Assembly: GCA_024239075.1 (NCBI GenBank) | Contig: JANBVI010000004.1 | Location: forward strand, 186,001-250,000 | Direction of reading: 5' to 3' | Source of the DNA: Fischerella sp. CENA71 | GTDB taxonomy: Bacteria; Cyanobacteriota; Cyanobacteriia; Cyanobacteriales; Nostocaceae | Length of the DNA: 64,000 bases | Shown here: piece after piece, positions 1 to 64,000 of the stretch | Numbering within the stretch: position 1 is the stretch's first letter | How the letters are laid out: each line of letters opens with the position of its first letter | Made by a program: the position numbers and the translations under genes | The notes under the pieces: model-generated | Databases searched by the model: none | Told to the model about the DNA's origin: nothing | What the model saw: the letters and a program-made list of their open reading frames with translations, nothing else

Positions 1-192
1 CGCTTCTCGCTGGAACCTGTCTTGTACCATTTTATGTATCTGCGGATTCTCTGTGACAGGCTTGAGCTGCTTGATTACACAACGACGACCTGAAGGCAAA
101 TGTGTATCTTCTGTCAGAAAAGTTTTACCAAAACCACCTTCTCCTAAAACTTTAACAATCTTGTAACGATTGTTGATAATAGTTTGTAACAT
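1..192 (-). CDS. Serine/threonine protein kinase, N-terminal fragment (cut by window edge)
   Basis: Reading from an ATG at 192 gives 64 residues that run off the left edge. They match the start of a Hanks-type kinase domain: MLQTIINNRYKIVKVLGEGG, then a glycine-rich ATP loop GEGGFGKT at about residues 17-24 and an invariant-lysine strand VIKQLKP near residue 45. The kinase domain begins almost at the N-terminus, a common arrangement in cyanobacterial Ser/Thr kinases, so any sensory domains would lie outside the window. The gene is transcribed away from the FHA-PrsW gene at 788, with about 600 bp of shared upstream DNA. FHA domains bind phosphothreonine, so a functional link is possible but only inferred from position. 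Confidence 0.85.
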   Translation of the reverse strand, partial: MLQTIINNRYKIVKVLGEGGFGKTFLTEDTHLPSGRRCVIKQLKPVTENPQIHKMVQDRFQREA

Positions 193-787
193 TGTAATAC
201 ACAACCTTTATGTTATCTTTCTTACTATATATAGCTAGTCCCTAGTACAATACAGTGGAAATAATTAGACCTTTGAAAATACAGACAATTTATTAAAGCT
301 ATCGTTTTTTACCTTATACCTCCTATCTTTTGACTGCTGATACTAGCTATCTAGTAATGCAAACAATTGAGCAACTTCAAATTACGGAAATTGACTAAGA
401 ATAAATTAAGTTTGATTGAGTGCATCCAGAGGTTATACCATTTCACTAATTAAGTCTGATACATTTTGTAGTCAAGGAGACAAGGGAAAAGGGAGGATTA
501 GTATCAAAAGTTTTGTGAAATGGCATTGGCTACATGCTCACTAAGTGTCACACAAAATTTATAATCGTTTTATTTGATGGTTTAATATACGAACAATCAT
601 TGTTATTTTTTTGATAATAAATAATCAATGATCTTAACTGTATAAAATCAACTTTTAAACTGTTCGATATACTTTTATAATTATCTTAATGTTTAAAAAC
701 TTACTATATTTTTTACATCTTTTGTGTAAAGAATTAATATTTTATGTGTATAAATAATTACTAATGGCTGGGTAGAGGAATGGCCTA
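193..787. other. AT-rich intergenic region between divergent kinase and FHA-PrsW genes
   Basis: No ORF, RNA or strong terminator was recognised here. The DNA is AT-rich and must hold the promoters of both divergent genes. A purine-rich stretch (AAGGAGACAAGGGAAAAGG, from about 474) resembles the GACAAGG-type low-complexity strings found elsewhere between genes in this window. Confidence 0.5.
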
Positions 788-2149
788 ATGAGTAATGCAT
801 TTCTACGTATGGTTACTGCTAGTGAAGAGTATTCTTACTCACTGCTAACTACTGGTGAAATGGTGCTGGGACGTGATCCTAATAGTTGTCAAATACTCCT
901 AGATTCCAATCTCTACACGATGGTTTCGCGGCGTCATGCGGCGATTCGCCCATCTCCAACACCAGATGGGAGAACTAGTTTTTTACTTTGCGATCTCGGT
1001 AGTGCCAATGGAACTTATTTAAACGGACAGATTTTACAGGGATGTCAAGAACTGCAAAATGGCGATCGCATTACTCTAGGGAGTAACGGTCCACAATTCC
1101 TTTTCGAGTATCAGTATCAGTACAATCCCCAACCGCCTGTAGGGATACCACAGCCAGCACCCCAAAAAACGACAGCAGCGTTTAGCTATTCACCACCCTC
1201 ATCTAGTAACAATGACGACACTAGTTTGTCGCAACTCATCCCGCTTCTGTCTGCACCCAAAGATTTGACTCGTAAAGCGTACTTAGTACCAGGAATTATC
1301 ACTGTTGTCTTTGTAGTACTGTTGTTTTTTGTACAGGGTTATTTATATCAAATATTACTAGGAGCTTACTTAGGTGGTGCGACTTTATATTTTATCTACC
1401 AGTTATGTGGCAAACCTAAACCTTGGTGGGTGCTAATTACTTCAACTATAACCACAATAGTTGTTTTGGTTAGTCCAATACTAAATCTTTTTATCTTTGT
1501 TTTTCGCGGTATCTTACCAGGAAACATACCTGAAGATCCCAGTAACCTCAGCTTTCCAGAGTTATTTATTCGCTTCTTTTTTGGCGCTGGGTTACTAGAA
1601 GAATTACTCAAAGCCTTACCCATTATCGGATTTTATCTGATTGGCAAATCCCTAACATCGCCTAAGCGAGAACGTATCGGTGTTTGGGAACCCTTGGATG
1701 GAATTTTACTCGGTGCTGCTTCAGCAGTAGGATTTACTCTGTTTGAAACCTTGGGTCAATATGTACCTGGTAGGATTGCAGAAGTGGCTCAAGACATGGG
1801 AACAGAAGCTGGTTTGGGAGCAGGGTTGCAGTTGCTAATTCCGCGAATACTAGGCGAAGTTGCAGGACACATGGCTTGGAGTGGCTGGTTTGGATATTGT
1901 ATTGGTTTAGGTATCCTGAAGCCGCGTTTAGCTTCACGAATTCTACCCATAGGCTATTTAAGTGCTGCTGGGTTACACGGTTTATGGAATAGTAGCGCTG
2001 GACTAGCAGATTCCTTGGGAGTTTTTGTTTTAGGCTTGTTGGTAGTAGTCGGGGGAATATCTTACGTTTTGTTGGTGACAGCAATTATCAAAGCACGGGC
2101 TTTATCGCCGACGCGGGAGCAGAATTTTGCAACTCGCTTTTTTAAGTAA
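788..2149 (+). CDS. FHA domain fused to PrsW-type intramembrane protease
   Basis: 453 residues. Residues about 5-110 form an FHA domain with GRD (28-30), SRRH (47-50) and SANGTYLNG (72-80), the residues that bind phosphothreonine. A proline/serine-rich linker follows (about 113-145). The rest is a multi-pass membrane region matching the PrsW family: EELLK at 271-275, then FTLFE, EVAGHMAW and LHGLWNSS, which supply the acidic and histidine residues expected of this metalloprotease-like group. PrsW in Bacillus makes the site-1 cut of an anti-sigma factor; the substrate here is unknown. The ATG at 788 sits directly before the FHA domain. Fusion of a phosphopeptide-binding module to an intramembrane protease, next to a kinase gene, suggests phosphorylation-gated proteolysis (inference). 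Confidence 0.85.
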   Translation: MSNAFLRMVTASEEYSYSLLTTGEMVLGRDPNSCQILLDSNLYTMVSRRHAAIRPSPTPDGRTSFLLCDLGSANGTYLNGQILQGCQELQNGDRITLGSNGPQFLFEYQYQYNPQPPVGIPQPAPQKTTAAFSYSPPSSSNNDDTSLSQLIPLLSAPKDLTRKAYLVPGIITVVFVVLLFFVQGYLYQILLGAYLGGATLYFIYQLCGKPKPWWVLITSTITTIVVLVSPILNLFIFVFRGILPGNIPEDPSNLSFPELFIRFFFGAGLLEELLKALPIIGFYLIGKSLTSPKRERIGVWEPLDGILLGAASAVGFTLFETLGQYVPGRIAEVAQDMGTEAGLGAGLQLLIPRILGEVAGHMAWSGWFGYCIGLGILKPRLASRILPIGYLSAAGLHGLWNSSAGLADSLGVFVLGLLVVVGGISYVLLVTAIIKARALSPTREQNFATRFFK

Positions 2150-2230
2150 GTAATAACGGAAAACCCAGTGATTTGAAGAGTGTCTATTGCTAATTACTAG
2201 CCTCTCTGAATTTTTGCAAATTTGTATAAC

Positions 2231-2803
2231 TCAGACAGTTTCCAAATCTAAAATAAATCCAGGCAAAATATCTTCTCCTGATAAAATAGCAGGAAGCTGT
2301 AATATTTCTGTTTCTTTTCCTTGTCGATAAATTTCGACGCGGCTAGTTTTTCTATCAATTAACCAACCAAGTTTTACCCCTGCATCGATATATTCTTGCA
2401 TCTTCTTTTGTGTTTCTTGCAAGCTATCAGCGGGGGACATTAACTCTAAAACAAAATCAGGAGCAATGGGGGGAAATTTTTCCTTTTGTTCTGATGTTAG
2501 TGCATCCCATCTATCTTTTTTGATCCAAGCAACATCAGGGGAGCGATCTGCACCATTGGGCAATTTAAAGCAAGTCGAAGAATCAAATACTTCACCCAAT
2601 TTAGTTTTTTCATTCCAAAAAACAAATCTAGCAGTCAATCTAGCATTGTATCTCCCAGTTTCTCCCCCGGTAGGTGACATGATAATGATTTCTCCCAAAG
2701 CATTACGCTCAAATTTAACATCAGGATTATCTCGACACAATTGATAAAACTGGTCGTCAGTTAATTTAATGATGTTGTTGAGGTTAAATGTAATAGCAGT
2801 CAT
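2231..2803 (-). CDS. Uma2 family (DUF820) putative endonuclease
   Basis: 190 residues from the ATG at 2803. The protein shows the Uma2/DUF820 pattern of a PD-(D/E)XK-like fold: GEIIIMSPTGGETGRYNARL near the N-terminus, then RSPDVAWIKKDRW, PDFVLELMSPADSL and a VKLGWLIDRKTSRVEIYR segment. This family is greatly expanded in cyanobacteria and its role is uncertain. The reading frame stays open upstream to 2869, but those 22 extra codons lie in a dispersed repeat (see 2812-2860), so the internal ATG is preferred. It stands alone between the plus-strand FHA-PrsW gene and the RND operon. Confidence 0.85.
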   Translation of the reverse strand: MTAITFNLNNIIKLTDDQFYQLCRDNPDVKFERNALGEIIIMSPTGGETGRYNARLTARFVFWNEKTKLGEVFDSSTCFKLPNGADRSPDVAWIKKDRWDALTSEQKEKFPPIAPDFVLELMSPADSLQETQKKMQEYIDAGVKLGWLIDRKTSRVEIYRQGKETEILQLPAILSGEDILPGFILDLETV

Positions 2804-2811
2804 AATGCTTT

Positions 2812-2860
2812 GACCGATAATTCCTTGATGGTACAAGAAAGCGGATAAATCCTGGGACTC
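2812..2860. repeat. Dispersed intergenic repeat, copy 1
   Basis: The stretch contains the blocks GACCGATAATTCCT, GGTACAAGAAAGCGGA and TCCTGGGACTCAAT in order. The same three blocks, in the same order and orientation, recur at about 38926-38983. The DNA between here and 2985 is filled with further simple-repeat text (CCAAAATCC units). Confidence 0.7.
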
Positions 2861-3006
2861 AATCCGCAAATCTAAAGTCCAAAATTCTCAAGCCCTCGGA
2901 TAAATGCTGGGGGTCAATCCAAAATCGTTCGACTGAGCGCTCACGACGAAGTCCAAAATCCAAAATCCAAAATTGTTTGACCTGAGCAACACAGCTAAAT
3001 TTTAGT

Positions 3007-6000
3007 TTATATTTTTCTCAACTTTCCCAAACGCATGATCACAGAATTCATCCATTTCCAGGTAAAAATCTCATGCAGCAAAGTATAAAAACAAGGAATA
3101 ATAAACAACGTCAGCAGAGTGGCGATCGCCATACCGAAGAAAACAACTATCCCCAACGGCTGTAAAAATTCTGATCCTTCACCAATACCTAATGCTAAAG
3201 GAAACAGCCCTAAGATAGTAGTGACTGTAGTCATCATAATTGGACGCAAACGCTGAGGAGCAGCTTTAAGAATAGCAATTTGGCGAGTACAGCCTTCTTC
3301 TTCCTGAATTTGATTTGCTAGTTCTACCATCAAAATTCCAGCATTGACCACAATACCCACTAGTAATACTGCACCAACTACCACAGTTGCACCGATTGCT
3401 GTTTTTGTAATGTAAAGTCCGAAAATTCCACCAGCTAATGCCAGGGGTACGGTAAACATAATTACAAATGGGTCAATTAGCGAATTATATTGCACAGCCA
3501 TAACTACGAAAATTAAGAATGTCGCTAATGCTCCTAAAATTTTCAAAGAGTTTTGTAGCTGCTGATTTGTTTGTTGGGCTGAACTTGGCACAAGAGAAAC
3601 GCCTTCAGGTAATTGGATACTTTTAATTACCTCATCGACTTCTTTTAAAGCATCCCCAAGACTCGCTCCTTCATTTAAGTTACCTGCAATAATGAAAACC
3701 TGACGTTGGTTAATTCGCTGAATTTCTCCAGGTGCTTGACCTTCTTCAATACGAGCAACATCTAAAAGACGTATTTGTTGATTATTGTCAGTAAATAAGG
3801 GTAATCGCTGTAACTGGGAAGGATTTTGGATTGCTTCTTGATTTAACTCGACTCGCACGTCAACTAATCGATTCCCGCGTTGAATTTGCGTTGGTACTGA
3901 ACCTTCAATTGCTGTTTGGATAGTTTCACCAATATCCTGTGCTGTTAGACCCAAAGCTGCAACTCGTTCCCAGTCAGGACGAATTTGTACTTCTGGTTGA
4001 CGAGCATCAGCATCCGGTCGGAATCTTGCTAATTTTGCCCTTTCTTCTAAAGCTTGCAAGACATTTCTACCAGCTTGTTGTAACTTTTGTTCATCCTCGC
4101 CTTGTAAGATAACGTCAATTTCTGAGCCTTGTGCTGGGGTATTACTTAAAATTAAACCGCGTACCTGACCAGGGCTAAGGCGGAGTAGAATTCCTGCTAG
4201 ATTTAATTTGTCAAATTCCTGTGTGACTTTTTTGACAAAAACCTCGACATCTTGATCTGGTTTGAGAGTAATCGTGCTACTCGCACGTAAAGGATTTTCT
4301 GTAGTATTGCTACCAAATAGAAAACCGCCCACAGTTGTAAAAGCATAGTCGGTTTCTGGTTGCTTCATTAAAATATCATCTACAACCCGCATCACTTTCT
4401 GAGAGGTTTCCAAAGGTGTACCTGGGGGAAACTGCACTCTCAAGTTGGCTTGTCCGGTATTAATCCGAGGTAAAATTTCTTGGGGAATTTGACCTGCCAT
4501 GAACAAACTGCTACCACCAAAAATGAGCAAAGCAGCTGTGATTACCAGCAAGCGATAACGCAAAATCTTTTTTAATAATTTGCCATATAAAATAGTGGCA
4601 TCTTCAAAGCGGTGATTAAACTGTCGCAGCAGCCAAAACTCACTGACACCACTAGACCAGTTAATTGCTAGTAGCCGAGAACAGAGCATCGGTACTATTG
4701 TGACAGCAACGACAAGAGAGGCCGCAACTGCAAAGCTAATTGTCAGAATCAGTTCATTAAATAACAAAGAAATAAAGCCACCAAGCAACAAAAATGGCAC
4801 GACAGAAACCAAATTGGCAGCAGTAGCAGCAACTAAAGCAGATTCTACTTCTTGGGAAGAAGCGATCGCAGTCTCAATAACAAATTTTGAGTTAGGTTTT
4901 TTCTCCTTCTTCCACTCTCTCTCTTTCTTCATCTCCTTCTGATTGGGAGTCAAGCCTGTTTTTTCGGCAACGTTCTCCAAAATCACTACTGATGTATCAA
5001 TTGCTTGACCAATTCCCAGAGTTAAACCAGCCAAACTAAATACATTCAAAGTCAAGCCGAACAACTTCATTAAAGCGATCGCTGCTAAAGTACACAGAGG
5101 AATTGCCAAACTAATAATAAATGTTTGTCGTAGTGAACCCAGAAATAACAGTACTGCTACAGCTGCCAACAATGCTCCAGAAACTGCCGAAAAAATCACA
5201 TCATTCAAAGAATTACGAATGAAGCGAGATTCATCGCTAGTGGGAGTTAAAATCATGTCTGCTGGAATTATTCCAGACTGTCGCAATTGTTCAATCCGTT
5301 GCTTTACCCCATCTACAACCGTAATTGTGTTGGCATCAGGCTGTTTTTGAATTGATATTTTGACTGCTGGCTGACGATTCAGATATACCGAAACTCGTTG
5401 TTCTTCTGTGCCATCAATTACATTGGCAAAGTCTCTTAGATAGATGCGGCGAGGAACAGAAGTGGAAGAAGTAGAGGAAGCAGTTTCAAAAGAAAGACTT
5501 TCAATTTCCTTTGCATTTTGAAATCTTCCCACAGTGCGGGTTAAAGGTTCAGAATTTTTCCCCAAAATTCGACCACCGGAGATATCTTGGTTACGGGCTG
5601 CTAATTCATCAAGTACATCGTTTAATCCAACACCCAAAGCTTGGAGACGATTTAAGTCAACCAGTACCCGCACTTCTTCTTCAGCAGCACCAGATACATC
5701 CACTGAAGCAACTCCAGGTACAACACTAAGTTCACGTCCCAACTCTTCATCGGCAAATACCCGTAAATCTTTATCTTGTAAAGAAGGAGATGTTAATGCT
5801 AATTCATAAATTGGTTGTTGTGAAGGATCAAATTTAAATATGCGTGGTTCTTCAATAGTATCTGGAAGTTGCCCTCTACCTCTGTTAAAAGCAGCAGTAG
5901 CATCATTGAGAGCTTGATCAATATCTCCCCCTGGTTGAAAAAATAAATCTAAACTAACCTGTCCCTCACGAGTACGGGAAAAAACTTGTACTACATTCTC

Positions 6001-6249
6001 AGTTGCTGATAAAGCTTCCTCTAATGGTCTAGTAATTTCATCAATTGCAACTTCAGGTGATACACCAGGGGCTTCTAGTCGAACACCGATGCGCGGATAG
6101 GTAATTGATGGTAGCAGATCAACTTGGATAGTTGTCAGAAAAAATATCCCGACAACTATTAATGCTAAGGTAAGCATTAGTGTACCGATGTGTTGGCGAA
6201 TCGCGAGGGCGCTGACACTAAATCCCCCACTTTTGTTGGTTGCCTGCAT
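3007..6249 (-). CDS. RND-family efflux pump, inner-membrane transporter (AcrB/HAE1-like)
   Basis: 1080 residues, a full-length RND transporter that would use the proton gradient to export small molecules. The N-terminal TM helix is followed by LLPSITYPRIGVRLEAPGVS, the porter-domain start typical of this family. Two sets of TM helices each follow a large periplasmic loop. The second half repeats the layout, with GIVVNAGILMVELANQ and RLRPIMMTTVTTILGLFPLA near the C-terminus. A Lys/Glu-rich insertion (MKKEREWKKEKKPNSKF) of about 25 residues sits in the cytoplasmic loop after TM4 (DNA about 4880-4950) and is unusual. The adaptor gene lies 101 bp upstream on the same strand, so the two are probably cotranscribed. 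No TolC-type outer-membrane gene is in the window. The substrate cannot be told from the sequence. Confidence 0.93.
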   Translation of the reverse strand: MQATNKSGGFSVSALAIRQHIGTLMLTLALIVVGIFFLTTIQVDLLPSITYPRIGVRLEAPGVSPEVAIDEITRPLEEALSATENVVQVFSRTREGQVSLDLFFQPGGDIDQALNDATAAFNRGRGQLPDTIEEPRIFKFDPSQQPIYELALTSPSLQDKDLRVFADEELGRELSVVPGVASVDVSGAAEEEVRVLVDLNRLQALGVGLNDVLDELAARNQDISGGRILGKNSEPLTRTVGRFQNAKEIESLSFETASSTSSTSVPRRIYLRDFANVIDGTEEQRVSVYLNRQPAVKISIQKQPDANTITVVDGVKQRIEQLRQSGIIPADMILTPTSDESRFIRNSLNDVIFSAVSGALLAAVAVLLFLGSLRQTFIISLAIPLCTLAAIALMKLFGLTLNVFSLAGLTLGIGQAIDTSVVILENVAEKTGLTPNQKEMKKEREWKKEKKPNSKFVIETAIASSQEVESALVAATAANLVSVVPFLLLGGFISLLFNELILTISFAVAASLVVAVTIVPMLCSRLLAINWSSGVSEFWLLRQFNHRFEDATILYGKLLKKILRYRLLVITAALLIFGGSSLFMAGQIPQEILPRINTGQANLRVQFPPGTPLETSQKVMRVVDDILMKQPETDYAFTTVGGFLFGSNTTENPLRASSTITLKPDQDVEVFVKKVTQEFDKLNLAGILLRLSPGQVRGLILSNTPAQGSEIDVILQGEDEQKLQQAGRNVLQALEERAKLARFRPDADARQPEVQIRPDWERVAALGLTAQDIGETIQTAIEGSVPTQIQRGNRLVDVRVELNQEAIQNPSQLQRLPLFTDNNQQIRLLDVARIEEGQAPGEIQRINQRQVFIIAGNLNEGASLGDALKEVDEVIKSIQLPEGVSLVPSSAQQTNQQLQNSLKILGALATFLIFVVMAVQYNSLIDPFVIMFTVPLALAGGIFGLYITKTAIGATVVVGAVLLVGIVVNAGILMVELANQIQEEEGCTRQIAILKAAPQRLRPIMMTTVTTILGLFPLALGIGEGSEFLQPLGIVVFFGMAIATLLTLFIIPCFYTLLHEIFTWKWMNSVIMRLGKLRKI

Positions 6250-6350
6250 TTTTCTATATTCAGAGTAGATAAAAGTATTTTTCGTTATGACTGGTAGTGG
6301 TTAGTGGTTAAAAAGCGACTATTCACAACTAATAGTGTTGATGCTTATAT

Positions 6351-7724
6351 TTATTTCCCCGTCGTAGCTTCTAATTTTTCCGAAAGTATTGAAAGACGTA
6401 CAGCATCGCCTTCCTTGAGAGGCTTACCACTGCGTACTACGTACTCCTCATTCGGTTGCAAACCAGAGATAATTTCTACTTTACCGTCATTAGTTTTACC
6501 TAATTTCACGGTTTTACTTGCAACTGTTGTTTTACCTTGTTCTCGCTTCACCACAAACACCTTACCCTGATCACTTTTTGGTTTCGAGTTTGGATTTCGG
6601 TTCTGGTTATTCCCCCCTTCTGTCTGGATCGCAGTTAAAGGGACTACTACTCGTTCTTGTGCCTTTTGAGCAAAATTCACTCTTGCTAAAAGTCCACTAC
6701 CGATTTTTGCCCCATTATTGGGAATCACTATTTCTACTGGTACTAAACGAGCTGTATTGTCAGCAGCTGGGGAGATACGTGTCACAGTACCAACGTATGT
6801 ATTATCAGGAAAGGCATCTAACCGTACTTGTACTGACTGTCCCACTTGAATATTTGCCAGTTCTAATTCGGAAACCTGTACTACAACTTTGACACGGCTA
6901 AAATCACCGATTTTTAAAACTTCATTACCTGGTTGCAAAAGATTTCCAGGTTCTGTAACTTTTTCTAAGACTGCACCCGCAATCGGAGATACCAACTTAG
7001 CATAGGATCGGCGTTCTTTGGCTTCTGCTACTAAGGCTTGTTGAGCTGTTAATCTTCCCTTCGCAGCAGCAACTGCTTCTTGTTCTGTACGTACTTGTTC
7101 CTGTGCAGCACGGAAGGCTTGTGTCGCGGTTTGGGCGTTGGTGCGTGCTTGTTCAGCTGCTTGTTGAGCGATCGCTCCTTCTTTGAGGAGTTTATCTTGT
7201 CTTTCGGCATCGGCAACGGCTTGTGCTACTTCTAATCGCGTCCGTTCCACCTCAACACGCGCATTACTTACTTGAGCATTCGCCCTTGCTACTTCTGACT
7301 TGAGGGCTGCTAGTTCGGCTTCGGCTTGATTTAAGGCTGTTCGCAGTAGCGTATCATCTACCTGTCCAACGATTTGATTTTTTGTTAAAACATCCCCTAC
7401 ATCTACATTCAAACCCAAAAGCTGTCCTTGGATTTGCGATCGCAGCGATACGGTGCGGAATGGTGTAGTAGTACCTGTGTATTCTAATTGTTGTTGCAGA
7501 TCATCTTGACGGGCGATCGCCACATCTACAGGTGTTGCACTATTTGCTTGTCCAGATACACCACGACGCTCTTGTTGAGCTTCCGCAGATTCTTTGGGAA
7601 ATGATCCGCAACTTCCCATCAACAATCCTACACTCAGCCAGGAAACCACCAAGAATACAGATGAACCCGGCAATAAAGGTGAATTTTTAACTAATAGATG
7701 CAGTTTATTTCCGTCGCAAATCAT
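6351..7724 (-). CDS. RND efflux periplasmic adaptor (HlyD/MFP family)
   Basis: 457 residues. A hydrophobic N-terminal segment ends in LLMGSCGS, an acceptable but imperfect lipobox, so the protein is probably a lipoprotein or membrane-anchored. The order that follows is typical of membrane-fusion proteins: first lipoyl half (RSQIQGQLLGLNVDVGDVL), a long Ala/Gln/Glu-rich coiled-coil hairpin (about residues 135-240), second lipoyl half (SPIAGAVLEKVTEPGNLLQP), then beta-barrel and membrane-proximal domains. It bridges the inner-membrane pump to an outer-membrane channel. It is upstream of the RND gene at 3007-6249 and transcribed in the same direction. Confidence 0.92.
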   Translation of the reverse strand: MICDGNKLHLLVKNSPLLPGSSVFLVVSWLSVGLLMGSCGSFPKESAEAQQERRGVSGQANSATPVDVAIARQDDLQQQLEYTGTTTPFRTVSLRSQIQGQLLGLNVDVGDVLTKNQIVGQVDDTLLRTALNQAEAELAALKSEVARANAQVSNARVEVERTRLEVAQAVADAERQDKLLKEGAIAQQAAEQARTNAQTATQAFRAAQEQVRTEQEAVAAAKGRLTAQQALVAEAKERRSYAKLVSPIAGAVLEKVTEPGNLLQPGNEVLKIGDFSRVKVVVQVSELELANIQVGQSVQVRLDAFPDNTYVGTVTRISPAADNTARLVPVEIVIPNNGAKIGSGLLARVNFAQKAQERVVVPLTAIQTEGGNNQNRNPNSKPKSDQGKVFVVKREQGKTTVASKTVKLGKTNDGKVEIISGLQPNEEYVVRSGKPLKEGDAVRLSILSEKLEATTGK

Positions 7725-8792
7725 TATGTTTGGCTCCTACTGGGGCGGTTTTTGCCTAATCACAGCCGCCGATAACTAGTCCTAATATATAGATGTTGTG
7801 AATTTTACTCCGGCTATACGAACAAGGGAAAATACCCTTAAACAAAGATAGAGATGTAGCTTTTATTTCATTGTATTACTGGTTTTTTGTATCTTATATT
7901 ACTTTTTATCCAAAAGCATATCAAAGAAGATATCACTATTACAAACTCAGTAAAATTTCATCTACCTGATACAATTATTAATACAGTATAAATATTTATG
8001 ATTCAACTTGTCTCTACTGAAAGGCATAAGACTAATAACTAACGAAAATAAGTCTTTGTATAGTTCTTTTTTATCTCATAGATTACGTATTCAGTAAAAT
8101 ACTCATTTATTGAGCGATCGCACAAATTTATCTAGCAATTAGAGATTATTTTGGAGAGTAAAAATGCTATTAATCTAAGTGTTATCTGTATATTTTCTCT
8201 ATCATATAAACTGTACTTAGTAAGTACATGAGAATAAAGTCATGTATACACCCATGACTTAAGTCATATTTTTACTATGAAAAATTTATTTACTAATCCT
8301 ATATGATTTGTGAAAATTGCAAAGCCCAGATCAGCGACTTTGCATGAGTCCTCGCGAGTTTTGTATGGGACGAATGATTCAGGAATGCTATACAAATCCT
8401 AACTCTCATTTCAACAAACTAAAAATAGGAGTTAGTTTGTATATTTTATCTATTTTACTTTTATCAGGAACAACTTAGATCAATTCATATTAAAAAGTAA
8501 AAAAATAATTCCCACAAATAAAAATTAGGGGATAGGCTGTGGCAAGGCTAGGCTTATAAAACCAATATTTTCTTTTTCCTTTACGAGTGCCTTTTTGCTT
8601 TTTACTTTTGCCTTGTTTGCTGATTGTTTTTTGGGAAATAGATATTTTTCTAAAGTTGTAGCAATTCTATCAATAACTCTTCCTAATTTTAGTTTATATT
8701 AAAAAAAGTAAATTTTTTGGGAAACAGGATACACAATATGTATGTCCTTGTATAACCAATTCTGAATTAACTGGGCGCGAGGAAGGCTAACC
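7725..8792. other. Long AT-rich intergenic region
   Basis: About 1.07 kb with no supportable gene. It holds a HIP1 site near 8115 and one small inverted repeat (9-bp arms ACAAACTAA and TTAGTTTGT, 8414-8422 and 8432-8440). The 3' end must carry the promoter for the bilin lyase gene, and the 5' end the promoter of the efflux operon. No convincing sigma-70 hexamer pair was picked out. Confidence 0.45.
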
Positions 8793-9329
8793 GTGACATC
8801 ACCACTACAAATTTTACAAACAACCGACGAATCTCTGCTTGCGGAATTTTTTCAAGCATCTGTAGGTAAATGGCACTCAGAACGCCGCTATTACACTTTA
8901 CCAGAGGGAAAAACCAAAGAGATGGTAAGTGTAATTACGATTAAATTTTTGGCTCAGGGATGCGAAGAATTACGTAAATTAGCTGAAATGCACGGTTTAC
9001 CTGATACAGCAAGCTTAACCTGTGGTGCTGAAGTCATATGGGAAAGCACTAATTCAATTTCCGGAAGAAAAGAATCAAAGGGAACAACTTTATTTGGGGC
9101 TTTAGGCAACACAATATATCGCGATCGCGGTTTCGCTACAACCAAGCCAGTCACAGCCCAGTATTACTTCCCCAATCCCACAACTTTATGTTTGCGAACA
9201 GAGTACAATAATTCTGTATTTGAAGAAGAATTAAAGCTAGTCGGTAGCAAGTACCGCACACGCCAATCTATAATTTCCCGTGCGGGTGAACAGTTAATGA
9301 TTGGTCAGTATTTGGAAAAGCGGATTTAG
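8793..9329 (+). CDS. CpcS/CpeS-family phycobiliprotein lyase-like protein
   Basis: 178 residues from a GTG at 8793, preceded by a good ribosome-binding site (GAGGAAGG). The segment AEFFQASVGKWHSERRYYTL near the N-terminus matches the CpcS/CpeS lipocalin-fold lyases (typical form: EFF-x-x-S-x-G-x-W-x-S-x-R). The length also fits the family (about 180). These proteins attach bilins to cysteines of phycobiliproteins. This copy is not next to phycobilisome genes and is divergent in its middle part, so it may be one of the less-studied S-type lyase paralogues. Exact substrate unknown. Confidence 0.75.
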   Translation: MTSPLQILQTTDESLLAEFFQASVGKWHSERRYYTLPEGKTKEMVSVITIKFLAQGCEELRKLAEMHGLPDTASLTCGAEVIWESTNSISGRKESKGTTLFGALGNTIYRDRGFATTKPVTAQYYFPNPTTLCLRTEYNNSVFEEELKLVGSKYRTRQSIISRAGEQLMIGQYLEKRI

Positions 9330-9510
9330 TGGATTGCTAATTGTGATAAATAAGTCTTCCATTCGTAATTCATAATTCACTTCCCCTACTTTTCCCCGAT
9401 TGCTCTTTATCTTTAAAAACCATCAAATCAAGAGTCTGTATTGAAACTCTCATAAGGACTTCAATGAATACCAGGCTCAACTTAGGTTTATTTCAGTTAG
9501 AGAGCAAATC

Positions 9511-9644
9511 ATGAGTAAGAAAGTTTGGATTATTACAGTAGCAGCAATCTTAAGCATCATCTCTTTCTCAACAATTGCAAAGCCTTAATTACTCAGCAAG
9601 TAGTTGAACCTGAATGGGGTCTACCCCAACGGCGTGAGATTTAA
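9511..9644 (+). pseudogene. Small secreted peptide gene with an apparent 1-base frameshift
   Basis: ATG at 9511 opens a 25-residue frame, MSKKVWIITVAAILSIISFS..., which looks like a signal peptide and stops at 9586-9588. From 9582 the +1 frame continues without a stop for 20 codons (ALITQQVVEPEWGLPQRREI) to a TAA at 9642-9644. Restoring one A in the GCAAAGCC context would join the two into a 44-residue secreted peptide. This is either a real frameshift, a sequencing error, or chance. No family recognised. Confidence 0.4.
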
Positions 9645-9717
9645 TTAAATTAAGATAGCAAAAACACCCCTCCTCGATGATTTCCAAGGAGAGGTTAGAG
9701 ATAGATTTCCCAAATAT

Positions 9718-11427
9718 TTAGTAATGATTCCCAGACTTGCGATGATGCACAGCAGTCACACCATCGTCTAAAACCTGACCATTATCTACAGTCGCATAAA
9801 CTAGCCAGTGGTCGCCTGCTTCCATCCGAGTTTCTACGGTACATTCTAAGTAAGCTAACGCATCTGTAAGGATGGGATTACCATTCTCGGCTTCTGTAGT
9901 AGTAACACCATCAAAACGATCTTGTGCTGGGCCAAAGGGTTTCAAGAAGTGCTTCATTAACCCTATGTGCTTCCCTTCCTTGAGAATATTAAGGACAAAT
10001 TTGTTACCAGAGTGTGTCAAAGGTTCAACTGCCCGATCTTTGGCAACAGCAACTGTGAAACCGGGAGGATTAAAGCTAGCTTGAGATACCCAAGAGGCTA
10101 ACATAGCGCTAGAGATATCCCCCTGTTTAGCTGTAATTACACACAACGAACCAATGACTCGCCCAACAGCTTGTTCTACATTGGTAGCAGGTTGGCTGGG
10201 AGTACGTACTTTTTTGGCTTTTTTCAGTGCTTGAGCGAAGTCTGTTCCAGCTTCTTCACAAGTTTGCAAAGTAACATCATTGGGTTTGAATTTAACTCGG
10301 ATAGGTTCAAAGCCAAACTGATAACCAGCGTCTTTAAGTTTGCCTTCAATCAGATCAATGGCTTCACCACTCCAACCGTAGGAACCAAACACACCTGCGA
10401 GTTTGGTTTTGGCAGCTGTGGAAAGCACAATACCTAAAGCAGTTTGCACTGGTGTGGGTGCATGTCCCCCAAGGGTAGGAGAACCGATGATAAAGCCTGC
10501 TGCTTTCTCAACAGCAGCTTGAATTTCACTAGGTTCAGCAACTTCACAGTTGATAGATTCAACCCTAACACCTGCTTTCGTGACCCCGTGAGCGATCGCT
10601 TGCGCTAATGTTGCGGTATTTCCGTAAGCGGAAGCATAAATTAATGCCACTGTCGTATCTAAAGATGTCTGTTGCTGACTCCATTCTCGATAGGCTTTAG
10701 TTAGATCAATTAAGCCATAACGCACCAAAGGCCCGTGATTAGGTGCGTACATTCTCACCTGCAAATCGGCAAGTTTGTCCAATGTAGTTTCGATTTGACG
10801 GGCATGGGGAGCCATGAGACACTCAAAATAATAGCGTCTGTCTTCTAGAAAAGCTTGCCAACCTTCATCAAATACCTGATCGCCGCAGATATGCGCCCCA
10901 AATAGCTTGTCTGTGTATAAAATTTCCGTTTGTGGGTCATAAGTGCAAAGTTGATCTGGGTAACGGGGGTTAGGTGTGGGAATAAATTCCAAATGATGAC
11001 CTTTACCTAAATCGAGAGTTTCTTCCCCACGTTTAACCAGAATAGGCAAATCAGGATTTTCCAATGCGCCGCGTAAATTGATAGCCCCTGGATTAGAACA
11101 AACGAAAGTTATCTGCGGCGCACGTTCTAACAAAACTTTTAAAGTAGCAGCGCGATTCGGGTTGACATGACCGAGAATTACATAATCAATTCGTTTTAAA
11201 TCAAACCGTTTTTGGAGTGCATCTAAATAAATTTCCGTAAAAGTTTCTCCAGGTGGATCAATCAGGGCAATTTTATCCCCTTCAATTAAATAAGAATTCG
11301 CAGTTGTACCCTTAGAGAGGGCGTATTCAATTTCAAATCTCAGACGAGTCCAACTGCGCGATCGCAATATGGTTGTATCTGTTGCGATAGGGATAATTTG
11401 AACGTCACGAGGTTTTGTGGATGTCAT
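9718..11427 (-). CDS. flv1: Flavodiiron protein, Flv1-like (diflavin, altered diiron site)
   Basis: 569 residues in the cyanobacterial three-domain layout: metallo-beta-lactamase-like diiron domain (about 30-250), flavodoxin-like domain (about 258-400, TTVALIYASAYGNTATLAQA), and C-terminal flavin reductase domain (GRVIGSLCVITAKQGDISSA onwards). The diiron ligand motif reads H87-V-N-P-N-R instead of HxExDH, and the next ligand region reads PNPRYP...TDKLFG where histidine and aspartate are expected. Such replaced ligands are characteristic of Flv1/Flv2. With its neighbour (Flv3-like) it would form a heterodimer that reduces O2 to water with photosynthetic electrons. The Flv3 gene is upstream on the same strand. 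Adjacent flv3-flv1 order resembles the heterocyst-specific flv3B-flv1B pair of Anabaena; that assignment is inference. Confidence 0.9.
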   Translation of the reverse strand: MTSTKPRDVQIIPIATDTTILRSRSWTRLRFEIEYALSKGTTANSYLIEGDKIALIDPPGETFTEIYLDALQKRFDLKRIDYVILGHVNPNRAATLKVLLERAPQITFVCSNPGAINLRGALENPDLPILVKRGEETLDLGKGHHLEFIPTPNPRYPDQLCTYDPQTEILYTDKLFGAHICGDQVFDEGWQAFLEDRRYYFECLMAPHARQIETTLDKLADLQVRMYAPNHGPLVRYGLIDLTKAYREWSQQQTSLDTTVALIYASAYGNTATLAQAIAHGVTKAGVRVESINCEVAEPSEIQAAVEKAAGFIIGSPTLGGHAPTPVQTALGIVLSTAAKTKLAGVFGSYGWSGEAIDLIEGKLKDAGYQFGFEPIRVKFKPNDVTLQTCEEAGTDFAQALKKAKKVRTPSQPATNVEQAVGRVIGSLCVITAKQGDISSAMLASWVSQASFNPPGFTVAVAKDRAVEPLTHSGNKFVLNILKEGKHIGLMKHFLKPFGPAQDRFDGVTTTEAENGNPILTDALAYLECTVETRMEAGDHWLVYATVDNGQVLDDGVTAVHHRKSGNHY

Positions 11428-11439
11428 AGTTTTTTAGGG

Positions 11440-11607
<168 letters not shown>

Positions 11608-11609
11608 TT

Positions 11610-13328
11610 CTAATAGTGATTTCCAACTTTACGATGATGCACAGCCGTTAAAGCTTCTGGCTTACTCACTCGTCCCGCCTCAACTGTACTGTAGACAATC
11701 CAGTGATCGCCGCAGTCCATCCGACTAGTAACTTCGCACTCCATGTATGCCAAAGCGTCGGTGAGGATAGGTGTACCATTTTGGGCTGGCTGAGTTCTAA
11801 TTCCTGCAAAACGATCTGCACCAGGGGCGAAGCGTTTAAGGAAGTGTTTCATTAAACTTTGGTAATTGCCTTCTTCCAGCACATTCAACACAAATTTATC
11901 ACCCACCTGCATCAATGATTCGATCGCGCGATCTTTTGCTACTGCAATTGATATTCCCAAGGGTTTGAAGCTAGCCTGACTAACCCAAGATGCTAGCATG
12001 GCACTTTTAACATCACCTTTTTGGGCAGTAATGATATACAATCCACCACTAATTCTACCCAAGGCTTTATCTAAGTCTGCGCCAAGGGATTTCATCGCTT
12101 TAATGCTTTTATCGCGTGTTACCCATTGTCCTAAGTCTGTACCTGATTCTTCCAACAGCTTATATGTATTTTCTGTGGGTGTTTCTTTCATGCGAATCGC
12201 TGGGAAAGCAAATTTTAAACCCAAATCCCGGAATTTACTCGCCAGTGGATCTATTGGTTCGTCATCGCCACCACCTGTTTCAAAAATCCCCACAGCTTGT
12301 TTTTCTTTTGCAGCACCTAAAACAGCACTGAGAGCAGTTTGTGCCGCAGCGTCAGATACTGGCGGCGTCCCCACAACAATTCCCGCACATCGACCGACGA
12401 GTTCTTGGAGTTCTTGCAAGTCTGCTGACTTGAGATCCAAAAATTCCACTGCTACACCTGTTTTGGTGATACCGTTAGCAACAGCTTGTGCTAGGCGATC
12501 GCCCCAACCATAACCAGAAACGTAAAATACGCCAACTGTGGTTTCTGCTTTGCTTTGAGATTGACTCCAAGTGCGGTAGCGTCCGGTGAGTTCTTCAACG
12601 TTGTGGGAAAGTAGTGGGCCGTGACCTGTGGCAATCATACCGATTTTTTCCAGTTCACCCATGCGCTTAAGGGCAGACAGCACCGACCGGGCATTAGGAG
12701 CCATTAAGCATTCATAGTAAAATTCAAAATCTGGGGATATAGCTTCTAAATCTTCGTCAAATGTGGCATCTGAACAATAATGCAACCCAAAAGCATCGCA
12801 TGTGAAGAGAATTTCGGTTTTGTGGTCGTAGGTGAAGATAGTGTCAGGCCAGTGTAAGTTGGGGGCAATCACAAATTCTAACTCGTGACCGTTACCTAAA
12901 TCTAAGCGATCGCCATTTTTCACAATCCGCCGTTTGAAGGGTTGATGTACCAAGTCTTCCAAAAACTGAATTGCTACCTTGGAACCCACAACGGTGATAT
13001 CTGGAGCTAGTTGCAGGACATCTTTAACTAAACCACTGTGATCTGGCTCGGTATGACTGATAATTAAATAGTTAATGTTTGCTGGGTCTATTTGATTTTT
13101 CAGGGTATCTAAATATAGCTGGCGAAATTTTTCGTGAGAGGTATCGACTAAAGCTATCTGCTCACCGCGTATGATAAACGAATTATAGGTAGTACCGTTT
13201 TGCAGACCGAATTCAATATCGAAGCGATCGCGATCCCAGTCCAGAGAACGAATAGCTGTTGTGTCCGACGCAATATCAGTGACCTGGATGGTCAGTCTTT
13301 TTTTCGGGTTTTCGGCGAGTGCTACCAT
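11610..13328 (-). CDS. flv3: Flavodiiron protein, Flv3-like (canonical diiron ligands)
   Basis: 572 residues, same domain order as the downstream Flv1-like protein. The diiron site is intact: H92-T-E-P-D-H97, then NLHWPDTIFTYD with LFTCDAFGLHYC, and GHGPLL. The flavodoxin-like domain begins TTVGVFYVSGYGWGDRLAQ, and the C-terminal flavin reductase domain begins GRISGGLYIITAQKGDVKSA. The family reduces O2 to water, drawing on NAD(P)H or reduced ferredoxin, and protects photosystem I or nitrogenase. Canonical ligands fit Flv3 or Flv4; pairing with an Flv1-like gene favours Flv3. The start ATG at 13328 is followed by a short basic tail before the beta-lactamase fold. Confidence 0.9.
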   Translation of the reverse strand: MVALAENPKKRLTIQVTDIASDTTAIRSLDWDRDRFDIEFGLQNGTTYNSFIIRGEQIALVDTSHEKFRQLYLDTLKNQIDPANINYLIISHTEPDHSGLVKDVLQLAPDITVVGSKVAIQFLEDLVHQPFKRRIVKNGDRLDLGNGHELEFVIAPNLHWPDTIFTYDHKTEILFTCDAFGLHYCSDATFDEDLEAISPDFEFYYECLMAPNARSVLSALKRMGELEKIGMIATGHGPLLSHNVEELTGRYRTWSQSQSKAETTVGVFYVSGYGWGDRLAQAVANGITKTGVAVEFLDLKSADLQELQELVGRCAGIVVGTPPVSDAAAQTALSAVLGAAKEKQAVGIFETGGGDDEPIDPLASKFRDLGLKFAFPAIRMKETPTENTYKLLEESGTDLGQWVTRDKSIKAMKSLGADLDKALGRISGGLYIITAQKGDVKSAMLASWVSQASFKPLGISIAVAKDRAIESLMQVGDKFVLNVLEEGNYQSLMKHFLKRFAPGADRFAGIRTQPAQNGTPILTDALAYMECEVTSRMDCGDHWIVYSTVEAGRVSKPEALTAVHHRKVGNHY

Positions 13329-13696
13329 AACTGCCCTCCATAGCGAATGAGTATTTTTTCCCGTATTTATATTTTGACACGAGGTTATTGTAAATATTTA
13401 TTAAATAATTTATAGATTAATTAAAAAATATCAAAGTATAAATTTTTACCAACGAAAAGAGTGAGCAAGAGTTCACAACTGGCTGAAATTCAAAATTTTG
13501 GATGTTGTCTACTGAAGATGGTTAGAGTCTTTTTTAAGTGTACGTCACTTAATTAAGTAACCTTAGATAGAAGAAATTTATAACTGTAGTCTTCTAGTAT
13601 GAATTTATTAACATTGAAAGTGCCATCAACAAAGATTGGATTGCGATCGCTTTCTTTCTGGCATTACTAAGAAATTTTAGGAAAATTCTTACGTAG
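13329..13696. other. Divergent promoter region of flv3 and coaX
   Basis: 368 bp, AT-rich, with one HIP1 site at about 13644. It must hold the promoters of both genes. No clear NtcA box (GTA-N8-TAC) or TCCGGA element was found on inspection, so heterocyst-specific control of flv3-flv1 is not supported from this DNA alone. Confidence 0.4.
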
Positions 13697-14494
13697 ATGT
13701 ACTCAGAAATTTGGTTAGCTTTAGTAATTGGTAATTCTCGCTTGCACTGGGGTTGGTTTGAAGGTAAAAAACTTTGCCATACCTGGAATACAGAACGTCT
13801 TCCTAAGTCGTTCGTATATGAATTATCTCAATGCCGAACCCTAAACGAAATACTCAACAGCCTTTCTCTGACTCCCTACAACTCCCATACCAAGTACACC
13901 CCCGAAGTCCCCATTCCCCTTGTTCTCACCTCGGTAGTTCCTAGTCAAACAGCATTATGGTTAACTTATCCAAATGTACGTGTTATTACTATAGATGAAA
14001 TACCCCTCGAAGGTATGTATCCTACTTTAGGAATAGATCGGGCTTTGGCGTTATGGGGTGCGGGGGTAACTTGGGATTTTCCCATGTTAGTCATAGATGC
14101 GGGTACAGCACTAACTTTCACTGGTGCTGATGCGAATCAAAATCTTGTTGGGGGTGCGATTTTACCGGGATTGGGTTTGCAAATAGCGACTCTTAACCAA
14201 AAGACTGGACAATTACCGAATGTGGAATTACCCGAAGATTTACCGCAACGGTTTGCTGTGAATACTCCAGAGGCGATCCAAAGCGGGGTGATTTATAGCT
14301 TATTAGCTGGAATTAAAGATTTTGTTGAGGCTTGGTGGCAGTCATTTCCCCAAAGTAAGATTGCTATGACTGGGGGCGATCGCACTTATTTAATGAACTA
14401 TCTACAATCCCATCTACCCCAGATAGCAGCACACATAATTGTAGAACCAAATTTAGTATTCTGGGGGATGCAAGAAATTTTAACTAGCTGTTAG
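13697..14494 (+). CDS. coaX: Type III pantothenate kinase
   Basis: 265 residues. It phosphorylates pantothenate in the first step of coenzyme A synthesis. The N-terminal [15 protein letters not shown] is the cyanobacterial version of the phosphate-binding strand of this ASKHA-fold kinase, with isoleucine where most bacterial CoaX have aspartate. Further motifs are [26 protein letters not shown] (acidic residue of the active site), [11 protein letters not shown] and [11 protein letters not shown], all in the expected order. It is divergent from flv3 and convergent with the alpha/beta hydrolase gene. Confidence 0.9.
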
Positions 14495-14512
14495 TTATCT
14501 ATTATCTATTAT

Positions 14513-15322
14513 CTATCCTTTAATAAAATCTCGAATCTCTCCAGCAACAATTGCCGCACACTTCTCCGGCAAATTTTGTCCTACATGATCGATGATTTTC
14601 AGATTGGCTTGTGGAATTGTTTTTGCGTAATTATTACTCTTAGCCAAAGCATCAGGAGAGTCTTTGCCACCCTGTAAAATTAAAATAGGAACTGTTACAA
14701 AATCTAATTTATCTTGCACTAATTCGGCACGAATTTCTGGTAGTTGACGCAAGAATAATAATTCACTACCTGTTGGATTTTGCAACATTAATTGTTGTTG
14801 TTGCCAATCCTGTTGAATTTTCGTATCTAAACCCAGAATTTTAGTCAAAGGACGAAGAATTCTTAATATTTTAAATATCCACAGGGGACGTTTCATCAAA
14901 CCCTGTAATTTTTGACAATTTTTGTTTAACGCTTCAGTTTCTACACCTTCTGGTGCTAATAATACTAAGCCATATACTTGTTCTGGATACTTTAAAGCAT
15001 AACTTGTAGCAATCCAACCACCAAGGGAATGCCCTACTAAATACACTCTTTCTAATTTCAAAGCATTTAAGAACTCAGCCAAACATTCTACTTGCAAATC
15101 TATCGAGTAGTGAATATTAGGATAGTCCGATTCACCGAAGCCGAATAAATCTGGTGCAAAACAATGGAAACCGAATGAAAGCATTTCCATCACTGCTACC
15201 CATTCACTACTATCATTCCAAGCACCGTGCAAAAAAACTACAGGTATTCCATCCCCAACTTCACGCCAAAATAATAACCCTTGAGTAAGCTTTCTCCGGG
15301 AATTACGAAATAGGTTATTCAT
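14513..15322 (-). CDS. Alpha/beta-fold hydrolase
   Basis: 269 residues. Motifs of the fold are VVFLHGAWND (oxyanion-hole region), FAPDLFGFGESDYP, the nucleophile elbow GHSLGGW with Ser at its centre, VPILILQGGKDSPD (acid) and a C-terminal VGQNLPEK where the catalytic histidine would usually fall. The expected His seems to be the one in IIDHVGQ. Substrate unknown; esterase, haloperoxidase-like or lipase activity are all possible. The stop lies 18 bp from that of coaX on the other strand. Confidence 0.85.
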   Translation of the reverse strand: MNNLFRNSRRKLTQGLLFWREVGDGIPVVFLHGAWNDSSEWVAVMEMLSFGFHCFAPDLFGFGESDYPNIHYSIDLQVECLAEFLNALKLERVYLVGHSLGGWIATSYALKYPEQVYGLVLLAPEGVETEALNKNCQKLQGLMKRPLWIFKILRILRPLTKILGLDTKIQQDWQQQQLMLQNPTGSELLFLRQLPEIRAELVQDKLDFVTVPILILQGGKDSPDALAKSNNYAKTIPQANLKIIDHVGQNLPEKCAAIVAGEIRDFIKG

Positions 15323-15428
15323 TTTTAATTGAGCAATTAAGTTTTTAAATTGTAAATTGATAGTAAATAGCAGATAGTAGTTAGTGAAAAATTTTAATTA
15401 CTAACCACTAACCACTAACTACTAAAAA

Positions 15429-15923
15429 TTATGCCAGTGTTGTCAGACCTTTTAAGTAGTCTTCTAATTGGCGATTATGGTCATGAGACATAAAGTCTGG
15501 AGGTAAAGATTCGCGAGGAAAAGCCTGGATTTCCATTACTTCTAATGTGTCTTGAATCTCCATTTTTCCTTGTACGTCTGCTTCCACTACAATACAAATT
15601 GAATGGATTCTTGGATCACGGTCTGGAGCAGAGTATACTCCTACTAATCGCCTAATCCTGACTAATTCTAATCCCGTTTCTTCCATCAGTTCTCGACGGA
15701 CTGAATTCGGTATATCTTCTCCCCAGTCTACCATCCCTCCAGGTAAAGCCCAACGACCATTATCCCGTCTTCGGATTAGCACTATTTGACCATCGGGTAA
15801 AATAGGAATAATACTTGTACCAGGGATCGGATGACGGAAAATAATCCCTAGTACAGTTTGTCCAAATCGCCATAAACCACGTGTGGATTGAATTGCCACA
15901 GTAAAAAAAGCCAGAACTTTCAA
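15429..15923 (-). CDS. NUDIX hydrolase
   Basis: 164 residues with a complete Nudix box beginning GGMVDWGEDIPNSVRRELME and ending ETGLE, i.e. G-x5-E-x7-R-E-L-x-E-E-x-G, which binds the metal that activates water on a nucleoside diphosphate linkage. Upstream of the box, GTSIIPILPDGQIVLIRRRD fits the first strands of the fold. Specific substrate cannot be inferred. Same strand as the hydrolase gene downstream (106 bp gap). Confidence 0.92.
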   Translation of the reverse strand: MKVLAFFTVAIQSTRGLWRFGQTVLGIIFRHPIPGTSIIPILPDGQIVLIRRRDNGRWALPGGMVDWGEDIPNSVRRELMEETGLELVRIRRLVGVYSAPDRDPRIHSICIVVEADVQGKMEIQDTLEVMEIQAFPRESLPPDFMSHDHNRQLEDYLKGLTTLA

Positions 15924-16614
15924 TCTTCAAATATTGGTAAGTTATGTGTGTTGTACTTTGAAGTTACCCACTAATCACATTTGCTCAACTAAATTGTTAA
16001 GTATGTTCTTATACAATAAGATTTGTGATTTTGGGATTGATTCTAGTGCTTAGGTTAGAACATACAAATTTTAACATTTACGTTGCAGTAATTATAGTAA
16101 ATGTGAGTATACATAATTTAGTTTTGCTAAACAAGCTATGGATTAGAAAAAAAGAAGTATGGTGATTTTTCTATAAACCTAATCTAGTTTTTTATAAAAA
16201 TGTATGATCTTGTTTTACGATGGTTTAAGCTTTATTCAAAAGCTTTATAATAATCTTTGCTTTCTACAAATAACAAATATTTTTATTCTTTTAAAATATA
16301 AATAAATTGACTAATTATAAACGAAACAGAAATATTGTTTTGTAGTAATGATTGAAAATTGTACTCTTCCGTGTTAACTGTATACAGTAATTGCAAATCA
16401 TAGTTTTTTGTTAAATCACGTTAATAGTAATTTGTATTATCTAGTTACAAATTACAAGTGAATTAGAGTTAAGGTTAAGCACATTGCTGATATATTAATT
16501 TTTGCTCGTTGAGAATTTATAACTCATCTTAATTTTGCGTCTTATTTTATCACTTACTGTCATTAACACTTCTAACTAAAGATATATTCAGAAGACATAG
16601 AATCTGAATTTAAG
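15924..16614. other. AT-rich intergenic region
   Basis: About 690 bp between the Nudix gene and the promoter at 16615. It is very AT-rich. No ORF, terminator or repeat could be supported. Confidence 0.5.
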
Positions 16615-16644
16615 TTGACACAATCAATAAAGATACGTTATAAT
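16615..16644 (+). promoter_or_regulatory. Strong consensus sigma-70-type promoter
   Basis: TTGACA at 16615-16620 and TATAAT at 16639-16644, separated by 18 bp: both hexamers are perfect. A start site near 16651 is expected. It lies about 465 bp upstream of the small basic protein gene, so the transcript would have a very long leader or be a separate RNA. Confidence 0.8.
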
Positions 16645-16650
16645 ACATTG

Positions 16651-17010
16651 CTGTTTAACAGTACAAGATATAAAAACCTACCGGGTCAGAAACCCCACGC
16701 CTAAAGATAGGGTCTTAAAAAGCCTTAATCTGATCAGACTAAGTACCTTGCGTACTACGTTAGAGGCAAGAGTCTGAAGCTAGGGGCTTCCTACGAAGAT
16801 ATTAACATTTTGTACTTGTACCCTTAGGAATCTTGCTACAACTGTGCGGTAAGGCATCCCGTGCAGTCTAAACAAAGCTCAGTTAATGTCCGACGGGATA
16901 CCGGGAGTCGCTGAGAAGTCCAGACTCACCACTTGTGAGAGTGTGGGAGTAGATCACCAGGTTGATCCTGTCTATTAAATAACCCTGCTGCCTTCAGCTG
17001 TAGGATTATT
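16651..17010 (+). ncRNA. Unidentified structured RNA or long structured leader
   Basis: Starting just after a perfect promoter, this non-coding stretch is much richer in G+C and in complementary segments than its surroundings. Visible pairings: near-palindrome 16724-16743 (CTTAATCTGATCAGACTAAG); CTTGC 16747-16751 with GCAAG 16766-16770; GAAGC 16776-16780 with GCTTC 16786-16790; GGCATCCCGT 16853-16862 with ACGGGATACC 16893-16902 (one mismatch); CTCAC 16925-16929 with GTGAG 16935-16939; long-range AGTCTG 16771-16776 with CAGACT 16921-16926. A terminal hairpin (GCTG 16987-16990 with CAGC 16995-16998, extended by AATAA/TTATT) could be a terminator but has no T-run. It does not resemble tmRNA, RNase P RNA, 6S or SRP RNA from memory. 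It may be an independent ncRNA or a cis-regulatory leader of the next gene. Confidence 0.55.
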
Positions 17011-17117
17011 CAAAGCTTCACTAGGCTCAAACTACAATTAAAGTAAAGATAATCCTAGTTGAAATTGTCTAGATATAGCCTAAGTAAGGCTTTTTGTTGT
17101 TTATTCATGAGGTGAAC

Positions 17118-17282
17118 ATGGCTAAGCGCCGCAATCCGAAAAAAGAAAAGGCGCTACGGAACCAGGCGTATGCCCGAAAGTTTCGTAAACGGACTACTAC
17201 AGGAAGGATGCAGAGAAGATTCCAACAAAGGCCGCCGAAGAATGAAGAGGATGAGGGAGCAGCAGCAGTTGATGCTGAATAA
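17118..17282 (+). CDS. Small basic protein, unknown function
   Basis: 54 residues from the ATG at 17118, which has a good ribosome-binding site (GAGGTGAAC). An in-frame codon at 17094 lacks one. The first half is strongly basic (MAKRRNPKKEKALRNQAYAR then KFRKR), and the tail is acidic and alanine-rich (EEDEGAAAVDAE). A charge layout like this suggests RNA or ribosome binding, but no family was recognised. It follows the structured RNA at 16651-17010 and may be its regulated cistron. Confidence 0.75.
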   Translation: MAKRRNPKKEKALRNQAYARKFRKRTTTGRMQRRFQQRPPKNEEDEGAAAVDAE

Positions 17283-17360
17283 TTTCCCTACTCAAAAGGT
17301 TGCTCTTTTTTTGTTTTAGTTGTTAGGGCGTATATACTTATTACGCCTTTTTTCATTACA

Positions 17361-17390
17361 TGTAGAGACATGAAATTTCGCGTCTCTACA
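17361..17390. repeat. Palindromic dispersed repeat (GTAGAGAC family), copy 1
   Basis: A 30-bp near-perfect palindrome with arms TGTAGAGAC and GTCTCTACA around GAAATTTC. Related palindromes lie at 17474-17502 and 46672-46701. This kind of GTAGAGACG palindrome is common between cyanobacterial genes. Here it could also act as a terminator for the small basic protein gene. Confidence 0.75.
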
Positions 17391-17473
17391 CAAAATTTTT
17401 GGTATTATCAAAGCTCTTTGAATAGGGGCGCACGACTGTAATCTGGCCCTGCCAATTTGGCTTAGGAATCCTT

Positions 17474-17502
17474 GTAAAGACGTAGCAATTCTACGTCTCT
17501 AC
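17474..17502. repeat. Palindromic dispersed repeat (GTAGAGAC family), copy 2
   Basis: Arms GTAAAGACGTAG (17474-17485) and CTACGTCTCTAC (17491-17502) pair with a single G-T wobble. It touches the stop codon of argH on the opposite strand and may serve as its terminator. Confidence 0.75.
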
Positions 17503-18887
17503 TATTCTACAATTTGAGTGCGGGCATTTATAATTGCTGTTCTTACCTGAGCAAAACCTGTACCACCATAGCTGTTACGGGCAGCAACTACTTTCCGAGG
17601 CGATATTGCTTCATAAATGTCTTCTGCAAATGCGGGATGAAGTTGTTTCCACTCTTCCAAGGTTAAATCTTTGAGGAGTTTGCCAGCAGCAATACTGGTT
17701 TTTACGACTTTACCTACGAGATTGTATGCTTCTCGGAATGGTACACCTCGCGCTGCTAGGTAATCTGCGACATCGGTAGCATTAGAGAAGTCTTCGCACA
17801 CTGCTTGTGCTAAACGCTGGGTGCGAAATTCTAAACCTTCTCCTAGCAAAATTGTGATTGCTTCCAGACATGCTTTGATAGTATTAACACTATCAAATAG
17901 ACCTTCTTTGTCTTCTTGTAGGTCTTTGTTGTATGCCAAGGGTAGTCCCTTCATGATTACCAACAACCCTTGGAGATGGCCGAAGACACGCCCAGTTTTA
18001 CCCCGTACTAATTCTGGGACATCGGGGTTTTTCTTTTGGGGCATGATGCTGGAACCTGTTGCACAGCTATCTTTTAAGGTGACAAAACCAAACTCTTCAG
18101 ATGCCCAAAGAATAATTTCTTCGCTAAGACGGCTCAGGTGAACCATGATTAAGCTAGCAGCACATAAAAATTCGATCGCAAAATCGCGATCGCTCACCCC
18201 ATCCAAGCTGTTAGCATAAGCACTATCAAAATGCAATAGTTGGGCTGTGTAATGGCGATCAATGGGGAAAGTAGTTCCAGCCAAAGCACCACAACCTAAA
18301 GGAGAAATGTTAACTCGCTTCTGGACATCTCCCAAACGTTCCCAATCTCGTTGTGTCATTTGAAAGTATGCCAACAAGTGGTGAGCTAAACTTAAAGGCT
18401 GGGCGCGTTGTAAGTGCGTGTAACCAGGGATTAAAGTTTCAACGTGATTCTCAGCAATATCTAAAAGGACACTTTGGAATTCTCGTAGTTGCTGGCGAAT
18501 TTGTTGAATTTGATCGCGTAAGTACAATCTGGTATCTGTTCCTACTTGATCATTACGAGAACGCCCAGTGTGTAACTTTTTACCTACGTCACCAATAATT
18601 TCCACAAGACGATGCTCAACAGCAAAGTGTACATCCTCTGCTTCAATGCCAGGGTTAAAATTGCCTTGGCGATATTCTTGGCGAATCTGTTCCAAACCAG
18701 CAACTAATTGCTCTCCTTCTTCCGGAGGGATGATACCGCATTTAGTTAGCATCTGAGCATGAGCAACAGAGCCAGTTAAGTCATATTCGATTAGTTCAAT
18801 GTCAAAATTAATACTCGCATTAAAGCGAGCGATCGCAGGATGTAAAGCTGATTCAAATCGCTGACTCCAAGTTTGCTGTTCAGTCAT
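17502..18887 (-). CDS. argH: Argininosuccinate lyase
   Basis: 461 residues from the ATG at 18887. It cleaves argininosuccinate to arginine and fumarate, the last step of arginine synthesis. The fumarase-superfamily signature [12 protein letters not shown] is present, as are [22 protein letters not shown] and the TPGYTHLQ-like [13 protein letters not shown]. The frame extends 18 codons upstream to 18941, but that DNA is GGGGATCGGGG-type intergenic repeat, so the internal start is chosen. Arginine is a building block of cyanophycin, whose synthetase is encoded 6.4 kb away; no operon link. Confidence 0.95.
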
Positions 18888-18972
18888 GTTCGGGAACTGG
18901 GGATCGGGGAATGGGTATCGGGTATTGGGGATGATTAACAACCATTAATCACTAACAATTAACTACTAACAA

Positions 18973-19158
18973 CTAACCAAAACTTGTGAGATTTCGGATC
19001 ATATAACCAATTGCCAATCCAATCAATAGCGCCCAAGCTTGGCCTGATTGTACAAAATGCGTAAAGGCTTTTTGCATTTGACCAATAAGGTTTGGGTCAG
19101 TAATATTTTGAGCTAGGATAGTCAAATTTTCCGGTAAATGCCAAATTAACTGAGACAT
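18973..19158 (-). CDS. Small membrane protein, unknown function
   Basis: 61 residues from an ATG at 19158 (an in-frame TTG lies one codon earlier). The N-terminal half is polar, and one TM helix (WALLIGLAIGYMIRNL) is near the C-terminus. The gene is just upstream of argH (same strand, 85 bp). No family recognised, and it could be a chance frame, though the codon use looks normal. Confidence 0.5.
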   Translation of the reverse strand: MSQLIWHLPENLTILAQNITDPNLIGQMQKAFTHFVQSGQAWALLIGLAIGYMIRNLTSFG

Positions 19159-19334
19159 CAAAATTAAGTACCTAAATAAAATAAATTAGACATTGTCGAT
19201 TTTTCTGTTCCCTTCTTAAATCGATATACTGATTGTTAGCCAAAGGCTCAAGACAAAGGCAGCTAACGTAATTAAAAGTTTCATTCTTGAGTGATATTTT
19301 TTACTATATGCAAAATTAACATCACCGTCATAAC

Positions 19335-20123
19335 TCAAGAATCAGGCGATGCCATCCGTAATTTCTCGGCTGTTCGCAGAATTTGTCCTGCTAGGACTGC
19401 TGCACCAAAACCATTATCAATATTGACTACACCGATTCCCGCCGCACAAGAGTTTAACATTGTCAATAGAGGAGCTAAACCTCCAAAACTTGCACCGTAA
19501 CCGATACTAGTAGGAACAGCAATTACCGGACAGTCTGCCAAACCTGCTACTACACTGGGTAAAGCACCTTCCATACCCGCCACCACAATTAATACTGATG
19601 CTTGCGAGATCACGTGGCGATTACTCAGCAAGCGATGAATCCCGGCGACTCCCACATCCCAGAGACGTTGGACGCGAAAACCAGAAAGTTCTGCGGTGAC
19701 AGCAGCTTCTTCAGCTACAGGTAAATCGGCTGTACCAGCAGAAAGAATGCCAATTGTACCAGGAAAACTTGGTTCGATAGTGGGAGGAGCGATCGCACAA
19801 ATTCGTGCTGATTCGTAGTATCGTAAATCTCTCACCTTGGGTTGTAGTGCGGCGTAAATTTCCGGTTCGATACGAGTTGCCATCACTACAGAGTTACGTA
19901 GACGCATCACCTCCATAATTTGAGCAATTTGATAGGGAGTTTTACCAGGGCCCCAAATTACTTCTGGGAAACCCGTTCTTAAAGCGCGATGGTTGTCAAC
20001 TTTGGCAAACTCACCCACAGGTTCATAAGCTAAATGTTTGAGTTCATCTAGCGCCACATCCAGAGAAACATTACCATTAGCGACTGCTTCAAGGAGCGAT
20101 CGCAAGTTTTTGTCATTGGTCAT
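19335..20123 (-). CDS. larB: LarB-type carboxylase (nickel-pincer cofactor synthesis family)
   Basis: 262 residues. The C-terminal two thirds match the PurE-like AIR carboxylase fold of LarB: GILSAGTADLPVAEEAAVTA, RLWDVGVAGIHRLL, VLIVVAGMEGALPSVVAGL and PVIAVPTSIGYGASFGGL. LarB carboxylates nicotinic acid adenine dinucleotide for the pincer cofactor of lactate racemase. larC and larE are not in the window, so a role is inferred only from family. The start ATG lies in a run of TCATTTG heptamers (20111-20184), which supply the first codons (MTNDK), so the native start is uncertain. Confidence 0.88.
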   Translation of the reverse strand: MTNDKNLRSLLEAVANGNVSLDVALDELKHLAYEPVGEFAKVDNHRALRTGFPEVIWGPGKTPYQIAQIMEVMRLRNSVVMATRIEPEIYAALQPKVRDLRYYESARICAIAPPTIEPSFPGTIGILSAGTADLPVAEEAAVTAELSGFRVQRLWDVGVAGIHRLLSNRHVISQASVLIVVAGMEGALPSVVAGLADCPVIAVPTSIGYGASFGGLAPLLTMLNSCAAGIGVVNIDNGFGAAVLAGQILRTAEKLRMASPDS

Positions 20124-20184
20124 TTGTCATTGGTCATTTGTCATTGGTCATTTGTCATTGGTCATTTGTCATTTGTCAAATGAC
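20111..20184. repeat. TCATTTG/TCATTGG heptamer tandem array
   Basis: Alternating 7-bp units TCATTGG and TCATTTG repeated about nine to ten times, immediately upstream of larB. The reverse complement contains ATGACCA and ATGACAA, which create ATG codons in several frames. The same unit family recurs at about 22650-22690 and 28026-28098. Confidence 0.85.
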
Positions 20185-20221
20185 GACCCCAACTAATAAG
20201 CTTTAATTTGTGCCGACTTAC

Positions 20222-22021
20222 TTAATTCTCTTCAGCAATTTTTAGCTCATACAAATTCCAAAATGGACCGCCGAGTGCAGTATATTTGATACCTTTAAAG
20301 TGATCGCGTACTGCTTGCAAATCTAATCTTTCTACTAAGTGAATAAATGGCAATTGTTCTGAGGCTATGCGCTGATATTGGTAATAAATTTCCTTGCGTT
20401 TGTTTTCATCTATTTCCTGAGCGCCTTTAATATAAAGACGGTCAATTTCCTTTTCCCAGTCAGAAACTTCCCAGCCCGTCATCGGTGGATCGCCTGGTTG
20501 GGGACCAAGATTAAATGCGTGGGATGCGCCTTTAACTCTCCAAATATTGCTAGCACTATGAGGTTCAATACCGCCTCCTGCAAAACCACCAAGATAACAA
20601 TCCCAATCTTGGCTGACTTTGAGTTTTTCTAGATAAGCGTTAAAGCTAAGAATTTGTAAATCAACCTGAATACCAATCTTAGCTAAATCTTGTCTAATTT
20701 GTGCTGCCATATCTCCCCTGACTTTCCTTTCGGCATTTGTCAGCAGGGTAAATCTAACTTGATTGCCATCTTCATCAACTAAGTGATTTTGAGCATTATA
20801 TTTGAAGCCTGCTTTTAGAAGTAATTTTTTTGATTTTTCTGGGTCATAATTGTAAACTTTTAAACCTTTTTCTGGAGGCAAATAGTAGGGACTCTTGACA
20901 TAAACAAAAGAGTTTTGTAACTCGCCTATTCCGCGAAAAGCGTTTGTTTTCATGGTTTCACGATCAAGGGCATAGGCTATTGCTTGCCTAAACTCTTTTT
21001 TATTAAACCAACGAGATTTTACCGGGTTTACAAAAGGCTGACCTTTAGAATTTTTAGCTTTACTAAGATTGAAAGCAATAAAAGTAGTGCTAGTATCCGG
21101 TCCACCATTATAAATTTTAAATTTTGTCCGTTTTTCTTCTCGCTTTAATAAACTAAAACCTTCTGGAGGAACTTCGAGATCATCCAATTGTCCAGAACGG
21201 AAACTAATTAATTGGTTATCAGTTGATTCAATAATCTGATAAATTAACCGTTCTATATAAGGTTGAGGATTTCCTTGAGCATCTTTACGCCAGTAGTATG
21301 GATTGCGTCGGAATATAACTCGCTGACTGGGTACATAACTTTCCATTACATAAGGCCCATTCCCAATAATTTCTTTGGGATCAGTGCCTGTTGTCCACAT
21401 TGTCAAAAACTTGGGATTTCCCCCAGGATCATTTGTATAGACAGATTCTTTGAGAGCATGAGCAGGCAAAATTGTAATCCCACCTACCCATCTTAAAAAA
21501 GGAGCAAATGGTTCTGGTACGGTGAATTCTACTTTCAGGTCATCGATTTTTCGTACTTTGGGAGTGTCACCGCGCTCATTAATTCTCAAAGAATCTTTCG
21601 TTGGTGTGGGGATTTTGGGATTTAGATAAATGTCATTGTAGCTAAATACGACATCATCAGCAGTCATAGGTTTACCATCTGACCACTTGAGTCCTTTTTT
21701 AAGAGTAATTACAACCCGTTGTCCATTATCAAATACTTCCCAAGATTCAGCTAAACCAGGTTCTAGCTTAGTTGTGAGGGGATTTTCGTTAATTAATGAG
21801 TCATAAAGTGGACCAAAAACACTATACGCAGACTCATTGAGTGCAGGATTAAAAGTAGAAGGCTCACCCAGAACAGCAGTAATCATTTGCGGCACCTGAG
21901 CAGCTTTTGTTTGATAATTATTTGGGTTGCAAGCAACGGTGACAAAAACGCTGATCAAAGCCAGAATTAATAATAAGCGAAAACGCTTAATAGGAGGAAG
22001 GATATTAGCAAAGTTCATCAT
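20222..22021 (-). CDS. ABC transporter substrate-binding lipoprotein, family 5 (peptide/nickel type)
   Basis: 599 residues. The signal peptide ends with the lipobox VTVAC (Cys near residue 31), so the mature protein is a lipoprotein. SBP_bac_5 hallmarks: TAVLGEPSTFNPAL, the LAESWEVFDNGQRVVITLKK strand with KWSDGKPMTADDVVFSYND, and FRQAIAYALDRETM. It would capture oligopeptides or related solutes outside the inner membrane. No permease or ATPase genes adjoin it, which is normal for many cyanobacterial transporters. Ligand unknown. Confidence 0.92.
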   Translation of the reverse strand: MMNFANILPPIKRFRLLLILALISVFVTVACNPNNYQTKAAQVPQMITAVLGEPSTFNPALNESAYSVFGPLYDSLINENPLTTKLEPGLAESWEVFDNGQRVVITLKKGLKWSDGKPMTADDVVFSYNDIYLNPKIPTPTKDSLRINERGDTPKVRKIDDLKVEFTVPEPFAPFLRWVGGITILPAHALKESVYTNDPGGNPKFLTMWTTGTDPKEIIGNGPYVMESYVPSQRVIFRRNPYYWRKDAQGNPQPYIERLIYQIIESTDNQLISFRSGQLDDLEVPPEGFSLLKREEKRTKFKIYNGGPDTSTTFIAFNLSKAKNSKGQPFVNPVKSRWFNKKEFRQAIAYALDRETMKTNAFRGIGELQNSFVYVKSPYYLPPEKGLKVYNYDPEKSKKLLLKAGFKYNAQNHLVDEDGNQVRFTLLTNAERKVRGDMAAQIRQDLAKIGIQVDLQILSFNAYLEKLKVSQDWDCYLGGFAGGGIEPHSASNIWRVKGASHAFNLGPQPGDPPMTGWEVSDWEKEIDRLYIKGAQEIDENKRKEIYYQYQRIASEQLPFIHLVERLDLQAVRDHFKGIKYTALGGPFWNLYELKIAEEN

Positions 22022-22168
22022 TAATTGATATTCTAAATATTTTTATTTGCTCTCAACTAAAGTTGGGGCTAATAGCTAAAGTCAGCTAAAAGCTGACTTT
22101 GTTAAAACACTTATGTGGGTTCAAGGTAGGAGTCAGAAATCCATTTTACTTTACGCCTGACTAATGTT

Positions 22169-22648
22169 TTACTCTTGTGATAGTAAAACGACTGCGTAGG
22201 CGCAAATACCTTGTTCTTCCCCAACAGGCCCTAGTTTCTCATTGGTAGTAGCTTTAATTCCGACTTGATTTGGTTGTAATTGCAAAATTCCTGCAATTTT
22301 TTCCTTCATTTTTTCAATATGAGGTTTTAATTTTGGACGTTCTGCTACTACCACTGAGTCTATATTTCCTATTTGCCAACCTTGTTTACGAATCAGTTGG
22401 TCTACTTTACTCAATAACACTAAACTATCTGCTCCTGCCCATTGCGGATCGCTAGGGGGAAAATAATGTCCAATATCTCCCAAGGATAAGGCTCCTAGCA
22501 TCGCATCCATAATTGCATGGGTAAGGACATCAGCATCACTATGTCCCAGCAAACCCAGAGAGTGAGGAATATTGATTCCGCCAAGAATCAAAGGGCGATC
22601 GCTCACCAGTCGATGCATGTCATAACCATTACCAATCCGAATGTTCAT
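22169..22648 (-). CDS. ispF: 2-C-methyl-D-erythritol 2,4-cyclodiphosphate synthase
   Basis: 159 residues from the ATG at 22648. It forms the cyclodiphosphate in the MEP isoprenoid pathway. Motifs: [11 protein letters not shown] (metal-binding Asp and His), [35 protein letters not shown] and [17 protein letters not shown]. The frame stays open 10 codons upstream ([10 protein letters not shown]), but that text comes from TCATTTG-type repeats, so the internal ATG that directly precedes NIRIGNGYD is preferred. trmD lies 43 bp upstream on the same strand, so the two are probably cotranscribed. Confidence 0.95.
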
Positions 22649-22691
22649 TTTTGTCATTTGTTGTTTGTCGTTTGTCATTTGTCATTGGTTA

Positions 22692-23417
22692 TTAGTTTTT
22701 CTCCTTGTCCTCCTTGTCCTCCTTGTTCTCCTTGTCCTCTAGCCAAGATTGGAGTAAATCTGGACGGCGATCGCCTGTTCTTTTAATTTGTTGTTCTAAT
22801 CGCCACTTAGCAATTTCAGTATGATTGCCAGACAGCAGTACATCTGGTACTTTCAAACCACGGAAATTTGCCGGACGGGTGTACTGGGGATAATCTAACA
22901 ACCCTTCTTCAAAACTTTCTGATTTGAGGGACTCGGCTTTACCAACAGTTCCCGGTAATAGGCGCATCACACCATTAATTAAAGCCATGGCTGGAATTTC
23001 TCCGCCGGTGAGAATAAAATCACCCAAGGATACTTCACGGGTGACTAAATGCAGTACTCGTTCATCTACACCTTCATAGTGACCACAAATCACTACCAAT
23101 TGATCGTAATTGGTCGCTAATTCTCGTAATAGAGGTTGATTCATCGTTTGTCCTTGGGGACTCATCATAATCACCTCTCTTTTCGGTAAAACAGGTAGAG
23201 ACTCAATCGCGGCAAAAATTGGTTCTGGCTTCATTAGCATTCCGACACCACCACCGTAGGGTTCGTCATCTACTTTGCGATGCTTGTCGGTAGTAAAGTT
23301 GCGAGGATTGATCAAATTCACCTGAGCAATCTGTTTGGCCAAGGCTTTACCAATTAGCCCTGAACTAAGAATAGAGGTAAAACAATCAGGAAATAGCGTA
23401 ACTATATCAAAGCGCAC
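22692..23417 (-). CDS. trmD: tRNA (guanine-37-N1)-methyltransferase
   Basis: 241 residues from a GTG at 23417 (MRFDIVTLFPDCF). It methylates G37 next to the anticodon. SPOUT knot motifs are clear: PYGGGVGMLMKPEP, VVICGHYEGVDERV, SLGDFILTGGEIPAMALING and LDYPQYTRPANFRG. The last 15 residues (EDKENKEDKEDKEKN) are encoded by a CTCCTTGTC simple repeat (about 22697-22740) and look like repeat DNA captured as a C-terminal tail. Confidence 0.95.
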   Translation of the reverse strand: MRFDIVTLFPDCFTSILSSGLIGKALAKQIAQVNLINPRNFTTDKHRKVDDEPYGGGVGMLMKPEPIFAAIESLPVLPKREVIMMSPQGQTMNQPLLRELATNYDQLVVICGHYEGVDERVLHLVTREVSLGDFILTGGEIPAMALINGVMRLLPGTVGKAESLKSESFEEGLLDYPQYTRPANFRGLKVPDVLLSGNHTEIAKWRLEQQIKRTGDRRPDLLQSWLEDKENKEDKEDKEKN

Positions 23418-24284
23418 AGTATTTCGTATTGGAGAACACTAATCTTAAAATTGGAATGTCTAGCACAGTACGGCAGCAATAGTTAGATAGTTAATAATCA
23501 AGTCAAAAAATTGTAGATGCTATGCTGATTAATTTTTTCTGCTGGGGTTCCCAAAAATTGCTGCCACAGGCAAGGACTTTTGGTATTCCCGTTATTGTCT
23601 ACCTAACAGATACATTGTCTGAACGAGCGTCTACAGCATAGCTGCTTTTTAGCACTGACAACTAGCCGATGTTGTACAAAATATACAAGAGCTTGGTTGT
23701 GTGTATCTATGGAATACTAGAAACAGTTGGATTCTATGGGTCAACAAAAGTTTTTCTAATTACTTAATTTATGTTTAAATATTGTCACATCTAAATTTAA
23801 ATTAATCTTCTGACTAGGTTAACAACTTCCAGGATGCATCGAACCAGCCTCAAAGAAAAAGTGCGTCAATATCTGTTTCTGTTTCCCAAAGTTAGAGGAG
23901 ACACTCAAACAGACAATGATTATCCAAGGAATTCGCTATTAGGCGTTTACAGAACAATGGCATTGCAACAGCAGTCATCACAACAAGATTTTATTGACTA
24001 CAACCATAAATCTGTCGCCATGGGAATCGGGGATCAGGGATCAGGGATCGGGAATCAGGGATCGGGAATCGGGAATCGGGAATCAGGTATTGGGTATTGG
24101 GTAGAGAAAAATCATCAATATTTCAATTACCCATTACCAATTACCAATTCATTACCCATTACCCATTACCCATTACCCATTATCAATTGCCTAAAGCACT
24201 GTCCTTGGCAAGAGGCGAGGCGCAAAAACAATTAGGCTGCTGCTCTTGTAATTTTCACCTGAAGTTGTTGACAGGAGAAACACA
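23418..24284. other. Intergenic region upstream of cphB with repeat arrays
   Basis: About 870 bp. The part 24020-24105 is an array of GGGATCAGG/GGGAATC-type units, and 24125-24187 an array of TTACCCA/TTACCAA-type units, so the two arrays are roughly inverted relative to one another. A 133-codon frame (23834-24235) spans both arrays and is not considered a gene. The first 400 bp hold nothing recognised. Confidence 0.6.
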
Positions 24285-25148
24285 ATGCCGGAATTACAAG
24301 CTAAATTGCTGGAAATGAGGACACCCCAAGCAACCAAAACTGCCGTTCTGGTGATCGGAGGCGCAGAAGATAAAGTTCATGGTCGCGAGATTCTGCGGAC
24401 TTTTTTTGCCCGTGCTGGTGCTAATGACGCCCATATTGCAATTATTCCTTCTGCCTCTCGCGAACCCTCGATCATTGGTGGTCGGTATATTCGCATTTTT
24501 GAAGATATGGGTGCTAAGAAGGTTGAGCTTCTTGACATACGAGAAAGAGAACAGTGTGAATACCGTGATTACCAACAGTCCCTGGAAGCTTGTACCGGGG
24601 TTTTTTTAACAGGAGGTGATCAATTGCGACTGTGTGGGGTCTTATCAGACACGCCAGCAATGGACATTATCCGGCAGCGAGTTAGAGCTGGAGAACTAAC
24701 TCTCGCAGGTACTAGCGCAGGTGCGGCAGTTATGGGACATCACATGATTGCAGGAGGTGGTAGTGGTGAGTCACCCAATCGTTCCTTAGTGGATATGGCA
24801 ACTGGTTTGGGATTTATACCTGAAGTAATTGTAGACCAACATTTTAACAATCGTAATCGTATGGGGCGTTTGATGAGCGCGATCGCTTCTCATCCAGATC
24901 GCCTGGGTATCGGCATTGATGAAGATACTTGTGCGTTATTTGAGCGTGATGGTTGGCTACAAGTGTTAGGTAAAGGTTCGGTTACAATAGTAGATCCAAC
25001 CGAAGTGACTCACACCAACGAACCTCATATAGGAGCAACTGAACCTTTGAATCTTCACAATTTGCGCCTACACATTCTGAGTCATGGCGATCGCTTCCAC
25101 CTTTACCAACGTACCGTTCTACCCGCTGTCTACCGGATTTCCAGCTGA
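24285..25148 (+). CDS. cphB: Cyanophycinase
   Basis: 287 residues, ATG at 24285 after an AGGAGA ribosome-binding site. The enzyme is a serine-type exopeptidase of the S51 family that cuts cyanophycin (multi-Arg poly-Asp) into beta-Asp-Arg dipeptides. Motifs: VIGGAEDKVHGREIL at the N-terminus, IAIIPSASREP, GVFLTGGDQLRL and the nucleophile elbow LAGTSAGAAVMG, with Ser at about residue 144. Downstream, EVIVDQHFNNRNRMGRLM and GIGIDEDTCALF fit the family. cphA follows in the same orientation after 171 bp, the usual cphB-cphA order, so a shared transcript is likely. Confidence 0.96.
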   Translation: MPELQAKLLEMRTPQATKTAVLVIGGAEDKVHGREILRTFFARAGANDAHIAIIPSASREPSIIGGRYIRIFEDMGAKKVELLDIREREQCEYRDYQQSLEACTGVFLTGGDQLRLCGVLSDTPAMDIIRQRVRAGELTLAGTSAGAAVMGHHMIAGGGSGESPNRSLVDMATGLGFIPEVIVDQHFNNRNRMGRLMSAIASHPDRLGIGIDEDTCALFERDGWLQVLGKGSVTIVDPTEVTHTNEPHIGATEPLNLHNLRLHILSHGDRFHLYQRTVLPAVYRISS

Positions 25149-25319
25149 CGAACTTAAGTATCTGAAGTTACACTGAATTGAGCGCGCAATTCGACGTTGC
25201 AGCAAAAAACTGCGAGTAATACGATGTAAGAAGAAAAAACTGTTTACTATGAACAGTTTGGCGGTCAATTTCAGTAAGAAACTAGAATTTTGGTTCCGAA
25301 TCTCCATCTACCTATTCCC

Positions 25320-28022
25320 ATGAGAATCCTCAAAATCCAGACCTTACGCGGCCCCAACTACTGGAGCATTCGACGCCACAAGCTAATCGTCATGCGCCTT
25401 GATCTAGAAAATCTTGCCGAGACGCCCTCAAATGAGATCCCCGGCTTTTATGAAGGATTAGTTGAGGCTCTGCCTAGTCTGGAGGGTCACTACTGCTCGC
25501 CTGGCTGTCGTGGTGGTTTTTTGATGCGAGTGCGTGAAGGCACCATGATGGGTCACATCGTGGAGCATGTAGCTTTAGAACTACAGGAATTAGCACTAAT
25601 GCACGTCGGCTTCGGTCGTACTCGTGAAACGTCTACACCCGGCGTTTACCAAGTCGTCTTTGAGTATCTAAATGAGGAAGCCGGACGTTATGCAGGTAGA
25701 GCCGCAGTGAGGCTGTGCCAAAGCATTGTTGACCGAGGGCGTTATCCAAAGGCAGAGTTAGAACAAGATTTACAAGACCTCAAAGACTTATGGCGTGATT
25801 CAGCCTTGGGACCTTCCACAGAGTCAATCATCAAAGAAGCTGAAAAAAGAGGTATCCCTTGGATGCAACTAGGGGCGCGCTTCTTAATTCAACTCGGCTA
25901 TGGTGTCAACCAGAAACGAATGCAGGCAACCATGACCGATAACACCGGGATCTTGGGTGTAGAGTTGGCTTGCGACAAAGAAGCCACCAAACGCATTCTT
26001 GCTAGTACTGGCGTACCAGTGCCTAAAGGTACGGTGATTAACTTTTTGGATGATTTGCAAGAAGCAATAGAATACGTCGGTGGTTATCCGATTGTGATCA
26101 AACCCTTAGACGGTAATCACGGGCGTGGGATCACCATCGACATCCAGAATTGGGAAGAAGCAGAAGCAGCTTACGACGCAGCCAGACAAGTTTCTCGCTC
26201 AATTATTGTCGAACGGTATTACAACGGACGTGACCATCGAGTCTTGGTTGTCAATGGGAAAGTGGTGGCGGTTGCAGAACGTGTCCCTGCTCATGTGGTT
26301 GGTGATGGTAGATCTACAATTGCGGAATTAATAGAAGAAACTAATAAAGACCCAAATCGTGGTGACGGACATGATAACATTCTCACCAAAATTGAACTTG
26401 ATCGTACCAGTTATCAGTTACTAGAAAGGCAAGGTTACACCCTCGATAGTGTCTTAGCGAAAGACGAAATTTGCTACTTGCGGGCAACAGCAAACTTGAG
26501 TACAGGTGGTATTGCTGTAGACCGGACAGATGAAATTCACCCGGAAAACGTTTGGTTAGCCCAACGCATCGTCAAGATTATCGGTTTAGATATCGCGGGT
26601 ATAGATGTTGTGACATCGGATATTAGCCGTCCCTTGCGTGAGGTTGACGGTGTGATTGTAGAGGTAAATGCTGCTCCTGGTTTCCGAATGCATGTTGCCC
26701 CCAGTCAAGGTATTCCCCGCAATGTAGCCGGTGCAGTAATTGATATGCTGTTCCCCAACGAGCAAGCCAGCCGGATTCCTGTGTTAAGTGTTACAGGAAC
26801 AAACGGTAAAACCACTACTACCCGCCTACTAGCTCACATTTACAAACAGACAGGCAAAGTAGTAGGTTATACGACAACAGACGGAACTTATATCGGAGAT
26901 TACTTAGTAGAAGTAGGTGACAACACAGGTCCCCAAAGCGCCCAGCTAATCTTGCAAGACCCGACGGTAGAAGTAGCAGTCCTGGAAACGGCTCGCGGTG
27001 GAATTCTCCGCTCTGGATTAGCTTTTGAAGCTTCTAATGTCGGCGTAGTATTAAATGTTGCTGCTGATCATTTGGGTATTGGTGACATTGACACAATTGA
27101 CCAGTTGGCACACCTTAAGAGTGTAGTTGCCGAAGCTGTTTATCCTGATGGCTACGCTGTTCTCAATGCCGATGATCCCCGTGTAGCTGCGATCGCGGAA
27201 CGAACAAAAGCTAATATTGCTTACTTCACCATGAATCCAGAATCGGAATTGGTGCGAAACCACATCCAAAAAGGCGGAGTTGCAGCAGTATATGAAAATG
27301 GCTTTTTGTCAATACTCAAAGGCGATTGGACACACCGAATTGAACGGGCAGAAAATATTCCCCTAACGATGGGTGGACGAGCGCCATTTATGATTGCTAA
27401 CGCCTTAGCAGCTTCCTTAGCGGCATTTGTGCAAAATGTGTCAATTGAGCAAATTCGATCTGGTTTAAATACATTCCGGGCTTCGGTGAGCCAAACACCT
27501 GGACGGATGAACTTGTTTAACTTGGGTAATTTCCACGCTTTGGTAGATTATGCTCACAACCCTCACAGTTACGAAGCTTTGGGTTCCTTTGTTCGTAATT
27601 GGACAAATGGCGATCGCATTGGTGTGATTGGTGGCCCTGGCGATCGGCGTGATCAAGATTTTGTGGCTTTGGGTAAACTGTCAGCCGAAATTTTTGACTA
27701 TGTAATCATCAAAGAAGACGACGACACTAGAGGAAGGGCGCGAGGTTCGGCTGCGGACTTAATTATTCAAGGTATTAAACAAGTCAACCCTGATTACAAA
27801 TATGAAGCGATTTTGGATGAAACCCAAGCAATTAATAAAGCTTTGGATATCGCCCTTGAGAATAGTTTGGTGGTAATTCTACCAGAAAGTGTCAATCGTG
27901 CCATCAAGTTAATTAAGGCGCGTGGTGTCGTTAAGGAAGAAGTTCCTCAACAAAATACCACCCCCCCAACTGTAGATTCTCAAATGGGCGTGACTTCATC
28001 TGTAGTTAATTCAATTATTTAG
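25320..28022 (+). CDS. cphA: Cyanophycin synthetase
   Basis: 901 residues from the ATG at 25320, giving the family start MRILKIQTLRGPNYWSIRRH; an upstream in-frame TTG at 25290 is not needed. Layout: N-terminal domain (1-160), ATP-grasp domain (about 215-480; GYPIVIKPLDGNHGRGITID, EVNAAPGFRMH) that adds Asp, and a Mur-ligase-like domain (from about 485; VTGTNGKTTTTRLLAHIYK, AVLETARGGILRSGL, DYAHNPHSYEAL, GGPGDRRDQD) that adds Arg to the side chains. All catalytic motifs seem intact. The length equals the usual cyanobacterial CphA. The C-terminal 20 residues are Thr/Pro-rich and look variable. It makes the nitrogen reserve that CphB breaks down. Confidence 0.97.
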   Translation: MRILKIQTLRGPNYWSIRRHKLIVMRLDLENLAETPSNEIPGFYEGLVEALPSLEGHYCSPGCRGGFLMRVREGTMMGHIVEHVALELQELALMHVGFGRTRETSTPGVYQVVFEYLNEEAGRYAGRAAVRLCQSIVDRGRYPKAELEQDLQDLKDLWRDSALGPSTESIIKEAEKRGIPWMQLGARFLIQLGYGVNQKRMQATMTDNTGILGVELACDKEATKRILASTGVPVPKGTVINFLDDLQEAIEYVGGYPIVIKPLDGNHGRGITIDIQNWEEAEAAYDAARQVSRSIIVERYYNGRDHRVLVVNGKVVAVAERVPAHVVGDGRSTIAELIEETNKDPNRGDGHDNILTKIELDRTSYQLLERQGYTLDSVLAKDEICYLRATANLSTGGIAVDRTDEIHPENVWLAQRIVKIIGLDIAGIDVVTSDISRPLREVDGVIVEVNAAPGFRMHVAPSQGIPRNVAGAVIDMLFPNEQASRIPVLSVTGTNGKTTTTRLLAHIYKQTGKVVGYTTTDGTYIGDYLVEVGDNTGPQSAQLILQDPTVEVAVLETARGGILRSGLAFEASNVGVVLNVAADHLGIGDIDTIDQLAHLKSVVAEAVYPDGYAVLNADDPRVAAIAERTKANIAYFTMNPESELVRNHIQKGGVAAVYENGFLSILKGDWTHRIERAENIPLTMGGRAPFMIANALAASLAAFVQNVSIEQIRSGLNTFRASVSQTPGRMNLFNLGNFHALVDYAHNPHSYEALGSFVRNWTNGDRIGVIGGPGDRRDQDFVALGKLSAEIFDYVIIKEDDDTRGRARGSAADLIIQGIKQVNPDYKYEAILDETQAINKALDIALENSLVVILPESVNRAIKLIKARGVVKEEVPQQNTTPPTVDSQMGVTSSVVNSII

Positions 28023-28025
28023 TTT

Positions 28026-28098
28026 TTTGTCATTTGTCATTCGTCATTTGTCATTTGTCATTCGTAAATACAAAGGACAAATGACTAAGGACAAATAG
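28026..28098. repeat. TCATTTG heptamer array with inverted partner
   Basis: Repeated TCATTTG and TCATTCG units (28026-28066), followed by the inverted form GGACAAATGAC (about 28074-28096). It separates the ends of the convergent cphA and tatA genes and can fold as a hairpin, so it may act as a bidirectional terminator. Confidence 0.7.
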
Positions 28099-28278
28099 CT
28101 ATTTTTCTTCTTCCTCTGGCGTAGAATCCTCGTCATTGCTGGTTTTATTCAGTTCTTCTTTAAAACCCCGCAAGGTTTTACCTAGTGCGCTTCCCAGTTC
28201 AGGGATTTTTTTTGGCCCAAAAACTAGCAAGGCGACGATCGCTATTACACCTACTTCTGTCCATCCCAGTCCAAACAT
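28099..28278 (-). CDS. tatA: Twin-arginine translocase subunit TatA/TatE-like
   Basis: 59 residues, read directly from the minus strand (ATG at 28278, TAG at 28101-28099). It starts MFGLGWTEVGVIAIVALLVF, one TM helix, then the hinge FGPKKIPELGSALGK and an amphipathic helix TLRGFKEELNK, ending in an acidic tail. This is the diagnostic TatA/B/E layout (FGP followed by K-P-E-L-G). The protein forms the pore of the Tat system in the plasma and thylakoid membranes. Convergent with cphA. Confidence 0.93.
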   Translation of the reverse strand: MFGLGWTEVGVIAIVALLVFGPKKIPELGSALGKTLRGFKEELNKTSNDEDSTPEEEEK

Positions 28279-28548
28279 ATCTACGCTCCTGTGAAAAACC
28301 CTACTTAGAATATAGTAGGGTGGGGAATGTCTACGTGAAACATCGAGACAAGAGGGAGTGGGAGAATAGTTGTTGAGAGCGATCGCAAATTTTTACGTAT
28401 CCGCAACCACTCCAAAATGCTGATAAAAAAAGTAGTATTTAGTCGTGGAGACTGATAGGCTGATGGGTCTTCCCTTCTTCCCTAGTTTTCCATATGTTTT
28501 AATTAGCATGATTTAATTGCAACACGGTATGAGTCAAGGGGAGAAGAG

Positions 28549-30126
28549 ATGACACCTAAGCGGTTAGGTTTATTTTTATTAACATTGTTAGCTGTCTTTG
28601 TCGCTGGTTCGTCTTTATTAACTAGTTGGCAAGAACCACAGTTCCAAAATAGTCTGGATCTCTATCAGACAAATATTGTCCTAGAAGCTTCCCAGTGGCA
28701 AGCCTCAGATCGCAAAGATGAGAATTTGCAAGGGGCGAAGGAAGCAATTATAGGCGAAAAACCCCTGGAAACCGCGACAAAGGAGTATCAAGAAACACGG
28801 AAATCCGCTGAAACTAATCTGGAAAAAGCTAAAAAACAGCTGGAAGACCTTAATTCTAAACCTGTAACGACTCCCGCAACTCCTAAACCTCAACCGGAAA
28901 TTCCTCCTGCGACTAATACTTCTCGTTCATTACAGCAAAAAGAATTACAAAAAACCATTGATCAACTACAAAAATCAATTGCTGAGATCGATTTGCGCTT
29001 AGGAATATTACAAGCACAGCAAAAACAAACAGATGCAGCCCTCAAAAATTGGAAGCAATTGCAGCAAAATTCCCAAATTCAACCTGAGTTACGCGAAACT
29101 GCTACGGCGTTGAGTGGAATGTGGAGTAATCCGCCTCGTTTGCTTCCCAATGCTCAACAACTGATTCAAGATCATTTAGATGGCTGGTTTCGCTTTACTG
29201 CTTTGACTCAACTCTACCAACTCCAGCAACGTCAAGAAGCTGTCGCAAACCTGAAAATAGCAGAGCAAAAAGCTGCTGAACAAGCTTTTGTGAAATTAGC
29301 AATTATTGGTACTATTCCAGCCCTTGGAGCTTTTATTGGTTTAGGGCTACTAATTTTTCTAGTTGTTCAACGTCTTGTCCAAGGGAAAACTAGTTTATTG
29401 GGGCAAAATGCTAATGCGAGTTGGTTAGTACCTTGGGATGGCGAAACAATTTTGCAAGTATTTGTCGTGGGCTTTTTCTTCATGGGGCAAATATTGATCC
29501 CCATTGTGTTACAGCTGCTTCCTATCCCTCGTCCGGCCACAAATCTGCGACTCCAAGCATTTTATGTATTCTTGAGTTACATTTTAGTGGCATTGGGTGC
29601 GGTATCGGTATTGTATTTATCTATTAAACGTTTTTTCCCGCTAGAGCCTAGCTGGTTTCGCTTCAAGTTAGGAGGTAAGTGGTTTTTGTGGGGATTCGGT
29701 GGTTATTGTGTGGCGTTACCAGTGGTAGTAGTGGTATCCCTAATTAATCAACAAATATGGCAAGGGCAAGGTGGTAGTAATCCTCTATTACAGTTAGCAT
29801 TGGAAAGCCGAGATTCTATCGCATTGGGTGTGTTTTTTGTAACTGCCGCGATCGCTGCTCCATTATTTGAAGAATTCCTCTTTCGTGGTTTTCTCTTACC
29901 TTCGCTGACTCGCTACGTCTCTGTGTGGTGGGCAATTATTGCCAGTGCCTTATTGTTTGCGATCGCTCACCTGAGTTTATCGGAAGTTTTACCACTGTTC
30001 GCCTTGGGAGTTGTTTTAGGTGTCGTTTACACGCGATCGCGCAACCTCCTTGCTCCCATGCTCCTCCACAGCTTGTGGAACAGTGGCACCCTACTTAGCT
30101 TATTTATCCTTGGTAGTAGTAATTAG
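28549..30126 (+). CDS. CPBP (CAAX/Abi) family intramembrane endopeptidase with coiled-coil N-terminal domain
   Basis: 525 residues. A TM or signal-anchor helix (LGLFLLTLLAVFVAGSSLL) is followed by a Lys/Glu/Gln-rich extramembrane region (about 40-240) with coiled-coil character and a proline linker. Then come about seven TM helices containing the Abi/CPBP signature: EEFLFRGFLLPSL (about 444-456), FAIAHLSL (His) and LLHSLWNSGTL (His/Asn). The glutamates and histidines form a metal-dependent glutamate protease site. Cyanobacterial members are of unknown substrate. It is flanked by repeat-rich spacers. Confidence 0.88.
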   Translation: MTPKRLGLFLLTLLAVFVAGSSLLTSWQEPQFQNSLDLYQTNIVLEASQWQASDRKDENLQGAKEAIIGEKPLETATKEYQETRKSAETNLEKAKKQLEDLNSKPVTTPATPKPQPEIPPATNTSRSLQQKELQKTIDQLQKSIAEIDLRLGILQAQQKQTDAALKNWKQLQQNSQIQPELRETATALSGMWSNPPRLLPNAQQLIQDHLDGWFRFTALTQLYQLQQRQEAVANLKIAEQKAAEQAFVKLAIIGTIPALGAFIGLGLLIFLVVQRLVQGKTSLLGQNANASWLVPWDGETILQVFVVGFFFMGQILIPIVLQLLPIPRPATNLRLQAFYVFLSYILVALGAVSVLYLSIKRFFPLEPSWFRFKLGGKWFLWGFGGYCVALPVVVVVSLINQQIWQGQGGSNPLLQLALESRDSIALGVFFVTAAIAAPLFEEFLFRGFLLPSLTRYVSVWWAIIASALLFAIAHLSLSEVLPLFALGVVLGVVYTRSRNLLAPMLLHSLWNSGTLLSLFILGSSN

Positions 30127-31025
30127 GGAATTAGAGATTGGGGATCGGGAAGAGATGCGGTGACAAGGGAGAGTGGGAGACGCGGTGAATCAATCAAAAA
30201 TAGTCTCCCTGTCCTCTTGTCCCCCTTGTCTCCCTTCCCTACTCCTTGCTCCCTGCTCCCTTGTCCTCCTTGCCCTCCTTGTCCCCGTGTTCTCCCACCT
30301 GTAGATGTCACAAAAATCTACCAATCGTATGTTGATATTAACTATAAAAAAATGCTAGCTTGAGAGAAAATACATATCTAACAAAAAACTCAAGCAATAA
30401 AGTTAAAAAAATAAAAAATTAGTCTTTAGTGGCTGAGTATTGCTTATTTCCAGTGATGGTTTGGGAATACTAGCTTCTAAGTTGCGTATTCACTTAAGTG
30501 ATTACAGAAAATTTACACAAATTAGTTTGTAATTAATTGCTTGACTAGACTTAGAAAACCATATGCAAAAAGCTGCTGAAAAAATAGGTTTACATAATTT
30601 TTAGTCAGTATCCTTAAATTATTGCCGCGAAAATAAAAAATTCCGGAAATGATACTGTCTAATGTGTAAAAAGTAGTACGACGCGATTGTTTGATGATGG
30701 TAGCGATTGATTCTGTAAAACAGAGTTTTATAGCTTAAGATTCAAAACATTTGTGTAGCGGTTTTTTGTTGTTATTCAAAATAGTTTTGTGGAGATACCT
30801 AATTTCAGATTATGTCTGAACATTTATCTCCTTAGAAAGCGTACTTGCGATTTCAAGTTACGCTACTTGTGCCTATTTACTTTTTTAAGTATAAATACTT
30901 AAAAAAGTAAAAAAATTGTTGATTTTCCCGAAACATAGTGGAAATAAGATAGTCAGTAGATTTACTTTCTGCTAAAAATATAGAATTTCAATTTTATACA
31001 TAGCTTATAAAGGAGCTACACTCAT
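30127..31025. other. Intergenic region with repeats and a long perfect palindrome
   Basis: About 900 bp. 30127-30300 is simple-repeat text (GGGGATCGGG, GACAAGGG and its complement CTCCTTGTCC). A TTCCGGAA element sits at 30641-30648 (see findings). 30876-30911 is a perfect inverted repeat with 16-bp arms. No ORF was accepted. Confidence 0.6.
30876..30911. repeat. Perfect 16-bp inverted repeat
   Basis: Arms 30876-30891 (TTTACTTTTTTAAGTA) and 30896-30911 are exact reverse complements around the loop TAAA. It lies about 115 bp upstream of the TM2 gene. It could be a terminator, an operator or a transcript-stabilising hairpin. Confidence 0.8.
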
Positions 31026-31301
31026 ATGGCAAATCTCAACCCCAGTCACGCCACCAAACAACTATTAGCTGGGTACAGTGGCATTATGTTAGGAGGTCTT
31101 GGTATTCATAAGTTTGTTTTGGGTTATACCGCAGAGGGCTTTATTATGCTGGTGATTTCTTTAGTGGGAGGTTATTTTACTTACGGCTTAACCTTATTCA
31201 TTATGCAGCTTGTGGGTTTGCTAGAAGGGATGATCTATCTCAACAAGTCCTACAGCCAATTTGTTGATACTTACTTTGTTAACAAACAAGGTTGGTTTTA
31301 A
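31026..31301 (+). CDS. TM2 domain protein
   Basis: 91 residues. The pattern is that of TM2 proteins: a polar N-terminus with KQLLAGYSGIMLGGLGIHKF, a first TM helix, the loop VLGYTAEGFIMLV and a second TM helix, ending in polar text. The ATG at 31026 follows an AAAGGAGCTAC ribosome-binding site. Function of bacterial TM2 proteins is unknown; they may be small membrane organisers. Confidence 0.85.
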   Translation: MANLNPSHATKQLLAGYSGIMLGGLGIHKFVLGYTAEGFIMLVISLVGGYFTYGLTLFIMQLVGLLEGMIYLNKSYSQFVDTYFVNKQGWF

Positions 31302-31382
31302 TTAATAGTTTGTTGTTAGTTGTTGGTTGTTAACCATGCACAATGCCCAATTCCCAATTCCCAATGCCCCCTGTCTACCGAT

Positions 31383-31598
31383 ATGCTAATTATCAAACGT
31401 AAGTATATATCTTTAGTATTTTTTGCTCTATTAGGATTGGTATATTTTACTACTATATCTAATCTAGATATAAATCCTTTTTTTAGAAGTCAAATTGCCT
31501 TAATGCCAACACAGTTTGCTGTCATCATCTATTTGACATATCTGCGCTGGAGTCGTAAAGAATCACCTGAGTCAAAAAATAGAAGTGTAGGAGTATAG
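31383..31598 (+). CDS. Small two-helix membrane protein, unknown function
   Basis: 71 residues from the ATG at 31383 (MLIIKRKYISLVFFALLGLV). The open frame extends upstream to 31320, but that text is encoded by CCCAATTCCCAATGC-type repeat DNA, so the inner start is chosen. It shows two likely TM helices (about 9-27 and 42-56) and a basic, polar C-terminus. No family recognised. It may be coexpressed with the TM2 gene 81 bp upstream. Confidence 0.55.
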   Translation: MLIIKRKYISLVFFALLGLVYFTTISNLDINPFFRSQIALMPTQFAVIIYLTYLRWSRKESPESKNRSVGV

Positions 31599-31962
31599 GG
31601 GTGTAAAGGTGTAGGGGAATCCCCATTAATATTTAAGAGACCTAACAAGCGTGAAGCTTGGGGCTATATTAGCCTTACACTCTTACACCCGCCCCACAGA
31701 GGCTTGCTCATCAACTTAATAAAACTTCATATTTTTGACAACAAGTCGTTGTTGCGAATTTCGCCTACTCTCGAAATAGAGGTGCGGTTTAGCCGTACTT
31801 TTAGACTGATTGCACAAGAGCTATAAGTACTCTTATTGGAAAAGGTAAAAGGTAAAGACTTCTTAATTCTTATAATTCCTACCCTTGACAACTGAACTTT
31901 TTCCTAGATTTTGCAAGAAGTCTGTAGGCGTTGACGTTTCGTAACAAATTCAAATTTATTCC
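31599..31962. other. Intergenic region with GGTGTAG inverted repeats
   Basis: GGGGTGTAAAGGTGTAGGGG-like text at about 31596-31620 is met by its approximate reverse complement (CCTTACACTCTTACACCC) at about 31672-31690. The pair can fold as a hairpin. The same GGTGTAGG unit appears near 46704-46812, 58050 and 59870. The final 250 bp hold nothing recognised. Confidence 0.5.
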
Positions 31963-34482
31963 ATGCAACTTGTCCCAAAAACTAATCTTTCCTCAGAATC
32001 ATCTCCCATAACTGAGAAAATTATCTTAGATGTTGGGGGTATGAAGTGTGGTGGCTGTGTAAAGGCTGTTGAACGACAGCTAATTCAATCTCCGGGAGTG
32101 AAGAGTGCTAGTGTAAATCTGGCAACAGAGATTGCTGTTGTAGAGCTAGAAACTGGTGCAGTGGATGCGGATGCATTAGTACAGCAATTGACGTCGGCTG
32201 GATTTCCGTCTCAACTCAGGCAACCAAGTGGGAAATTTAGCGATGAAAGCCAAGGCAAGATAGATCCAGCAGAACGACAGCGCCAAGAGATTCAGTCTGC
32301 ACGTAGACAGTTGATCATTGCTGGATTACTGTTGGTGCTGTCAACTATCGGACACTTGGGCAACATTGGTGGCATTGTGCTACCTATTTTGCATAACATC
32401 TGGTTTCACTGTGGATTAGCAACGGTAGCGCTACTCATTCCGGGGCGCTCGATTTTGGTAGATGGCTGGGTGAGTTGGCGACGAAATACACCCAATATGA
32501 ATACTCTCGTCGGCTTGGGGACGCTAATCGCCTACACAGCTAGTTTGGTGGCTCTGTTGTTTCCTCAGCTTGGTTGGGAATGCTTCTTTGATGAGCCTGT
32601 GATGATGTTGGGCTTTATTTTATTGGGAAGAACATTAGAAAAACAAGCAAGAGGCCAAGTTACTGCTGCGTTTAAAAATTTGCTTGATCTCCAGCCCCAG
32701 GTAGCAAGATTGATTCCTAAAGGGGTTGTACAGACGAGCGATCGCGCATCTTTACAACCTTCGATGAGCGAGATTATAGAAATTCCTGCGGAACAAGTAC
32801 GTGTAGGTGAATGGTTACAAGTTCTGCCTGGAGACAAAATTCCAGTTGATGGTGTAGTGATAGATGGTCAAACAACTGTTGATGAGTCAATGCTAACTGG
32901 GGAAGCTGTACCAGTGCTAAAGCAAAGACAAGATACAGTCACAGCTGGAACACTCAACCAGTCAGGAGCGATCGCAATTGAAGCAACCCGCACAGGTAGC
33001 GATACCACTTTGGCACAAATTGTTGCTTTAGTAGAAGCAGCACAAACTCGAAAAGCACCTGTACAGAAATTAGCAGATACTGTTGCTGGATACTTTACCT
33101 ACGGTGTATTAGCGACGGCTGTATTGACATTTTTGTTTTGGTACTTTATCGGTACTCATGTTTGGCAAGATGTCACTGTGTACCCTGAGATGGATATGGT
33201 GGATATGGCTCATCACTCTAGTGGTATCGCTGTACCCACTTATCACTCTGCGCTATTAGTAAGCTTGAAGTTAGCAATTGCGGTGATGGTGGTTTCTTGT
33301 CCTTGTGCTTTGGGACTAGCAACACCTACAGCGCTTTTGATCGGAACTGCGATCGCTGCCGAACGAGGTTTATTAATCAAAGGCGGTGATGTTTTAGAAA
33401 AAGTCCACCAGATGGACACTATTGTTTTCGATAAAACAGGTACGCTGACAACTGGTAATCCGACGGTAACGGATTGTGTCGTGCTGGAAGGACAAGGGGG
33501 ACACGGGGATACGGAGAATACTTTTGATAGATTCTCCGCGTCTCCTCTTCTTGGCGTCACCGCGTCTTCTCCCCATGCCCAATACCTCTTACAACTCGCA
33601 GCTGCGGTAGAAAGTGGTACTTGTCATCCTCTGGCGACAGCAATTCGTAACCAAGCACAACAGCAAGAGTTAGCGATTCTACCAGCTACTGACTTTCATA
33701 CAGAACCGGGACTTGGTGTTTCTGCTGTGGTAGAAGGCAATTTAGTATTGTTGGGAAATTGGGATTGGTTGAGTTGGCATGGAATTGCCGTTGATGAAAA
33801 TGTAGACAAGCAGGCAGAGACGTTAGCAGAGGATGGTAAAACTGTTGTAGCAGTGGCAATTGCTGGAACAGTCACCGGACTTATTGCTATCCAAGACACC
33901 CTCAGACCAGATGCAAAAGCAGCTGTAGACAAACTGCGGCAGATAGGATTGCGAGTTATGCTTCTGAGTGGTGATACAGAAGCCGCTGCGATCGCTATTG
34001 CCAACCAATTAGGACTAGAGACTGCTGATGTCATGGCGGGTGTACCTCCAGCCAAAAAAGCAAATGTCATACAATCTCTTCAAAATGGGGACAGTCAAAC
34101 AACTGCCAATCCAAAATCCGTAGTCGCAATGGTAGGAGATGGTATCAACGATGCTCCGGCTTTGTCTCAAGCAGATATTGGTATTGCCTTACACACAGGT
34201 ACAGATGTGGCGATCGAAACGGCTGATATTGTCTTAATGCGGAATTGTTTAACTGATGTAGTAGAATCAATTCAACTGAGTCGGGTCACTTTCAACAAAA
34301 TTCGCCAAAATTTGTTTTGGGCTTTTGCGTATAACACATTGGGAATTCCTTTAGCGGCTGGTGTCCTATTACCCAGTTTCCATTTTGTCCTCAGTCCTGC
34401 TAGCGCTGCGGCTTTAATGGCTTTTAGCTCGGTTAGTGTCGTTACCAATTCCCTATTACTACGGCGATTTGCTCATCGCTAA
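31963..34482 (+). CDS. Heavy-metal (copper-type) translocating P-type ATPase
   Basis: 839 residues. An N-terminal metal-binding HMA domain (DVGGMKCGGCVKAVERQL; CxxC) is followed by TM helices, the actuator motif DESMLTGEAVPV, the ion-binding SCPCALGLATPTAL (CPC at about 446-448), the phosphorylated DKTGTLT (Asp at about 490), the nucleotide-binding GTCHPLA and GDGINDAPALSQADIG. CPC plus HMA marks a P1B-1 copper pump of the CopA/PacS/CtaA type; which one cannot be told. Between TM5 and TM6 is a Met/His-rich insert (PEMDMVDMAHHSSG). Between DKTGTLT and the HP motif lies a 25-30 residue insert (about 508-538) encoded by intergenic-type repeat DNA. Confidence 0.94.
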   Translation: MQLVPKTNLSSESSPITEKIILDVGGMKCGGCVKAVERQLIQSPGVKSASVNLATEIAVVELETGAVDADALVQQLTSAGFPSQLRQPSGKFSDESQGKIDPAERQRQEIQSARRQLIIAGLLLVLSTIGHLGNIGGIVLPILHNIWFHCGLATVALLIPGRSILVDGWVSWRRNTPNMNTLVGLGTLIAYTASLVALLFPQLGWECFFDEPVMMLGFILLGRTLEKQARGQVTAAFKNLLDLQPQVARLIPKGVVQTSDRASLQPSMSEIIEIPAEQVRVGEWLQVLPGDKIPVDGVVIDGQTTVDESMLTGEAVPVLKQRQDTVTAGTLNQSGAIAIEATRTGSDTTLAQIVALVEAAQTRKAPVQKLADTVAGYFTYGVLATAVLTFLFWYFIGTHVWQDVTVYPEMDMVDMAHHSSGIAVPTYHSALLVSLKLAIAVMVVSCPCALGLATPTALLIGTAIAAERGLLIKGGDVLEKVHQMDTIVFDKTGTLTTGNPTVTDCVVLEGQGGHGDTENTFDRFSASPLLGVTASSPHAQYLLQLAAAVESGTCHPLATAIRNQAQQQELAILPATDFHTEPGLGVSAVVEGNLVLLGNWDWLSWHGIAVDENVDKQAETLAEDGKTVVAVAIAGTVTGLIAIQDTLRPDAKAAVDKLRQIGLRVMLLSGDTEAAAIAIANQLGLETADVMAGVPPAKKANVIQSLQNGDSQTTANPKSVVAMVGDGINDAPALSQADIGIALHTGTDVAIETADIVLMRNCLTDVVESIQLSRVTFNKIRQNLFWAFAYNTLGIPLAAGVLLPSFHFVLSPASAAALMAFSSVSVVTNSLLLRRFAHR
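33488..33577. repeat. Repeat element inside the P-type ATPase coding region
   Basis: GGGGACACGGGGATACGGAG followed, after 15 bp, by TCTCCGCGTCTCCTCTTCTT and GGCGTCACCGCGTCTTCT. The right half closely resembles intergenic DNA at 55638-55675 (TCTCCGCGTTTCCCCTTCAC then CGTGTCACCACGTCTTCT), and the two halves are partly complementary. It stays in frame and adds about 28 residues to the nucleotide-binding domain. Confidence 0.65.
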
Positions 34483-34495
34483 TACAAAAATATCA

Positions 34496-34522
34496 AAACC
34501 TCTCCTCGGTGCGGAGAGGTTT
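34496..34522 (+). terminator. Hairpin after the P-type ATPase gene
   Basis: Arms AAACCTCTCC (34496-34505) and GGAGAGGTTT (34513-34522) pair perfectly around a 7-base loop, 13 bp after the stop codon. There is no strong T-run, so termination may be weak. The remaining spacer to 34797 shows nothing else. Confidence 0.6.
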
Positions 34523-34797
34523 ACCACAATGGTTAAATAAAGTGGCTTTCATGCATTCCATCGAATTTTTTGTCAGATATTTAGCTTTAATATTTTAAAA
34601 GAGTGAATATCCGTTCTGCCTGTCTCAGGTTAAACTAAATCGATAGTCACTATTTACAAAATCTCACAAAATCCTTAACTCTGTTTCCAGAGTGCCAGCA
34701 AAGGCCACTGTAGATACTAAAGATACTAAGGGGTAAAACATTATATTGTTTTATTCTTAGTGATTAGTATGAAGTAGCACAGACTCTGGTTGAGAGA

Positions 34798-35301
34798 ATG
34801 GCAGAAAACGATTCTAAACAATTCTTAATTAATCAGACTTCAACCGATTATAGTAACGATTTGTCAATGGCAGCAGAAAACCATGAAAGCCATATACTGA
34901 TTGTGGAAGACGATCAAGGACGTAAAGAATTTACTCTAGAGCGTCCCATTTATTCTATTGGTCGAGATCGAGAATGTGACATCCGTTTAGTTTCACAATT
35001 TGTCTCGCGCCGTCACGCCACATTAGTAAGATTACCCAGAAGCGATCGCAGTAGCAGTCATTATTATCGAATTATTGATGGCGACGCTAGAGGCAAGCCC
35101 AGTTCTAATGGTCTAATGATTAATGGGCGCAAGCTCTCAGCCTATGACCTTAAAAATGAAGACGAAGTTATTTTTGGTCCTCAAGTACGTGGCATATATT
35201 ATCTGTTAAAACGTGATACAGTGCTACCTGGTCAAACTGATGCCAGCGAGTATGACATTACACTGATCAACCCCGGTATGACAGAAGACCTAGAAGACTA
35301 A
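34798..35301 (+). CDS. FHA domain protein
   Basis: 167 residues. After about 45 polar residues comes an FHA domain: PIYSIGRDRECDIRLVS, QFVSRRHATLVR, SSNGLMINGRKL and a closing strand DEVIFGPQVRGIYYLL. GRDRECDI and SRRH are the phosphothreonine-binding residues. The protein has no enzymatic domain, so it is probably an adaptor in Ser/Thr kinase signalling. Its partner kinase is unknown. Confidence 0.9.
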   Translation: MAENDSKQFLINQTSTDYSNDLSMAAENHESHILIVEDDQGRKEFTLERPIYSIGRDRECDIRLVSQFVSRRHATLVRLPRSDRSSSHYYRIIDGDARGKPSSNGLMINGRKLSAYDLKNEDEVIFGPQVRGIYYLLKRDTVLPGQTDASEYDITLINPGMTEDLED

Positions 35302-35353
35302 AAAGTTTGTTGATCTGTTGTGAATCTAATATGTTCGGGCACATTTGGCTATA

Positions 35354-35377
35354 AGCTAGCTTTGTACCAAGCTAGCT
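35354..35377. terminator. Hairpin between convergent genes
   Basis: AGCTAGCTT (35354-35362) and AAGCTAGCT (35369-35377) form a perfect 9-bp stem with a 6-base loop, between the FHA gene and the convergent gene at 35410. Position suggests a bidirectional terminator; no T-run is seen. Confidence 0.5.
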
Positions 35378-35409
35378 GTAGCAGATGCCCTTGGTACAAG
35401 CATTTGTAA

Positions 35410-35757
35410 TTATCCTGCGAGGCTTTGAATCAGATGCCAATTACGGTTGTCTTCAATTGCCTGCTTAATATACTCAAACACCTGTCGGCAGTGATTGTCT
35501 ACCTGGAGTGGTAATTCCTGGTTTTTAATCACAATACTCATTCTGGTTTCAGTTTCAGTAGCTGTGCTTTTATCAATCAGTACTTCTACTGTCACCATTT
35601 TGGAGTAAGCAACAGTACCGACTATCTCACGTGCCATGATGTAATCCAATGTATAGTACTGTACATCGAGGTTGCAATCTTGTAGCATTTCTACAAGTAA
35701 CGGCTGGAGATGGTTAATATCAATAGAAAGAATAAACGAACAGGTATAGCGAGCCAT
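35410..35757 (-). CDS. Conserved-looking cytoplasmic protein, unknown function
   Basis: 115 residues, MARYTCSFILSIDINHLQPL at the start. It has no TM segment or signal peptide and alternates predicted strands and helices (LLVEMLQDCNLDV, MVTVEVLIDKSTATETETRM, QVFEYIKQAIEDNRNW). Normal codon use and a clean start make it likely to be real. No family recognised. Convergent with the FHA gene. Confidence 0.65.
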   Translation of the reverse strand: MARYTCSFILSIDINHLQPLLVEMLQDCNLDVQYYTLDYIMAREIVGTVAYSKMVTVEVLIDKSTATETETRMSIVIKNQELPLQVDNHCRQVFEYIKQAIEDNRNWHLIQSLAG

Positions 35758-36028
35758 AATAGCCCCAAGCGTTGTAACACTCAGTCCATCCTATAATATC
35801 GAACCATCTTAAACGCAAGTTATACGATTTTGGATTTTGGATTACTCTATCGAGAAGCCGCACTTCGTGCGTCTATGGATTTTAGATTGGGAATTAGGTT
35901 GTGTATCTGGACTAGTGTCAAACAATTTTTAAATTGGATTAAGTAGTTGCTAGTTGTTATCAATCTGCCAAATCCTGTTTTCAGGTGTGATAAAAAACTT
36001 TAAAATAGGGCTTGATAGAGGTTAAATC

Positions 36029-36949
36029 ATGAAAGTAGCAGTAAGTGGTGGAACAGGATTTGTCGGTAGTCGGTTGGTAAAACAACTGCACAAAGATGGA
36101 AATAGGGTGTTGGTTTTAACTCGTAATATCGCCCACGCCCAAAAAGTTTTTCCCAGCCAAGCTTTTCCTAATGTAGAAATTATGGCTTATACACCGACAG
36201 TATCTGGTAGTTGGCAAGAAGCGATCGCCACATGTGATGGTGTAGTTAATTTAACAGGTGAACCTATAGGCGAGGGACGGTGGACACCACAACGAAAACA
36301 AGAAATTCTCAATAGCCGTCAACTGACTACTCAAAAAATCGTGGAAGCAATAACTAAAGCTAACCCTAAACCTAGTGTTCTAGTTAACGCTTCTGCTATT
36401 GGATATTACGGTACTAGCGAAACCGCGACTTTCGATGAAACAAGCTCATCTGGTAACGATTTTCTCGCCCAAGTTTGTCAAGCTTGGGAAGCAGAAGCAA
36501 CAAAAGTTACAGAAGCTGGTGTAAGACTCGTAATTCTGCGATTCGGGATTGTTTTAGGTCTGGGTGGAGCTTTGGGTAAAATGATTACACCCTTCAAACT
36601 TTTTGCTGGTGGGCCTATTGGTAGCGGGAAACAGTGGTTTTCGTGGATTCACATAGATGACTTAGTCAACTTGATTATCCAAGCTTTAACTAAGTCAGAA
36701 ATGTCGGGCGTATATAATGCGACTGCTCCTCATCCGATTCGCATGTCAGAATTATCTACAACCATGGGCAAAGTTATGCATCGTCCTTCCTGGTTGCCTG
36801 TTCCTAATTTTGCCATAGAAGCACTTTTGGGAGACGGAGCAATAGTAGTTTTAGAAGGGCAAAAAGTCCTTCCCAAACGCACCCTAGAAAGTGGCTTTAA
36901 TTTTCAATATCCTCATTTGCAACCAGCTCTAGAAACAATTCTTCATTAG
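36029..36949 (+). CDS. TIGR01777 family NAD(P)-dependent epimerase-like protein
   Basis: 306 residues. The N-terminal Rossmann motif KVAVSGGTGFVGSRLVKQL binds NAD(P); NLTGEPIGEGRWTPQRKQEI and SAIGYYGTSETATFDE are hallmarks of the TIGR01777 (YfcH/ThyD-like) branch, and the C-terminal part contains GPIGSGKQWFSWIHIDDLV. In cyanobacteria and chloroplasts members have been linked to thylakoid function and cell division; the exact reaction is unknown. It has a single promoter region of about 270 bp containing simple TTTTGGATT repeats. Confidence 0.9.
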   Translation: MKVAVSGGTGFVGSRLVKQLHKDGNRVLVLTRNIAHAQKVFPSQAFPNVEIMAYTPTVSGSWQEAIATCDGVVNLTGEPIGEGRWTPQRKQEILNSRQLTTQKIVEAITKANPKPSVLVNASAIGYYGTSETATFDETSSSGNDFLAQVCQAWEAEATKVTEAGVRLVILRFGIVLGLGGALGKMITPFKLFAGGPIGSGKQWFSWIHIDDLVNLIIQALTKSEMSGVYNATAPHPIRMSELSTTMGKVMHRPSWLPVPNFAIEALLGDGAIVVLEGQKVLPKRTLESGFNFQYPHLQPALETILH

Positions 36950-37131
36950 TTGGTTGTTGGTTATCAAGCAAGCTTCAATATCTGCGTCTACGATCTACAG
37001 CAGAAAGCAGGGAACAGGGTTGAAAGTCTCTTGGTATATGGCTTTATTCTGAAAATTTGTGCTTTATGTACCTGAAATCTGCTGTATCTTGTACCAGGCG
37101 ATTAAAAGCCACGGCTACACATAAAAAGAGA

Positions 37132-37734
37132 TCAAGGAACCAGTAGCTCATGATGCCAATGATCATCAATGTACGTGTAGCAATGTCTTTCGTGAATACG
37201 AAAATCATCAATGTAGAGAGCTTCGATCCAGTCTGCTTTGCAGTAAAAACCTCGCAAGTGCTGCGGAGGTGGAACTCGTTGCTCACTTGGGTATTTGATT
37301 TTGAGATTATCTAGAGAAGAGAGTAGCAATTGCTGATTTTGTAGTTTGGAACCTAATGGCTGATACTCCTCATAAAAACGATCAAGAAGCTTGAAGGAAT
37401 AGGGAGCGCGTAACCAACTTTGTTCAACAAGAGATTGAGGCATAATCTCTAACTCCCCACGAATTCTATACTGTCGTGCCACACAAGGCCACCAGAGTAA
37501 AAGCTCATAATTAGGACAATGCTTGAGTTCTTGCCATTTTCCACTTTGTTCGCTGCAATGCAGTTCAAAGAAACGTCCAGAAATTCCATTTAAGTTAATG
37601 ATGCGTACTCTTGGAGTTCCATCTATTGCTACAGTTGCAAAAGAACATACACTGGCACAAACATCATTGAGATCAAAGGCTTTTTGGCGTGAGCTAATTA
37701 TCTCTGAAATGGGATTAAGGCTATTGTTGATCAT
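37132..37734 (-). CDS. PPOX-class flavin-binding protein (pyridoxamine 5'-phosphate oxidase-like)
   Basis: 200 residues. The split-barrel strand pattern is seen: ASVCSFATVAIDGTPRVRII, GRFFELHCSEQSGKWQEL, YELLLWWPCVARQYRIRGEL, with a C-terminal FRIHERHCYTYIDDHWHHEL that echoes the dimer-interface end of PNPOx enzymes. This matches a cyanobacterial-type subgroup of PPOX proteins rather than true PdxH, so oxidase activity is not assured. Convergent with the epimerase gene. Confidence 0.75.
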   Translation of the reverse strand: MINNSLNPISEIISSRQKAFDLNDVCASVCSFATVAIDGTPRVRIINLNGISGRFFELHCSEQSGKWQELKHCPNYELLLWWPCVARQYRIRGELEIMPQSLVEQSWLRAPYSFKLLDRFYEEYQPLGSKLQNQQLLLSSLDNLKIKYPSEQRVPPPQHLRGFYCKADWIEALYIDDFRIHERHCYTYIDDHWHHELLVP

Positions 37735-37861
37735 ACAGAATAGACTATTTCTATTTTTTCATTTTGCTCCAATCAATAGGAGAAAGTAAGAAAAGCTTCA
37801 GATTTAGTCCCGGCAGTTTGCATTATCCTATTCTCAAACAGGTTGAGTCCAGAAATACGTC

Positions 37862-38635
37862 ATGTGTCAACTGCTAGGAATGAATTGCAATACTCCCACA
37901 GATATTTGCTTTTCTTTTGAAGGCTTTGCGGCACGGGGAGGAAAAACTGATGATCATCGTGATGGCTGGGGTATTGCTTTCTTTGAGGGTAAAGGGTGTC
38001 GAATGTTTATTGATGCCAAACCCTCGATTAATTCTCCCATAGCAGAATTAGTCCGATGCTATCCGATTCATTCCACCCATGTCATAGCCCATATTCGCAA
38101 AGCAACTCAAGGTGAAATTGTTCTCGAAAATTGCCATCCCTTTCGTCGGGAACTATGGGGACGATATTGGGTATTTGCTCACAACGGTGATTTACCAGAA
38201 TTTAATCCTACGGGTATGCAATATTATCAACCTGTAGGTAATACTGACAGTGAAAAAGCTTTTTGCTTGATTTTAGAAGCCATACGTCAAAACTTTCCCG
38301 AAGGTAGACCCTCTCTGGAAAAAATATATCCTGTCTTGAAAGATATCACTGATAAAATTTCGGAAAAGGGTACTTTTAATTACTTGTTGTCAGATGGCGA
38401 ATACTTTTTTACTCACTGTTCTACAAAACTTTGCTATATAGTCAGGCAAGCTCCTTTTGCTGCTGCTCATCTGATTGATCAAGACGTGACAGTAGATTTC
38501 AGTGAATTGACAACTCCAAGCGATCGCGTTGCTGTGATTGCTACGACTCCTCTCACCGATAACGAAGTTTGGACACCCATCAAACCAGGAGAATTATTAG
38601 TGTTTCAAGATGGTTTACCTTTAAAGTTAAGTTAA
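37862..38635 (+). CDS. Class II glutamine amidotransferase (YafJ-like)
   Basis: 257 residues. After removal of Met1 the N-terminal Cys2 (MCQLLGMNCN) would be the nucleophile of an Ntn-type glutaminase. Other family motifs are DHRDGWGIAFFEG, STHVIAHIRKATQG, CHPFRRELWGRYWVFAHNGD and NTDSEKAF. There is no synthase domain, so the acceptor is unknown. The gene is divergent from the PPOX gene and is followed directly by the palindromic 21-bp tandem repeat. Confidence 0.9.
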   Translation: MCQLLGMNCNTPTDICFSFEGFAARGGKTDDHRDGWGIAFFEGKGCRMFIDAKPSINSPIAELVRCYPIHSTHVIAHIRKATQGEIVLENCHPFRRELWGRYWVFAHNGDLPEFNPTGMQYYQPVGNTDSEKAFCLILEAIRQNFPEGRPSLEKIYPVLKDITDKISEKGTFNYLLSDGEYFFTHCSTKLCYIVRQAPFAAAHLIDQDVTVDFSELTTPSDRVAVIATTPLTDNEVWTPIKPGELLVFQDGLPLKLS

Positions 38636-38644
38636 TCCTCTACT

Positions 38645-38875
38645 TACACACGACAATTAAAGACTCGTTGACGAGTATCAAAGACTCGCACACAACAATT
38701 AAACACTCATCGATGAGTATTAAAGACTCGCGCACGACAATCAAACACTCATCGACGAGTATTAAAGACTCGTTGACGAGTATCAAAGACTCGACGACGA
38801 GTATCAAAGACTCGTTGACGAGTATCAAAGACTCGCGCACGACAATTAAACACTCATCGATGAGTATCAAAGATT
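38645..38875. repeat. 21-bp tandem repeat with a palindromic core
   Basis: About eleven units of roughly 21 bp of the form ATCAAAGACTCGTTGACGAGT. The core ACTCGTTGACGAGT is itself a near-palindrome, so each unit can form a small hairpin. Variants replace the core with ACTCATCGATGAGT or ACTCGCGCACGAC. Because 21 is divisible by three, both strands stay open over the array and would encode TSIKDSL heptads (plus) or ESLILVN heptads (minus). It begins 10 bp after the amidotransferase stop codon. Confidence 0.85.
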
Positions 38876-38925
38876 GTCAGAGCATGTGCTGTTAATAACT
38901 TTATATTCTCACTGCGATCGCAAGA

Positions 38926-38983
38926 TGACCGATAATTCCTCCCAGGGTACAAGAAAGCGGAGAGTCCTGGGACTCAATTGAGT
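38926..38983. repeat. Dispersed intergenic repeat, copy 2
   Basis: Carries the blocks GACCGATAATTCCT, GGTACAAGAAAGCGGA and TCCTGGGACTCAAT, as at 2812-2860, in the same orientation and order with small length changes between them. Confidence 0.7.
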
Positions 38984-39068
38984 TTTCTAAAATCCGATTT
39001 ATGCATAAAACCTCTGATGACTTGAGATAAGTCAATAAAGGTTTAATATTCATACAAGGAGATGTCTA

Positions 39069-39359
39069 ATGTCTACCCCCCTGCTACTTTGGAAAAGTCA
39101 ATTCCTTCATGCTACAGATGAGTCTATTCTGATAACTGATGCATTTCATGCTGCTCAGGATGTAATGCAAAAAGCTGGATTGCAGAACGTTAAACTAAGT
39201 GAATTCGATGTTTGTGGAAATACATCTGAGAGTACTGCTGCAATCAGCTGTATGCAAATTGGTCATCGATTCCTCGCCACGATTATGGTTGCTGGAAACG
39301 ATGCTGGTACAGTGATTCAAAATCTCAGCGATCGACTGAATAAGATTAAATGGCTATAA
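39069..39359 (+). CDS. Small protein of unknown function
   Basis: 96 residues from an ATG preceded by a good AAGGAGAT ribosome-binding site. It is a soluble alpha/beta-looking protein (LLLWKSQFLHATDESILITD, AAQDVMQKAGLQNVKLSEFD, RFLATIMVAGNDAGTVIQNL) with no known motif. The strong start site and normal codon use support a real gene. It lies between the tandem repeat and the NACHT gene. Confidence 0.6.
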   Translation: MSTPLLLWKSQFLHATDESILITDAFHAAQDVMQKAGLQNVKLSEFDVCGNTSESTAAISCMQIGHRFLATIMVAGNDAGTVIQNLSDRLNKIKWL

Positions 39360-39610
39360 TCCCTCCTGCATTGTTGCAGTTCTAAGGCCTCTACCAGGGG
39401 TAGTAATTATGAGCCTCAGCATTTTTGTTTTGTAGCGTGCGTTGTGGATGTTAGTCCTAACGCACCAAAAATTAGAGATAGCTAATGCAAGATATCATAC
39501 TGGTGTGTTAGCCTGCGGCATAAAGCACCCTACCATATTTCTCCGAATTCCCATCTTCACAACTCAAATTTTCAGTTACCCTCAAAATAGTCAGCAAACA
39601 AAGGGTAACT
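39360..39610. other. Spacer before the NACHT gene, with a GTGCGTT inverted repeat
   Basis: GTGCGTT (about 39438) and AACGCAC (about 39459) bracket a short stem, and TGTGTTAGCCTGCGGCATAA follows near 39502. Text of this type is a common intergenic repeat in cyanobacteria. The promoter for the NACHT gene should be in this stretch. Confidence 0.45.
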
Positions 39611-42600
39611 ATGACAACAAGGCTGGAAAAGCTACGCAACTTTTTAACGAAAGATATCCGAGATTTCTTAAAAAAACCAACAAACACAACAGAAACAGGT
39701 GCAGAGGTTTCTAAAGCGAGTCTGGAATTAGCCGTAGCATTAGGATTATTAGGTACTCCCTTAGCACCAGTAGGTGTTGCTGTTGCTGGATTATCCTTTG
39801 TCGGACTGACAGCCAAAGCGATCAAGTTTTACCAAGAAAAAACTGGGGAAGCAAGTCTAGAGGAATGCGTCAGTATTGCAGCGCGGCTGGCTTATGTAGA
39901 AAGTTTTGAAAGAATATTAAACACGATAGAAGACCAAGATTTATTAGCAAAAATCGGGACAATACATGCAGGTGAAGTTGTTGCAGAAGGATTCATTGAA
40001 ATTAATGAAGAAGAAGCAAGAAAAGCTATCACCTGCTTTCGGGAAACGAAATTAGCTCAAGAGTTTAACCGCCAGTTGTCATATATTTTGAAAGTAGCAG
40101 GACTTAGCCCCAGACAAGCAGAAACTTTTACTCAACGGGTGGCTTGGAATACACAGCGATACATGAACCAAGCCTTGGCGGAAGCAGGAGATACAGTGAA
40201 AAACTTAGCGGGACTATTCCGCGATGGCTGGCGCAAAGAACTAGAAAAATATCAAAGTATTGATGATTATTTAAATAAGCAGATTGCTGCAAAACCTAAA
40301 GAAAAAGTATTTGCAGAACAATTCACTTTTAAAGATATCTACGTTCCACTACAAGCACAGCCACTGGATACAAATGGTCAAAAGGATAGCAAAAAGCAAC
40401 CAATTGATTTAGAAACTTGGGCAAAAGACTTACTTCAAAACTCAAATAAACAAGATAAAGTTTTATTTATCCAAGGCGGACCAGGAAGGGGTAAAAGTGT
40501 ATTTTGTCGGATGTTTGCTGATTTAGTGAGGCGGAATTTATATCCGGTTTGGACACCTATTTTGATTCGTTTGCGGGATATTAGAACCTTTGAAAAGAAT
40601 TTTGAAAATACAATTTTTCAGGCAGTAGATAGAGATTTTACGAAGAATGATGATGGCTGGTTAACAGATAAAAACATTCGATATTTATTTTTGCTAGATG
40701 GTTTTGATGAGTTGTTGATGGAAAAAAGAACCAGCGACGGTTTAGAAGAATTTCTCAAACAAGTTGGAGGGTTTCAGGAAAGTTGCCAGCGTAACCCTGA
40801 AAAAGGGCATCGAGTATTAATTACTGGGCGAACTCTGGCATTACAAAGTATTGAAAGAAATATGCCAGACAATCTGGAACGGGTGGAAATCTTGCCAATG
40901 GATGAAAAAATCCAAGAGCAGTGGTTTGAAAAATGGACGGCGCAAGTAGGCAAAAATAAAACTGTAGCATTTCAGCAATTTTTGCAAAATCAAAATTGTC
41001 CAAACAGAGTCAGAGAATTAGCAAAAGAACCACTATTACTTTATCTTTTAGCAGCAATGCATCGCGATGGTGAACTAACTATAGAAATGTTTGCCGATGC
41101 TAACGGTACACAAGCAAAAATTCTGATTTATCAAAAATCTTTAGATTGGGTACTCACAAAACAACGTCCAGAAATTCTCAATCGGGAATTAACAGAACAA
41201 GATACAGACGATTTACGGCGTATTCTCACAGAAGCAGGTTTATGTGTGGTGCAATCTGGTGGAGAATGTGCAGCAATCTCCATGATTGAAAAACGGCTTG
41301 ATGACACAGCGAAAGATTTATTAGAAGAAGCAAGAAAACGTATAGGCGATAATCCTTTGAGAAATGCCTTAGCTGCTTTTTACCTCCAACCAGGTAAACA
41401 AACGGGTTCAGTAGAATTTGCCCATAAAAGTTTTAGTGAGTTTTTGTGTGCTGAACGCTTAAAAGAAAGCTTAGAAAATTGGACAGAACCGGGAAGAAAG
41501 GGGAGAGGATTTAATATTCAACAAGACCAGATGGATTGGGAAATTTATGATTTGTTGGGTTACGGTGGGCTGAGGCTAGAAATTGTGGAATATTTGATGG
41601 GGTTGCTCACAGCGCCTGACCTCACTCCCAACCCCTCTCCGCAAGCAGAGAGGGGAGAGAGATTTCGATTTGTGCAACTATTCCAGCGATTACATGATTT
41701 TTATCAACGTTGGTGCGAGGGAGAATTTATTGATGCTTACACAGAAACTTTACCTCAGAGGAAATCACGGCAATTGCACGAGCAAAATATTTCCTTGGGA
41801 CAGCGTCAGGTAGATGTGTATGCTGGGCTGAATGTGATGATTTTGCTTTTGGAGTTACACCGCTATGCTCAAGAGCAAGAAGATTTGAAGCAACAAATAA
41901 TTTTTTATCCTTCTGGTAAAGGGGATGAACAAAATCGTCCTACAATTCAATTGCTTCGCATAATCAACTACAGTAACTGCATACAGCTTGGGACTTTTAA
42001 TAGGGTAGTTGGAGAATTCCTCAGCGGCGCAAACTTTGGCGGCGCAAACTTTGGCGGTGCAGACCTCAGCGGCGCAAACTTTGGCGGCGCAAACTTTGGC
42101 GGTGCAGACCTCAGCGGCGCAAACTTCGGCGGTGCAGACCTCCGCCGCGCAGACCTCCGCCGCGCAGACCTCGTCGGTGCAAACCTCAGCGGTGCAAACT
42201 TCGGCGGTGCAAACTTCGGCGGTGCAGACCTCCGCCGCGCAAACCTCATCCACACAGACCTCAACTGTGCAAACTTCGGCGGTGCAAACTTCGGTGGTGC
42301 AGACCTCAACCGCGCAAACCTCGGCAGTACAAACCTCAGCGGTGCAAACTTCGGTGGTGCAGACCTCAGCGGCGCAAACCTCGGTCGCGCAAACCTCAGC
42401 GGCGCAAACCTCAGCCACGCAAACCTCGGTCGCGCAGACCTTGGTGACGCAAACCTCAGCCACGCAAACCTCTACGGTGCAAACCTCTACGGTGCAAACT
42501 TCGGTGGCGCAGACCTTGGTGGCGCAAACCTCAGCCACGCAAACCTCAGCGGCGCAAACCTCAGCCACGCAAACCTCAGCCGCGCAAACCTCAATAATGA

Positions 42601-42712
42601 GGTATTTGTAGATATTCGTTGGGACGAAGGTACAAAGTGGGAAGGTGTACGTGGATTGGAGACAGCTATAAATGTTCCAGAAGCGTTAAAGCAACATTTG
42701 GGGCTGGCGTAG
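39611..42712 (+). CDS. NACHT-type STAND NTPase with C-terminal pentapeptide repeats
   Basis: 1033 residues. N-terminal region (1-280) is largely helical, with a hydrophobic stretch at about 40-66. The NTPase core follows: Walker A FIQGGPGRGKS (286-296), Walker B YLFLLDGFDELL (358-369), then HRVLITGRTLAL. A helical region with AHKSFSEFLCAERL, typical of NACHT proteins, comes next. Residues 671-683 (LTPNPSPQAERGE) come from a palindromic repeat. From about 803 to 1000 there are about 35-40 pentapeptide repeats of A(D/N)LSG/ANFGG type, which form a right-handed beta helix. STAND NTPases oligomerise after sensing a trigger; several bacterial NACHT proteins defend against phages. Here the repeat helix replaces the usual WD40/TPR/LRR sensor. 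Neither effector nor trigger is known. Confidence 0.9.
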   Translation: MTTRLEKLRNFLTKDIRDFLKKPTNTTETGAEVSKASLELAVALGLLGTPLAPVGVAVAGLSFVGLTAKAIKFYQEKTGEASLEECVSIAARLAYVESFERILNTIEDQDLLAKIGTIHAGEVVAEGFIEINEEEARKAITCFRETKLAQEFNRQLSYILKVAGLSPRQAETFTQRVAWNTQRYMNQALAEAGDTVKNLAGLFRDGWRKELEKYQSIDDYLNKQIAAKPKEKVFAEQFTFKDIYVPLQAQPLDTNGQKDSKKQPIDLETWAKDLLQNSNKQDKVLFIQGGPGRGKSVFCRMFADLVRRNLYPVWTPILIRLRDIRTFEKNFENTIFQAVDRDFTKNDDGWLTDKNIRYLFLLDGFDELLMEKRTSDGLEEFLKQVGGFQESCQRNPEKGHRVLITGRTLALQSIERNMPDNLERVEILPMDEKIQEQWFEKWTAQVGKNKTVAFQQFLQNQNCPNRVRELAKEPLLLYLLAAMHRDGELTIEMFADANGTQAKILIYQKSLDWVLTKQRPEILNRELTEQDTDDLRRILTEAGLCVVQSGGECAAISMIEKRLDDTAKDLLEEARKRIGDNPLRNALAAFYLQPGKQTGSVEFAHKSFSEFLCAERLKESLENWTEPGRKGRGFNIQQDQMDWEIYDLLGYGGLRLEIVEYLMGLLTAPDLTPNPSPQAERGERFRFVQLFQRLHDFYQRWCEGEFIDAYTETLPQRKSRQLHEQNISLGQRQVDVYAGLNVMILLLELHRYAQEQEDLKQQIIFYPSGKGDEQNRPTIQLLRIINYSNCIQLGTFNRVVGEFLSGANFGGANFGGADLSGANFGGANFGGADLSGANFGGADLRRADLRRADLVGANLSGANFGGANFGGADLRRANLIHTDLNCANFGGANFGGADLNRANLGSTNLSGANFGGADLSGANLGRANLSGANLSHANLGRADLGDANLSHANLYGANLYGANFGGADLGGANLSHANLSGANLSHANLSRANLNNEVFVDIRWDEGTKWEGVRGLETAINVPEALKQHLGLA
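41621..41660. repeat. Palindromic repeat inside the NACHT coding region
   Basis: CCCCTCTC (41632-41639) and GAGAGGGG (41648-41655) pair around an 8-base loop. The flanking CTCACTCCCAACC is the known 'LTPNPSP' type intergenic repeat widespread in cyanobacteria. It lies in frame in the NACHT gene, between the NTPase module and the pentapeptide domain. Confidence 0.75.
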
Positions 42713-42753
42713 CTTCGCGTTAGGGAAGTGGGGTGATGGGAAGATAGAGAGAA

Positions 42754-42836
42754 AAACCTCAAATTTCGAGTTTTAAGGTTGAAGGTTCTAGTTTAAAACC
42801 TCAAATTTCGAGTTCTGAGCCTCAACGTTCTAGTTT
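42754..42836. repeat. Two tandem 41-bp repeats
   Basis: Copies 42754-42794 and 42796-42836 both begin AAACCTCAAATTTCGAGTT and end GTTCTAGTTT, with differences only in the middle. They lie in the 3' flank of the NACHT gene. Confidence 0.8.
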
Positions 42837-42926
42837 AAGTGTTTGTTGGGGATCTAAGCTCTACGATTCTCACAAATCATATAGGATTGCTATATACGCA
42901 ACTTGCACTTCCACAGGAGTATCTCT

Positions 42927-43592
42927 GTGCAGCCTGACTTACTAGGCTTGGAAATCACTAAGGGAGAATTAAAACGTTTAACTGGTGTCAAACCAGAACT
43001 TTTCCTCCTACCTTCGCTGATGGAAAATCGCAAACAGCGCTTTGCTTTTTTACTCAAAGAAGTCCGGGAAACGTTGCTTTTGATTTTGTTAATTACTGGA
43101 TTGATTTATGCCTTAATTACTCTGACAAATGGTTCCCAAATTGGCTTAGGAATTATCTTGCTAATTGTCGTAGCGATCGCAGTGGTAATTGGGCGTTGGT
43201 TGTGGCGGCGTTTTCGTTATCCCAAAGCATTAATAATCCTTTTAAATGAAGTTGATAAATATCATACAGGGGTGGAAGCGGTAGATAATCTTGACCAGCA
43301 AGCCATCTCTGAAAACTTAGAAAATAATAGTCTTGAGCGAGAAACTATTATTGCTGCTCTGCACTTGGTAAGAGAAGATTTAGTTCGTGGTTTGAAAATC
43401 GAGCGACTATTAAGGGATAATAAAAAATTGCTGACTGAGCAACAAGAATTATTTGTCAATAATTCAGCTAATCTCCAAGCTTTACAAGTTAGCAGTTCAG
43501 CAGGGGAATATGCTCAAATTTTCAATCAAGTATTAGAGATTGACTTAGATGTACAAAGCCAGATAAGAAAATTACAGCAGTCGCATTCTTAA
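42927..43592 (+). CDS. Two-helix membrane protein with coiled-coil tail, unknown function
   Basis: 221 residues from a GTG at 42927, chosen because AGGAG lies 8 bases upstream; an in-frame TTG at 42903 has no such site. Two adjacent TM helices (LLLILLITGLIYALITL and GLGIILLIVVAIAVVIG, about residues 52-92) are followed by a basic stretch and a long charged, Leu-rich region of coiled-coil type. No family recognised. The DUF1537 kinase gene begins 7 bp after its stop, so the two are probably translationally linked. Confidence 0.75.
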   Translation: MQPDLLGLEITKGELKRLTGVKPELFLLPSLMENRKQRFAFLLKEVRETLLLILLITGLIYALITLTNGSQIGLGIILLIVVAIAVVIGRWLWRRFRYPKALIILLNEVDKYHTGVEAVDNLDQQAISENLENNSLERETIIAALHLVREDLVRGLKIERLLRDNKKLLTEQQELFVNNSANLQALQVSSSAGEYAQIFNQVLEIDLDVQSQIRKLQQSHS

Positions 43593-43599
43593 TATAAAA

Positions 43600-44925
43600 A
43601 TGACCATAAAACCAAAAATAATCGTCCTTGATGATGATCCAACTGGTTCACAAACAGTCCACAGCTGTTTGTTACTCATGCGTTGGGATGTGGAGACTTT
43701 ACGCCTGGGATTGCAAGACGATGCACCAATTTTCTTTGTCTTAACAAATACTAGAGCCTTACCGCCGGAGTCGGCTGCTTCTGTCACCAAGGAAGTTTGT
43801 CAGAATTTGCAAACAGCTTTAGCGAGTGAAGGAATTCAGGATTTTCTTATCGTCAGTCGTTCTGACTCGACTTTACGGGGACACTACCCGATTGAAACCG
43901 ATGTGATTGCTGAAGAACTCGGCCCTTTCGATGCTCATTTTCTCGTCCCGGCTTTTTTTGAAGGTGGACGGATTACCCGCGACAGCATACATTATCTCAT
44001 TGTTGATGGTGTTCCTAAACCTGTTCATGAAACAGAGTTTGCCCGTGATTCTGTGTTTGGCTACCATCACAGTTACTTACCCAAATATGTAGAAGAAAAA
44101 ACACAAGGACGGATTCATGCAGATTCCGTAAAAAGATTTTTACTTGCAGATATTCGTAATGGCAGTTTAGAAGCCTTGATGAGCCTGAGTGGTAATCAGT
44201 GCTGTGTTGTCGATGGAGAAACTCAAGCGGATCTAGATCGTTTTGCTCAAGATATTTTAGCAGCAGCAAGTCAAGGCAAACGCTTTTTATTTCGCAGTGC
44301 TGCCAGTATTTTAACAGCTTTGGCTGCTTTACCCCCGCAAGCGATCGCACCGGAAAATATGGCTGAGTATGTACGCAATGGCAAACCAGGGGCTGTCATT
44401 GTCGGTTCTCATGTCAAAAAGACAACTCAGCAGCTAGAAACACTACTGCAAGCAGAAGGTACATTCGGGGTTGAAGTTGAGGTGGCGCGTTTATTAGATG
44501 ATGTTGATCAATCTGCCACATTGTTAAGCGAAGTCCTCGAAAAAGTTCACACTGCTCATGCAGGCGGCAAAACACCAGTAGTTTACACCAGTCGCCAAGA
44601 ACTTACTTTTAAAGACGTGAATACACGCTTACAATTTGGAGCTAAAGTTTCCCGTTTATTGATGGATGTTGTCCAGGGTTTGCCAGCAGATTTAGGATTT
44701 TTAATCAGCAAAGGTGGTATAACTTCTAACGATGTCTTGAGTACAGGATTAGCCTTAACTTCTGCCCGGTTACTTGGTCAAATCTTACCCGGTTGTTCAA
44801 TGGTACGGACTCCATCTGACCATCCGCAGTTTCCAAATTTACCAGTTGTCCTATTTCCAGGGAACGTCGGTGATGCTAATGGCTTGGCAACTGTATATCA
44901 AAGGTTGAGTCAAAAGACTAAGTAA
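43600..44925 (+). CDS. Four-carbon acid sugar kinase family protein (DUF1537)
   Basis: 441 residues. The N-terminal domain starts KIIVLDDDPTGSQTVHSCLL with FVLTNTRALPPESA and IVSRSDSTLRGHYPIETD, and the C-terminal nucleotide-binding domain contains KPGAVIVGSHVKKTTQQLE and FLISKGGITSNDVLSTGL. These are the marks of the OtnK/DtnK family, which phosphorylates 3- or 4-hydroxy acid sugars such as tetronates. No aldolase, isomerase or dehydrogenase partner is nearby, so the substrate is open. Confidence 0.9.
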   Translation: MTIKPKIIVLDDDPTGSQTVHSCLLLMRWDVETLRLGLQDDAPIFFVLTNTRALPPESAASVTKEVCQNLQTALASEGIQDFLIVSRSDSTLRGHYPIETDVIAEELGPFDAHFLVPAFFEGGRITRDSIHYLIVDGVPKPVHETEFARDSVFGYHHSYLPKYVEEKTQGRIHADSVKRFLLADIRNGSLEALMSLSGNQCCVVDGETQADLDRFAQDILAAASQGKRFLFRSAASILTALAALPPQAIAPENMAEYVRNGKPGAVIVGSHVKKTTQQLETLLQAEGTFGVEVEVARLLDDVDQSATLLSEVLEKVHTAHAGGKTPVVYTSRQELTFKDVNTRLQFGAKVSRLLMDVVQGLPADLGFLISKGGITSNDVLSTGLALTSARLLGQILPGCSMVRTPSDHPQFPNLPVVLFPGNVGDANGLATVYQRLSQKTK

Positions 44926-45077
44926 GGGGATTGGGGATTGGGGATTGGGGATTGGGGATCGGGGATCGGGGACAAGGGAGAGTGTGGGAAGACAAGGAAG
45001 TATGGGAAGTATGGGAAGTGTGAGAAGACAAGGGAGAATCATTTAACTAGTTTCTTCTCAATGCCCAATGAGCATGT
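44926..45077. repeat. GGGGATT/GGGGATC heptamer-type tandem array
   Basis: Five to six units of GGGGATTG and GGGGATCG (about 44930-44972), followed by GGGACAAGGGAGAG and GGGAAGTAT strings. It separates the convergent DUF1537 and subtilase genes. Confidence 0.8.
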
Positions 45078-46493
45078 TCAAAGACGAATACGCGATTTTG
45101 TGATGCCGTTTTTAGGATCAGTTATGGGGACACCTGTGTTTTGAAAATTTGTCAGAGTATCCGCGACACTAGCTGATGGATTCTTCTGCTTAAAAATAGC
45201 CCAGGCTCCTGTAACATGGGGAGCTGCCATCGAAGTTCCGTAAAAGTTGCTGTAACCACCACCCGGAACCGAAGAGTAAATTGCTTCTCCTGGAGCCAGA
45301 AGAGATAGAAATGAAGCACTATTAGAATAACTCGATACTTCATCAACAGCACCAACAGAACTACCGTCTTTGGTGGAACCGACGCTAATTGCTGATGAGA
45401 TACAAGCAGGAAAACCCAAACCGTTAGTGCTACCCTCATTTCCAGCAGCAATCACAGTAGCTATACCAACAGAGCGGAGATTATCAATGATTGCCTTGAG
45501 GTTTTGACTGGTTGTATCACAGTTACTCGTATACTTACCCCCTCCTAAGCTCATGTTAGCTGCTGCAATTGTGAAGTTGGAGCGGAGGTTATAAACTTGT
45601 TCTAGACCTCGTATTTGATCACTCACATAACTCAAGACACAGGGTGCTGGCTTTGGATCGCACTGGCTAGCAGAATTAAACCGAGAGAAGATTTGAATCG
45701 CAATAATTTTAGCGTCCTTGGCAACCCCAGAAAAATTAGGCCCTTTACCCGCAGCGATTCCAGCCACATGAGTACCATGATTGCAGTCATCAATAGTAGT
45801 GGGGCAATTCACTGCGGAGCCAGTACCTAACTGTTGCAGCGATCCATTTGGGCATAAACTTGTACTTTGATAAGCTGAATCAGTTGTTGAGTAACAGGCT
45901 TCTGAAACCACCTTGTCTGCTAAAAAAGGATGGCTAGAGTCTACACCTGTATCTAAAATAGCAACTGTTTGCCCTGCGCCTGTATATCCACTTTCCCAAG
46001 CGCTATTAGCTTTAATCACAGCAATACTTTCTGTCAGCGTCGTTGGTACAGCTATGTCTTCCTGAATACTGATGATGTTGGGATCAGATTGAAGAAACGC
46101 CAAAGAGCGAGCGTTGAGCTGGGCAGCAAAGTAAGGAATTGTCTTAAATTTGGTGATGGCAGTAGGATTGTAAGCTGAAACTTTAGTCAAGACAACATTT
46201 TGGATGCGAGCGATCGCTGTTCTTTGACTTTGAACTAAACTTGTTGCTAGCCTGCCTTCAGGTATAAAATTTGCTTCTAAACCAATGATGACTCTGACAG
46301 TGCCATATTTTTTTGCTTTAGAAATAAGCTGATCAAAGTCTGGAGGATTGGTTTGTCCCAAGCTATTAGCAGTAGGGCTGATCTGAGCATGAGCAGGAGT
46401 TACCAGCGTTTTCAAGCTTACAAAAACTATAGATAAATATGAAAAACAGGAAAAGTATAATAAACATGAGTGGATTGTTGAACCTAATCTCAT
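45078..46493 (-). CDS. Secreted S8 family serine protease (subtilase)
   Basis: 471 residues. The signal peptide ends near AHAQ (about residue 36). A propeptide of inhibitor I9 type (about 50-145; RVIGLEAN-like VRVIIGLEANFIPEG) precedes the catalytic domain. The triad is visible as AILDTGVDSSHP (Asp), CNHGTHVAGIAAG (His) and YGTSMAAPHVTGAW (Ser). Several cysteine pairs (QCDPKPAPC, TSNCDTTSQN) suggest disulfides in an exported protein. Complete and apparently active; substrate unknown. Confidence 0.93.
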   Translation of the reverse strand: MRLGSTIHSCLLYFSCFSYLSIVFVSLKTLVTPAHAQISPTANSLGQTNPPDFDQLISKAKKYGTVRVIIGLEANFIPEGRLATSLVQSQRTAIARIQNVVLTKVSAYNPTAITKFKTIPYFAAQLNARSLAFLQSDPNIISIQEDIAVPTTLTESIAVIKANSAWESGYTGAGQTVAILDTGVDSSHPFLADKVVSEACYSTTDSAYQSTSLCPNGSLQQLGTGSAVNCPTTIDDCNHGTHVAGIAAGKGPNFSGVAKDAKIIAIQIFSRFNSASQCDPKPAPCVLSYVSDQIRGLEQVYNLRSNFTIAAANMSLGGGKYTSNCDTTSQNLKAIIDNLRSVGIATVIAAGNEGSTNGLGFPACISSAISVGSTKDGSSVGAVDEVSSYSNSASFLSLLAPGEAIYSSVPGGGYSNFYGTSMAAPHVTGAWAIFKQKNPSASVADTLTNFQNTGVPITDPKNGITKSRIRL

Positions 46494-47213
46494 TACTTAT
46501 AATCCTTTTCGGACAAAAAATCCTTTTTAACGAGGAACTTATATTATTGGAATTTGGACAAAAAGTGAACCGCTAGTGCAACTCATAAAATAAAAATTAC
46601 CATTACAAGCTCTCTTGGTATAGGTGTAGGTTTTTTATCCTTTGCCCAAAAAATACTGGTTTTAGGGTGTGGTAGAGACGCGAAGAACATCGCGTCTGTA
46701 CTAAGGGTGTATGGGTGTAGGAATTTATGAAACAATGATTATTCCGTTAGTTTTAGAGTCATCATTATTGTTTTATTAAAAACCTACACTTGCCAGCACA
46801 CCCTTACACCCATATTCAAGTCAGACAAGGGCGAGGATTTGTATCAAGAATTTTGGGAAATGATATAACGGATGAATATTTGCCCCTTTTGTTTTTCCCT
46901 TTTCCCTTGGAACCAGAGGTGTTGTGCATGAAACTGTTTTGCAAAGAATTCTGTAGAAATCGCGTTGTACAATTGTTGGAGTCGCGATTTCAGTAGTTTA
47001 TTTCAAATCCTGCTTTTAAATTCTCTTAAGAATCTGTGCTAGATTCTTATACCGAGCCAGGGTAAACATCTATCATTCATATAAACTTCTAAAGACAGGA
47101 ATTCGTTCTGTCTCACATCTGTTTAATAATTTACAACTTTCAACAACCCAGTATCAAAGATAAATAATTTAAGATTGTTAATTGCTCAGTTTTTCTCTTT
47201 AGGCTAATGCTAC
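46494..47213. other. Intergenic region with palindromic repeats
   Basis: 46672-46701 is a GTAGAGACG-family palindrome (arms GTAGAGACGCGA and TCGCGTCTGTAC, one mismatch). A GGGTGTATGGGTGTAGG block near 46704 has its inverse at about 46781-46812. The last 200 bp upstream of minC show no clear promoter hexamers. A 68-codon frame at 46790-46996 starts inside the repeat and is not accepted. Confidence 0.6.
46672..46701. repeat. Palindromic dispersed repeat (GTAGAGAC family), copy 3
   Basis: Arms 46672-46683 and 46690-46701 pair with one mismatch. Related to 17361-17390 and 17474-17502. Confidence 0.7.
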
Positions 47214-48308
47214 ATGACTTCTGATTCTGCTATGCCCGATCTCAAGTCACATTCTGCTGTTGATGATGCAGAATCAATCTCCAGCCTTTCTGATATAGAG
47301 GTAAAATTTACTGTTTCTGATCAAGATCAAGATCAAGATACTGCTACAGAGACTGATTTTGTTGTTGATGATACGGAGTCCACTTCTATACTTCCAGAAG
47401 CGGAGATAAATTCTGTTCTACTGTATTTAAAGTCCAATTCTGTCATTGAACTGGAATCAAATTCTGCTGTCGCTAGTGTAGAGTTTGATACGGTTGGGGA
47501 TGCAGAATTGAATGTTGACCTCTTGCATAAAGAGTTGCTTAAATCACCTCCAACAGAAAATGGGGTGAAGAAGAATATTCAAATTCAGATGAAAACAGAG
47601 GAGGGAAGATTCTTATTAATTTTGCCAACAGAATCGCAACTGTCTGGTTCAGAAAGAAATTGGAATGATATTTGGCAACAATTAAAGGTACGACTTCATG
47701 GTAGCGATCGCTTGACCGCACCGAATACTCCTGTGCATTTAGTAGCAAGCGATCGCCTTTTAGATGCAAGACAACTGCAACAACTCGCCGAAACTTTGGG
47801 GAATGTGCAAATGCAACTGAAATCGGTTGCTACCAGTCGTCGCCAAACTGCGATCGCAGCAGCTACTGCTGGTTACTCTGTTGAACAAATACAACGAGAA
47901 AATATCCTTGCCTCTAATTCTAAAGTCAGCAACAAACCCTCAAAAGATGCTCTTTATCTAGAGATGACGGTGCGGTCTGGTGTAGAAATTCGCCACCCTG
48001 GAAGTGTCATTATCTTAGGAGATGTAAATCCAGGTGGTATCGTAGTTGCAGATGGTGATATTCTCGTGTGGGGTCGTCTCCGAGGAGTTGCTCATGCTGG
48101 TGCTGGGGGTAATCGTGAGTGTCTGATTATGGCCTTGCAAATGGAACCAACCCAATTGCGGATCGCAGATGCTGTTGCTAGAGCACCAGAAAAATTACCG
48201 TTGCAATTTTATCCCGAAGTGGCATACGTAACACCACAAGGAATTCGTATCGGTAGGGCTAGTGATTTTTCTAAGACCCTATTTAATCGGATAAACCAAG
48301 AGCGATAA
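47214..48308 (+). CDS. minC: Septum site-determining protein MinC
   Basis: 364 residues. The C-terminal beta-helix domain is clear (LYLEMTVRSGVEIRHPGSVI, GDVNPGGIVVADGDILVWG, RGVAHAGAGGNRECLIMAL), preceded by an N-terminal MinC fold (QIQMKTEEGRFLLILPTESQ). MinC blocks FtsZ assembly away from mid-cell together with MinD. The first 115 residues are an extra acidic, Ser/Asp-rich, low-complexity extension with repeated phrases such as DDAESIS and DDTESTS, and are not part of the usual E. coli-type protein. minD and minE follow in order. Confidence 0.95.
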   Translation: MTSDSAMPDLKSHSAVDDAESISSLSDIEVKFTVSDQDQDQDTATETDFVVDDTESTSILPEAEINSVLLYLKSNSVIELESNSAVASVEFDTVGDAELNVDLLHKELLKSPPTENGVKKNIQIQMKTEEGRFLLILPTESQLSGSERNWNDIWQQLKVRLHGSDRLTAPNTPVHLVASDRLLDARQLQQLAETLGNVQMQLKSVATSRRQTAIAAATAGYSVEQIQRENILASNSKVSNKPSKDALYLEMTVRSGVEIRHPGSVIILGDVNPGGIVVADGDILVWGRLRGVAHAGAGGNRECLIMALQMEPTQLRIADAVARAPEKLPLQFYPEVAYVTPQGIRIGRASDFSKTLFNRINQER

Positions 48309-48357
48309 AGCTCTATTGTTATATATTTACAGAAACATCATCGAGCGCGTTTTTGTC

Positions 48358-49164
48358 ATGACTCGCATTATTGTGATTAGCTCCGGTAAAGGAGGCGTGG
48401 GTAAAACCACTTGTACAGCCAATTTAGGCATGGCCTTAGCAAAAATAGGGCGTCAAGTAGCATTAGTTGATGCAGATTTTGGCCTGAGAAATCTAGATTT
48501 GTTGCTAGGACTAGAAAATCGCATCGTTTACACGGCGGTAGAAGTTTTAGCTAGGGAATGTCGCCTTGAACAAGCATTAGTAAAAGACAAGCGTCAACCA
48601 AACTTAGTCTTGTTACCTGCGGCCCAGAATCGTACAAAAGACGCAGTCACTCCTGACCAAATGAAGTTACTAGTGAATGCACTAGCACAAAAGTATCAAT
48701 ATGTAATTATTGATAGTCCCGCAGGTATTGAAATGGGGTTTAAAAATGCGATCGCCCCAGCCAAAGAAGCATTAATTGTTACCACACCGGAAATAGCTTC
48801 CGTCCGAGATGCCGATCGCGTCGTTGGCTTATTAGAAGCACAAGGTGTCAAACGTATTCATTTAATAATTAACCGGATCAAACCCGCAATGGTACGGGCT
48901 AATGATATGATGTCTGTGCAGGATGTTCAGGAACTTCTGGCAATTCCTCTGATTGGGGTAATCCCGGATGATGAGCGCGTTATAGTCTCTACCAATCGCG
49001 GCGAACCTTTAGTATTAGCAGAAACTCCCTCTTTAGCGGCTACCGCTTTTGATAACATTGCTCGCAGATTGGAAGGTGAAACCATCGAATTTCTTGAACT
49101 CGACTCGCCCAATGACAGCATCTTCTCTCGTCTCAGAAGATTGTTGTGGACAAAAATAATTTGA
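48358..49164 (+). CDS. minD: Septum site-determining protein MinD
   Basis: 268 residues from the ATG at 48358 ([20 protein letters not shown]), chosen because it gives the standard deviant Walker A at the N-terminus; the frame extends 14 codons upstream. Other motifs: [32 protein letters not shown] and a C-terminal amphipathic helix ([15 protein letters not shown]) that anchors it to membrane. It recruits MinC and is displaced by MinE. It lies 49 bp after minC. Confidence 0.97.
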
Positions 49165-49195
49165 TGTTTTCTCCATCTGTCCATACCTAGCAGCA

Positions 49196-49534
49196 ATGAT
49201 CATTGAACTTTTAGAACGATTATTTACTCGTAATTCTGACGTTAACAGTCGCAATCAAGTTAAGCGTCGTCTCCAACTAGTAATTGCTCACGATCGCGCT
49301 GATTTAAGCCCCCAAATGATCGAAAAAATGCGACAAGAAATTTTGGATATTGTTTGTCGCTATGTCGAAATTGAAACTGAGGGTTTAGAGTTTTCTTTAG
49401 AAAGCAATCAGCGAACAAGTGCTTTAATCGCCAATGTCCCTATACGTCGGGTTAAAGAATCTGATTCTACAGAAAATAATGACAATAAAGAAAATAAAGA
49501 AAAGAATGAATTGGAAAGTAGTGAAATTACATAG
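49196..49534 (+). CDS. minE: Cell division topological specificity factor MinE
   Basis: 112 residues, ATG at 49196, 31 bp after minD. The anti-MinCD helix region ([20 protein letters not shown]) is followed by [20 protein letters not shown] and the topological-specificity domain ([20 protein letters not shown]). The last 25 residues are Asn/Lys/Glu-rich low-complexity text. MinE stimulates MinD ATPase and drives its oscillation. Confidence 0.96.
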
Positions 49535-49622
49535 TTATTCGCATTTTTATTAAGTAGTCGATACAAAAGATATTAGTTAAATTCAAGGTGTGCTACGGCA
49601 TTCCTAAATTTCTTGTGAACAA

Positions 49623-49665
49623 CAAGATCCCCAACTTTTTGTAGACACAGAAGTTGGGGATCTTG
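49623..49665. terminator. Strong hairpin after minE
   Basis: Arms CAAGATCCCCAACTT (49623-49637) and AAGTTGGGGATCTTG (49651-49665) match perfectly over 15 bp, followed by a short T-rich stretch (CTATTTTT). It probably ends the min transcript, and because it is symmetrical it may also serve the convergent gene at 49684. Confidence 0.8.
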
Positions 49666-49683
49666 AGCCTCTATTTTTACAAC

Positions 49684-49908
49684 TCATTTATGATTGCTAT
49701 ATAGCCAAGCCATAACACATCCTAAATTATTTGTTATGCTGCGAATTTGCATGTAGTTTCTCCTCCTAAAACTCAGGTTCTTCGCAAATTTAGTCCCAAT
49801 GTTTGGATAATAACGACCCTCTTCGACCATCTTGAGCTGATAGCCCGACATTAATCTGGCTGCATTTCGGTGTAGTGCGGTTGTTATACAGCGATCGCCA
49901 AAACTCAT
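49684..49908 (-). CDS. Short protein or gene remnant, unknown function
   Basis: 74 residues (MSFGDRCITTALHRNAARLM...). Its ATG overlaps the stop of the upstream GNAT gene as ATGA, which usually marks translational coupling and argues for a genuine cistron. The text YQLKMVEEGRYYPNIGTKFA looks like protein rather than noise, but no family was recognised and the product may be a truncated remnant. Confidence 0.35.
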   Translation of the reverse strand: MSFGDRCITTALHRNAARLMSGYQLKMVEEGRYYPNIGTKFAKNLSFRRRNYMQIRSITNNLGCVMAWLYSNHK

Positions 49909-50426
49909 CCGATCATCCCATTATTACCTTCTTGAGCAGACAGCACCTTACGGTAAACAATCTTGTCAGCACCATCTGTATAGAAGTCACGAATCCTCGC
50001 TTCCTCCTCATAACCGCACTTATGGTAAAACGCTCGCGTGCGATCAAAGTCCGGCGTACCCGACGTTTCCACTAGTAGTACACGCCCACTGCGCGCCGTC
50101 AATGTTTGTTCAACATAACGTAGCAGTTTTGTGCCGTGTCCCTGTCCTTGGCAATCGGGGTGGATCGCGAGCAATTGTAGGTTCCAAGTCCTGTCAGTCA
50201 TCTGCTCCATTTCGCAGTAAGCGACCCCTACCACCCCGTTATCATCGTCGGTGAGCCAGAAGCGCCCGGCTTTGCCGTCTCGTAGAGAATCGTTGTCGTC
50301 GTTAGTGCTGAAGTAATCAGACAGCAACTTGCCAAGTTCTTCAAGTTGCTCCGACTCAAACAGTCCGGTTGCGTCAGCCAGGGCAATCAGTGCGATCGTG
50401 TCATCAGGCGTAGTCAGTCGAATCAT
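49905..50426 (-). CDS. GNAT family N-acetyltransferase
   Basis: 173 residues from the ATG at 50426 (MIRLTTPDDTIALIALADAT), with GGAG just upstream. The acetyl-CoA loop is LLAIHPDCQGQGHGTKLLRY (Q-x-x-G-x-G/A), followed by VLLVETSGTPDFDRTRAFYH and CGYEEEARIRDFY. The frame is open upstream to 50507, but that extension would cross the palindromic operator. It is divergent from a TetR gene, which probably regulates it. The substrate is unknown; antibiotic or small-amine acetylation are options. Confidence 0.88.
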   Translation of the reverse strand: MIRLTTPDDTIALIALADATGLFESEQLEELGKLLSDYFSTNDDNDSLRDGKAGRFWLTDDDNGVVGVAYCEMEQMTDRTWNLQLLAIHPDCQGQGHGTKLLRYVEQTLTARSGRVLLVETSGTPDFDRTRAFYHKCGYEEEARIRDFYTDGADKIVYRKVLSAQEGNNGMIG

Positions 50427-50478
50427 CACAAACTCCGTGTGGGTGTAAAGCAGATCAACCAGCAAAGGAGACGGCATA

Positions 50479-50522
50479 ACAACTGTTGTCATTTTATTAC
50501 ATAACAACTGTTGTGATATAAT
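50479..50522. promoter_or_regulatory. Double palindromic operator overlapping the tetR promoter
   Basis: Two identical 11-bp palindromes ACAACTGTTGT lie at 50479-50489 and 50504-50514, 25 bp centre to centre. The second ends just before a TATAAT at 50517-50522, a likely -10 of the TetR gene, so binding would block transcription. The first site is well placed to control the divergent GNAT gene. Confidence 0.75.
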
Positions 50523-50564
50523 GTCAAGGAATTTGTTTTATGTTGCTGTAAACCCAGAAGAGCT

Positions 50565-51149
50565 ATGAGTTATGATGATCGCCGGATTAAAGTTGCTCAA
50601 GCAGCGTGGCGGGTGATTGTCCGTGAAGGATTGGATCGCACCAGTATGCGGGCGATCGCGCAAGAACTTGGCTCTTCGACCGGAGTTGTTACCCATTACT
50701 TTCGAGATAAAGAAGAACTCATCCTATTTGCCCTGAAGCAAGTGTTTGAAAACACCCTAGTGAACATGAAAACCTGTGCCGAAGGACGGCAAGGAATTGA
50801 CAGACTAACGCAGATGATTTTTGTGGCTCTACCTCTAGAGGATATTGACAGAGCCGATTGGAAGGTGTGGGTAGCATTTTTGGGCTATTCTATCGGGCGC
50901 GAACACCTTGTTCAGGAACACCGAAAACGCTATGACTTCTTACGGCAGATGATTTGTCAAGAGCTAGCTGACTTACAAACAGCCAAGCTGATTCGATCTG
51001 ATCTTGATGTAATCCTAGAAGCCAATGCGCTCATCGCCCTAGTGGATGGCATTGGCACTGGCGTTGTCATTTGTCCTGAGGAATTCTCGGCAGAGCAACA
51101 ACGATACCTCGTGCAGCGACATATCAATGCTTTACTAGCACCATCTTGA
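50565..51149 (+). CDS. TetR/AcrR family transcriptional regulator
   Basis: 194 residues. The N-terminal helix-turn-helix reads RIKVAQAAWRVIVREGLDRT, SMRAIAQELGSSTGVVTHYF and RDKEELILFALKQVF, close to the BetI-like branch. The C-terminal ligand domain is variable (WKVWVAFLGYSIGREHLVQE). It is divergent from the GNAT gene across a 138-bp spacer that carries two copies of ACAACTGTTGT, so local autoregulation is likely. Confidence 0.93.
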   Translation: MSYDDRRIKVAQAAWRVIVREGLDRTSMRAIAQELGSSTGVVTHYFRDKEELILFALKQVFENTLVNMKTCAEGRQGIDRLTQMIFVALPLEDIDRADWKVWVAFLGYSIGREHLVQEHRKRYDFLRQMICQELADLQTAKLIRSDLDVILEANALIALVDGIGTGVVICPEEFSAEQQRYLVQRHINALLAPS

Positions 51150-51209
51150 ATACACCGTCAAGGTCAAAAACTATTACGTCACAAGTAAGATTCATGGAGC
51201 TGATACGGT

Positions 51210-52670
51210 CTAAGTTTTAAGTACTTGAATTTGCTTAAGTAATGTATAAAAAGGTTGCCAATTGTCTTCTTGAGTAATTGGTTCCCAAATAGATTCTATA
51301 ACTGGTCTTAAAATAACAGTTTGAGGATTATAACAAACTAGAGTTTGAGTTACTTTCTCTATCTCTTCTGGTGTCAAATTTGTTAAAATCCTGTGATATA
51401 TTCCCGACCAATTTAAAAATAATTCGGATCTGCCTAAAGATTGCCCAATTTCTGAATCACTGAGAATAACACTTGCATCATCTCTCCATTTGCTAGAAAA
51501 GTAAGTAGCCATATCTGCAAAAAAGTGATGATAACTCACTGGATAATGCTTTAAAAAATTAATAGTTGCTTTTAAAAGTTCTTCAGCTTCTGGATCAGAC
51601 AATTTTTCAAAACCTAATTTCTTTAGCATTAAACAACGATATTCAGCTAAATAATAATCATCAAATTGTGCTAAACCAGCTTCCATATCAGTTTGCGGAA
51701 TCACAGCTTTTAATGCTTCTTGGAGTGCTTCCAGATTCCACTTACAAATTTCTGGTTGATTGATGTAACAATAGCGTTTGTAATAGTCAAAATATGCCGC
51801 AGTGAAAAACGGATCATAATTAGGAATAAAACCATAGGGACCGTAATCAAAACTCTCCCCTGTAATTGACATATTGTCAGTATTGAGAACCGCATGACAG
51901 AAACCAGCCGCCATCCACTGTGCTACTAATTCTGCTGTCCGTTTGACTAATTCTGCATAAAATAAAGCATACTTATCTTGTTGGTCATCTAAATGTCGAT
52001 AGTATTCTTTAATTACATGATCTAATAGCTTTTTGCTTAAATCTGGACGGCGGAAATAGTGTAGCCGTTCAAAAGTACCAAAGCGAATATGTGATTTACT
52101 CATCCGCACCATTACGGAAGAACGAGTAGGAGAAGGTTCATCACCCCGCCACAGTGATAAACCTGTTTCAATCATGCTGAGACATCGGGAAGTACGTACA
52201 CCCATTCTATGTAACATTTCCGCAGCCAAAACTTCACGAACGCCTCCCTTTAATGTCAGCATCCCGTCGCCACCACGAGCATAGGGCGTTCTACCGGAAC
52301 CTTTTGTACCGAAGTCGTAAAGTTCACCATCAATACCACGTACTTGTCCATAGAGAAAACCTCTTCCATCACCTAGTTGGGGGTTATATTCACCAAATTG
52401 ATAACCGTGGTATCGCAGCGCTAATAAAGGTTTATGTTCTTCAAATTTGCCAAAAGCGGTGATAAAATCTTCGTCTGTCACTGCTTGAGGATTTAGTCCC
52501 AGCTTTGGTAACAACGCATCATTACGCCAGCGCAGAATGTGTTGAGGAAATTCCGCAGCAGCAACTTCATCGTAATATTCATCGCCTAAAGATTCCAAGG
52601 CGGGTTCGTAATTAAGACCAAAAAAAGGATTTTGAGAATTAGTGTCGTCGGAAGTTTCAGCCAGAGTCAT
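51210..52670 (-). CDS. selO: SelO/YdiU family protein adenylyltransferase (AMPylator)
   Basis: 486 residues. The pseudokinase-fold motifs of SelO are present: [60 protein letters not shown] and the [20 protein letters not shown] region that supplies the catalytic Asp and Asn. SelO transfers AMP to Ser/Thr/Tyr of proteins and responds to redox stress. As usual in bacteria lacking the C-terminal selenocysteine, the C-terminus here has no U or CxxC motif. Convergent with tetR. Confidence 0.94.
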
Positions 52671-52802
52671 TATGAGTACAACTTAGTTCACCTTCTCTTA
52701 ATCATAGTCGGAGATGAGAGGGAGGGACAGGGGAAGAGGGACAAGGGGGACAAGGAGGACAAGGGAGAATAACTAATAACAAATAACTAATGACAAATGA
52801 CA

Positions 52803-53372
52803 CTACCTAGCTTGCCAATCGGGATTAATTAAGCTTGTTAAAATATGATCTTGCCATTGTCCATTAATTAATAGGTAATTGCGGGCATATCCCTCTACGA
52901 CAAAACCTAATCTTTTCAACAAATTACCACTACGCTGATTATGAGGCATGTAGTTTGCCATGATCCGATGCATATTTAGTTCTTTAAATATGTATGCGAT
53001 CGCAGCTTGCAAACCTTCTGTCATATAACCTTTACCTTGTTCAGCTTCTGCAAGACCGTAGCCAACATTACAGTATTGTGCAACTCCTCGGACAAAGTTA
53101 CTAAAATTTATAGTTCCAATAATTTTTTTGGGATTTTCTTTGACAAACATAAATAATCGTAAAGAAAAATCATTGGCAAGCTCATGTAAATTTATTTCTA
53201 GTTGCAATTGCCAATATTCTTCTGTGAAAAAACTATTACCCCAAAGAGGATAAAAAGGAGTAAAAAAGGCTTTATTTTCAGTAAAATACTGAATAATTTC
53301 AGGTATATCCTCTTGGGTAGCCATTCGTAATAACAGGCGTTCAGTGACAATTATTGGTGGTTCAAGTTTCAT
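52803..53372 (-). CDS. GNAT family N-acetyltransferase (RimJ/RimL-like)
   Basis: 189 residues. It starts with TERLLLRMATQEDIPEIIQY, typical of RimJ/RimL-type acetyltransferases, and has the motif A region YGLAEAEQGKGYMTEGLQAA and NMHRIMANYMPHNQRSGNLL, then GFVVEGYARNYLLINGQWQD. Such enzymes acetylate protein N-termini or small amines. It lies 23 bp downstream of the pentapeptide membrane protein gene on the same strand, perhaps cotranscribed. Confidence 0.93.
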   Translation of the reverse strand: MKLEPPIIVTERLLLRMATQEDIPEIIQYFTENKAFFTPFYPLWGNSFFTEEYWQLQLEINLHELANDFSLRLFMFVKENPKKIIGTINFSNFVRGVAQYCNVGYGLAEAEQGKGYMTEGLQAAIAYIFKELNMHRIMANYMPHNQRSGNLLKRLGFVVEGYARNYLLINGQWQDHILTSLINPDWQAR

Positions 53373-53395
53373 ATATTAATTTGCTGTGAATGTGA

Positions 53396-54127
53396 TTAAC
53401 TTGAATAACATTTTTTTGTATCTAAAACTTCTTTCATCCCAACCGCATTTGGTTTAAAACCTTTATTGAATAATGTCAATTTGTTGTAACAAGCATTTGT
53501 CAAAATCGCATTCTTGAAATTAGCTCCTCGTAAATCCGCACCACGCAAATCTACACTAGTTAAATTTGTGCCTTGAAAATTGGCTTCTCTTAAATCTAAG
53601 CCTTGGAGTTTAGCTCCTGTAATAGATGCTCCAAAAAGTAATGGTAATTGTTTTTTGGATGAGTTTTTCAGTAAATTGATATCAGATAAGAACATCACCA
53701 CATAACGCCGACGTTCTGGATCTAATTGTTGTAATGTAGCCTGAGTCATAGCTCGAATCATTGCTGACTTTTCTGGCTTGGCTTGAGATTTTTCGGTTAA
53801 AATAATGTTTCCTATTGTTTTGATGTAATCAGATAAAATAACGTGACGTTGGTAATCGACTGTCGATTCAGCATTAATATAAAATTCTTTAAACTGGGAT
53901 GTTTGTTGATTTAAGGTATTGCTGAGATTGCCAATAATCAATAAAAGTCCTAGTACTAATATAATTAGCGTAGTTACGATTGTCCCAAATGCCTCTTTGG
54001 GAATATTGATATTACTAATGCTAAATTTTAATGTTTCGACAGTTCTATCAATATAAGTACTTAAGGTAGAAGATGTGGCGGCAGAAACTTCATTTACTTT
54101 AACAATTTTATTAGCTTCTTTACTCAT
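53396..54127 (-). CDS. Membrane protein with short pentapeptide-repeat segment
   Basis: 243 residues. An N-terminal polar region precedes one TM helix (FGTIVTTLIILVLGLLLIIG, about 47-66), and a helical domain follows. Near the C-terminus, 30-40 residues are pentapeptide repeats (LQGLDLREANFQGTNLTSVD and RGADLRGANF), enough for one to two coils of a beta helix. Function unknown. Confidence 0.82.
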   Translation of the reverse strand: MSKEANKIVKVNEVSAATSSTLSTYIDRTVETLKFSISNINIPKEAFGTIVTTLIILVLGLLLIIGNLSNTLNQQTSQFKEFYINAESTVDYQRHVILSDYIKTIGNIILTEKSQAKPEKSAMIRAMTQATLQQLDPERRRYVVMFLSDINLLKNSSKKQLPLLFGASITGAKLQGLDLREANFQGTNLTSVDLRGADLRGANFKNAILTNACYNKLTLFNKGFKPNAVGMKEVLDTKKCYSS

Positions 54128-54493
54128 GGACTTAGGTAGTAAAAACGAAAAAGTGTGACGCAGTTTACAAAACAGTCGTTAAGAATTGCTCTTCTTGCTA
54201 ATTTAGCAGTGAATATGAAAAAAGCAACTTCAGAGTTCAAGAATTCGATAATTTTAAATTGCTTATATTTTGAAATAGTAATTTACTAAATAAAATATGG
54301 AAATTTACGATTTTTATTATTTCTTTATAAATAAAGTTCTCATACCATTGTGAATGAGATTGCTTAGTAGTCAAGAGCCATACTAGATTTATTGTTAAAA
54401 TTCTCATGTGATTCAAGCAAATTCTTGATAACCTGATTTCTGAGCCAAAATCACAGGTGCGATAGAAAATTAATCAACAAGGTAGGCAAAGCC
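54128..54493. other. AT-rich intergenic region upstream of bioB
   Basis: 366 bp between the divergent pentapeptide gene and bioB. It contains no ORF or clear repeat. No BirA-type operator was recognised. Confidence 0.4.
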
Positions 54494-55498
54494 GTGGGAA
54501 TACGCTACGATTGGCAACAAGCAGAAATCAGAGCAATTTACGATACACCATTTTTAGAGCTGATATACCAAGCAGCGACTGTGCATCGTCAATATCACAA
54601 CCCCAAACAAATCCAAGTTTGTAAGCTCATTTCTATTAAAACAGGAGCTTGTCCTGAAGACTGTAGTTATTGCGCCCAATCTTCTCGCTACAAAACAGAA
54701 GTTAAACCACAAGCACTCTTAGACAAACAAACAGTAGTTAACATCGCCCAAGAAGCAAAAAATAGTGGTGTCAGTCGCGTTTGTATGGGGGCGGCTTGGC
54801 GAGAAGTACGGGATAATTCCCAATTTGACCAAGTTTTAGATATGGTCAAAGAAGTTACAGCATTAGGATTAGAAGTATGCTGCACTTTGGGAATGCTGAC
54901 AGAAAACCAAGCCAAGCAATTAGAAGCAGCAGGACTTTACGCTTATAACCACAACCTAGATACATCGCCAGAATACTATAGCACTATTATTACTACCAGG
55001 ACTTATAGCGATCGCCTAAACACAATTAACAATGTCCGCCAAACCAACGTCACCGTCTGCTCCGGTGGTATTCTTGGTTTGGGCGAAAATGTCGAAGACC
55101 GCGTTTCAATGCTGCACACTCTGGCTAATTTGCATCCTCATCCAGAGTCTGTACCAATTAATATTCTTTCCAAAGTCCAAGGTACACCCTTAGAAAATCA
55201 ACCAGATGTTCCCATCTGGGATGTCGTGCGGATGATCGCCACTGCACGTCTGATTATGCCAGCTTCTGATGTGCGTTTAAGTGCAGGTAGGGCAAAACTT
55301 TCTCAAGTTGAACAGGCTTTATGCTTCTTAGCAGGGGCCAATTCTATATTTTCCAGTGATAACGGTCATATGTTGACCGTTACCACCCCTTGTCCTGGCT
55401 ATGATGCAGACCAAGAAATGCTAAATTTGCTTGGTTTGGAAATGCGTCCGTCGTTTGTTGCTAAGGAGAAGGCGACAACAGAAGTTGTGGTTGGATAG
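54494..55498 (+). CDS. bioB: Biotin synthase
   Basis: 334 residues from a GTG at 54494. The radical-SAM cluster motif is [10 protein letters not shown] (C-x3-C-x2-C), and further motifs are [37 protein letters not shown] and [11 protein letters not shown], containing the residues for the second Fe-S cluster. It inserts sulfur into dethiobiotin. No other bio gene adjoins it. The C-terminal tail ([10 protein letters not shown]) is short and variable. Confidence 0.96.
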
Positions 55499-55503
55499 TA
55501 GAG

Positions 55504-55625
55504 AATAGGACGCGGGGATGTGCGGACGCGGGGACGCGGGGACGCGGGGATGTGCGGACGCGGGGACGCGGGGACGCGGGGACGCGGGGATGTGCGGACG
55601 CGGGGACGCGGGGACGTGGGGAGAT
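55504..55625. repeat. GC-rich GGGGACGC tandem array
   Basis: About a dozen units of GGGGACGC/GGGGATGTGCGGACGC between bioB and petL, much more GC-rich than the surrounding DNA. It is followed by TCTCCGCGTTTCCCCTTCAC (55638 onwards), which is similar to the insert in the P-type ATPase gene. Confidence 0.85.
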
Positions 55626-55690
55626 ATCTTGATAATTTCTCCGCGTTTCCCCTTCACCGTGTCACCACGTCTTCTAGTCTGCTTTATTCA

Positions 55691-55786
55691 TTAAAGAATC
55701 TTGGCGGCACGCAGACCAAACAGTAAACCGACTGCAATGCCAAAAAAGATTGCCAAGAAGACGATATAAGAAACTACGGCTAACAT
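55691..55786 (-). CDS. petL: Cytochrome b6f complex subunit PetL
   Basis: 31 residues, read directly from the minus strand (ATG at 55786, TAA at 55691-55693). It starts [20 protein letters not shown] and ends [12 protein letters not shown] single TM helix and the ending FGLR-x-AKIL match PetL of Nostoc. It is a small stabilising subunit at the periphery of the b6f dimer. GGAG lies about 10 bases upstream of the start. Too short to be picked up by ordinary ORF finding. Confidence 0.9.
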
Positions 55787-56291
55787 TTACGTTTCTCCAC
55801 AATTATTTACTCTTAAATCTATTGAATCATTTGTTAGCTTACTTGAGTCTGTGGCTGTGGCATTATGTAAACCAATTTCTAGTTTTATCCTCTCCTCTTC
55901 TTCCTCTGCGCTCTCTGCGACTCTGCGGTTTTATTATCACATTGTGAATGTATCGCCTTGCATTGTTAAGAATCAGGTTATACCATTTCCATATGAAGAC
56001 GCATAGAAATAACCCCACCGCCTGCGGCACCTCCCCAAGGCATCGGGGAAGTTAGGAGGAGTAAAAATAATGTGCAGCTTTACAGAGAGTTGGTATTAGC
56101 ATGATGTAGCCGCATGGTGTTCGTGCAACTTAACTGAGATATTTACCGAAATGTCGAACTCATGTAGTGTAGATATACATAACTTTAACCGTGTGATTTC
56201 GTAGGTGAAATTTTTAAGAAGTTTACAATCAAGCTAAATATTTTTTGTCTAAATACTCAATTTCAGTTATTCATCGTCACTGCCGGAGGTT
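55787..56291. other. Intergenic region between petL and sodC
   Basis: About 500 bp. A weak stem (CCTCCCC near 56030 with GGGGAAGTTAGGAGG near 56045) lies in CGCCTGCGGCACCTCCCC-type text, which resembles a common cyanobacterial repeat. Nothing else is supported. Promoters of both divergent genes should be here. Confidence 0.4.
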
Positions 56292-56876
56292 ATGTTGAGA
56301 AAGCTTTCAAAATTAAAATATTTGTTGATCTTTGGAATATCCATCTGCTTGATGCTATTTACTAGAATGACATTGGCACAAGCTTTTTACCCATCTAATG
56401 TCCTGCAAGCACAAGTGCAGATTGCAGGTGAAGGCATTAATGGCACACTCTTTTTGACACAGCGAGAAAATGAGGCGGTACGGATTCGTGGTGAGATTCA
56501 AGGTAACCCGACCAAACTGACTCCCGGTCTACATGGACTCCACATTCATTCTGTGGGTGTGTGTGAATCTGATGCGAATCCTCCTTATAGTACCAGTGGT
56601 GGACATTTTGACCCTGGCCCTTTTGCTTCGGAAACCCCTGTAGAAGCAAACCATCCCTATCATCTAGGTGATTTGCCGAATTTGGAAGTAGATGAACAGG
56701 GACAGGCAAAATACTATGCGATAACCAGTCGAATTACCCTCAGTGAAGGCCCTGTCAGTGTGTTTGACGGTAATGGTAGCGCCATCATCATTCACCTGTT
56801 ACCAGATCAACAAAAAGCTGGCGGTGCAGCGGCAGATGCAGGTGGAGGACGTATAGCCTGTGGAGTTATATTATGA
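56292..56876 (+). CDS. sodC: Cu/Zn superoxide dismutase
   Basis: 194 residues. An N-terminal signal or anchor (LLIFGISICLMLFTRMTLAQ) ends near AQA, so the enzyme is exported. Metal ligands are all visible: GLHGLHIHSVGVC (two His), SGGHFDPG, NHPYHLGDLPN (His, Asp) and IIIHLLPDQQ. The conserved C-terminal GGGRIACGVI carries the disulfide partner. It dismutates superoxide outside the cytoplasm. Cyanobacterial Cu/Zn SODs are uncommon compared with Fe and Ni forms; an Fe-SOD gene is also present 4 kb away. Confidence 0.92.
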   Translation: MLRKLSKLKYLLIFGISICLMLFTRMTLAQAFYPSNVLQAQVQIAGEGINGTLFLTQRENEAVRIRGEIQGNPTKLTPGLHGLHIHSVGVCESDANPPYSTSGGHFDPGPFASETPVEANHPYHLGDLPNLEVDEQGQAKYYAITSRITLSEGPVSVFDGNGSAIIIHLLPDQQKAGGAAADAGGGRIACGVIL

Positions 56877-56948
56877 TCGCCATCCAACAGTGAAGCTAGT
56901 ACAGCATTGCGGTAGAATATCCGACACGGGCTTGCAAAGGGGTTAGTA

Positions 56949-58040
56949 ATGGCTTCCGTAATTAAAGTAAATCTACCGCAGCAGTCTTATGAGATTGCGA
57001 TCGCACCAAGTAGCCTAGATCAATTAGGCGAATATATTGCTAATTTACAGTTAGGTAAGAAAGTTTTGCTAGTTTCTAACCCGACTGTTTTTCACTTTTA
57101 TGGAGAAAGAGCGATCGCATCACTTCAGGCTGCCAATTTTGAAGTTGCAAGCCATATTTTACCTGATGGCGAAAATTACAAAACCTTGGCATCGGTAGAA
57201 AAATTATACAATACAGCACTGGAAAATCGCTTAGAACGCTCCGCCACGATGGTAGCTTTGGGAGGCGGTGTCATTGGCGATATGACGGGTTTTGCGGCGG
57301 CAACTTGGTTACGCGGCATTAATTTTATACAAGTACCTACAACCCTTTTGGCGATGGTAGATGCAGCCATTGGTGGGAAAACAGGCGTCAACCATCCCCA
57401 AGGTAAAAACTTAATTGGCGCATTCCATCAACCACGATTAGTATTACTTGACCCCGATGTATTGAAAACCCTACCTGCACGGGAATTCGGTGCAGGGATG
57501 GCAGAAGTGATCAAGTATGGTGTAATTTGGGATGCCCAGTTATTTGCTGAATTGGAAGCAAGTCTGCGCTTGGATGAAATGGGATATATTCAGCCAGAAT
57601 TAATAGACAGCATATTAACTCGCTCCTGTCAAGCTAAAGCTGATGTTGTCAGCAAAGATGAGAAAGAAGCTGGATTACGGGCGATACTCAACTACGGACA
57701 TACCATCGGTCATGCAGTGGAAAGCTTGACAGGTTATACACAAATACTGCATGGGGAAGGTGTTGCGATCGGTATGGTAGCAGCAGGACAGATTGCTGTA
57801 GAACTAGGAATGTGGACTCAGGCTGAAGCAAAACGCCAAGATGCTTTAATAGAAAAAGCAGGTTTACCAACTAAATTACCGTCTGGCTTGGATATTGAAG
57901 CAATTATTGAAGCATTGCAGATTGATAAAAAGGTGAAAGCGGGTAAAGTCCGGTTTGTATTACCAACCCAAATTGGTGCAGTGACGGTGACAGATCAAGT
58001 CCCAGCAGATATAATTCGACAGGTGTTACAGAATATGTAA
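56949..58040 (+). CDS. aroB: 3-dehydroquinate synthase
   Basis: 363 residues. It forms 3-dehydroquinate from DAHP in the shikimate pathway. Motifs: [10 protein letters not shown], the nucleotide-binding [39 protein letters not shown] and the metal-binding residues in [13 protein letters not shown] and [10 protein letters not shown]. Intact at full length. It follows sodC by 72 bp on the same strand. Confidence 0.96.
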
Positions 58041-58084
58041 TTTACGAAATAGGGGTGTAGGAGAATAGATTGGGTACCAACAAT

Positions 58085-58699
58085 TTATTCATCCCGCAAC
58101 AAGACATACAAATTCTTCTGATTCCCACGCATCAGGCGAAAATTTTCATCTAAATAGGTAATATCTGTCCAACCGCTAAATGAAAGTTGTGATTCAACAG
58201 GAGATTCATCATCTACTGCTAGAGCTTCTCGAAAGGCGGAATCACTTAAATCGTTATTTGCACTTTTGACGGATGTTTCTAGGAAATCTATATTAAGACG
58301 CCGGGAGTTTTCTATTGTATAGCGTCCTCTGACAACAGTAACTGCTCTAAAACCAGAACTTGCTGTACACTCAATCAAGTTATTATATTGCTGATCAATT
58401 AGGTAAATTTCTTGAAAAATACCAGTAACGCTAACATTTACATTTGGTAGCTTTCCAAAAGAAAGACGTTGCAGAGTCGTTTCTCGTTCTAAACCAAATG
58501 TACTGTATAACAGCTGCCACCGCCCTTGTAGCAATTCCATCTGCTTTGTAGGTTGGCTATTGGGATTGAAAGCCTCAATTTTTTCTGCTAAACTCTCGAT
58601 TTCCTGCTTAACTGCTGGGGTGCAGTTAAATCCCATATCAGCAGAATCTGCGATCGCAATCAGTTTTTGTTTGAGATTTATTAGTTCATTATTCATCAA
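58085..58699 (-). CDS. PAP/fibrillin family protein (plastoglobulin-like)
   Basis: 204 residues. It contains the family pattern: an N-terminal helix (LKQKLIAIADSADMGFNCTP), LLQGRWQLLYSTFGLERETT and IECTASSGFRAVTVVRGRYT, closing with FRLMRGNQKNLYVLLRD. Fibrillins bind lipids and protect the photosynthetic membrane against photooxidative stress. Convergent with aroB, with GGTGTAG-type repeat text between them. Confidence 0.88.
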   Translation of the reverse strand: MMNNELINLKQKLIAIADSADMGFNCTPAVKQEIESLAEKIEAFNPNSQPTKQMELLQGRWQLLYSTFGLERETTLQRLSFGKLPNVNVSVTGIFQEIYLIDQQYNNLIECTASSGFRAVTVVRGRYTIENSRRLNIDFLETSVKSANNDLSDSAFREALAVDDESPVESQLSFSGWTDITYLDENFRLMRGNQKNLYVLLRDE

Positions 58700-58770
58700 T
58701 CACCAGTCTTTGCCCATGAATAATCTAACAATCCCAAAATCAAAAGCGGGGATCGCTATCTGTAAATTTT

Positions 58771-58858
58771 TCCGGATGCATTCATTAGTCAGACGGATAA
58801 AGAAATGGTAGATGCACCCGAGTTTGTAGCCTTCAGCCTCTGGCTGGGGGCTTTATTA
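58771..58858 (+). ncRNA. Small RNA unit A (promoter element, about 50-nt RNA, terminator)
   Basis: TCCGGA at 58771-58776, then 19 bp, then a -10-like GATAAA (58796-58801). The likely RNA starts near 58806-58809 (GGTAGATGCACCC) and ends at a Rho-independent terminator: arms GCCTTCAGCC (58829-58838) and GGCTGGGGGC (58842-58851) with a 3-base loop, followed by TTTATTAT. Unit B, 160 bp downstream, has the same layout. TCCGGA near -35 is the element reported for heterocyst-specific (DIF-type) promoters in Anabaena, and tandem short RNAs of about 60 nt match the published style of NsiR1. hetF, the usual neighbour of NsiR1, is not in this window. Confidence 0.65.
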
Positions 58859-58927
58859 TAGCACGTTTCAATATATTAAAACTTCTGCCTTCGTAGGGAT
58901 TGAAAATATTTGCTCTTCGTTAATTTT

Positions 58928-59013
58928 TCCCGGATGCTGTTGTTAGCACCATGGATATAGAAGTGGTAGATGCACCTTAATTGCTGCCCTCAGTCCTGCA
59001 CTGAGGCTTTTTT
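58928..59013 (+). ncRNA. Small RNA unit B (promoter element, about 50-nt RNA, terminator)
   Basis: TCCCGGA at 58928-58934, 19 bp, then GATATA (58954-58959), followed by AGAAGTGGTAGATGCACC, nearly identical to unit A. The terminator has arms CCTCAGT (58988-58994) and ACTGAGG (59000-59006) and a run of seven T around one C. Sequence between the -10 and the terminator differs, but the 5' block GGTAGATGCACC is perfectly kept, suggesting that it is the functional part of the RNA. Confidence 0.65.
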
Positions 59014-59055
59014 ATAAAAGTTTCTAGCTTTAAATAAAAATCAATTGCTAATTTA

Positions 59056-59688
59056 TTAGCGTAGAAGTTCTGGTAGTAAAGTTGGAGCTGTAAAAAATAA
59101 ATAACCAATCAGGGTAAATAATAGAGTAGTTAAAACAGTAAATATGTAGCCAATACACATCAGTAAACCATCGGATTCTATTGTTGCTACTGCTAATAGT
59201 AAAATACCTACAGTTGGGATAGGGTTTGTAAGAGGAATAGGTGATATTAGCAACACTGCTAACCAAGAAATACAAAACCCATTAAATCGCCAAACATAAG
59301 GATGAGCAGCTATTTTTGACAAGCGAGGGCGAGCAATTTTTTCTAGAATTCTGGTAATGCGTCGCAAATTTTGCAATAGGATATTGGCAAAAGCGCGAGG
59401 AAATTTATATGTAGCTATTTTTCGAGGTAGCCAAGGCGATCGCCTACCCAAAACCATTTGTATTGACAGTATCAAGCAAGCGCCACCAAATGGCCCTGTT
59501 AATCCTGGCGGCATTGGAAACAAAAAGGGTAAAACTAACAATGCAATCACCAAATTAAAACCTCGTTCCGAAGTTTCTGCCAGGATATCTCCAAGTGACA
59601 ACGGCTTTTCAGCTAACCGTTGTAACAATAACTTGATATCTTGAGAAAATTTTAGATGCATCTGTTCTGAGGCGATGTGAGTCTTCAC
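59056..59688 (-). CDS. ExoD-like exopolysaccharide synthesis protein
   Basis: 210 residues from a GTG at 59688, or 201 from an ATG at 59661. The family pattern is present: PLSLGDILAETSERGFNLVI, LPFLFPMPPGLTGPFGGACL and a row of hydrophobic segments (IALLVLPFLFP, LAVLLISPIPLTNPIPT, VLTTLLFTLIGYLFF). ExoD was linked to exopolysaccharide formation in rhizobia; the biochemical role is unknown. The start choice is uncertain. Confidence 0.88.
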   Translation of the reverse strand: MKTHIASEQMHLKFSQDIKLLLQRLAEKPLSLGDILAETSERGFNLVIALLVLPFLFPMPPGLTGPFGGACLILSIQMVLGRRSPWLPRKIATYKFPRAFANILLQNLRRITRILEKIARPRLSKIAAHPYVWRFNGFCISWLAVLLISPIPLTNPIPTVGILLLAVATIESDGLLMCIGYIFTVLTTLLFTLIGYLFFTAPTLLPELLR

Positions 59689-59899
59689 AATACCGAGTCT
59701 TACTAAGTTAAATAAATTAAATTAGAGATCAATACAAATATTTTTACATTAATTCCGAAAATAGCAGATTGGTATCTGTCAAGAGTTAGTTATTGGTTGT
59801 TAGTGTAAACCTATCGAGATAGTCCCAATAAAAAAATTTCACCGCCAAGTATGAAAATAGGGCTGCTCCTGCACCCCTACACCCGAGCAATATAAATTC

Positions 59900-60394
59900 C
59901 TAAACAATCTCAAACTCTATCTGCTGGCTCTGCAAAAAATCATGAGTGAAATGATCAACTACATTCGTATCACTCAATTCTAAATTATAAAAATCTACGC
60001 TATCATGCTCAAAATATGGGCCTGCGTGCCAAGTTCCTATGTCTAATTTGATAAAACAATTTCCGGGAACACGGAACGCAGAAATATTTTCTAAATCTGG
60101 TTGTTTCACTTCATTATTAGGAGGGCAAACTGCAATTAACCAGTCCTTACCTTCTAATGAACCGAGACATTGAGTGCATTGAACGTGGCGAGTAATTTTG
60201 TGAAATTTCCGTCCGCGACGTTCCAAATGCATAATATAAAAACGGGGTGTACCTTTATCTAGTTTTAATTGAGCATCTTCTGTATCAAAGGTTTTACCGT
60301 CTTTACTAGGAAAAATCACCTGTCCATAACAGGCAAAGTTTTCTGGTGTCAGTAATTGAGCTTCTAATTGTTTGACTGTTTTTGCTGTATGCAT
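59900..60394 (-). CDS. Ureidoglycolate lyase-like protein (AllA family)
   Basis: 164 residues. The cupin-like AllA pattern is recognisable: TPENFACYGQVIFPSKDGKT near the N-terminus, FYIMHLERRGRKFHKITRHV, QCLGSLEGKDWLIAVCPP and LDIGTWHAGPYFEHDSVDFY (His and Asp of the active site). AllA splits ureidoglycolate to glyoxylate and urea in purine breakdown. No other allantoin genes are nearby, so its role here is not certain. Confidence 0.85.
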   Translation of the reverse strand: MHTAKTVKQLEAQLLTPENFACYGQVIFPSKDGKTFDTEDAQLKLDKGTPRFYIMHLERRGRKFHKITRHVQCTQCLGSLEGKDWLIAVCPPNNEVKQPDLENISAFRVPGNCFIKLDIGTWHAGPYFEHDSVDFYNLELSDTNVVDHFTHDFLQSQQIEFEIV

Positions 60395-60929
60395 ATTTAT
60401 GATTATGTATATGAATTAATCTTGAGGGCGATCGCCATTTATAACTCTGCTCTTTTTCTGATGTTAAAACAAGTTAATTTCACTTGTTTTGATACATGTA
60501 TTTTACTGAATGTCAAGTCTTTTTGCCTACAATTTTCATGTTAAATTCATTACATTAGACTATAAAAGGTTTTTTGGGTTATGATTTACAACTGAGTTAT
60601 AAAAATAACTAATAATTTTAATTGCGAAGCTCTGTGTTCATGGGATTTACATCTGTTGAGTTTGCTTGATAATATTTGCTCTGTGTTTAAAATCAAACCT
60701 ACGATAGATGTTTTAGTATTAATACTCAAATAAAAGTTTTTTGGTAGCATTTTTGTGGTTCTATACCTTGAGATTGACGCTTCTAGTACCACATTTGCTA
60801 GTAGAATCGAGTTATTAAGTTTTATTGCTAGTGTTAAGCAATTTAAACTGCTGAACACTTAGTTATTTATTTTCCGAAGCTTCTACTGAAGCTTTAAACT
60901 GGAAAACTGTAAAGAGAGGATTTCACAAA
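60395..60929. other. AT-rich intergenic region upstream of sodB
   Basis: 535 bp. One HIP1 site lies near 60428. A 90-codon minus-strand frame (60586-60858) has no ribosome-binding site and no recognisable content. Promoters for allA-like and sodB genes should lie here. No Fur box was confidently identified. Confidence 0.45.
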
Positions 60930-61532
60930 ATGGCATTTACACAGCCCCCCCTTCCTTTTGCATTTGATGCTTTAGAACCATACGGTATGAAAGCTGAAAC
61001 TTTCGAGTACCACTATGGCAAGCATCACAAAGCTTATGTAGACAACTTGAACAAACTTACAGAGGGAACAGAGCTTGCTGATAAGCCATTGGAAGAAGTG
61101 ATCCAAATTGCTTTTAAAGATTCCTCTAAGACAGGTATTTTTAACAATGCTGCCCAAGTTTGGAATCACACTTTCTTCTGGAACTGTCTGAAGCCAGCAG
61201 GTGGCGGCACACCTACAGGTGATTTGGCTACCAAAATTGAAAAAGATTTTGGCAGCTTTGATAAATTCAAAGATGAGTTTTCTAATGCTGCTGCAACTCA
61301 GTTTGGTAGCGGTTGGGCTTGGTTAATTGATGATGGTGGCACCTTGAAGGTAATAAAGACACCCAATGCTGAGAACCCTGTTGCTCATGGTAAGAAGGCA
61401 CTTCTAACCTTAGATGTTTGGGAACACGCCTACTACATCGATTTCCGCAATGCTCGTCCAGCATTTATTAAGAACTTCTTGGATCAGTTGGTAAACTGGG
61501 ATTTTGTCGCTGAAAGATATGCTGCGGCTTAA
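60930..61532 (+). CDS. sodB: Iron superoxide dismutase
   Basis: 200 residues, ATG at 60930 after AGAGAGGA. Typical Fe-SOD: PLPFAFDALEPYGMKAETFE, the ligand-bearing YHYGKHHKAYVDNLNKL, QVWNHTFFWNCLKP, QFGSGWAWLI and LDVWEHAYYIDFRNARPAFI, with His and Asp ligands in place. The Fe rather than Mn form is suggested by the ending AAATQFGSGWAWL and by AQVWNHTFFW. It removes superoxide in the cytoplasm. A strong terminator follows. Confidence 0.95.
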   Translation: MAFTQPPLPFAFDALEPYGMKAETFEYHYGKHHKAYVDNLNKLTEGTELADKPLEEVIQIAFKDSSKTGIFNNAAQVWNHTFFWNCLKPAGGGTPTGDLATKIEKDFGSFDKFKDEFSNAAATQFGSGWAWLIDDGGTLKVIKTPNAENPVAHGKKALLTLDVWEHAYYIDFRNARPAFIKNFLDQLVNWDFVAERYAAA

Positions 61533-61604
61533 ATCAGTGAACAGTTATCAAAAACTGATAACTGGTTATTCACCAAAATTTCAATTGATTCACTAAAACT
61601 TAAG

Positions 61605-61634
61605 ACAGTCACGATGCCAGTCGTGACTGTTTTT
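61605..61634 (+). terminator. Rho-independent terminator of sodB
   Basis: Arms ACAGTCACGA (61605-61614) and TCGTGACTGT (61621-61630) form a perfect 10-bp stem with a 6-base loop, followed by a run of five T. Confidence 0.9.
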
Positions 61635-61690
61635 GATTCATCATTGTATTAAAGCAACTTATATATTCAACAATTTGAGAAATAAAAAAC

Positions 61691-62041
61691 ATGGATAGCA
61701 AAGACTTAGCCCAATACATGGAAGCAACTGACAGCATCGCCAAACCTTGGTTGATGGTACAACTACGATTGATGAAATTGGAAGAGCTGCGTGAAGTAGA
61801 TTTAAGCAAAGCAAACCTCTCAGGAGTAAATCTCTCTGGAGCAAACCTATATGATGCAGATTTAGAGGGAGCTAATTTGCAAGGAGCAAATCTTTCTGGA
61901 GCAAATCTACAGAAAGCAGATTTACAAAAAACAAATCTCACAACAGCGAACATAGAAGGAGCAAACTTGCTAGGGGCTGATTTAGAAGGTGCTTTCTTAC
62001 CCCAAGGAATCGCGACTCAATATCAATATCAGTATCATTAA
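61691..62041 (+). CDS. Pentapeptide-repeat protein
   Basis: 116 residues. A short polar N-terminus (MDSKDLAQYMEATDSIAKPW) is followed by about twelve A(D/N)L-x-x repeats (residues about 36-100; NLSGVNLSGANLYDADLEGA), giving roughly three coils of beta helix. The C-terminal QYQYQYH is unusual and encoded by a short ATCAGTATC-type repeat. Function unknown; soluble. Confidence 0.88.
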   Translation: MDSKDLAQYMEATDSIAKPWLMVQLRLMKLEELREVDLSKANLSGVNLSGANLYDADLEGANLQGANLSGANLQKADLQKTNLTTANIEGANLLGADLEGAFLPQGIATQYQYQYH

Positions 62042-62294
62042 ATCAACGCTGACTACATAAGTATTTAAGCCAGGGAGTGATCCCTGGCTTATTTTGTATT
62101 AAATTACTGACAGAAAAAAGTTATTAAAGTTAAAAAATGATGAATATGAAGTTATTTTTGATCGTATTATTTGCTCGAAAGTCACTACTGGAATGACTTT
62201 TATTCAAAATAAGACTAATCTATGGCAAATTAGTATTATAATACACGGTAAACCCATGTGTTTATCGTAATTTTATAAAAATTTTTAAACAAAT

Positions 62295-63104
62295 ATGAAA
62301 CAAATCAAACTAATGAATAATGCTGGTAAATTCACTGCCACTTTATTTTTAATTACAATTCTTTTGACACCTTTTGTAATTGTCAATGCAGGAGAACGTG
62401 GTGTATTAATGAAATTTGGCAAAGTACAAGAAATAGTATTAGGTGAAGGGATACATGTCATTATACCAATCGTCAATACGGTCAAAAAAATCAGTGTCAG
62501 AGTTCAAAAACAGCAAATAGCAGCGGAAGCTTATTCTAAAGATTTGCAGGATGTTTTTACAGAGGTAGCACTTAACTGGCACATTTTGCCAGAAGAAGTA
62601 AATTTAATTTTTCAAGATATTGGCGTTGAAAAAGAAGTGATTGAGAAAATCATTAATCCAGCAGTAGAAGAAGTTTTAAAAGCTGTTATAGCAAAGTACA
62701 CAGCAGAAGAAGTAGTCACTAAGCGAGGAGAAGTTAAATTAGAAGTAGATGAAGCGCTGACAAAAAGATTGCATGATTATTATATTGCCGTAGATGATAT
62801 TTCACTAGTTCATGTCAATTTTTCAGACAAATTTAGTGAAGCAGTAGAGGCAAAACAAATTGCAGAACAGGAGGCAAAACGAGCAGAATTTATTGCACTC
62901 AAGGCAGTAAAACAAGCAGAGGCTAAAGTGAATTTAGCCAAAGGAGAAGCTGAAGTCAATAGATTATTACATCAGAGTTTGACTTCGGAAATCTTAGAAA
63001 GACAAGCAATAGAAAAATGGAATGGAAAATTACCTTTGATTGTGGGTAGGGATGTACCGAAATTTTTTAATATCAGCGAACTCTGGAAATTATCTGAAAA
63101 ATAA
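62295..63104 (+). CDS. Prohibitin/SPFH-domain protein
   Basis: 269 residues. An N-terminal TM helix (FTATLFLITILLTPFVIV) precedes an SPFH domain (NAGERGVLMKFGKVQEIVLG, EGIHVIIPIVNTVKKISVRV, KDLQDVFTEVALNWHILPE) and a long charged coiled-coil (VEAKQIAEQEAKRAEFIALK). This is the prohibitin layout: membrane-bound ring scaffolds that organise membranes or proteases. A clear homologue of cyanobacterial Phb proteins. Confidence 0.93.
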   Translation: MKQIKLMNNAGKFTATLFLITILLTPFVIVNAGERGVLMKFGKVQEIVLGEGIHVIIPIVNTVKKISVRVQKQQIAAEAYSKDLQDVFTEVALNWHILPEEVNLIFQDIGVEKEVIEKIINPAVEEVLKAVIAKYTAEEVVTKRGEVKLEVDEALTKRLHDYYIAVDDISLVHVNFSDKFSEAVEAKQIAEQEAKRAEFIALKAVKQAEAKVNLAKGEAEVNRLLHQSLTSEILERQAIEKWNGKLPLIVGRDVPKFFNISELWKLSEK

Positions 63105-63111
63105 AACAAGA

Positions 63112-63139
63112 AACCCGACTTATTTAATAAGTCGAGGTT
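63112..63139 (+). terminator. Hairpin after the prohibitin gene
   Basis: CGACTTATT (63116-63124) and AATAAGTCG (63126-63134) pair perfectly, extended by AACC/GGTT with one bulge, just after the stop codon of the prohibitin gene. No long T-run. Confidence 0.55.
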
Positions 63140-63185
63140 GTGTATCTGAAATTTGCTAGTCGAGGTTGTATATCTGAAATTTGCT
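63130..63185. repeat. Two tandem 28-bp repeats
   Basis: AGTCGAGGTTGTGTATCTGA... at 63130-63157 is repeated at 63158-63185 with one base change. The second copy runs into the stop codon of the minus-strand gene at 63184. Confidence 0.85.
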
Positions 63186-63615
63186 AGCTATTAGAGACAA
63201 GATTTGGTGTATCAAGAATTTTAAATTGAATTAATAATAGAATTAGCAAGGTATACACGGTTGAAGAAACTAAACCTGTTAATAATTCTTTCTTCAGGTT
63301 GCGTTCTTGGGGTTGTTTTTGGAAAACATCTATTGCACCTGCTTGCATCAAGATAATACCAATAATATTAGATAGCCAATAGCCGATAATGGCACAAGGC
63401 ATAAATAATTTAGGAGCGAAAAGACTACAAATATATCCTAAAAAATAAGCAATTGGTAAGTTAAAAACTAGATCGTTCCACCAACACAAGGGTGAAAGTA
63501 AATATCCAATGACTAAAAAAAATCCACCTCTGATTTTTTGGAAAACAGTTTTAGGCAAGTTAACTGTCTGTATTTGTGATGACAGTTCTTTGTCGGCTTT
63601 CTCAAGATTTAGCAT
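63184..63615 (-). CDS. Membrane protein, unknown function
   Basis: 143 residues from an ATG at 63615 (MLNLEKADKELSSQIQTVNL); the frame stays open upstream to 63684, but the added stretch is hydrophobic without a plausible start context. Three or four likely TM helices: GGFFLVIGYLLSPLCWW, LPIAYFLGYICSLF, LFMPCAIIGYWLSNIIGIIL and VYTLLILLLIQF. No family recognised. Convergent with the prohibitin gene. Confidence 0.7.
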   Translation of the reverse strand: MLNLEKADKELSSQIQTVNLPKTVFQKIRGGFFLVIGYLLSPLCWWNDLVFNLPIAYFLGYICSLFAPKLFMPCAIIGYWLSNIIGIILMQAGAIDVFQKQPQERNLKKELLTGLVSSTVYTLLILLLIQFKILDTPNLVSNS

Positions 63616-63822
63616 AAAATACAGTAACTTTATCAGTCTACAGTATTTTATGCTGAAAAATAAAAAAAGTCTAGACTCAAACAAGACTTTGAGTCTAGCA
63701 AAGGCAATAATTTTGTGATCTTCAGATGTTTTATTTAGGCTTTAATGTATTACCATATACATTTTATTTAACTAAGGTAAAAGCCGACATAAAGGCGATC
63801 GCGCAAATATCAGCTATATAAG

Positions 63823-64000
63823 CTAGTAGTAAGCTCCGACAAGGCTATAAATTAAAGCAGTCAATACTAATGTAGTAATTGTCACGTAAATCCAGTTGTG
63901 TTGCTTGACAAAAACTAATAGAGAAAGCACCACCCGCAAAATTGGTGTCGCTATCAGCAGCAAAAGTCCCAGTTGAATTATGCCACGGCGACTACCAGAC
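63823..64000 (-). CDS. DUF1634 membrane protein, C-terminal part (cut by window edge)
   Basis: Read from the right edge: 58 residues ending in a TAG at 63823-63825. The text SGSRRGIIQLGLLLLIATPI then LRVVLSLLVF, WIYVTITTLVLTALIYSLVG matches the DUF1634 pattern of paired TM helices. DUF1634 genes commonly adjoin TauE/SafE-type anion permeases, so such a gene may lie just outside the window (inference). Confidence 0.75.
   Translation of the reverse strand, partial: SGSRRGIIQLGLLLLIATPILRVVLSLLVFVKQHNWIYVTITTLVLTALIYSLVGAYY

Follow-up and report, generated by a model that had tools for sequence, protein, structure and literature searches.

Two tandem putative NsiR1-type small RNA units with DIF1-type promoters next to exoD in Fischerella sp. 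CENA71

A 64,000-nucleotide stretch of the Fischerella sp. CENA71 genome (assembly GCA_024239075.1, contig JANBVI010000004.1, positions 186,001 to 250,000), referred to here as the window, carries two tandem units beside exoD. We consider it likely that these units, A and B, specify two NsiR1-type small RNAs (about 51-52 nt each) that end in a terminator, have their own DIF1-type promoters, are probably controlled by HetR and act in trans. The pair is one of at least three NsiR1-type loci in this genome, a paralogue that coexists with the array at hetF.

An earlier note on this DNA had described two tandem units with a TCCGGA or CCCGGA element, 19 nt to a -10-like box and a shared 5' block, and direct reading confirmed all of these elements (Table 1). 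The terminators which it had claimed were located in both units as terminator-like hairpins with tails, the T-tract of unit A (TTTATTATA) being poor, and Pfam searches bore out PAP/fibrillin and ExoD as the flanking genes. DIF1 promoters, which are heterocyst-specific, are defined by TCCGGA (one mismatch allowed) near -35 together with an A/T-rich extended -10 region (PMC6133370). Both units carry such a TCCGGA-type box and an A/T-rich extended -10, upstream of a transcription start placed by prediction, and from this promoter type we infer heterocyst-specific expression. For 58 aligned DIF+ promoters, the passages concerned in that source describe conservation only at -35, around -10 and at the start, and mention no shared transcribed 12-nt block such as the units would have (PMC6133370).

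Table 1. Features of the two units and of their neighbourhood (window coordinates)
Feature	Position	Strand	Basis and remarks
Unit A, whole	58771-58858	+	read directly
Unit A DIF1-type -35 element, TCCGGA	58771..58776	+	read directly; invariant in 7/7 genomes (own included)
Unit A extended -10 region, GGATAAAGAAAT, exoD-type, GGAT at -12	58795..58806	+	invariant in 7/7 genomes (own included)
Unit A -10-like box, GATAAA	58796-58801	+	read directly; 19 nt after TCCGGA
Unit A 5' seed, GGTAGATGCACC	58807-58818	+	read directly
Unit A putative sRNA, ~52 nt	58807..58858	+	RF02399 match 58806-58858; seed, linker and hairpin invariant in 7/7 genomes
Unit A terminator-like hairpin, 11 pairs, weak T-tract	58828..58852	+	folding and terminator scan
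Unit B, whole	58929-59015	+	read directly
Unit B DIF1-type -35 element, CCCGGA	58929..58934	+	read directly
Unit B extended -10 region, GGATATAGAAGT	58953..58964	+	read directly
Unit B -10-like box, GATATA	58954-58959	+	read directly; 19 nt after CCCGGA
Unit B 5' seed, GGTAGATGCACC	58965-58976	+	read directly
Unit B putative sRNA, ~51 nt	58965..59015	+	RF02399 match 58964-59015
Unit B terminator-like hairpin, then T-run	58988..59006	+	terminator scan
3-dehydroquinate synthase gene	56949-58040	+	Pfam
PAP/fibrillin gene (PAP_fibrillin), divergent left neighbour, inconstant partner	58085..58699	-	Pfam PF04755
exoD, convergent neighbour	59056..59688	-	Pfam PF06055

A joint promoter-plus-seed pattern matched twice in the window and in none of 100 dinucleotide shuffles, the pattern having been built from the two units themselves and being fitted to them. 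The 12-mer GGTAGATGCACC has exactly two exact occurrences in the window; when up to two mismatches were allowed, five matches were obtained against 2.95 expected, so it is the combination of elements, and not the 12-mer alone, that exceeds chance. The terminator scan of the window on its own was not above chance (two found; shuffles gave a mean of 1.2 with an sd of 1.2), and the folding energies of units A and B were unexceptional (z of -1.33 and -0.46, respectively). In an alignment of 24 units, a selection among those available from which L030 was excluded, five of the ten pairs of the predicted hairpin had changes on both sides.

At the default threshold of Rfam, no family passed gathering anywhere in the window. 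Under relaxed thresholds the NsiR1 model (RF02399), whose consensus itself begins UGGUAGAUGCACC, aligned over model positions 1-60 to unit B with 35.4 bits and to unit A with 34.2 bits, the highest bit scores in the window. The corresponding E-values were 0.0031 and 0.0059 for the whole window, and 2.9e-5 and 5.5e-5 when a 601-base stretch was searched. A microRNA match, evidently spurious and located on a palindrome (28035-28093), reached an E-value (0.0039) between those of the two units, so that the NsiR1 scores alone are not decisive. The earlier note's proposal of an NsiR1 resemblance thus stood as regards alignment, which is full length for both units, and fell short as regards score, the gathering threshold being 39 bits; judged from sequence, the resemblance is real. 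Among 20 further sources, which include one of the same genus (L004) and two loci away from exoD (L010 and L028), NsiR1 was matched 29 times, with scores between 31.6 and 48.7 bits. Twelve of the 29 passed gathering, all of them adjoining an ExoD-like ORF, and exoD-side units of other genera scored up to the 48.7 bits. The palindrome itself, about 75 nt long (window 28026-28102), drew weak microRNA families on both strands and is probably a small inverted-repeat element.

Set beside NsiR1 of Nostoc sp. PCC 7120, the window pair is alike in its tandem short units with a DIF1-type promoter each, in the 5' UGGUAGAUGCACC, in the terminator-like hairpin, in the equal spacing from -35 to seed and in its full-length alignment to the model. 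NsiR1 is described as an RNA of about 60 nt with a 5' GGUAGAUGCACC and a terminator hairpin, each unit having its own DIF1 promoter; the window units are predicted to be 51-52 nt long and have an identical 12-nt block, hairpins, and a -35 distance equal to that of the hetF units. In contrast to NsiR1, which lies upstream of and divergent from hetF, the pair has PAP/fibrillin and exoD for neighbours and is not antisense to hetF; it comprises two units as opposed to 12, has GGAT where NsiR1 has GAA at -12, possesses a shorter hairpin region and scores below gathering. Two other nitrogen-stress-induced, HetR-dependent small RNAs of Nostoc, NsiR8 and NsiR9, are likened here by description and are longer, at 171 and 122 nt (PMC4734099).

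The Fischerella genome retains an NsiR1 array of the conventional kind. Contig C76 encodes a HetF-like protein of 842 aa with a CHAT domain, which we take to be HetF in view of its divergent NsiR1 array; upstream of its gene, on the opposite strand, lie four perfect DIF1-seed units, and Rfam returned five NsiR1 matches of 48.7-63 bits, above gathering, plus one of 31. A third locus, on contig C20 (L079:1463-1513, 51.5 bits), is a solo unit flanked on one side by lgt and on the other by a gene that, by eye, resembles a precorrin methyltransferase. Solo units closely resembling it adjoin an lgt-like ORF in L061, L062 and L069. Within the hetF-side array there is also a run of degenerate short repeats, ctggtagatgactggtagatgactaaataaaa (L163:2760-2945, minus strand), which looks like amplification of the seed portion alone, with neither promoter nor terminator.

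Relatives of the genome are, in the same genus group, Pelatocladus maniniholoensis HA4357-MV3 (G001), Fischerella muscicola PCC 73103 (G002), Westiellopsis prolifica IICB1 (G003) and Fischerella sp. PCC 9431 (G004), and, in a neighbouring group, F. thermalis PCC 7521 (G011). In seven genomes (own included), all 64 core columns of unit A (-35 box, positions -12 to -1, seed, linker and hairpin) were invariant. Outside this core, in the flanks, in the spacer and between the units, 80 of 124 columns were invariant, a difference with a one-sided Fisher p of 4e-10 if columns are taken as independent. Conservation of unit B is weaker: 48 of its 61 core columns were invariant in six genomes, and its seed was changed in three relatives (G002, G011 and G062). 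In Westiellopsis (L005), unit B has lost the -35 box and its hairpin portion is replaced or interrupted by other sequence, while unit A is intact.

The locus recurs beyond these relatives. ExoD matches at an E-value of 1e-25 were found in 90 of 150 genomes, 71 of them in Nostocaceae, and one exoD locus was examined in each of 89 genomes (G147 was left out). A unit, called at up to four mismatches over 18 bases within the stretch covered, was present near exoD in 41 of the 71 family genomes and in none of the 18 outside the family. Because some stretches were short (400 bases in L167, 300 bases in L188) and G059 was missed, its unit adjoining exoD with other spacing, 41 of 71 is a lower bound. 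The units were convergent with exoD in all 41 genomes; the seed of the last unit lay 48-59 nt from the exoD stop in 12 of 38 measured loci, and in G032 (L060) the unit was 54 nt from exoD. Four genomes (G040, G047, G050 and G087) kept units (L066, L065, L022 and L017, respectively) with ExoD undetected, a count in which assembly gaps could conceal exoD in the more fragmented assemblies. In G050 and G087 the seed start and the -35 box are altered; in G047 the unit is followed directly by a lipid-kinase-like gene (named by eye), which elsewhere comes after exoD. On the left side, the neighbours of the units vary between genera, and among seven close genomes a PAP-like ORF was present in L001, L003, L004 and L005 and absent from the listings of ORFs of at least 90 aa for L002, L006 and L007. 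Retention of the units where exoD was not detected, or where no PAP-like ORF was listed, favours action in trans.

These observations bear on two other ways of reading the pair. The earlier note had suggested a different or a relocated array, and of these the former proved right, the pair being an extra, divergent NsiR1-type locus next to exoD. Relocation was wrong, and is rejected because the genome has both the hetF array and the exoD-side pair. In a wider form, the pair would derive from the hetF array as a copy that has moved or is decaying and has no function of its own, as the two scores under gathering, the disruption of unit B in Westiellopsis and the changed unit B seeds would allow; a hetF array still present with its five matches above gathering, a unit A core free of variation in seven genomes and the recurrence of the locus across the family speak against it, and we regard it as unlikely. 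Still less credit can be given to the idea that the units regulate the divergent PAP/fibrillin gene as antisense RNAs. It is modelled on NsiR1.1, which is antisense to the hetF leader in Nostoc (PMC9045159, PMC8406250); the window shows the same divergent layout, with the listed PAP start and the beginning of the unit A seed 108 nt apart. However, three of the seven close genomes have no listed PAP-like ORF, the left neighbours are not the same across genera, and the listed PAP ORF begins about 236 nt (L003) and about 306 nt (L004) from the seed, yet unit A is invariant. PAP/fibrillin was accordingly discarded as an antisense partner on the evidence of the variable neighbours of the units, and this reading is highly improbable.

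Within Nostocaceae, the pattern TCCGGA-N30-GGTAGATGCACC with at most one mismatch occurred in 212 of 218 genomes, and a reversed control pattern was absent from the matches listed for these genomes. The letters at -12, picked after inspection of the units, define two promoter types, GAA in hetF-side and GGAT in exoD-side units; the hetF-type form was found in 200 of the 218 genomes (52 of 56 genera) and the strict exoD-type form in 130 (33 of 56 genera). Units of the exoD type are not always at exoD, those of L028, L029 and L057 adjoining an FHA-like gene (named by eye).

Across the order, the same pattern was matched in 228 of 388 genomes, the reversed control matching once in G098 and once in G294, and a HetR-family protein (PF03574) in 236, the genome under study among them. 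Both were present in 205 genomes, HetR only in 31, units only in 23 and neither in 129. This co-occurrence agrees with control of the units by HetR and is confounded by descent; the 52 discordant genomes speak against a strict link. The -35 box is altered in several of the unit-bearing genomes that lack a HetR match and unaltered in others. HetR-negative genomes with units occur in groups f32 and f18, where most of the units are -35 variants (TCCCGA or TCCTGA in f32, and TGCGGA in genus g95 of f18); units in such genomes may depend on a different regulator or sigma factor. In group f15, genomes such as G298 and G369 contain 24 and 30 matches, respectively, to the NsiR1-type pattern. Since a 57-nt NsiR1-like RNA has been reported from Limnospira (PMC8400943), the occurrence of such units in cyanobacteria that do not form heterocysts is not by itself a novelty.

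By analogy with NsiR1, whose transcription is HetR-dependent and heterocyst-specific, the units would probably come on at an early stage of heterocyst development, controlled by HetR. Each RNA would present a weakly structured 5' block, GGUAGAUGCACC, common to hetF-linked NsiR1, as a pairing seed, which would most likely occlude the start codons of mRNAs in trans and so repress their translation. Of the two genes that NsiR1 represses, hetF and alr3234, the latter sets the precedent: NsiR1.4 binds its start region in Nostoc (PMC9045159, PMC8406250). The NsiR1 5' block is kept, its hetF position is not, and either neighbour may be missing, which makes action of the seed in trans the best reading. 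As to targets, alr3234 belongs to the HetP family, for whose model the Fischerella genome has only one match. The start regions of HetP, HetR and PAP gave no seed signal, ranking 43, 64 and 54 for unit A among 83 start regions, a set drawn from the window plus 13 loci, part of them in other genomes, with ATG starts only and the hetF start left out.

The neighbour exoD, an exopolysaccharide-related gene, is one candidate target. A stronger form of this proposal, in which the RNAs act mainly on exoD through pairing of the seed at the start codon region and repression in heterocysts, plus antisense contact at the exoD 3' end owing to the convergent layout, is conceivable and in our judgement doubtful. 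The exoD mRNA reads AUGCAUCUA at its likely start, Met-His-Leu, and seed nucleotides 3-10 are perfectly complementary to 8 nt there, UGCAUCUA, which is suggestive of pairing; among the 83 start regions ordered by duplex energy, this one came second for unit A, where a further helix past a large loop contributes some of the energy, and ninth for unit B. The short distance of the last seed from the exoD stop in those 12 loci would suit the 3'-end contact. CATCT was found at the start of 22 of 43 family exoD genes counted with units as against 7 of 28 without (p 0.047), and the full 8-mer in 11 of 43 as against 2 of 28 (p 0.063); these p values ignore kinship, however, and 5 of the 11 full-8-mer genes come from one genus. 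Moreover, many ExoD proteins begin Met-His-Leu anyway, outside the family too, seed energies with and without units were not clearly different in the family (p 0.09), several unit-bearing genomes have non-complementary starts (for example ATGAATTTG), and units are kept in the four genomes with exoD undetected. Five genes were looked at, exoD among them, so the exoD lead is after the fact; with weak comparative support, we present exoD as a candidate and not as the target.

In most of the literature, as far as the sources reach, NsiR1 is the hetF-linked array, and the literature covered, which did not extend to the full text of Ionescu 2010 and Brenes-Alvarez 2020, contained no recognised exoD-side NsiR1. 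We tentatively envisage NsiR1 as a multi-locus seed family which predates heterocysts and tracks HetR across the filamentous cyanobacteria, and whose exoD branch could be a separate heterocyst regulator with exoD translation among its targets. At least three NsiR1-type loci in a single genome would oblige mutant and overexpression studies to reckon with extra copies of the same seed. With one such locus recurring at exoD in many genera, the targets of the family may exceed hetF and alr3234, and an order-wide spread that largely tracks HetR renders the role of HetR before heterocysts testable.
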